Positions 1 through 21,885 of a stretch of DNA of 21,885 bases are shown here, one piece after another. The stretch is from IMG/VR virus record IMGVR_UViG_3300025120_000645, positions 1 through 21,885 of that record; one strand, 5' to 3'. This DNA is from a virus. Position 1 is the stretch's first letter. Each line of letters begins with the position of its first letter. The notes under the pieces are model-generated. The model was given only the letters and a program-made list of their open reading frames with translations, was not told where the DNA came from and made no database searches. The translations under genes and the position numbers were made by a program.

Positions 1-2312
1 GAGTCATCGCAGATGATGCAATCTTAACCGCAAACATAGCAGATGATCAGATTACGTCTGCGCTAATTGCGGACGATGTTGCTTTGGGTGGTAATCCAAC
101 TACCTCTACTCAAACCGCTGGCAACAACACAACCAGAATAGCAACGACAGCTTTCGTGAGTACGGCTGTTGCAAATATTGTAAATTCTGCGCCATCAACC
201 CTAGACACATTAGGGGAAATAGCCACAGCTCTTAATAACGATGCAGCTCTCAATACAACCCTAACTAACTCAATAGCCACAAAGCTACCCCTAGCAGGTG
301 GAACTTTGACGGGTGCTTTAGATGTTGCTGGTTTAACATCTGTAAATTCAGGTAATAATAGTGGCGTAGCTTTAAAAATTGGTGGTGAGGGTGGTAATGG
401 ATTAAAAACACAATATGTCTTAGCTTCTGGACACACTAATTTTCAAATTGGTGTAGCTACACACGCAGCAAGTGTATTTTCAATAACACCTTCTACAGCA
501 GCAGGAAACACTACTTTTACTAATGCTGCTTTAAATATTAATGCTTCAGGAAACGTAGGTATCGGAACGAGTTCGCCATCTTCAGCCCTTGAACTTTCTG
601 GATCAGCTACTGCAAACGCTAGGCTTACGCTTGCACAAACTACTGCTGGCCTATCTTCACAAATTCAACAAGGTAGCTCAGGCTTAGCAATTTCCGCTTT
701 AGGCTCTCAAAGTCTTTTGCTAAATACAAATGGTAGCGAACGAGCCAGAATAGACTCATCAGGTAACTTGGGTATCGGAACGACTAGTCCTATTAGTAGG
801 CTCAACGTAAAAGGAACACAAGGAAACTGGCGTGTTGATCCCGATTCTGTATCAGCAGAAATACAAGTGCTTACAACTACTGTTGCAAATGATGGCTTTA
901 GGAATTTCAGATTGCGTAGTAACGACACTATTTTTGAAAATGGCGGTTCAGAAAGAGCGCGCATTACCTCATCAGGAAACGTAGGTATCGGAACTAATTC
1001 TCCAAATAGTTATAGTGGGTTTACAACTTTAACTCTAAATGACACTAGCGGTAGTTTATTAGATTTAGAAGTAAATGGAACTCTAACTGGTGAAGTTTAT
1101 GCCGATGCAAGTAATGGTATTGGTATGCAGGCAGTCGGTTCAAGACATATCCAGTTTAAAACTAATAACACAGAAAGAATGGTTATTCTTGCTGACGGGA
1201 AAATAGGTATCGGAACTGATAGTCCTGACTTTAGACTTGTTGTAAAAGGAGCAGCAGCTACTAATGATAATATATTTAAAATAGAAGATTCGGCAGGAAC
1301 AAAGATGGCTTCTATGGAGCAAGATTCATCTGGTAATGGTCGTTGGATAGTTTGTGATACTTCTGGAAATGCAGATGTTTTAATACATACCGCAGGAAAT
1401 TCTTATTTTAATGGTGGAAACGTAGGCATAGGAACTTCGAGTCCTTCTAACGCTAAATTAGAAGTAGTTGCTACATCAGGTGAAGTATTTAGGGCAGATG
1501 CTAATGGTGGTGCATTTAGAATATTTGCTGACCAAGATGGTGTAAAGATGAACGGAAACGTAGGTATAGGAACTACGAGTCCTGCCACAAAACTACACAT
1601 AGCTGATGTAGGTGGTATTGAGTTAAGACTAGATGCAGATACAAACAATAATGGTCAAGAAGATTGTTTTATAAAATTCTCAACAGATGGTGGACTGCAA
1701 ACTGGTTTATGCGGAATGGACAATAACAACAGTAGCACTTTATTTAGTGGTAATACTGAAAACGCTATGGTCTTTGGTACTGTTAGTAATCTACCTACAA
1801 TCTTTGCTACAAATAATACTGAAAGATTCCACATAACTTCTGGTGGTGACATCTCAATGGGTGTGACTAAAAAGTTTTCTTTTTCATCAGATGAAGATAC
1901 TTATATGTCTGAATACTCTGCTAATGAATTTGAAATAAGAACAGGTGGTGGGAGAAGATTTGCATTAAGTGGTGGTAATACATTTATTTCTGGTTCATTA
2001 ACACAAAATCATAATTTTTCAGATGAAAGATTAAAAGAAAATATTGTTGTAATACCAAATGCACTTCAAAAAGTAAGTAGCTTGAGAGGTATAACTTTTA
2101 CAAGAAAAGCTGATGGAAGTGTAGGAACAGGATTAATAGCACAAGAGTTAGAAAAAGTATTACCTGAAGCTGTTTTTGAAAGTAAGACAATAGAATCACT
2201 AGAAGACCCTGATGCTGAAGAATACAAAAGTATCAGATATGAAACAACTGTTGGATTATTAGTAGAAGCAATCAAAGAACTAGAAGCAAGAATTAAAACC
2301 CTAGAGGGATAA
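1..2312 (+). CDS. Tail fibre 1 with C-terminal peptidase S74 chaperone domain (5' partial)
   Basis: The reading frame is open from base 3, so the gene starts left of the window. The TTG at 84 is not its start: the codons before it encode IADD-type repeats matching the N-terminus of the next gene. After the N-terminal segment (GGNPTTSTQ, then LPLAGGTLTG near base 290) come at least six G-N-V-G-I-G-T-x-S-P type repeats, usual in trimeric beta-rich phage fibres. The C-terminus is an S74 intramolecular chaperone domain, with the conserved FSDERLKEN at about 2016-2042. Ser at 2019 and Lys at 2034 fit the self-cleavage dyad known in the family, which would release about 97 residues. It ends in a coiled-coil stretch (KELEARIKTLEG). 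The expected role is receptor binding, with trimerisation guided by the cleaved chaperone. The next gene begins 2 bases after the stop and is a partial paralogue. Confidence 0.93.
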   Translation, partial: VIADDAILTANIADDQITSALIADDVALGGNPTTSTQTAGNNTTRIATTAFVSTAVANIVNSAPSTLDTLGEIATALNNDAALNTTLTNSIATKLPLAGGTLTGALDVAGLTSVNSGNNSGVALKIGGEGGNGLKTQYVLASGHTNFQIGVATHAASVFSITPSTAAGNTTFTNAALNINASGNVGIGTSSPSSALELSGSATANARLTLAQTTAGLSSQIQQGSSGLAISALGSQSLLLNTNGSERARIDSSGNLGIGTTSPISRLNVKGTQGNWRVDPDSVSAEIQVLTTTVANDGFRNFRLRSNDTIFENGGSERARITSSGNVGIGTNSPNSYSGFTTLTLNDTSGSLLDLEVNGTLTGEVYADASNGIGMQAVGSRHIQFKTNNTERMVILADGKIGIGTDSPDFRLVVKGAAATNDNIFKIEDSAGTKMASMEQDSSGNGRWIVCDTSGNADVLIHTAGNSYFNGGNVGIGTSSPSNAKLEVVATSGEVFRADANGGAFRIFADQDGVKMNGNVGIGTTSPATKLHIADVGGIELRLDADTNNNGQEDCFIKFSTDGGLQTGLCGMDNNNSSTLFSGNTENAMVFGTVSNLPTIFATNNTERFHITSGGDISMGVTKKFSFSSDEDTYMSEYSANEFEIRTGGGRRFALSGGNTFISGSLTQNHNFSDERLKENIVVIPNALQKVSSLRGITFTRKADGSVGTGLIAQELEKVLPEAVFESKTIESLEDPDAEEYKSIRYETTVGLLVEAIKELEARIKTLEG
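549..1573 (+). repeat. Dispersed GNVGIGT-coding repeats in tail fibre 1
   Basis: A 20-base unit, ggaaacgtaggtatcggaac, occurs exactly at 549-568 and 975-994. Variants are at 762-781, about 1198-1217, 1416-1435 and 1554-1573, and another lies in fibre 2 near 3511-3530. All are in frame and encode G-(N/K)-(V/I/L)-G-I-G-T. The spacing is irregular, about 135 to 225 bases. The protein repeat is an ordinary fibre motif. The near-identity at DNA level makes these plausible sites for recombination between fibre modules (inference). Confidence 0.8.
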
Positions 2313-2313
2313 T

Positions 2314-4314
2314 ATGACAAACACTAAAGTACAAAGTGAACAGATAGCAGATGATGCTGTTGTAACATCACATATAGCAGATAGCGTAGGTTTGGGAGGA
2401 TCTCCTACTACGACAACTCAATCTGCAAGCGATAACTCTACCAAGATCGCTACAACCGCTTATGTTGATGCGGCGTTTACTGCTTTGGTTGACTCTTCTC
2501 CAGCTGCTTTAAATACGCTCAATGAGCTTGCGGCGGCACTAGGTGATGATGCTAACTTTAGTACGACAGTTACTAATTCTATAGCCACAAAGCTACCGCT
2601 AGCAGGTGGCACTATGACAGGTGATTTGATACTCGGTGATGATGTAAAAGCTATCTTTGGAGCTGGTTCAGATTTACAGATTTATCACGATGGTAGTAAT
2701 AGCTTTATAGATAACAGCTCAGGAAGTCTAACAATAGATTCAGGGGTTCACCTATTTATTAAAAATGTTACTGGTGAATCACTTGCGAATTTTTTGGCAA
2801 ATGATGCGGTAGAACTGTACTACGATAATGCTAAAAAACTAGCCACAACCTCATCAGGTGTAGACGTAACAGGAACTCTTACAGCTACAACACTAGCAGG
2901 AACATTATCTACAGCAGCACAAACAAATATAACAAGTTTAGGTACTCTTACTTCCCTTACAGTAGACGATATAACCATTAATGATTCTACTATTTCTGAT
3001 GCAGCCAATTTTACTATAGACGTTGGTGGAGATATTATTCTTGATGCTGATGGTCAACAAATATTTTTAAAAGATGGTGGGGTATCTTTTGGTATGCTTT
3101 CAACAGATAGCACTCCTTCTGATTTTATTATTAGTTCTAGGGTTGACGACAAAGATATAATATTTAGAGGTATAGATGGTAGTTCTGATATTACTGCGTT
3201 GAGACTTGATATGTCTGATGCAGGTAAGGCTGTCTTTAATTCAGGAGCAGAGTTTCATGGTCTTGTAGACAATCAAATTTCTCACTCATCCACAGATGTA
3301 ACAGAAGCTAATTCCAATGCCACACTGCGAATTGGAAACGTAGCAGCAGGTAATGGCATTTACAATGCAATTAAGTTTTCAGCGAACCAACAAGATATGT
3401 ATATCATGTCTTTTAATAATAGCGCACAAGCCGACAGACGAATGGGTTTCTTTTTAGGCTCTGTTGCAGGTGATGCGGTTGCTGACGAAAGATTATCTAT
3501 CAGAGGTGACGGAAAAGTAGGCATAGGTACTACGAGTCCTGCTCATAATCTTCATGTGGTTTCATCAGGTAATGCAGAATTAGAGATTGAAAGAACAGGT
3601 GGCGCGGCAGTATTTACACAAGCACAATCTGCTTTAGGTGTTACTGGAACTTCTTCAAATCACGATTTTGGTTTACTAACTAACGGTGCTGTAAGGATGC
3701 GTATTGATAACACAGGAAGTGTTTTTATGGGAGGAACATCTGGTTCTTTTAATGCAAGGCTGACTCTTGAAAGAGAGACTTATAGTATTGAATCAAGAAG
3801 CACAGGAACAGGTAGTGAAGGTCATGTTGTATTTAGAAATGGTAATGGTGCTGTAGGTTCAATATTTACAAATGCATCAGCAACAGCTTACAACACCTCT
3901 TCAGATTATAGATTAAAAGAAAACGTAGACTACACATGGGATGCAACTACACGATTAAAACAATTAAAACCTGCAAGATTTAATTTTAAAAATGATGCTG
4001 ATAATACAGTTGATGGTTTCTTAGCACATGAAGTAGCAAGTATTGTTCCTGAGTCTATTACTGGAACAAAAGATGCAAGCGAAACTAAAACAAATTGTGT
4101 GTTAATGGCAGGTGGTAGTGTATTTGCAGATGGTGTTACTGAAGCAGAATGGACACAAGGCAAAACAGATGGTACTTACGAAAGTGATACAACTTGGGTA
4201 GCAAGCAAAACAGAAGCTGTTTATCAACAAATAGACCAAGCTAAATTAGTACCTCTGTTAGTTAAAACTATACAAGAACTAGAAGCAAGAATTAAAACTC
4301 TAGAGGAATCTTAA
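2314..4314 (+). CDS. Tail fibre 2 with C-terminal peptidase S74 chaperone domain
   Basis: A complete 666-residue fibre. The N-terminus (TNTKVQSEQIADD, then GGSPTTTTQSASDNSTKIATT) is closely related to that of fibre 1, as is the following LPLAGGTMTG segment. The middle carries DLQIYHDGSN and TLAGTLSTAAQTNITSLGTL motifs, widespread in marine phage fibres, then one GKVGIGTTSP unit. The S74 domain begins at SSDYRLKEN: Ser530 and Lys535 are the expected dyad, releasing about 137 residues. The domain has an insert relative to fibre 1 before the shared terminal coiled coil QELEARIKTLEES. The likely role is an adhesin assembled as a trimer. The stop codon overlaps the ATG of a short remnant of a further fibre gene. 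Two adjacent fibres could bind different receptors or form one composite fibre; sequence alone does not decide. Confidence 0.94.
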   Translation: MTNTKVQSEQIADDAVVTSHIADSVGLGGSPTTTTQSASDNSTKIATTAYVDAAFTALVDSSPAALNTLNELAAALGDDANFSTTVTNSIATKLPLAGGTMTGDLILGDDVKAIFGAGSDLQIYHDGSNSFIDNSSGSLTIDSGVHLFIKNVTGESLANFLANDAVELYYDNAKKLATTSSGVDVTGTLTATTLAGTLSTAAQTNITSLGTLTSLTVDDITINDSTISDAANFTIDVGGDIILDADGQQIFLKDGGVSFGMLSTDSTPSDFIISSRVDDKDIIFRGIDGSSDITALRLDMSDAGKAVFNSGAEFHGLVDNQISHSSTDVTEANSNATLRIGNVAAGNGIYNAIKFSANQQDMYIMSFNNSAQADRRMGFFLGSVAGDAVADERLSIRGDGKVGIGTTSPAHNLHVVSSGNAELEIERTGGAAVFTQAQSALGVTGTSSNHDFGLLTNGAVRMRIDNTGSVFMGGTSGSFNARLTLERETYSIESRSTGTGSEGHVVFRNGNGAVGSIFTNASATAYNTSSDYRLKENVDYTWDATTRLKQLKPARFNFKNDADNTVDGFLAHEVASIVPESITGTKDASETKTNCVLMAGGSVFADGVTEAEWTQGKTDGTYESDTTWVASKTEAVYQQIDQAKLVPLLVKTIQELEARIKTLEES

Positions 4315-4346
4315 TGGCAAACACAACAGTACAAAGTGAGGTGTAA
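4314..4346 (+). pseudogene. Remnant N-terminus of a third tail-fibre gene
   Basis: Immediately after fibre 2 (TAATG overlap) a 10-codon frame reads MANTTVQSEV and then stops at 4344-4346. It matches the fibre 2 start, MTNTKVQSEQ, at protein and DNA level (about 21 of 25 bases around the start). It looks like what is left when a third tandem fibre copy was lost or truncated by recombination. It may now act only as a leader that carries the ribosome-binding region (gaggtg at 4338-4343) for the gene starting at 4350. Confidence 0.7.
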
Positions 4347-4349
4347 GGG

Positions 4350-4700
4350 ATGGATGACGCAGTCTTACTTATATCAGAGTTGGGTGTGCCTACTGCGGCC
4401 CTAGTAGCCGTTGGATTTTTTCTCTACAAACTTATATTTAAGATCATTGATGGCATGACTGAAAAGGTAGATGTTTTAGATGATAAGGTGCAAGCAAGTC
4501 TAGATACAATGGAAGAAAGATTAACGACTAAACTAGATTCACAATATGGGATTATAGTCAGCTTGATTGACAGGGTAAGAATGATTGATCAATCACTCTT
4601 AAGAAATGATGTGTTACTCAAAACCTTAGTAAAAATGCCTGAGTTGATAGATACCAACGAAATAACTAAGGCACAAAAAGAAGATCAAAGAAAAGACTGA
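4350..4700 (+). CDS. Small membrane-anchored coiled-coil protein
   Basis: A 116-residue protein with one N-terminal membrane segment (about residues 14-36, TAALVAVGFFLYKLIF). A heptad-rich, charged region follows (about 37-75), then a polar tail ending KEDQRKD. No enzyme motif is visible. The size and layout fit accessory lysis proteins (holin- or antiholin-like, or a membrane tether), but I do not recognise the family. A separate three-TM holin follows the cassette at 9443. The gene starts 3 bases after the fibre remnant, and its stop is directly followed by the csgF start (TGAATG), suggesting co-translation. It is not CsgE: it has neither a cleavable signal peptide nor CsgE-like sequence. 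Confidence 0.8.
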   Translation: MDDAVLLISELGVPTAALVAVGFFLYKLIFKIIDGMTEKVDVLDDKVQASLDTMEERLTTKLDSQYGIIVSLIDRVRMIDQSLLRNDVLLKTLVKMPELIDTNEITKAQKEDQRKD

Positions 4701-5162
4701 ATGACCGGAACTGAAATGAAATTAATATTAGTTAATACAATATTTTTTATTTTTTTATTTCAGGTGTTATATGCAGATCAGATGGTGCATAAATTTAAGA
4801 ATCCAAGTTTTTCTGGCAACGGTACATCTAATCATTATTTTTTTACTGAACAGACAGAGTTTCAAAGAAAAGAAGCAATACGTGAAGAGATAAAGGCTTA
4901 TCAAGACGAACTGGCCAGAGAAGCGGAAAACACTACGCTAGCTAGATTTATTCGCAATCTTGAATCACGCATCTATGCACAAATTTCGCGTCAATTAGTA
5001 GAGAGTTTATTTGGCGAAACCGCTTCTGAGTTTGGTTCATTAGAGCTCGAAGGCAACACAATAGAATACGAAGTAGAAGACGATAAAATTACATTAACGA
5101 TTACAGATGAAAATGGAGATACTACGGTCATTACCGTTCCTTTGGGTTCTTTTACTTTCTAG
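4701..5162 (+). CDS. csgF: CsgF-like curli assembly factor
   Basis: A 153-residue secreted protein. A signal peptide (about residues 6-25, ending QVLYA before DQM) makes the internal ATG at 4716 an equally plausible start. Mature residues 26-56 match the part of CsgF that inserts into the CsgG pore: HKFKNPSFSGNGTSNHYFF against the E. coli pattern FxFRNPxFGGNPxNGxxLL. A charged helical middle (about 54-105) is followed by a C-terminal beta region, LTITDENGDTTVITV, similar to the E. coli end. In the known system CsgF lines the extracellular side of CsgG and places the nucleator at the surface. The last 18 codons overlap the csgG signal-peptide region in another frame. The family call is by eye but rests on the diagnostic N-terminal motif and on csgG following directly. 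Confidence 0.88.
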   Translation: MTGTEMKLILVNTIFFIFLFQVLYADQMVHKFKNPSFSGNGTSNHYFFTEQTEFQRKEAIREEIKAYQDELAREAENTTLARFIRNLESRIYAQISRQLVESLFGETASEFGSLELEGNTIEYEVEDDKITLTITDENGDTTVITVPLGSFTF

Positions 5163-5970
5163 CTGTACGTTAAAATATGACGATCTTTTAAATAGTGGTG
5201 GTGTACCTAACATAACTGTAAAACCAGCCACAATTACAGATCTACAGTCTAAAGAATTAAAAGAAGTAATACCGCCAAAAAGAAAACCTACTATAGCGGT
5301 TTACCCAACAAGTTTTACTGACCAGACAGGCCAAAGAAAAAGCAACAGTGAGTTTGCTTTATTTAGTACAGCAATTACACAAGCTCCGCATGCTTATCTA
5401 ATTAGAGCTCTAAAGCACGCTTCAGATGGAAACTTTTTTCAAGTCATTGAACGTATTGGTTTAGATAACTTAGTCAAAGAAAGAACATTAATAAGATCCA
5501 CCAGAGAAGGATTTAAGCAAAAAGAGCTTGGACCACTTTTACATGCAGGATTGTTGTTAGAGGGTGCGGTCGTAGATCTATCAACCAACGCTAAATCTGG
5601 TGGGATGGGAGCTCGCTGGCTAGGAGTTTCTTCTAGCTCTCAATACAGAGTAGATACCGTGCAGATATCACTGAGACTTATATCAGTTTTGACTGGTGAA
5701 GTTTTGATAGAAGTAGGTAGCTCTAAAACGATCTTATCAAAAACGATTTCACAAGACTTGTTCAGGTTTATAGAACTTGGGACCGAACTCATTGAGATCG
5801 AAGGTGGTTTTGCGGAAAACGAAAGCGTTTCTTTAGCATTGCAAAAAGCAGTAGAGAAATGTGTGTTAGAAATTATAAACATAGGATACCGGCGAGGGTA
5901 TTGGGAACATGAAAAAATTATTATTGAGCCTAGCTGCGATGACGAGTGCATTGCTGTTATACGCGGCTGA
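5107..5970 (+). CDS. csgG: CsgG-like outer-membrane curli secretion lipoprotein
   Basis: A 287-residue lipoprotein. Its signal peptide ends in a lipobox, LSSC, giving lipidated Cys20. It aligns with E. coli CsgG over most of its length: IAVYPTSFTDQTGQ, ERIGLDNLVKERTLIR, NAKSGGMGARWLG, SLRLISVLTGEVL, SKTILSK and FRFIE. CsgG forms a nonameric barrel that exports curlin subunits by diffusion, with CsgE and CsgF as partners. In the constriction loop, the Phe56 equivalent appears kept (F86), while the Asn55 position looks like Leu (L85) and the loop is one residue longer (by-eye alignment). The C-terminus after RGYWE diverges and holds two Cys (C277, C281); this end is overprinted by the next gene's signal peptide. 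It begins inside csgF (56-base overlap) in the +1 frame, which argues for coupled translation. Confidence 0.95.
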   Translation: MKMEILRSLPFLWVLLLSSCTLKYDDLLNSGGVPNITVKPATITDLQSKELKEVIPPKRKPTIAVYPTSFTDQTGQRKSNSEFALFSTAITQAPHAYLIRALKHASDGNFFQVIERIGLDNLVKERTLIRSTREGFKQKELGPLLHAGLLLEGAVVDLSTNAKSGGMGARWLGVSSSSQYRVDTVQISLRLISVLTGEVLIEVGSSKTILSKTISQDLFRFIELGTELIEIEGGFAENESVSLALQKAVEKCVLEIINIGYRRGYWEHEKIIIEPSCDDECIAVIRG

Positions 5971-6628
5971 TAGCGAAATTTATATTGATCAGAGCGGTGG
6001 TACTGCTTTGAATTTAGACATTGAACAGATCAATGGATCTGGAAACCTTATTGGTGGTGCAACAGCTACTGCTGGTTCTATGACACCATTAGATTTAGAT
6101 GGCGCATCTATGAGCTTAGACGTTTTGCAGAAAGGCTCAAATAATAAATACTTAGGCGATATTTGGGCTGACAGTTACACAGGGTATTTTTCTTTCCTTG
6201 GTTCAACAAACACTTTCAACATGCAAACAGATCCAACAAATACTTATGGGGCTGATTCTTCTGACGTAAACGTACAGGTAACAGGAAGCTCGAATAATAT
6301 GACACTTAATCAGGCCACAAATGCACTTGCAGCTACATTAAATTTAGACTGGATCATTCAAGGTTCAAACAACACCGTAACATCTTCTATAGATATAGAC
6401 GGTGCAACTAACTATATGGACATTGATGGTTCAGACAATGCTGTCACCTACGATGGAGACGGATACGCAGGCGGCTACTTTTGGCTAGACCATACTGGAG
6501 GATCAAGAACATTCAACATTACACAACAATCAACATCAGACAATGACTGGCTCAAAATTACATCTAATGGTTCTAATGGGACTATCTGTGTCAATCAGTC
6601 TGATTCCGCAACGTCTTTCGTGTGCTGA
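5909..6628 (+). CDS. Secreted curlin-like repeat protein, candidate CsgG substrate
   Basis: A 239-residue protein with a clear signal peptide (MKKLLLSLAAMTSALLLYAA, cut before DS). The mature part is acidic, rich in Asn, Gly, Ser and Thr, and built of degenerate strand-turn-strand units resembling curlin repeats: IEQINGSGNLI (38-48), VLQKGSNNKYLG (72-83), VQVTGSSNNMTLNQ (122-135), IIQGSNNTV (149-157) and FNITQQ followed by NGSNGTICVNQ (202-230). The canonical S-x5-Q-x-G-x2-N-x-A-x3-Q spacing is only partly kept. Two Cys near the end (C227, C239) could form a disulfide. The position directly after csgG, in a 62-base overlap in the +1 frame, makes it the likely exported fibre subunit (CsgA/CsgB-like). 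Whether it forms amyloid is not shown by sequence. A gcgaggg stretch 7-13 bases upstream supports this start. Confidence 0.8.
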   Translation: MKKLLLSLAAMTSALLLYAADSEIYIDQSGGTALNLDIEQINGSGNLIGGATATAGSMTPLDLDGASMSLDVLQKGSNNKYLGDIWADSYTGYFSFLGSTNTFNMQTDPTNTYGADSSDVNVQVTGSSNNMTLNQATNALAATLNLDWIIQGSNNTVTSSIDIDGATNYMDIDGSDNAVTYDGDGYAGGYFWLDHTGGSRTFNITQQSTSDNDWLKITSNGSNGTICVNQSDSATSFVC

Positions 6629-7655
6629 TTCTATAGGAGCAGTATCAGAGCTTAACGGCAACGCGCAAATAGAAAGAGACGGATTTTATAATGTTGCATT
6701 AAATTTTGGCATAGAGCAGCTAGACAATGTAAAGACAGCAGCCGGTAGACTTAAGATTACTTTTTTGGATGACTCTAAAGTATCTTTGACAGAACACTCT
6801 GAATTAAAGATTACTAAATACATTTTTAATCCAGATCCTCAAAAGTCAGAACTAGCACTCAAGTTTACAAGAGGTACAGCAAGGTTTGTAACCTCACAAC
6901 TTGGCAAGATAGCCAAACAAAACATAAAGCTATCGACAGAAGTGGCTGATATTGCGATCAAGGGAACGGATTTTACAATCACTATTGATGAGCTAAATAG
7001 AGCACTTTTGGTTCTATTGCCGGATCCTATGGGCCTAAGTAGTGGTGAAATAGAAGTTACTACGGCAATGGGTACAGTTATATTAAACCAACCGTTTCAG
7101 GCAACTACAGTATCTTCATACGTAAGTATGCCGACACCTCCGGTCGTTTTAGATATTAATCTAAATATGATTAATAACATGTTAATTGTGTCGGAGCCTG
7201 AAGAAGATGAAGAGCAATCTGAAGAATCGGACACAAGATCTGTAAACGTATTTTTAGATTTTAACGAACTAGATATTGATGCACTTGAAGACGATTCATT
7301 AGATCAAGATCAACTTGAATTTACAGAGCTTGACATAGATGCATTACAGGTTAATTTTCTTGAAGATCTTCTAAATGTATTAGATTCTTTAGCCATCACG
7401 CAAGAAGAAGATCAATTAGGCATTGCGACTGGTATAAAAATTACCGGTACCGAAATAGGACAAGATAAAGATACGCAGATCACGACACTAATACAGGGTC
7501 AAATGATTAGCTTTAGACGTAATGTAGGCAATTCATTGAGATTAGATCTTGATGGCGGTAACAGTTACACACTGACTATGTCGCAAAACAATGTGACCAA
7601 AGTTGTAACCGTCAATGGCGGCAATAATTCAACCATAAATATCACGCAACAATGA
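6543..7655 (+). CDS. Exported FecR-domain protein with acidic linker and curlin-like C-terminus
   Basis: A 370-residue protein. A signal peptide ends near RLSCADS (residues 24-30). Met1, Met9 (6567) and Met12 (6576) are all possible starts; Met9 gives a more typical length. Residues about 60-150 form a FecR-type domain: VKTAAGRLKITFLDDSKVSL, LTEHSELKI, FTRGTARFVT, and then VADIAIKGTDFTI. FecR domains act in the periplasm, in siderophore signalling and often in surface or sensor systems. Residues about 216-290 are an acidic linker with a 20-residue tandem duplication (ELDIDAL at 242 and 262). Residues about 325-370 form Asn/Gln/Thr-rich short strands ending NNSTINITQQ, like the curlin-like neighbour's FNITQQ. 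The gene overlaps the curlin-like gene in the +1 frame, and its stop overlaps the cyclase start (ATGA). It is probably an adaptor between fibre and sensor (inference). Confidence 0.85.
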   Translation: MTGSKLHLMVLMGLSVSISLIPQRLSCADSIGAVSELNGNAQIERDGFYNVALNFGIEQLDNVKTAAGRLKITFLDDSKVSLTEHSELKITKYIFNPDPQKSELALKFTRGTARFVTSQLGKIAKQNIKLSTEVADIAIKGTDFTITIDELNRALLVLLPDPMGLSSGEIEVTTAMGTVILNQPFQATTVSSYVSMPTPPVVLDINLNMINNMLIVSEPEEDEEQSEESDTRSVNVFLDFNELDIDALEDDSLDQDQLEFTELDIDALQVNFLEDLLNVLDSLAITQEEDQLGIATGIKITGTEIGQDKDTQITTLIQGQMISFRRNVGNSLRLDLDGGNSYTLTMSQNNVTKVVTVNGGNNSTINITQQ

Positions 7656-9433
7656 ATAAAACATTACAGTGGTTAAGCTTAACAACAATATTAGCTTTAC
7701 CTCTGCTGTTTCAGTCAACTTTTACTGAAATATTAAAGCTAAGGACTTTTGATTACTTGATAGAACGTCCAGAGTCTTCTGGAGTCTTTGTGGTAGTCAA
7801 TTTAGAAGAGCAGGATCTAGCAGATTATGGAGGCTGGCCCTTAAAAAGATCTGATTTAGCAAAAATCCATATGGATCTGTTAAACAGCGGAGCTTTAGGT
7901 GTGGGATATGGCATTAGTTTTAACTATCCTGACCGATTTGGTGGCGACGATGAATTTGCTAGTGCACTAAGAATCTATCCTAGTCTGCTTTCTATGTTTG
8001 AAAGAGACGATGGAACCGTACCAAGGCCGCACGGAACTGTATTACTAGGCCCAGAAGTTGACGGTCTGTCTATAAAAGGTGTTATTGAAAACATAGATAC
8101 CTTGAAAAATGCTGCTCAACAAGGACTAGTGTCAGCTCCATTGGATAAAGATGGTTTAGTTCGCAAGATTCCTTTGGTTTACAAAAGCAATGACGCTTGG
8201 GTGGCTAGTTTTGGTGCTCAGATACTTAAAATACTGACTCAAAGCTCTACATATATTATAAAAACAAGTGAAAATGGGATACAGGAAGTAACCGTACAAG
8301 GATTACCTCCAGTAAAAACAGATTCGCTTTCTAGAGTGTGGTTAACGTGGGCAAAAACATCACAAACTACGTTGAAAAATGCAAAAGTAGATGGTAAATT
8401 TGTCATACTAGGAACAAATTCTGCTGGCATACTTCCACAAATATCAACTCCAGTAGGATTACTAGAACCCCACCTAATTCAAGCAGCTCTAGCAGAGCAA
8501 ATGCTTATTCCTAACTCTCCATACATACCAGATTGGAGTCTAGCAGCAGAACTAGCTATATATGGTCTTACAGTAGGCTTTATTTGGCTATTTTTGAATG
8601 TTTTTGGCATAACATTTGGTTTTATATTAAGTGTTTCTACTATGGCTCTAACGGCATTTATAGGAGTCCATTTAGTAAGCAGAGGTTTGCTTCTAGATGT
8701 AAGTTGGTCATTGATTTCTGGATTTATTACTGGATCTGTAGCTTCATACTTGAACTACCGAACACAGTACAAGTTAAAACAGCAAATCAAAGCTCAGTTT
8801 GGCAAGTTTGTATCACCAGATGTTGTAGCTGAGTTGCAGGCACATCCTGAAAAATTAAGATTAGGCGGTGAGCGCAAAGAGATGTCGTTCCTTTTCATGG
8901 ACATTGTAGGATTTACCCCCGTTTCGGAATTTTACTCACAAAAAGACGATCCTGAAGGCTTGGTGGATCTGGTCAATAACTTCTTGGATAGAATGACAAA
9001 AATTTTGTTGGCTAGGCAGGGAACCATTGACAAGTATATGGGCGATTGCATCTTTTGTTTTTGGAATAGTCCTTTAGACACTGAAAAACACGCTGAACAA
9101 GCAGTATTAGCGGCCAAAGAATTAGAAGAAGAAGCCAGAATAATTAATGAAGAGTTTGTACAGCAAGGCTTACCTGAGATCAAAATTGGTACAGGAATTA
9201 ACACAGGTACGACTATTGTTGGTATGTATGGAAGTGAATTAAGATTGGATTATTCAGTCATGTCTGATGCGGTTAACTTAGCCGCTAGATTAGAAAGCCA
9301 AACTAGAAATTACGATTGCGACACGCTCATATCAGAGCATACGGTCGCTCAAGCACCTGATATATCTTTTACGTTTGTAGATGAAATACAAGTAAAAGGC
9401 AAAGAAGAAAGGGTAAAGGTTTACACAATATAA
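7652..9433 (+). CDS. CHASE2 sensor fused to class III adenylate cyclase
   Basis: A 593-residue inner-membrane receptor. One N-terminal membrane segment (about 6-22) is followed by a periplasmic CHASE2 domain (about 30-285; LRTFDYLIERP, YGGWPLKRSDLAKIH, SFNYPDRFGGDDEFA). Three closely spaced membrane segments follow (about 297-318, 320-342, 350-367), then a cytoplasmic class III cyclase domain (about 408-593). Metal-binding Asp417 (FLFMDIVGF) and Asp465 (KYMGD) are present, as are the transition-state Asn542 and Arg546 (DAVNLAARLE). Lys461 and Ser535 occupy the purine-specifying positions. Lys with Thr/Ser, in place of Asp, is the class IIIb pattern, so ATP to cAMP is expected; bicarbonate-responsive cyclases belong to that class. 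All catalytic residues are intact, so an active enzyme is likely. The gene overlaps the FecR gene by 4 bases. FecR and CHASE2-cyclase pairs occur in bacteria; in a phage this is unusual. Confidence 0.95.
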   Translation: MNKTLQWLSLTTILALPLLFQSTFTEILKLRTFDYLIERPESSGVFVVVNLEEQDLADYGGWPLKRSDLAKIHMDLLNSGALGVGYGISFNYPDRFGGDDEFASALRIYPSLLSMFERDDGTVPRPHGTVLLGPEVDGLSIKGVIENIDTLKNAAQQGLVSAPLDKDGLVRKIPLVYKSNDAWVASFGAQILKILTQSSTYIIKTSENGIQEVTVQGLPPVKTDSLSRVWLTWAKTSQTTLKNAKVDGKFVILGTNSAGILPQISTPVGLLEPHLIQAALAEQMLIPNSPYIPDWSLAAELAIYGLTVGFIWLFLNVFGITFGFILSVSTMALTAFIGVHLVSRGLLLDVSWSLISGFITGSVASYLNYRTQYKLKQQIKAQFGKFVSPDVVAELQAHPEKLRLGGERKEMSFLFMDIVGFTPVSEFYSQKDDPEGLVDLVNNFLDRMTKILLARQGTIDKYMGDCIFCFWNSPLDTEKHAEQAVLAAKELEEEARIINEEFVQQGLPEIKIGTGINTGTTIVGMYGSELRLDYSVMSDAVNLAARLESQTRNYDCDTLISEHTVAQAPDISFTFVDEIQVKGKEERVKVYTI

Positions 9434-9442
9434 GGAAAACTT

Positions 9443-9925
9443 ATGAAATTTAAAGCTATCAAAGGTTTGATTGGCGCGGTTGCTCCTACGCTTGGATCCG
9501 CATTGGCAGGTCCTATGGGCGGTATGGCGGCTAATCTAGTAGCAGAAGCTCTAGGTTGCGATCCTGAGCCGAAAAAAATAAATCAAGCTATGCAAGCAGC
9601 TACACCAGAACAGTTAGCAGAACTTAAAAAAGTTGAAACTGATTTTGAAGTAAGAATGAAAGAGTTAGAAGTTGATATCTTTGCACTAGAAACAGCAGAT
9701 GTCCAAGACGCTAGAAATAAATTTTCTAAAGATTGGACTTCTAGAATCATGGGTACGCTTATTGTGTGTGGTTTTTTGGGTTACATATTTATGGTAACGC
9801 TACAGCCACCAGAACAAAATTCCGAGGCATTGATTAACTTAGTGCTTGGCTACCTTGGAGGCTTGGCATCCGCTGTGATTAGTTTCTATTTTGGAAGCAG
9901 TCACAAACCTGATAACGATAATTAA
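9443..9925 (+). CDS. Three-TM holin (GTA-type holin family)
   Basis: A 160-residue protein. Residues 8-37 form a Gly/Ala-rich hydrophobic segment (IGAVAPTLGSALAGPMGGMA), followed by a charged helical region (about 55-95) and two further membrane segments: MGTLIVCGFLGYIFMVTL (about 108-126) and LINLVLGYLGGLASAVISFY (about 131-150). The end SFYFGSSH is characteristic of the 3TM holin family first noted in gene-transfer agents. Its role would be to permeabilise the inner membrane at the end of infection. It has a good ribosome-binding site (aagga at 9432-9436), which overlaps the cyclase stop codon. Confidence 0.85.
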   Translation: MKFKAIKGLIGAVAPTLGSALAGPMGGMAANLVAEALGCDPEPKKINQAMQAATPEQLAELKKVETDFEVRMKELEVDIFALETADVQDARNKFSKDWTSRIMGTLIVCGFLGYIFMVTLQPPEQNSEALINLVLGYLGGLASAVISFYFGSSHKPDNDN

Positions 9926-9936
9926 AGGATAAATAC

Positions 9937-10113
9937 ATGTTTGAAATATTAAATACAGTAGTCTATGTGGTAGCAATTGCGTCAGTAATTTCATCAATTA
10001 CACCTACTAAAAAAGACGATATTTTTATGGCTAAGGTTATGAAATATGTCGATATGCTGTCTCTTAACATAGGAGCAGTTAAAACAAGATTAGGACAAGA
10101 AGAGCAAAAATAA
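9937..10113 (+). CDS. 58-residue membrane protein beside the holin
   Basis: ATG at 9937, stop at 10111-10113. It has a hydrophobic N-terminus (FEILNTVVYVVAIASVISSI), a TPTKKDD turn, then an amphipathic helix with YVDMLSLNIGAVKTRLG. The ribosome-binding site aaagg lies at 9923-9927. Small proteins of this shape sit next to 3TM holins in many marine phage contigs, as far as I recall. The function is unknown; a part in lysis or in membrane-stage assembly is possible. It is too short for a 60-residue cutoff, but the start, ribosome-binding site and tight packing between two genes support it. Confidence 0.75.
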   Translation: MFEILNTVVYVVAIASVISSITPTKKDDIFMAKVMKYVDMLSLNIGAVKTRLGQEEQK

Positions 10114-10117
10114 AAAT

Positions 10118-11797
10118 ATGGCAGGGTTTGAAATTTCAACATTTTCTGGAAAAGCACCGAAGATTTCGGCAAAGCTATTACCTGAAGACATTGGCCAAGA
10201 AGCAATCAATTGCAACTTAGATAGTGGACAGTTAAAAGCTTGGAAAGATTCAGAGACAGTTACCGTAAGTAATACTATGGGAGCTGTATCTGGCTCAACA
10301 GAAACTATCTTTTTATATGAAGACGCAGACACAGATGCTACTTCAGATGATAAGTGGTTAACGTGGAATGTAGATGTTGATGCACAGCCAAGTCCCATAG
10401 CTGAAGATTCATATCAGCGTATATATTGGACTGGCGATTCTTACCCTAAATACGCAGCTAATGCTGTAGCAATTACAGGTACTAGTGGTTTTCCTGCTGC
10501 TGGTTTTCGACTAGGTCTTCCTCAGCCTAGTACACCCACGATAACCATTACAGGGACCGCTAGTGCCGACTCTATAGAACAAAGCATTGCTTACACTTAT
10601 ACATTTGTATCTAGGTTTGGCGAAGAAGGACCACCTAGTACAGCTTCAGCTGTTGTGGCTTATGCAGCTGGCCAAACAAGAACATTAACATTACCAGCTT
10701 CACCAACAGGATCTGGATGGATATTTGAAGATGCACAGTCAGGACATTTAAAAAGAATATACAGAACCAACAGTTCTGGTGATTTTCAGTTTGTGGCTGA
10801 CGTTACTATTGGAACTACAAGCTATGTGGATAGCGTCACAGATGCAAACCTAGGTGAGTTTCTGGATACATCAGATAATTTTGCACCGCCTGACAATGTT
10901 TCCAGTGATCATCCATCTGGGCCAATGAAAGGTTTAACTCAATTATCTAATGGCATCATGGCTGGCTTTACTGGTAACACTATATGTTTTTCCAAAGCTT
11001 ATAAGCCACATGCTTGGCCTACAAGTTATCAGTTAACAACCAGAAGTGACATCGTAGGATTGTCTGCTGTATCAGACGGAATGATTGTTACTACCAAAGG
11101 TAAACCGTATTTAGTGGCAGGAACAGATCCTGCTCAAATGAGTATGATGGAATTAGATATCTCAGCTTCCTGTGTATCTAAGACCAGCATTGTCGACATG
11201 GGCGAAGTAGCTATGTATGCGTCACCAGACGGATTAGTAGTTGCGTCTATGAATGGAGTGACCTTAGCCACGGAAGGCATTCTCACTCGCGATCAATGGC
11301 AAGCATTAAAGCCAAGCACCATCAAAGGTTATCTTTACGAAGGTAAATACTTAGGTTTTTACAACGATGGATCTAACACGAAAGGATTTATATTTGATCC
11401 TAGAGGCGGAAAGAATTCCTATGTAACCTTAAATATATATGCCAAAGCAGGTTATAACGATTTAAGAACAGACACTTTGTATTTGATGATTGGAGGCGCT
11501 TTAAAACAATTTAATTCAAGTTCTTCATTGCTGTCTTACACTTGGAAAAGTAAAAAGTTTAATACTAAAAAACCAATTAATATGGGAGCTGCACAAGTTT
11601 CTTGTGCTTCATATTCTCCTAATCCAACATTTAAATTTTATGCCGATGGATCTCTGAAACATACGCAGACAGTAACTAATAATGAACCGTTTAGATTGCC
11701 ATCCGGATATTTAGCAAAAGATTTTGAAATTCAATTAGAAGGGTCCGTAGATGTAGACACAGTTTGTGTCTATGAAAGTGCATCAGAGATATTATAA
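10118..11797 (+). CDS. Large virion structural protein (neck or tail, unassigned)
   Basis: A 559-residue protein with no signal peptide or membrane segment. The N-terminal motif KLLPEDIGQEAINCNLDSGQ recurs in virion structural proteins of podovirus-like phages, as I recall. Residues about 145-250 resemble a fibronectin-III-like beta module (TYTFVSRFGEEGPPS, then RIYRTNSSGDFQFVADV). The region about 265-470 has repeated short beta segments (GLTQLSNGIMAGFTGNTI, AWPTSYQLTTRSDIVGL, YEGKYLGFYNDGS), compatible with a beta-propeller-like fold such as a tail nozzle. It is directly followed by the J-like gene, whose ATG abuts the stop. It is probably part of the tail or neck; the exact role is not established. 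Confidence 0.8.
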   Translation: MAGFEISTFSGKAPKISAKLLPEDIGQEAINCNLDSGQLKAWKDSETVTVSNTMGAVSGSTETIFLYEDADTDATSDDKWLTWNVDVDAQPSPIAEDSYQRIYWTGDSYPKYAANAVAITGTSGFPAAGFRLGLPQPSTPTITITGTASADSIEQSIAYTYTFVSRFGEEGPPSTASAVVAYAAGQTRTLTLPASPTGSGWIFEDAQSGHLKRIYRTNSSGDFQFVADVTIGTTSYVDSVTDANLGEFLDTSDNFAPPDNVSSDHPSGPMKGLTQLSNGIMAGFTGNTICFSKAYKPHAWPTSYQLTTRSDIVGLSAVSDGMIVTTKGKPYLVAGTDPAQMSMMELDISASCVSKTSIVDMGEVAMYASPDGLVVASMNGVTLATEGILTRDQWQALKPSTIKGYLYEGKYLGFYNDGSNTKGFIFDPRGGKNSYVTLNIYAKAGYNDLRTDTLYLMIGGALKQFNSSSSLLSYTWKSKKFNTKKPINMGAAQVSCASYSPNPTFKFYADGSLKHTQTVTNNEPFRLPSGYLAKDFEIQLEGSVDVDTVCVYESASEIL

Positions 11798-13813
11798 ATG
11801 GCAGCTAAAAAGAAACCGGCTATACCTAGTGTACCGGTCGGAGACAAAGCCACTCAACATTTTTTAAATTCAGTCAAAGAAACATTAGAGGTAGGCACAG
11901 GACAAAGAGGCGATGTTCTGGATAGGTTTGTCACAGTTAGAGAGCTTATTGATTCAGGAGTTGTTAGAAAGTTAAAATACAGCGACATTTATGGATCTAG
12001 TAATTATTATGATTTTGCTCCTGCCTTTACAGACGATGATGATCTAACGCCACCACCAGCACCTACCAACTTAACGGCAAGTGGTGCTTTTACTTCTATC
12101 ACTTTGCAGTGGGATAAACCCAATTATGGCAACCACGAAAAGACATACATATATAGACTTGGAACAGATGTTATTGGTAGCTCTATTTCTATATCAAGCA
12201 CAACCGCGAATATCTATACAGATGAAGTAGGCTATGGACAAACATACTTTTATTGGATTCAGTTTGAATCAAAAGCCGGAATAAAGGGTCCATATAATCA
12301 GACCTCAGGTACACAGGGACAGACTTTAGAAGACATAGGTGCTGTAATGGTACAGCTATCTGAAGATATAACCGGACTAAATGGTTATAGCTCTTTGATT
12401 AATACAACTATTCCAACATTAATTTCTAATGCAGGCGCAGCAAGTACACAAATAATTAGATCAAACTCAGCCCCTACAACAAGAGGTGATGGTTCTGCAT
12501 TGCAATTAGTTGATCTTTGGATAGATACTAACGACAGCAATCAAGCTTATACTAGAAATGCGTCTAATAATGGGTGGGAAAAGGCTAGAGATTCTAGTTT
12601 GGTTGCATTGGTGGGTACTACCTCATTCACAGGTAGCACACTTACCAGCGCAATAGCCACGGCACAAACAAATATAACTACAGCGACTGGAACAGCAAAT
12701 GCAGCCTCTACATCCATATCTAATTTAAGTGCCTTAGTAGGCAGCGGTAATGATGCTAGTGGCAATGCGTATAGTTCAAGCAATAGTGTAATACAGCACG
12801 TTACGGCTAACGAAAACAATTCACAATCTTCATTGGTATTACAAACAGATGCTAATGGCTCTGTTGCGCAAATGATATTGCATTCAAATGCAAGCTCAGG
12901 ATCTAGTCCAACTTCTGTTATTACATTTAGGGCAGACAGTTTTGCTGTAAGCAACAATAGTTCTACAGATGTATTTCCATTTATTGTTGATGGTGGTGTC
13001 GTCTTTATGGATACAGCTCGCATCAAAGATGGTGCTATACAGAATGCTAAATTAGGGACAGTATCTGCTGACAAAATTACTACTGGTGGCATGAATGCGG
13101 CCAGAATAACAAGCGGATCTATAGATGCAGATGTAATAACCTTAAATAATTTAGACGCTGGGCATATAACATCAGGAACGATGTCAGCTAATTTTATTTC
13201 TGGTGGAACTATTAGCGCAACACACTTACAGGCAGGCACTTTAACTGTATACAATGCTGCTGGGTCTAATACAATTGGACAAGCCAGTGGTAATGCTGGA
13301 GCTTTCGTCGCAACTCCACAAAACTACGCTGGTGGCTATCTGGGAGGAACCGTCTCGCAGTTTACTAATAATTTTAGTAGCACAAATCCTATGCATTACA
13401 GGCCTTCTGATGGACAACTATTGCCGCAGATAAGTAACGGGGGCAGTGGTGGTATAGCACTTACAGTTCCTAATGTGAGTGGTTTGTCTAGCATACCCTA
13501 TCTATTCACATGTGAAGCTACACCTTCTGGGTATTTTGATGGTGACGAAAGAACACAAGTTATATTTGGCATCAATACAACCAATAGTTCTGCACATAAT
13601 GCAAGTGGTGGCTGGGTAACATCAAGGGCCAGCACACACAACACAAATGACACTGCTTGGTCTCCAAGAATATTTTCGTTTACCTTAAATTTAAGTGTAA
13701 ACACAACCTATTACGTTTGGTTGTTTGGTTATCAATATGGTGTCGAAGACAATCCAACAGGCAGTCGTGGTTTTGATCAACCGACTATTAAATGGATGGC
13801 GATATACAAATAA
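11798..13813 (+). CDS. J-like tail protein with FN3 module and DUF1983-like region
   Basis: A 671-residue protein. The N-terminal 60 residues are charged and include KATQHFLNSVKETLEVGTGQ. An FN3-like domain lies at about 82-168 (PPPAPTNLTASGAFTSITLQ, ending YFYWIQFESKAGIKGPYN). A long Ala/Ser/Thr/Asn-rich helical region (about 185-330) is followed by a segment matching the end of lambda J-type tail-tip proteins: FRADSFAVSN, FPFIVDGGVVFMDTARIKDG, then repeats of ITSGSIDADVI, ITSGTMSANFI and ISATHLQAGTL. A C-terminal adhesin-like beta domain occupies about 480-671. The likely role is a host-recognition tail tip or central fibre. The stop overlaps the next start (TAATG). Confidence 0.85.
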   Translation: MAAKKKPAIPSVPVGDKATQHFLNSVKETLEVGTGQRGDVLDRFVTVRELIDSGVVRKLKYSDIYGSSNYYDFAPAFTDDDDLTPPPAPTNLTASGAFTSITLQWDKPNYGNHEKTYIYRLGTDVIGSSISISSTTANIYTDEVGYGQTYFYWIQFESKAGIKGPYNQTSGTQGQTLEDIGAVMVQLSEDITGLNGYSSLINTTIPTLISNAGAASTQIIRSNSAPTTRGDGSALQLVDLWIDTNDSNQAYTRNASNNGWEKARDSSLVALVGTTSFTGSTLTSAIATAQTNITTATGTANAASTSISNLSALVGSGNDASGNAYSSSNSVIQHVTANENNSQSSLVLQTDANGSVAQMILHSNASSGSSPTSVITFRADSFAVSNNSSTDVFPFIVDGGVVFMDTARIKDGAIQNAKLGTVSADKITTGGMNAARITSGSIDADVITLNNLDAGHITSGTMSANFISGGTISATHLQAGTLTVYNAAGSNTIGQASGNAGAFVATPQNYAGGYLGGTVSQFTNNFSSTNPMHYRPSDGQLLPQISNGGSGGIALTVPNVSGLSSIPYLFTCEATPSGYFDGDERTQVIFGINTTNSSAHNASGGWVTSRASTHNTNDTAWSPRIFSFTLNLSVNTTYYVWLFGYQYGVEDNPTGSRGFDQPTIKWMAIYK

Positions 13814-14184
13814 TGGACATAACAATCTATATAACAGCCACTGGCAAAATAAAAGCTAATGCAAATTTAACAACAGAAGAATTGGCTTTGACGCTGTTAG
13901 ATGGAGAATCTTATATAGAAGGATCTTATCAACCTGACATGTATAAGATTGTTGATGGCGCAGCTGTTCAGTTAGAAACATCTGAAGACACAGCACAAAG
14001 AATAAGAGATTCAAGATTAGTCAAATTAAGAAACAGTGATTGGACACAAGTTCCTGATTCACCTTTGAGTGATGCAAAAAAAGCAGAATGGGCCACATAT
14101 AGACAAGCATTGCGCGATATGCCGGCAAACAACACAAGCGTCACTACTATAGATGATGCAACTTGGCCTACAAAACCAGCATGA
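13813..14184 (+). CDS. Phage tail assembly chaperone
   Basis: A 123-residue protein when started at the ATG overlapping the previous stop (TAATG, 13811-13815). An in-frame ATG at 13792 would overlap the J-like gene by 22 bases and add residues without visible family similarity, so I prefer 13813. The C-terminal half has the tail assembly chaperone signature: LRNSDWTQVPDSPLSD, AEWATYRQALRDMP and WPTKPA. Members are small helpers encoded next to tail or fibre genes. The stop overlaps the next ATG (ATGA). Confidence 0.85.
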   Translation: MDITIYITATGKIKANANLTTEELALTLLDGESYIEGSYQPDMYKIVDGAAVQLETSEDTAQRIRDSRLVKLRNSDWTQVPDSPLSDAKKAEWATYRQALRDMPANNTSVTTIDDATWPTKPA

Positions 14185-14333
14185 TTTTATACCTTGAGAG
14201 CCAACTAGAGGCTTGTTACAGGGTGTATTGTTTAAAACAAGTTAAAAACGAAATGCCTTTTATAACCCTAGAAGAATTTAGGTTTATGTTTGAAGACATG
14301 ATGGAAGTAATTTATGAGGATGAATGCGATTAA
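14181..14333 (+). CDS. 50-residue conserved-looking phage protein
   Basis: ATG at 14181 overlaps the chaperone stop as ATGA, and the TAA is at 14331-14333. The product is MILYLESQLEACYRVYCLKQ, a short middle, then FITLEEFRFMFEDMMEVIYE and DECD. It is acidic and helical with no membrane segment. Overlaps on both sides (4 bases upstream, 10 bases with the next gene) indicate a translated gene, not a gap. The function is unknown. Confidence 0.75.
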   Translation: MILYLESQLEACYRVYCLKQVKNEMPFITLEEFRFMFEDMMEVIYEDECD

Positions 14334-14731
14334 TAAAAGCTGATATTAGGCAACATTGGGACAGAATTAAAGAAGGCATACTGTTTATCAAAGAAGAGAC
14401 ATTTGAAGCAGAAAGGCCAGAAGATATTTATGCAGGGTGTGTAAACGGTCAAGCCACATTATGGATTACCGATACCACACCTTCTAAAGATGGATTCTTA
14501 ATTACACAAGCAAGACGTAACCATTTTACTGGTGAAAACTATTTACTCTTATGGGTGGCTTGGTACACGAGAGAATCAGGAGCTGATCAATTTCAAGAGC
14601 AGATTGAACAGTTAGCAAAAAGTTTGGAATGTTCATACATAGAATTTTGGACATCTAAAAAAGAGATACGTGATCATGGATTTGCACATGGCTACGATCA
14701 AATTACATATAAATGCAAAAAGGAGCTATAA
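14324..14731 (+). CDS. GNAT-fold phage protein, T7 gp13-like
   Basis: A 135-residue soluble protein. The pattern KADIRQHWDRIKEGI, RPEDIYAGCVNGQATLWI, GFLITQARR, LLLWVAWYTRESGA, then a helix and SYIEFWTSKKEIRDHGF fits a compact GNAT acetyltransferase-like fold. Phages with T7-type ejection proteins carry a similar-sized acetyltransferase-like protein (gp13 in T7) just before the internal core proteins, and the position here is the same. A clear acetyl-CoA binding loop (R/Q-x-x-G-x-G/A) is not visible, so enzymatic activity is doubtful. The gene overlaps the 50-residue gene by 10 bases. Confidence 0.7.
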   Translation: MRLIKADIRQHWDRIKEGILFIKEETFEAERPEDIYAGCVNGQATLWITDTTPSKDGFLITQARRNHFTGENYLLLWVAWYTRESGADQFQEQIEQLAKSLECSYIEFWTSKKEIRDHGFAHGYDQITYKCKKEL

Positions 14732-14734
14732 ATT

Positions 14735-15376
14735 ATGGGCGGTGGCGGCGGTTCAGAGCCTAGAGAAACAGAAGCAATGCGAGCACAAGCTGAGATTGGC
14801 ATTGAGTTTTTTAATCTAGGACAAAAAACATTGGGTCCAGCATTGGACCTTTACGAAGAAAGAATGAATGCACAGTTTTCGGAAGATGCTTTTACTAAAG
14901 CAGAAGGCCAAGGTGCTTCAGCAGCACAAAATCAAATAAATGATTTGGTTGCTGAAAATGATAGACAATTAATTGCTGGTGGAATAGATCCAACATCTGG
15001 CAAATTTGATAGTCCAGCATTGATGGCAGCAGCTGAAAAAGGCATGGCAAAAACTAGAGCAGGTGCAAGGTCAGATCAAATGGATATTGCAGAAGGAAAC
15101 GTAAGCAATTTCATAGGACTTGGTCTGGGACAGGCTCAGGGTACAGCACAAGGTCAAGCAGAACTTGCATCTAGACAACAAAACAGAGCTTTTAGTGAAT
15201 TTGGAAGAGAGCAAGAAAAACTCTTTAACAGAGGTCAAACAGCTGGCTATGTTGCTGGATTAGGAACAACTGCTTACATGAACCGTGATAAAGATCCTTT
15301 TGCATCTAACAAAACAGTAAATCCATATGCCTCTAACACAGGTGGTGGTTTATTTAACAGCGGACTAGGGGGCTAA
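14735..15376 (+). CDS. Small internal virion protein 1 (Gly/Ala/Gln-rich)
   Basis: A 213-residue protein starting MGGGGGSEPRETEAMRAQAE, with a strong ribosome-binding site (aggag, 14721-14725) inside the previous gene. It is mostly helical and rich in Gln, Ala and Gly. It includes ENDRQLIAGGIDPTSGKF and GLGLGQAQGTAQGQAELASR, with a C-terminal GYVAGLGTTAYM segment. The composition and place (after the gp13-like gene, before larger ejection proteins) match gp14-type internal virion proteins, which help form the channel for DNA entry. There is no direct motif proof. Confidence 0.75.
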   Translation: MGGGGGSEPRETEAMRAQAEIGIEFFNLGQKTLGPALDLYEERMNAQFSEDAFTKAEGQGASAAQNQINDLVAENDRQLIAGGIDPTSGKFDSPALMAAAEKGMAKTRAGARSDQMDIAEGNVSNFIGLGLGQAQGTAQGQAELASRQQNRAFSEFGREQEKLFNRGQTAGYVAGLGTTAYMNRDKDPFASNKTVNPYASNTGGGLFNSGLGG

Positions 15377-15377
15377 A

Positions 15378-15929
15378 ATGGGAAGACCTTCAACTAACTT
15401 AGGCATGGTCGCAATGGGGGGTTATAACGATCCAGAGGGAATTAGTGGCTATAACAATCAAAATGCAACAGCAGGTTACTTAAACCCTGATGGCACAATC
15501 AATACTAACTTTGGTGGCAGAAATTATGATGCGATCAACAGAAAAGGTGATAAATATTACGGTGAAAAGCTTCAGGCCGCACTTATACGTGGTCAATACG
15601 AAGATTTTATGAATCGTTATCAACCTTATGCACAAGCGCAAATGGATAGAGTTTTAGATCCACAAGCCTTAAATGAACAATTAGCTGCTAGTAGTACCGC
15701 CACTACACAAGGCTTACAAAACATGCAAAGTCAACAAACTAGAAGATTGGGAAGGTATGGCATATCAGCTTCTGCCAACCCTAACCAAAGTATTCAAGAC
15801 GCTAGTACAAGAGTTGCAGTGCAAAACGAAACACGCGCTAGATTTATGGACAGACAAAACAAAATAATAACAGGCACACAAGGCGCACTGAGCACAGTTG
15901 CGGCAGCTGCCGGAGGTTACGGAGGCTAA
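15378..15929 (+). CDS. Small internal virion protein 2
   Basis: A 183-residue protein. The N-terminus is flexible and rich in Gly, Asn and Tyr (GGYNDPEGISGYNNQNATAG). A helical region (about 60-165) follows, with YEDFMNRYQPYAQAQMDRVL and TQGLQNMQSQQTRRLGRYGI, and the tail is small-residue-rich (STVAAAAGGYGG). The start is one base after the previous stop. It is probably a component of the ejection complex, judged by composition and neighbours. Confidence 0.72.
   Translation: MGRPSTNLGMVAMGGYNDPEGISGYNNQNATAGYLNPDGTINTNFGGRNYDAINRKGDKYYGEKLQAALIRGQYEDFMNRYQPYAQAQMDRVLDPQALNEQLAASSTATTQGLQNMQSQQTRRLGRYGISASANPNQSIQDASTRVAVQNETRARFMDRQNKIITGTQGALSTVAAAAGGYGG
15921..15925 (+). promoter_or_regulatory. 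Ribosome-binding site setting the start at 15931
   Basis: GGAGG lies 5 bases before ATG 15931, inside the end of the preceding gene. It supports 15931 over the upstream in-frame ATG at 15898, which would give a 32-base overlap and a less typical N-terminus. Confidence 0.7.
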
Positions 15930-15930
15930 T

Positions 15931-16383
15931 ATGGCTGGATTAATACAATATGGACAAGGTCTTAAGAACCTTGGAGAACAATCACTTTCTAGTTACTTCA
16001 ACAAAAATGAAGCATTACAAGAAGCTAAAAGACAAGCTAAGTTTGGAAAGCAAATGGGCAGACAGCAATCGGCTGGATACGGTGCTGGTTTGGGTTTGCA
16101 ATACGGCATAACACAAGGCGGAGCTAAGTTTAAAGCAGCAAGCGATATAGTTGGAACTGGAAAAGTAGCAGGTGATGCAGCCTTTGCAGCTGGAGAAAGT
16201 GCATATCAGGCAACTGCAATAGCGGATGCAGCTACAGCTAAAGCGGCAGCAGATGCAGGCACAACCGCAGCAACTGCTACAGAGATTGCTACAGCAGGTG
16301 AGTTAACTACAACGGCAGCAACGGCTGGACCATATGCTATGGCAGCAGCGGCAGCATTTTTATTATTAAACGAATTATTCTAG
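15931..16383 (+). CDS. Small internal virion protein 3 (Ala/Thr-rich C-terminus)
   Basis: A 150-residue protein from the ATG after GGAGG. The N-terminal helix (MAGLIQYGQGLKNLGEQSLS) is followed by GYGAGLGLQYGITQGG, reminiscent of GYVAGLGTTAYM in the protein encoded at 14735. From about residue 80 on it is almost only Ala, Thr, Gly and Glu, with a hydrophobic end (AMAAAAAFLLLNELF) that could enter a membrane. It is likely a membrane-interacting ejection protein, inferred from composition and position. Confidence 0.72.
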   Translation: MAGLIQYGQGLKNLGEQSLSSYFNKNEALQEAKRQAKFGKQMGRQQSAGYGAGLGLQYGITQGGAKFKAASDIVGTGKVAGDAAFAAGESAYQATAIADAATAKAAADAGTTAATATEIATAGELTTTAATAGPYAMAAAAAFLLLNELF

Positions 16384-16392
16384 GAGTAGAAA

Positions 16393-17949
16393 ATGGCAGG
16401 ATTCATATCAGGCTTTAGAGCCGGAAGATCTGACGAATTGCAACGTCAACAACTTAAATCTCAAGATCAGGCATTACGTTACAAAATGGGCATAGATGCA
16501 GAAGATCGTGTTTTTAAATTTTCTAAAGAAATGCGAGATCAAGCTACCTTTCAGCGTAATAATGACAACGCTTTGATCAAGCAAGCTTTGGGTATGTATG
16601 CGATGGGTGAAGAAGTTGACTCAAGTCCAGAATTGGTTGGTGCATTCAACAGAAGTCCAATGAAAAAAGTGTTAATGGAAGATCCCAACGCATTGATTGC
16701 AGACATTAGTGTGACAATGAGCAACCTTGGTTCATTCCAAACAGGACAACTTTCGCCTGAAGAAGCTTGGAGTCCTGAAGTAGAAAGAGTTTTGACTTTA
16801 GCTATGGACGATAGGTTAAACATGTTGGAGGGACAATCAATAAACGGTAGGCCAATAATTGAAAGAAAAATTATGGGCATACGTCCTGCTATAAACGCAG
16901 AAACGGGCGAAATGAGAATGGAAGGCAATGACCCTATTCTTAATGTGATGATAGCTGTTAAAGACCAGCAAGGTGGAGATTTTTTAAAAAATGAAGATGG
17001 CTCTTTAGCTTTGTATCCTTTGACTGAATTGGGAACTGCTGATCCTAATGACCAATTAGAACCAATTAGAGTATCTTCATTGATTGATCGTATTCAAGGT
17101 ATAGATCAAACAGCTAAGTTTAAAAAAATACAACCTGATGCAGCTAAAACTTTATTATCAACAATGAGTGGATCTGGCATAAGTATTAATACGGTGGAAA
17201 GCACCAAACAGCAAGGTATAAAACAAGCAAATATTAGATCTGGCAAAGTAATTGATGAAGACTTAACAGTAGGAAATACTTCTATGAGCAACATACAAGC
17301 TCTAAGCACTATGAGTGGTCTGATGGATTCTGCATTGAGATTAGAACAAGAAGGCGGTCCTAATTTCATGGGGGCCTTCGGCGAATTAAAATTGCAAATG
17401 GCTAAAATTGGTGAAGCTTTTGGTATGACAAATCAATTTTTTGATTCTGCTTCAATAGCCAACGCATCTGCATTTTTTGCTGAAGCTGGAAAAATGTCTT
17501 TGCAATTTATACAACAAACCAAAGGTGCTATTTCAGAGAAAGAAATGGCTTTGTTTGCACAGATGTCAACCAACCTTAACTTAAATCCAGAAGGTAACAG
17601 ATTGATTATAGCTATTGCTATGAATTACGCGCGAAGTCAAGACGTTTTAGGAAGAGCTGCGGCAGATTTTACAACGATGGTAGCTAGGGGAGAAATCAAT
17701 CCTGAAACAGGCAAACCTTATGTTGACGCTGATTACTTAGAGTACAAACAAGAAATAATAGACCGAAACAGTTTATTTGATGGTGTTGGTGAAGATTTTA
17801 TAAATCAAGTTCTAAATAAAGAAACTGAGGGTGGAGTCAGATACATAAGAAATGAAGACGGCTCATCAAGTATCTACGCAAGACAGGGTGATGGATGGGT
17901 TGAGCTAGAAACAAAACAAGAAGTTAACCAAGCTTTTTTAAATACATAA
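16393..17949 (+). CDS. Internal virion protein, gp15-like position
   Basis: A 518-residue soluble protein. The N-terminus is helical and charged (AGRSDELQRQQLKSQDQALR). The middle is mixed, with SINGRPIIERKIMGIRPAIN and DGSLALYPLTEL. The region about 335-430 is helical: FGELKLQMAKIGEAFGM, ASAFFAEAGKMSLQFIQQTK, ISEKEMALFAQMSTNLN and NRLIIAIAMNYARSQDVLGR. It ends in a short beta unit (YIRNEDGSSSIYARQGDGW). The ribosome-binding site is aggag (16382-16386). The order relative to the gp13-like gene and the 844-residue gene suggests an ejection-complex tube protein; the family is not assigned. Confidence 0.78.
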   Translation: MAGFISGFRAGRSDELQRQQLKSQDQALRYKMGIDAEDRVFKFSKEMRDQATFQRNNDNALIKQALGMYAMGEEVDSSPELVGAFNRSPMKKVLMEDPNALIADISVTMSNLGSFQTGQLSPEEAWSPEVERVLTLAMDDRLNMLEGQSINGRPIIERKIMGIRPAINAETGEMRMEGNDPILNVMIAVKDQQGGDFLKNEDGSLALYPLTELGTADPNDQLEPIRVSSLIDRIQGIDQTAKFKKIQPDAAKTLLSTMSGSGISINTVESTKQQGIKQANIRSGKVIDEDLTVGNTSMSNIQALSTMSGLMDSALRLEQEGGPNFMGAFGELKLQMAKIGEAFGMTNQFFDSASIANASAFFAEAGKMSLQFIQQTKGAISEKEMALFAQMSTNLNLNPEGNRLIIAIAMNYARSQDVLGRAAADFTTMVARGEINPETGKPYVDADYLEYKQEIIDRNSLFDGVGEDFINQVLNKETEGGVRYIRNEDGSSSIYARQGDGWVELETKQEVNQAFLNT

Positions 17950-17964
17950 ATTTAAGGAATTACA

Positions 17965-20499
17965 ATGGCAAAGAAGGTCACAGATCCTAAATTATTAGAA
18001 TCTCTAAACGCACAGCCCATAGGTTATACAGAGCCTATGGAACAAGAAAACCCACCTAGTTTTGGAACTTTTAGTAAAACAGAAATGGCTACAAAGCCAG
18101 ATACTAGAGTTAGGCTTTTTGCTGAATCAAGATTAGAAAATAAAGATCCTGATTTTGAATGGGCATGGAACAACGATTTACCATTAGAAGAACAGGTTGA
18201 GCTTGCTGTAGGTGTTTATGGTGAAACCAAAGACGGAGATCTTGTATATCTTACTGATCAAATAGACGAAGAGTCAGGTAAATATAAAGTCTACTTTGAA
18301 GAAGGCTCTGGATTTGTTCAAGGCGCTAAAAAATTTGGTGCTTCTTTAGTACAAGATTTACCAGTAGTAGCAGCTGAAGTTACAGCTGCTACAAGAGCAT
18401 TAAGTGGTAGAGGAAATCCTTTAATGACTGGTGGCATAATATTGGCCGGTGTAACTGCAAAACAAGCTTTACAAGCTATAGCTACAGGCGAAGATATTAT
18501 GGATCAAAAAGTAGCTTCTGGTGCAGAGATGGGTTTTGACGCTGCTCTTAGTTTGACTGGACTGCAAATAGCTAAATACATAGATCGTAAAAGATTTAAC
18601 AAAGCCATAGAAAAACTTGCAGCTCAAGGTGACGACTTTACTGCTAGATTTGGCAACACACCTAATCTTTCTACAACAACAGTAGCCACTTCTGAAGGAG
18701 GAAGAATAATAGGTAATATGGGTGGTGATGTATTACGTGCCAATCCAAAAGAATTAGAGCAAGCACAACAAACACAAGACCTAGCAACTAGACCAGTAGA
18801 AGAAGGTGGCATAGGAGTACCACTTGCACCTGATCAACTTATAACTGATGGTCCTGTAAGAAATATAGGTGATACGCTAAGGCAAGATCCTAGAACTTCT
18901 TTTAGGATGGTAGAACAAAGAAAACTACAAGATGCTGGTGCCAGAGAGCTTCTAGAAGGCCAGATAGATGAGGGTGCAGAAAGTACCTTTGTAGCAGCAG
19001 AAAATCTTTCAGAAGCCGCACAGTCTTTGATAAATGATATAACTAAAACAGCACAAAACACTGCTAGACCCTTGTACGAAAAAGCCTATGAAGATGGTGC
19101 AGTTATGCCAGTAGAAGCTATGGAAGGCCTGATGAACTGGACTGAATCTAGACTTGGTAGATTATTAGGTAGAGCAGACCCAGCATCAGGAAAACTTAAT
19201 ACCTTACTAAATGAAATATCTGAAGTGGTATTAGACGAAGCCGGAACTGAAACTGGTGAAAGAACTTTAAAAACTAATATTTCAGCCGAACAACTTCACA
19301 ACTTACGCATTAATCTAGATGAAACAGCCTTTGAAGGTGAAAAAACATTAGGTAAACAAAACATGCAAGCTTTAAGAAAGGCTTTAGATGATGCACTTAA
19401 AACAATTCCTTCTTTTAGAGAGGCCGACGAAGCTTCAGCTGGTTTATACAAGACCGTAGCCGATACTAAAAAAGGGATGATTGGAAGGCTATCTAATGTT
19501 GTTGGAGAAGAAAAAGCCAAGACAATGTACAACATGTTATTTAAGGCAGAAAACATATCACCTGCTGCTGTACAAAATGTTAAACAACAATTATCAGAAG
19601 TAGAAGGCGGTGCTGAAGCGTTTGATATGTTAGTTGGCAGTTACATTAGAAATACTATGATAAAAGCCAGTAAGGATTTTGCTTCAAACACTACTGGAAA
19701 AACTAATTGGGTCGGTAAAGTCTATGCAGAACTATATGGCGATGTACGTCAAAAAGAGTTGATACGTGCTATGTTGCCTTCTGAAAACGTACAATTGTTT
19801 GATGAAACAATGCAAATATTTGCTTCATTAAAAAATGTACAAGCAGGTGGATCTGCAACATTTACAAGAGGTCAAGTAGACAGATTAATTACAGAAGAAG
19901 GTTTGCGAACAGGTACTGCCCCTACAGGGATGAACATGATCAATAATTGGATTAACTTTCCAAGGTGGAGTGAACATTTCAGTACATGGGTTGAAACAAC
20001 AGCCTCAAATGAAGCTCTTGATCAATTAATCAATATTTTTACAAATCCTAATAGTGTAAGGATCCTCCGTGAAATAAGTGAAAGCGCAGACAGCGCAAGA
20101 GCACCTTCTGTTAGGACAGGGCAAGAGGCAATGCCTATTTTTGAAAATTCAGAACAAGGTTTATCTGCCTTCAAAAAAATATTTGCTATTCCGACAGCTG
20201 CTACTGTTCCTACTGAAACAATAAGAGGTGGCGCAAGAACACAACAAAGAGAATCTAACAGCAGAGGAATTACCAACACAGCACAAAGTCGTATCAGAAG
20301 AACTAGAGATAAATATCCAAACATGGTTAAAAACAATACTGATGCAGCAAGAATGGAAAGGTTAGAAAGAATTTATAGCACAGAAGAAATTAAGGGCGCT
20401 ATAGAACTTAGAAAGAGTAATCCACCTTCTATAAAAGAATTACGAGATTACCTTGACGGAAACACATCTAAACAAATTTACGTATTAGGCCCAGCATAA
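17965..20499 (+). CDS. Large internal virion (DNA ejection) protein
   Basis: An 844-residue protein with an aagga ribosome-binding site at 17954-17958. An acidic N-terminal domain (about 1-110; FEWAWNNDLPLEEQVELAVG) is followed by a Gly/Ala-rich hydrophobic stretch (about 115-200; FGASLVQDLPVVAAEVTAAT, NPLMTGGIILAGVTAKQALQ) that could span or insert into a membrane. Long helical segments (about 310-700) come next, and the C-terminus is basic (residues about 750-790; TRGITN-like, RIRRTRDKYPNMVKNN). No lysozyme or transglycosylase motif was seen. The composition resembles T7-type ejection proteins that enter the cell envelope with the DNA. Confidence 0.78.
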   Translation: MAKKVTDPKLLESLNAQPIGYTEPMEQENPPSFGTFSKTEMATKPDTRVRLFAESRLENKDPDFEWAWNNDLPLEEQVELAVGVYGETKDGDLVYLTDQIDEESGKYKVYFEEGSGFVQGAKKFGASLVQDLPVVAAEVTAATRALSGRGNPLMTGGIILAGVTAKQALQAIATGEDIMDQKVASGAEMGFDAALSLTGLQIAKYIDRKRFNKAIEKLAAQGDDFTARFGNTPNLSTTTVATSEGGRIIGNMGGDVLRANPKELEQAQQTQDLATRPVEEGGIGVPLAPDQLITDGPVRNIGDTLRQDPRTSFRMVEQRKLQDAGARELLEGQIDEGAESTFVAAENLSEAAQSLINDITKTAQNTARPLYEKAYEDGAVMPVEAMEGLMNWTESRLGRLLGRADPASGKLNTLLNEISEVVLDEAGTETGERTLKTNISAEQLHNLRINLDETAFEGEKTLGKQNMQALRKALDDALKTIPSFREADEASAGLYKTVADTKKGMIGRLSNVVGEEKAKTMYNMLFKAENISPAAVQNVKQQLSEVEGGAEAFDMLVGSYIRNTMIKASKDFASNTTGKTNWVGKVYAELYGDVRQKELIRAMLPSENVQLFDETMQIFASLKNVQAGGSATFTRGQVDRLITEEGLRTGTAPTGMNMINNWINFPRWSEHFSTWVETTASNEALDQLINIFTNPNSVRILREISESADSARAPSVRTGQEAMPIFENSEQGLSAFKKIFAIPTAATVPTETIRGGARTQQRESNSRGITNTAQSRIRRTRDKYPNMVKNNTDAARMERLERIYSTEEIKGAIELRKSNPPSIKELRDYLDGNTSKQIYVLGPA

Positions 20500-20504
20500 A
20501 ATAA

Positions 20505-21885
20505 ATGGCAGAAAAAACATCCTCTAACAAGGATAGTTTTGGCTACTTGTATCATTTAGAAACTATTAAACAAGGCAAAGTCGGACTATCTTCAGACAAT
20601 AAACCAGTGACGGCTTACGTCGACGGTGTCGAACACAACAATAAGGTCTATAACCTGCCTCTGTATGACAGAGACACAGGAAAGATATTAAGTCATGAGC
20701 AAGCTTTAATTAAATTCAAACCACAAATTGAAGCAGGCGAAATTGAGTCTTTTGCGTTATTAAAAGGAAAGTTTGAGCAAGGTGAAGATACTTTACAACA
20801 CCATCCGGCTAATATCAGAGCAAGAGAAGAGCATCAAAAAATAGATCTAGATTTTAAACAATCTTTAGATCCTAATCTAATAACACATCAAAATATAAAA
20901 TTACCTTCATCCAAAACAGTTCAATTTAAAGATCCTGTGTCTTATAGATCTATTTCAAGATCTGGCGAGCTTTTGGAAAAAGGCGCAAGAGACGTTGCTT
21001 CTAGAACATACATCTATAAAGCGATTGAAATGGCAGAGCGCCAGAAAAATCTTACAGAAGCAGAAAAGACTAGATACGAAAAAATAATAAAAAACAGTAA
21101 CAAAGAAACCTTTGTTAGTCGTTATGCAGCTAGTAATCCATACTTAAATTTAAATCTACAAAACATCAAACAACAAGGGTTAGCCGATGCAGAGGCTGTA
21201 TTAAATCCTAATTCTGTAGAAATATTATTACAAAAGGCAGTAGATATTTCTGCCGAAGAGGCTGGTATAAGTTTTAGTCCAGAAACGCAAAAGTTTTTAG
21301 AAAACAAAGGATCGATGTGGGAGGACTTTATAAGTGCACCTGTAACTATATTGACAGAGTTAACTTTGACTCAAGCCCCTAATATGGTCATGACAATAGG
21401 CGCATCTGTAGCAGGTGGAATGGCTGCTGGTCCGGCTGGTTTTATTGCTGGTGGATCTGTTATGGCCGCGAGATTGGACTACATAGGCAGATTGCAAGAG
21501 AAGCTTCAAAGAGATGGAGTTAATCTGAATGATCCTAATGCCATAAGGATGGCGCTAGAAGATCCAGAGGTTTGGGAGGATGCTAAAGCAGCCGCAGCCA
21601 GAGGATCAACAGTTGTAGGTCTAGCAAATGCTGTTGGAGGTGCTTATTTGCCATTTGCTAAAACAGTAGGACAAAAGATTGCAGGAACAGCAGCAGCTCC
21701 ATTTGTAGAATCTGGCGGTGAAGCTGGTGCACAGTTGGCATCAGAAGGTGAAGTCTACAGTCCTATAGATGTAGCGGCTGAAGGATTGGCTTCAGGTGTT
21801 CCTAGTGTTGCAGAGGCTATAAGTTATTACGGCACACAATCCAATGTTGAATTGGAAGCAGATCCTGATAACGCATTGCCTTTAT
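20505..21885 (+). CDS. Large internal virion protein, gp16-like (3' partial)
   Basis: ATG at 20505, open for 460 codons to the right edge, so incomplete. It starts MAEKTSSNKDSFGYLYHLET, has a soluble acidic/basic N-terminal region (1-275), then Gly/Ala-rich hydrophobic stretches at about 278-325 (TLTQAPNMVMTIGASVAGGM, AAGPAGFIAGGSVMAARLD) and about 367-430 (GSTVVGLANAVGGAYLPFAK). A GGEAGAQLASEGE element follows at about 405. Alternating helical and Gly-rich segments like these recur in very long phage ejection proteins. Any enzymatic domain would lie outside the window. The weak spacing region (cataaaataa) has no clear ribosome-binding site. Confidence 0.8.
   Translation, partial: MAEKTSSNKDSFGYLYHLETIKQGKVGLSSDNKPVTAYVDGVEHNNKVYNLPLYDRDTGKILSHEQALIKFKPQIEAGEIESFALLKGKFEQGEDTLQHHPANIRAREEHQKIDLDFKQSLDPNLITHQNIKLPSSKTVQFKDPVSYRSISRSGELLEKGARDVASRTYIYKAIEMAERQKNLTEAEKTRYEKIIKNSNKETFVSRYAASNPYLNLNLQNIKQQGLADAEAVLNPNSVEILLQKAVDISAEEAGISFSPETQKFLENKGSMWEDFISAPVTILTELTLTQAPNMVMTIGASVAGGMAAGPAGFIAGGSVMAARLDYIGRLQEKLQRDGVNLNDPNAIRMALEDPEVWEDAKAAAARGSTVVGLANAVGGAYLPFAKTVGQKIAGTAAAPFVESGGEAGAQLASEGEVYSPIDVAAEGLASGVPSVAEAISYYGTQSNVELEADPDNALPL

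Follow-up and report, generated by a model that had tools for sequence, protein, structure and literature searches.

The first report of the curli cluster of pelagimyophages is that of Zaragoza-Solas et al. (2020; PMC7029224). A later study described the gene order CsgF-CsgG-CsgA/B-FecR-(CsgA/B)-adenylate cyclase in HTVC023P-type pelagipodophages and in pelagimyophages, found this module to be widespread and the type VIII secretion system (T8SS) genes of pelagiphages to be expressed in marine metatranscriptomes, and also recorded the absence of CsgE from pelagiphages (Wittmers et al., 2022; PMC9599517). Superinfection defence and aggregation were proposed as functions, with uptake as an alternative. 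The csgGF genes of Melnitz were proposed to provide a pinholin- or secretin-like lysis pore, and OM43 cells infected with Melnitz showed no clumping (Buchholz et al., 2022; PMC9004378). No mention of lysis-gene neighbours, an integrase, temperate carriers or cyclase-domain swapping was found in the text of PMC9599517 that was searched.

Here, a cassette of this kind is described in the window, i.e., the whole stretch of 21,885 bases that was analysed, which constitutes a complete IMG/VR record. In common with the pelagiphage T8SS module (PMC9599517), it belongs to a family of marine phage loci in which a small gene is followed by csgF, csgG, curlin, FecR and cyclase, and from which CsgE is missing. 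The carriers of the published module are HTVC023P-type or T4-like, whereas the window derives from an integrase-bearing 933W-type podophage, has one curlin gene only and an upstream gene that does not encode a kinase. The cassettes of Pelagibacter phage HTVC008M and methylophage Melnitz share the gene order of the window but differ from it in having an additional curlin gene, placed between FecR and cyclase, and in being located outside the lysis module. The enterobacterial csgBAC/csgDEFG operons have in common with the window the CsgG and CsgF homologues and a cargo of the curlin-repeat type; in the window, however, no CsgE was found, CsgD and CsgC were not seen, FecR and CHASE2-cyclase genes are added, and the cargo is longer than CsgA and lacks close sequence similarity to it. 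Bacterial FecR-CHASE2 operons (BiofilmReg; PMC5192318) likewise combine a periplasmic FecR-domain protein with a neighboring CHASE2 membrane sensor in the context of surface biology, but their output is a CHASE2 histidine kinase, in contrast to an adenylate cyclase within a curli export set, and the LysM domain of BiofilmReg-type operons is absent from the window. The first-pass annotation had regarded the combination of genes as unreported, which cannot be maintained, as the same set is known from two pelagiphage families (PMC9599517). New here are the carrier backbone with its integrase, the lysis-gene neighbours, the non-kinase nature of the upstream gene, the link of FecR to export, the cyclase swap, the Caulobacteraceae copies and the SAR11 survey.

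Organization of the cassette and its flanks

The open reading frame list and Pfam searches confirmed all five genes of the interval 4701-9433, namely csgF, csgG, the curlin-type gene, FecR and CHASE2-cyclase, in this order (Table 1). Their position between tail-fibre genes and a holin was borne out as well, with the holin being putative by position, but the count of five overlooked a sixth member, the 116-aa gene, which precedes csgF in 102 of 104 contigs. The cassette is phage-borne, as had been claimed: it is flanked by phage genes and not by bacterial ones, with two tail fibres, both S74-terminated, on the upstream side and a 933W-type internal virion protein, 35% identical to that of Vibrio phage douglas 12A4, on the other. 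The cassette genes are co-directional with the tail-fibre and lysis genes. Adjacent reading frames share roughly 50-90 nt in most carriers (medians of 53 nt for csgF/csgG, 62 nt for csgG/curlin and 86 nt for curlin/FecR; about 50 nt for csgF/csgG in the window), although these figures use the first possible start codon and the true overlaps may be shorter.

Table 1. Cassette genes and flanking genes of the window.
Feature	Position	Strand	Matches
Tail-fibre protein with S74 endosialidase-chaperone C-terminus (flank)	84..2312	+	PF13884 8e-14; PHROG tail fibre 2e-39
Second tail-fibre/virion protein with S74 domain (flank)	2314..4314	+	PF13884 9.7e-6; phrog_19195 7.4e-60
116-aa protein, constant first gene of the cassette	4350..4700	+	phrog_18771
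csgF, extracellular accessory of the CsgG channel	4701..5162	+	PF10614 3e-20
csgG, outer-membrane export channel with lipobox LSSC	5107..5970	+	PF03783 7.6e-47
Curlin-type cargo, signal peptide and repetitive beta protein	5909..6628	+	homologues match PF07012
Periplasmic FecR-domain protein	6543..7655	+	PF04773 1e-8
CHASE2 sensor fused to class III adenylate cyclase	7652..9433	+	PF05226 5e-27; PF00211 (Guanylate_cyc) 1.2e-17
Small membrane protein, putative holin by position (flank)	9443..9925	+	phrog_1544 8e-27
933W-type internal virion protein, phage backbone marker	10118..11797	+	phrog_511 6.5e-162

The small membrane protein downstream of the cyclase matches a family of no assigned function and is considered a putative holin because it occupies the same slot as the PHROG-confirmed holin of a cassette-free relative (L226). 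In this relative, the tail-fibre genes are directly followed by the holin and the internal virion protein, which represents the empty site. Cassette genes were found upstream of the 933W-type internal virion protein in 5 of 64 contigs (L224, L262, L263, L271 and L272), several of the 64 starting too near this gene for the cassette to be judged.

The 116-aa protein contains a single N-terminal hydrophobic stretch followed by a charged, coiled-coil-like region, and its HTVC008M counterpart matches phrog_18771 at 7e-41. It evidently corresponds to the gene called “histidine kinase” in PMC9599517 but lacks a kinase domain; this match is one of position and frequent duplication, not of sequence. 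No kinase family was detected by Pfam among 29 homologues or by NCBIfam in the window, HTVC008M and Melnitz copies.

Export channel, cargo and FecR-domain protein

The CsgG protein of the window matches CsgG of the PDB at 6e-40 over residues 34-269, and E. coli CsgF aligns with the window CsgF at E 0.06, with the N-terminal NPxFxGN segment included in the alignment. CsgE (PF10627) was found neither in the window nor in 10 carrier phage records and two bacterial carriers. Of the components that characterize type VIII (curli) systems, the CsgG lipoprotein channel, CsgF and a curlin-repeat substrate with a Sec signal peptide (family level only) are therefore present, and the CsgE periplasmic gate is missing.

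Pfam gave no match for the window's own curlin-like protein. It is termed curlin-type because its relatives match Curlin_rpt (PF07012 in 13 of 48 aligned homologues, best 8.6e-6) and because its AlphaFold model is a repetitive all-beta structure (mean pLDDT 88, pTM 0.84). A search of the PDB with this model yielded no significant match, the CsgA fibril 8ENQ being found only at E 4.5. A C-terminal cysteine pair (C227/C239) is kept in 43-45 of the 48 homologues, which could argue against open-ended amyloid growth. The dN/dS of the cargo gene against the relative L008 is 0.07.

The FecR-domain protein consists of a signal peptide, the FecR domain, a disordered linker and a C-terminal beta domain. 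Its model resembles the periplasmic signalling domains of PupR/BDI_1681 (E about 2e-5), and a search of its profile against PDB sequences gave no matches. A periplasmic signalling domain, as in FecR anti-sigma regulators, is thus present, but neither Pfam nor the predicted model revealed a transmembrane anchor or an anti-sigma domain, and no partner sigma gene is located within the cassette. The model also matched the fold of a “cell surface anchoring domain” (5IX9) at E 0.01 over 65 aa. A curlin-like tail, considered for the last residues (GGxxSTIxIxQ), was rejected at only 5.7% probability (E 0.0067) in profile-profile comparison. FecR accompanies csgG in 105 of 105 contigs, and these include contigs in which the cyclase is missing, which links it with the export function and not with the cyclase.

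The CHASE2-cyclase

In the fusion protein, CHASE2 comprises residues 12-309 and the cyclase domain, which matches PDB cyclases at 1e-29, about residues 405-593. The metal-binding aspartates (D417 and D465), the adenine-site residues (K461 and S535) and the transition-state residues (N542 and R546) are present, and all six positions are filled in 112 of 114 phage cyclases; the catalytic positions of the Melnitz cyclase are changed. Judged by these intact residues, the protein is a class III adenylate cyclase predicted to make cAMP.

The two halves of the protein do not share the same history. Identity to HTVC008M is 26% in CHASE2 and 61% in the cyclase domain, as compared with 51% and 42%, respectively, to L002. 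In phylogenetic trees, the window protein clusters with podophages by its CHASE2 half (100/100) and with HTVC008M and some podophages by its cyclase half (100/98). This different grouping indicates an exchange at the domain boundary and shows that the cyclase domain was swapped between phage lineages.

Among 128 Pelagibacteraceae (SAR11) genomes, class III cyclases scored above the cut-off only in the two MAGs whose bins include cassette contigs, and 9 of the 128 encode cNMP-binding domains, with the provisos that the genomes may be incomplete, that other cAMP receptors are possible and that SAR11, the host of the characterised carrier HTVC008M, may not be the host of the window phage. Nor did any of 24 carrier phage records contain a cNMP-binding domain that might represent a phage-encoded cAMP receptor. 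Both observations weaken the earlier proposal of cAMP signalling to the host as a general scheme.

Distribution and carrier phages

Viral contigs scanned with alignments of CsgG and of the cyclase gave at least about 600 matches in each case, so the cassette is common. No variation was seen in the succession of small gene, csgF, csgG, curlin, FecR and cyclase in the fetched loci (about 110 marine contigs). Since these loci were picked by similarity to the window cassette, the counts apply to this family rather than to phage csgG genes in general: csgF adjoins csgG in 112 of 112 contigs, curlin is present in 114 of 115, and the cyclase is found in 47 of 51 long-enough contigs on either strand (same strand in 43, opposite strand in four, absent from four). 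The gene order is far beyond chance. A check of marine viral contigs for csgG near FecR and CHASE2-cyclase genes, as the first-pass annotation had suggested, revealed a conserved order; related phages do not carry the genes one by one at dispersed sites. In different backbones, podophage cassettes usually have holin, endolysin or spanin genes as neighbours, and lysis genes lie within 9 kb of the cassette in 37 of 51 long contigs. The dN/dS values of csgF, csgG, curlin and FecR (0.07-0.16) and of the cyclases of related phages (0.13-0.26) indicate purifying selection.

Outside phages, two Caulobacteraceae genomes (L169 and L170) carry csgF-csgG-curlin-curlin-FecR-CHASE2-cyclase on chromosomal contigs, next to glycosyltransferase, peptidase, phosphoesterase and metabolic genes; no phage genes were recognised around them. 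FecR or cyclase genes were not found near the other fetched bacterial csgG loci, for most of which about 8 kb on each side were covered, a few being limited by contig ends. In the CsgG tree, the Caulobacteraceae pair nests beside podophages (97/89), but a phage-only clade was not rejected (p-AU 0.235), so that the pair may be either donor-like or derived from phages.

A 45.6-kb contig (L224, G655) shares 15.6 kb with the window at 99.72% and encodes a tyrosine integrase (PF00589, 8e-20) and an HTH repressor-like protein; an integrase is also found in the relative L008. The carrier is thus an integrase-bearing podophage of the 933W structural type. A segment beside the integrase of L224 can be read, in reverse complement, as the 3' portion of a tRNA-Ser(GCT) gene; ARAGORN called no complete tRNA. 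Based on the integrase, the repressor-like gene and this segment, the carrier is probably temperate. A search for the tRNA-Ser segment as host attB site found it in none of 318 alphaproteobacterial and 303 gammaproteobacterial genomes.

Function of the cassette

With moderate confidence, we regard the locus as a phage cassette for type VIII (curli-type) export that belongs to a known marine kind, is inserted directly ahead of the lysis genes and functions as an export device late in infection. The domains, the fixed order and co-occurrence of the genes, the lysis neighbours, the empty site and purifying selection support this reading, as do the presence of FecR without cyclase, the lack of CsgE, the catalytic residues, the Caulobacteraceae copies and the published transcripts. 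It is weakened by the lack of clumping with Melnitz, the missing fold match of the cargo, the cysteine pair and the scarcity of cAMP-binding proteins in SAR11. Position and direction suggest that the cassette would be expressed late, together with the fibre and lysis genes. By homology, CsgG would form an outer-membrane pore onto which CsgF docks, and the curlin-type beta protein would be exported and then presented at the surface of the infected cell. The co-occurrence pattern is consistent with soluble periplasmic FecR acting as an adaptor or checkpoint of the export apparatus in place of the absent CsgE. Where present, the CHASE2-cyclase is predicted to read the periplasmic state and to convert it into cAMP, which may be an optional output of the export device. 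The earlier view of a single envelope-directed set of export channel, cargo, periplasmic protein and membrane cyclase gains support from these data. The likeliest benefit would be a late surface change that excludes competing phages or clumps neighbouring cells.

Owing to the lysis-gene neighbours, the strongest rival is a CsgG/CsgF outer-membrane pore or secretin-like channel that times or completes lysis, with curlin and FecR as plug or gate. The adjacency of podophage cassettes to holin, endolysin or spanin genes across unrelated backbones fits such a pore, for which the pinholin- or secretin-like role proposed in PMC9004378 is a precedent, and the absence of CsgE leaves gating unexplained. 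We nevertheless judge it unlikely: a bare pore needs no cargo, yet the cargo gene is nearly universal and strongly constrained (dN/dS 0.07), many carriers possess their own spanins and endolysin, and myophage cassettes lie away from lysis genes. The near-universal cargo also speaks against the published alternative (PMC9599517) of an uptake channel, in which a CsgG pore unplugged by the absence of CsgE would admit larger nutrients or cofactors and FecR would be linked to iron. Although CsgE is indeed absent and a FecR domain present, this FecR has a signal peptide but neither an anti-sigma nor a membrane part and is hence not an iron-transport FecR, and neither a TonB receptor nor an uptake gene was seen among the cassette genes, which makes uptake very improbable.

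The tyrosine integrase, repressor-like gene and tRNA-Ser(GCT) 3' segment of the carrier contig, together with the integrase of L008, would accord with lysogenic conversion, in which a prophage-expressed cassette provides lysogens with a surface fibre or phage exclusion. We consider this quite improbable, as the genes are embedded among co-directional fibre and lysis genes, which should be late and silent in a lysogen, so that the lysogen role suggested previously is weakened; moreover, most fetched carriers resemble HTVC023P-type or T4-like phages, with no integrase seen, and the role can therefore not depend on lysogeny. It is also conceivable, though rather unlikely, that the cassette is a phage-specific envelope checkpoint, in which FecR and CHASE2 would read curlin export and cAMP, via an unrecognised receptor, would tune late infection or lysis, with sensor and cyclase being swapped separately between lineages.

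Phages of abundant ocean bacteria bring a complete-looking protein export set that is missing from their studied hosts, and the present cassette extends this set to an integrase-bearing podophage lineage. The annotation of one constant cassette gene (“histidine kinase”) is corrected and FecR is pointed to as part of the export core. Two bacterial genomes contain the full set, as opposed to the published view that FecR and cyclase lie outside bacterial curli operons. A conserved cyclase in phages whose hosts are mostly devoid of known cAMP machinery constitutes a testable puzzle; if the envelope checkpoint were true, the cAMP made would act in cells that otherwise mostly lack such machinery.

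Variation in the Cargo and the Cyclase

The C-terminal cysteine pair of the curlin-type cargo (C227/C239 in the window) is near-invariant among the podophage cargo proteins; it is absent from the myophage copies, and bacterial copies do not retain cysteines at these positions as a pair. In the cyclase of the methylophage Melnitz, the Ser/Thr position is occupied by Asp and the transition-state Asn position by Ser, a combination that apparently recurs in the cyclase of contig L167, and the activity of both enzymes may be altered. In several loci (L017, L018, L028, L030, L043, L066, L073, and L075), the cyclase gene, situated downstream of FecR, is encoded by the opposite strand and therefore lies outside the FecR transcript. 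The cassette of L008, a related integrase-bearing phage contig, is devoid of a cyclase, and FecR is followed there by the integrase gene on the other strand.

Genomic Context of the Cassette

Positions of the features discussed
Feature	Sequence	Position	Remark
Curlin-type cargo gene	window	5909-6628	
Melnitz cyclase	L007	11694-13745	
Cassette without cyclase	L008	167-5500	
tRNA-Ser(GCT) 3' segment	L319	9461-9560	reverse complement; adjoins integrase

On L319, the tRNA segment is likely to represent an attachment site. Phage-type cassettes were also identified on contigs within GTDB MAGs (L163, L164, L165, L166, L167, L168, and L173) assigned to Maricaulis, Flavobacteriaceae, Pelagibacter, Rhodobacteraceae, and Synechococcus. 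A csgG-like stretch also occurs in GenBank OR851715.1, an unannotated record of 1,499 nt named Salmonella phage S.Kent 1-2-1, which is possibly a bacterial fragment. The MAG contigs are probably phage contigs that were binned together with their hosts.

Follow-up and report, generated by a model that had tools for sequence, protein, structure and literature searches.

A CHASE2 adenylate cyclase gene at the end of a curli-like cassette in a marine phage

The gene at positions 7652-9433 encodes a CHASE2 adenylate cyclase and is the last gene of an overlapping cassette comprising csgF, csgG, a curlin-like fibre gene, a FecR-domain gene and the cyclase itself. We propose, with a probability of roughly 0.45, that the protein is an inner-membrane receptor that would make cAMP under periplasmic CHASE2 control, and that it provides the signalling output for the curli (type VIII secretion) cassette carried by the phage. 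This proposal starts from the gene order, the domain make-up, purifying selection, the mosaic ancestry of the protein and an active site that phages keep intact.

The virus and the analysed window

The window is the whole stretch of DNA that was analysed, 21,885 nucleotides representing positions 1 to 21,885 of IMG/VR record IMGVR_UViG_3300025120_000645. The virus that carries the cyclase gene is a marine phage. The original prediction rightly placed the gene in a phage, because phrog_511, a family of internal virion proteins, is represented in the window, and because an IMG/VR contig identical to the window over 13,240 bases carries genes whose best matches are phage terminases and portals, together with a gene that was named by eye as putative capsid and a gene resembling tyrosine recombinases that scores below the NCBIfam curated cut-offs. 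The nearest portals are about 32-35% identical and belong to HTVC033P, HMO-2011, and Roseobacter and Sinorhizobium phages; the hosts of these matches are SAR11, Roseobacter, Puniceispirillum and Sinorhizobium. One structural protein of the window has matches in 170 phage-collection records (best 35%), and a second has none in that collection. No RNA families were found in the window, and no tRNA was found in the window or in seven extra phage stretches.

Anatomy of the cyclase

The ATG start codon overlaps the stop of the upstream gene (ATGA), and the open reading frame encodes 593 amino acids in two parts.

7652-9433, plus strand: CHASE2 adenylate cyclase, whole gene
7652-8803, plus strand: CHASE2 sensor half (helix 2-19, CHASE2 to about residue 295, helices 296-317, 319-343 and 351-384)
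8804-9433, plus strand: linker and class III adenylate cyclase domain (residues ~385-593)

Pfam matches to CHASE2 (E=5e-27, residues 12-309) and Guanylate_cyc (E=1.2e-17, residues 409-592) are both far beyond chance. An AlphaFold2 model (mean pLDDT 90.7, pTM 0.75) places in order the N-terminal helix (residues 2-19), the CHASE2 domain, three long helices and the catalytic domain. As modelled, this is the layout of a CHASE2 receptor, with an N-terminal membrane helix, CHASE2 and three predicted membrane helices. The modelled catalytic domain has the class III fold, as seen by comparison with PaCyaB (3r5g; Z 26.9, rmsd 1.6, 183 aligned, 37% identity). The catalytic positions that had been read as intact are all confirmed, namely Asp417 and Asp465 (metal), Asn542 and Arg546 (transition state) and Lys461 (purine), and so is a Ser at the second purine-specifying position (Ser535), where PaCyaB and CyaC have Thr by alignment.

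Class IIIb cyclases are defined by a Thr or Ser that replaces Asp at the second purine position and by stimulation with bicarbonate. Pseudomonas aeruginosa CyaB (PaCyaB) and Spirulina CyaC are presumably class IIIb cyclases. The window enzyme looks like an intact class III cyclase of a IIIb-like type, as originally suggested, because the phage family as a rule has Ser or Thr at the second purine position and because the closest solved structures include PaCyaB and CyaC. Judged by its residues, it should make cAMP. It is very likely that the protein has the anatomy described and is an enzyme of the adenylate-cyclase type.

The curli cassette

The genes surrounding the cyclase are as follows.

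4350-4700, plus strand: small membrane or coiled-coil gene (by eye), directly before csgF; phrog_18771, 5e-11
4701-5162, plus strand: csgF; Pfam CsgF, 3e-20
5107-5970, plus strand: csgG, outer-membrane curli pore; Pfam CsgG, 7.6e-47; lipobox-like start (by eye)
5909-6628, plus strand: curlin-like fibre subunit; all-beta, solenoid-like AlphaFold2 model with ~18 strands, pLDDT 86.9
6543-7655, plus strand: FecR-domain protein; Pfam FecR, 1e-8 at residues 62-147; signal-peptide-like start (by eye)
9443-9925, plus strand: small membrane protein (holin-like by eye), directly after the cyclase; phrog_1544, 8e-27

Combined into a profile with two phage homologues, the window CsgG matches structures of E. 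coli CsgG at 3e-62. Homologues of the fibre subunit in HTVC008M and Melnitz are annotated as CsgB or curlin repeat; Pfam Curlin_rpt is found in 6 of 45 fibre homologues and is absent from the window's own, and the model of the window subunit has no significant match in the PDB (best E 0.24). The product of the gene directly before csgF has no match in the phage collection search, and a homologue of this gene ends less than 150 bp from csgF in 46 of the 69 csgG-scan loci with enough upstream DNA.

The C-terminal tail of the FecR-domain protein is curlin-like. The motif [ILV]x[ILV]xQ occurs there in 86 of 86 homologues, compared with a mean of 8.4 and a maximum of 17 by chance (200 shuffles). 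Profile similarity between this tail and curlin is weak (best 6e-4, and 0.2 in the reverse search), and the FecR profile has no match in the PDB at E 0.01. Because a curlin-like strand ends the protein in all of these homologues, its sequence suggests that FecR is an adaptor between fibre and receptor.

All five families occur in one order and on one strand in 91 of the 164 loci examined, which include the best 80 of 293 loci from one IMG/VR scan and the best 80 of at least 573 from another. The other 73 loci comprise 62 cut by the locus end (among them ten with a second curlin as the first gene), 10 without a cyclase, and 1 Acinetobacter record. A third scan gave nine loci outside the 164, eight of them new, and four of the eight also carry csgF, csgG, curlin and FecR. 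Two Acinetobacter "phage" matches were set aside, since they are short and cover the catalytic domain only, and the record examined looks like a bacterial chromosome. The idea of a lone moron gene or new AMG was likewise rejected, as the cyclase gene closes a known cassette. In csgG-scan loci, which were chosen without regard to the cyclase, a cyclase follows FecR in 54 of 64 judgeable cases. The other 10 lack it; one of these is L085, which shares its remaining cassette genes with the window at 66-91% identity. Therefore, fibre display does not need the cyclase.

Perhaps cAMP is a feedback signal that does no more than tune how the phage's own fibre cassette is expressed or assembled, as in enteric curli control. 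Wittmers et al. (2022, PMC9599517) draw this enteric analogy in the sections relevant here, and co-transcription is suggested by the overlap of the cassette genes. This explanation is unlikely, because a CRP or cNMP-binding protein was found in none of the 10 window proteins scanned with Pfam, promoter and terminator signals in the window do not rise above shuffles, and the enteric regulator CsgD is, according to the same sections, absent from the phages studied there.

Conservation and selection

Of 135 full-length phage homologues, 134 have all catalytic residues intact; the exception, the Melnitz cyclase, lacks the catalytic Asn. These 135 proteins include the window's own two copies and HTVC008M twice, so that 111 are distinct; at 85% identity, 44 representatives remain. 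The second purine position is Ser in 110, Thr in 24 and Asp in one. The purine-specifying Lys is kept throughout, whereas the guanylyl cyclase Cya2 has Glu there by alignment. This argues against an enzyme that makes another cyclic nucleotide (cUMP or cCMP as PycC does, or cGMP), for instance as a host-defence decoy. PADLOC PycC models do match (best 3.8e-19 among three window proteins scanned), but they share the class III fold, and we consider such a product very improbable.

Median dN/dS is 0.073 for the catalytic half and 0.235 for the sensor half (965 non-independent pairs of relatives). By this measure the catalytic half is under strong purifying selection. The prediction also took an intact sensor to imply selection for regulated activity; selection for function is borne out, but regulated activity is not implied by one intact sequence alone.

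At position 538 of the phage alignment's window row stands Ser (Ser538), which recurs only in the window's own two copies; each of the remaining 132 rows has Gly, and so do all 22 bacterial relatives checked. A Ser that this virus alone shows where Gly is otherwise constant is, on alignment, a caution on activity. It might mean that the window cyclase is on its way to loss, with the chimeric join described below and Ser538 leaving an inactive or unregulated enzyme, and both the missing cyclase of L085 and the lost Asn of Melnitz would fit such a course. Given that the frame stays open for 593 codons, that the five catalytic residues are present, that the fold is confident and that the family is under strong purifying selection, we consider decay quite unlikely.

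Mosaic origin of the cyclase

The window cyclase appears from sequence comparison to be a mosaic of two phage lineages, joined near residue 384. Over residues 1-375, identity is 53-54% with the nearest podovirus-type rows and 24% with HTVC008M; over residues 403-593, it is 63% with HTVC008M and 34-43% with the podovirus-type rows that come nearest. In a tree with bacterial rows, the sensor half groups with the podovirus type (support 100) and its joining the myophage type is rejected (p=6e-7), although this tree came from a quick search with long-branch warnings. In a careful tree with bacterial rows, the catalytic half groups with the myophage (pelagimyophage) type (100/98), and its joining the podovirus type is rejected (p=0.005). 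Melnitz and three long-branched bacterial rows were left out of both trees. Tests run without bacterial rows did not reject placement with podovirus catalytic halves (p=0.60) or myophage sensor halves (p=0.12); we hold them uninformative, because without an outgroup the window can slide along one long inner branch.

The exchange could also have run in the other direction, such that the window and locus L127 keep an older catalytic half that was replaced in other podovirus types. A "third" catalytic type sits on a long branch within the podovirus catalytic clade; it may not be a source of its own but a part of this clade that evolves quickly. A phylogeny against host cyclases had been suggested as a way to find the donor lineage. 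With bacterial rows included, it yields two phage cyclase lineages, so the donor question is more complex than a single host donor. The mosaic means that in such receptors the sensor does not share its history with the output, and it bears on how the published cyclase tree is read, because a whole-gene tree mixes both halves.

Bacterial relatives and the host side

The closest bacterial CHASE2 cyclases are 27-41% identical in the best segment (best 80 of at least 567 confirmed loci). Within the flanks of these 80 loci, which extend up to 10 kb and are often shorter, the phage-FecR profile matches in 28, and the csgF, csgG and curlin profiles match in none. Direct acquisition from a present host as a unit is thus not supported. 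Among 289 alphaproteobacterial genomes, csgF is found in three, with csgG adjoining in each, and neither FecR nor a CHASE2 cyclase lies within ~10 kb of these three genes.

Proteins with cNMP-binding domains occur in 32 of 32 genomes from the order of one alphaproteobacterial relative, and the family is broad, being present also in 10 of 14 control genomes. These proteins are relevant to a further explanation, in which the cyclase acts on the host apart from the fibre: cAMP would reprogram transcription (catabolite control) or would delay or trigger lysis, and CHASE2 would sense an environmental or host signal. An enzyme intact by sequence agrees with this explanation, as does the holin-like gene directly after the cyclase, a position that the phrog_1544-type gene holds in 12 csgG-scan loci. 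A lysis role for csgGF was also proposed by the Melnitz authors in the passages concerned. However, the phrog_1544-type gene lies upstream of csgF in 15 other csgG-scan loci, the order surveyed is that of a bacterial relative and only possibly the host's, and a cAMP target in phage or host is hypothetical. Because linkage to csgF, csgG, curlin and FecR across phage families points to a cassette function, we regard action apart from the fibre as rather unlikely. Catabolite control or lysis timing as the target, which the original prediction suggested, is not supported by this analysis.

A possible trans-envelope relay

For the preferred reading, in which the cyclase is the output of the cassette, a relay from fibre through FecR to CHASE2 is possible, and we put it forward tentatively. 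During infection or lysogeny, CsgG/CsgF would let the phage display a curli-like fibre. The FecR-domain protein, secreted and with a tail similar to a fibre repeat, would report the state of the fibre or pore to CHASE2, which would keep the cyclase off until that report arrives. The cAMP might then act on host cNMP-binding proteins.

A broader generalization is doubtful: that marine phages carry a self-contained trans-envelope circuit (curli pore and fibre, FecR adaptor, and CHASE2 receptor leading to cAMP) in which the sensor type is kept and the catalytic domain exchanged, so that output evolves apart from sensor. If the relay is true, hosts would receive a phage-derived sense organ and a second-messenger input from ocean phages, of which some are probably temperate. 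This raises the testable question of what a phage gains from cAMP while infecting abundant marine bacteria.

Comparison with known systems

PaCyaB and Spirulina CyaC resemble the window protein in catalytic fold and residues, apart from their Thr at the Ser535 position, and the likeness covers the catalytic part only. The Burkholderia BiofilmReg operon, as described in the relevant passages, pairs a FecR-domain periplasmic protein with a CHASE2 receptor and is linked with biofilm, but its output is a histidine kinase; the terms "adenylate cyclase" and "curli" have 0 occurrences in the main text of that paper.

Sinorhizobium meliloti CyaD1, CyaD2 and CyaK, with NsrA and Clr, likewise combine CHASE2 receptor cyclases, a FecR-domain gene nearby and an outer-membrane barrel upstream of the signal. 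According to the passages on this system, a plant protein, sensed by way of the outer-membrane barrel NsrA, causes these cyclases to raise cAMP, a CyaD1 construct without CHASE2 gives constitutive cAMP, and the FecR-domain gene SMc02177 has the locus number next to cyaD1 (SMc02176). These parallels, together with the phage-FecR matches in the flanks of 28 of the 80 bacterial relatives, support the relay model, although the S. meliloti system consists of bacterial genes, responds to a plant signal and has no curli genes mentioned in those passages. The literature consulted also includes PMC9004378, PMC7029224, PMC5192318, PMC13001267 and PMC5498481.

The closest parallel in gene order is the pelagiphage type VIII secretion (curli) module of HTVC008M and Melnitz, which has the same order of csgF, csgG, curlin repeat, FecR and cyclase, and which the relevant sections of PMC9599517 describe from marine podo- and myoviruses. 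The same sections report a cassette including adenylate cyclase in SAR11 and OM43 phages. A phage-encoded adenylate cyclase is therefore not new, and the gene is not the novel kind of phage gene that it was first taken for; the literature searched holds no report of one beyond this paper, in whose main text the term CHASE2 has 0 occurrences. Unlike the pelagiphage module, that of the window belongs to a phage of a different lineage with an integrase-like gene, and its cyclase has a catalytic half of the other viral type. A histidine kinase gene before csgF would be a further mark of the pelagiphage module. The window's gene there (4350-4700), conserved at this place in 46 of 69 loci, has no histidine-kinase domain in Pfam. 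Relative to the published account as consulted, the new elements are homologue-wide intactness with purifying selection, the mosaic, and the curlin-like tail of FecR.

The cyclase gene and its product

The window cyclase is the last of a run of overlapping genes, and its ATG overlaps the stop codon of the gene before it. The features are as follows.

4350-4700: small membrane/coiled-coil protein gene (by eye), directly 5' of csgF
4701-5162: csgF
5107-5970: csgG
5909-6628: curlin-like gene
6543-7655: FecR-domain gene
7652-9433: CHASE2 adenylate cyclase, 593 codons
9443-9925: small membrane protein (phrog_1544), holin-like by eye, directly after the cyclase

The cyclase open reading frame is real and intact. 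Pfam matches CHASE2 at residues 12-309 (5e-27) and Guanylate_cyc at residues 409-592 (1.2e-17). The AlphaFold2 model (pLDDT 90.7, pTM 0.75, 51 sequences) comprises a helix (2-19), a mixed alpha/beta domain, three helices (296-317, 319-343 and 351-384) and the catalytic domain, and the catalytic part matches CyaB of P. aeruginosa (Z 26.9, rmsd 1.6 over 183 residues) and CyaC (Z 25.8). Asp417, Lys461, Asp465, Asn542 and Arg546 are all present, and Ser535 stands at the second purine position, in agreement with the original prediction. Judged from alignments, one feature does count against it: codon 538 (9263-9265) encodes Ser, as it does in the window's own two copies, and Gly occupies this position in all 132 remaining rows of the phage alignment (135 proteins) and in 22/22 bacterial relatives checked.

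Conservation among phages

Each of two IMG/VR scans kept its best 80 loci (best of 293 and best of at least 573). Of 164 loci, 91 have all five cassette families (csgF, csgG, curlin-like, FecR-domain and cyclase) on the same strand; among the remaining 73, 62 are cut by the locus end, 10 have no cyclase and one is the Acinetobacter record. Within the best 80 loci of the csgG scan, the cyclase follows FecR in 54/64 judgeable loci and is absent in 10/64, the other 16 being not judgeable.

The five catalytic residues are kept in 134 of 135 full-length phage cyclases, and the second purine position is Ser (110), Thr (24) or Asp (1). The sole exception is the cyclase of phage Melnitz (L003 8902-10965), in which the catalytic Asn is Ser and the second purine position is Asp; this protein is possibly inactive or altered. 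Median dN/dS, from 965 non-independent pairs, is 0.073 for the catalytic half and 0.235 for the sensor half. Residue conservation and dN/dS are comparative evidence for cyclase function beyond a single sequence's reach, and the original prediction of an intact class IIIb-type receptor, a correct observation, now has more support than that sequence offered.

Two database records deserve caution. In the Acinetobacter record (CAKLQH020000011.1, GenBank label Acinetobacter phage MD-2021a), mfd and isc genes flank the cyclase, and the record looks like bacterial chromosome. OR851715.1 (1,499 bases, labelled Salmonella phage) has a csgG match and may be host DNA.

The phage

The window shares a 13,240-base overlap, with zero mismatches, with a 45,584-base IMG/VR contig. 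Terminase and portal genes on this contig are named from their best hits, and a putative capsid gene by eye. We take the virus to be podovirus-like; its closest portals (about 32-35%) are those of HTVC033P, HMO-2011, and Roseobacter and Sinorhizobium phages. The contig also has a tyrosine-recombinase-like gene (L254 7657-8763; best NCBIfam match 3e-12, below the curated cut-off), so the phage is probably temperate. The internal virion protein family phrog_511 is found near the cassette. Tail-fibre-like genes (by eye) lie near the cassette; two of them, at 84-2312 and 2314-4314, contain repeats and have C-termini resembling S74 intramolecular chaperones by eye. The phrog_1544 gene lies directly 3' of the cyclase in 12 csgG-scan loci; in 15 others, some with a cyclase and some lacking one, it is upstream of csgF.

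Separate histories of the sensor and catalytic halves

Residues 1-375 of the window cyclase are 53-54% identical to the nearest podovirus-type cyclases and 24% identical to that of the pelagimyophage HTVC008M, whereas for residues 403-593 these values are 34-43% and 63%. The running count of matches changes direction at residue 384, where the final helix ahead of the catalytic domain ends. In half-wise trees with bacterial outgroups, the sensor half groups with the podovirus type (support 100), and a constrained placement beside the myophage type lowers lnL by 113.7 and is rejected (p=6e-7); both results come from a quick tree search that raised long-branch warnings. The catalytic half, together with that of L127, groups with the myophage type (100/98), and constraining it to the podovirus type lowers lnL by 27.8 and is likewise rejected (p=0.005).

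By nearest reference, the sensor/catalytic types of 133 proteins are myo/myo (80), podo/podo (38), podo/third type (12) and podo/myo (2, the window and L127), with Melnitz ambiguous. The third catalytic type is a long branch nested inside the podovirus catalytic clade, and its bearers occupy three separate places in the sensor tree (L086 by the window, L100 by L127 and L141 by L157). Kin of the window phage show this contrast sharply. L086 resembles it in portal (54%), putative capsid protein (56%) and terminase (45%) and in csgF (78%), csgG (79%), curlin (92%) and FecR (72%), but its cyclase, with the third catalytic type, reaches only 47%. L085 has similar fibre genes (csgF 75%, csgG 79%, curlin 91%, FecR 66%) and no cyclase. 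Thus, the fibre genes are conserved and the receptor is replaced or lost.

In L085 (2854-5500), the closest relative cassette, the FecR gene is followed by an integrase-like gene (by eye) on the opposite strand. Lysogenic conversion genes usually lie beside the integrase.

A possible signal relay

By eye, the FecR-domain protein begins with a signal-peptide-like segment; its FecR domain spans residues 62-147. A curlin-type strand motif occurs within the last 20 residues of 86/86 homologues (mean 8.4 in shuffles) and in 84/87 curlin proteins. Profile comparison suggests a weak link: the curlin profile touches 80/86 FecR tails at a relaxed cut-off (best 6e-4), and the reverse search touches 12/87 curlin proteins (best 0.2). 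For the curlin-like protein, the predicted fold is all-beta and solenoid-like (pLDDT 86.9), and this model has no significant PDB match. Pfam Curlin_rpt matches 6/45 homologues, and does not match the window's own protein.

According to the available text of published reports, S. meliloti CHASE2 cyclases raise cAMP upon a plant protein sensed via the outer-membrane barrel NsrA, and cAMP production is constitutive in a construct that lacks CHASE2. By locus number, the neighbour of cyaD1 is a FecR-domain gene, which is reportedly dispensable for perception. In Burkholderia, the same kind of source places the genes of a FecR protein and of a CHASE2 kinase in one biofilm operon. Phage-FecR profile matches lie near 28/80 bacterial relatives of the window cyclase (best 80 of at least 567). 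By analogy with these systems, we infer a relay in which a CsgG/CsgF pore and fibre would be the outer-membrane element, the FecR protein a periplasmic adaptor, and CHASE2 the gate of the cyclase. The cAMP might act on host proteins with cNMP-binding domains: these occur in 32/32 genomes from the order of one alphaproteobacterial relative, which may not be the host's order, and this broad family is also present in 10/14 control genomes.

Comparison with known systems

A gene of the 4350-4700 type directly precedes csgF in 46/69 judgeable csgG-scan loci. The published cassette (PMC9599517, as far as its available text goes) labels the gene in this position a histidine kinase, whereas no kinase domain was found in the window's gene. 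Cassette order in HTVC008M is identical, with its cyclase annotated as adenylate/guanylyl cyclase, and the order in Melnitz likewise matches. Before Wittmers et al. 2022, csgGF was discussed for pelagimyophages and for Melnitz in papers whose main texts, as available, never use the word 'cyclase' (0 occurrences). The headline novelty of the original prediction, a phage adenylate cyclase, was already published: the available text of Wittmers et al. 2022 (PMC9599517) reports the module, FecR and adenylate cyclase included, from myoviruses as well as from nine podovirus genomes of the HTVC023P type, and infers that it originated in Alphaproteobacteria and has been passed from one viral family to another. 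Beyond that account, the chimera, with its separate sensor and catalytic histories, and the idea of a curlin-tailed FecR adaptor are worth following.
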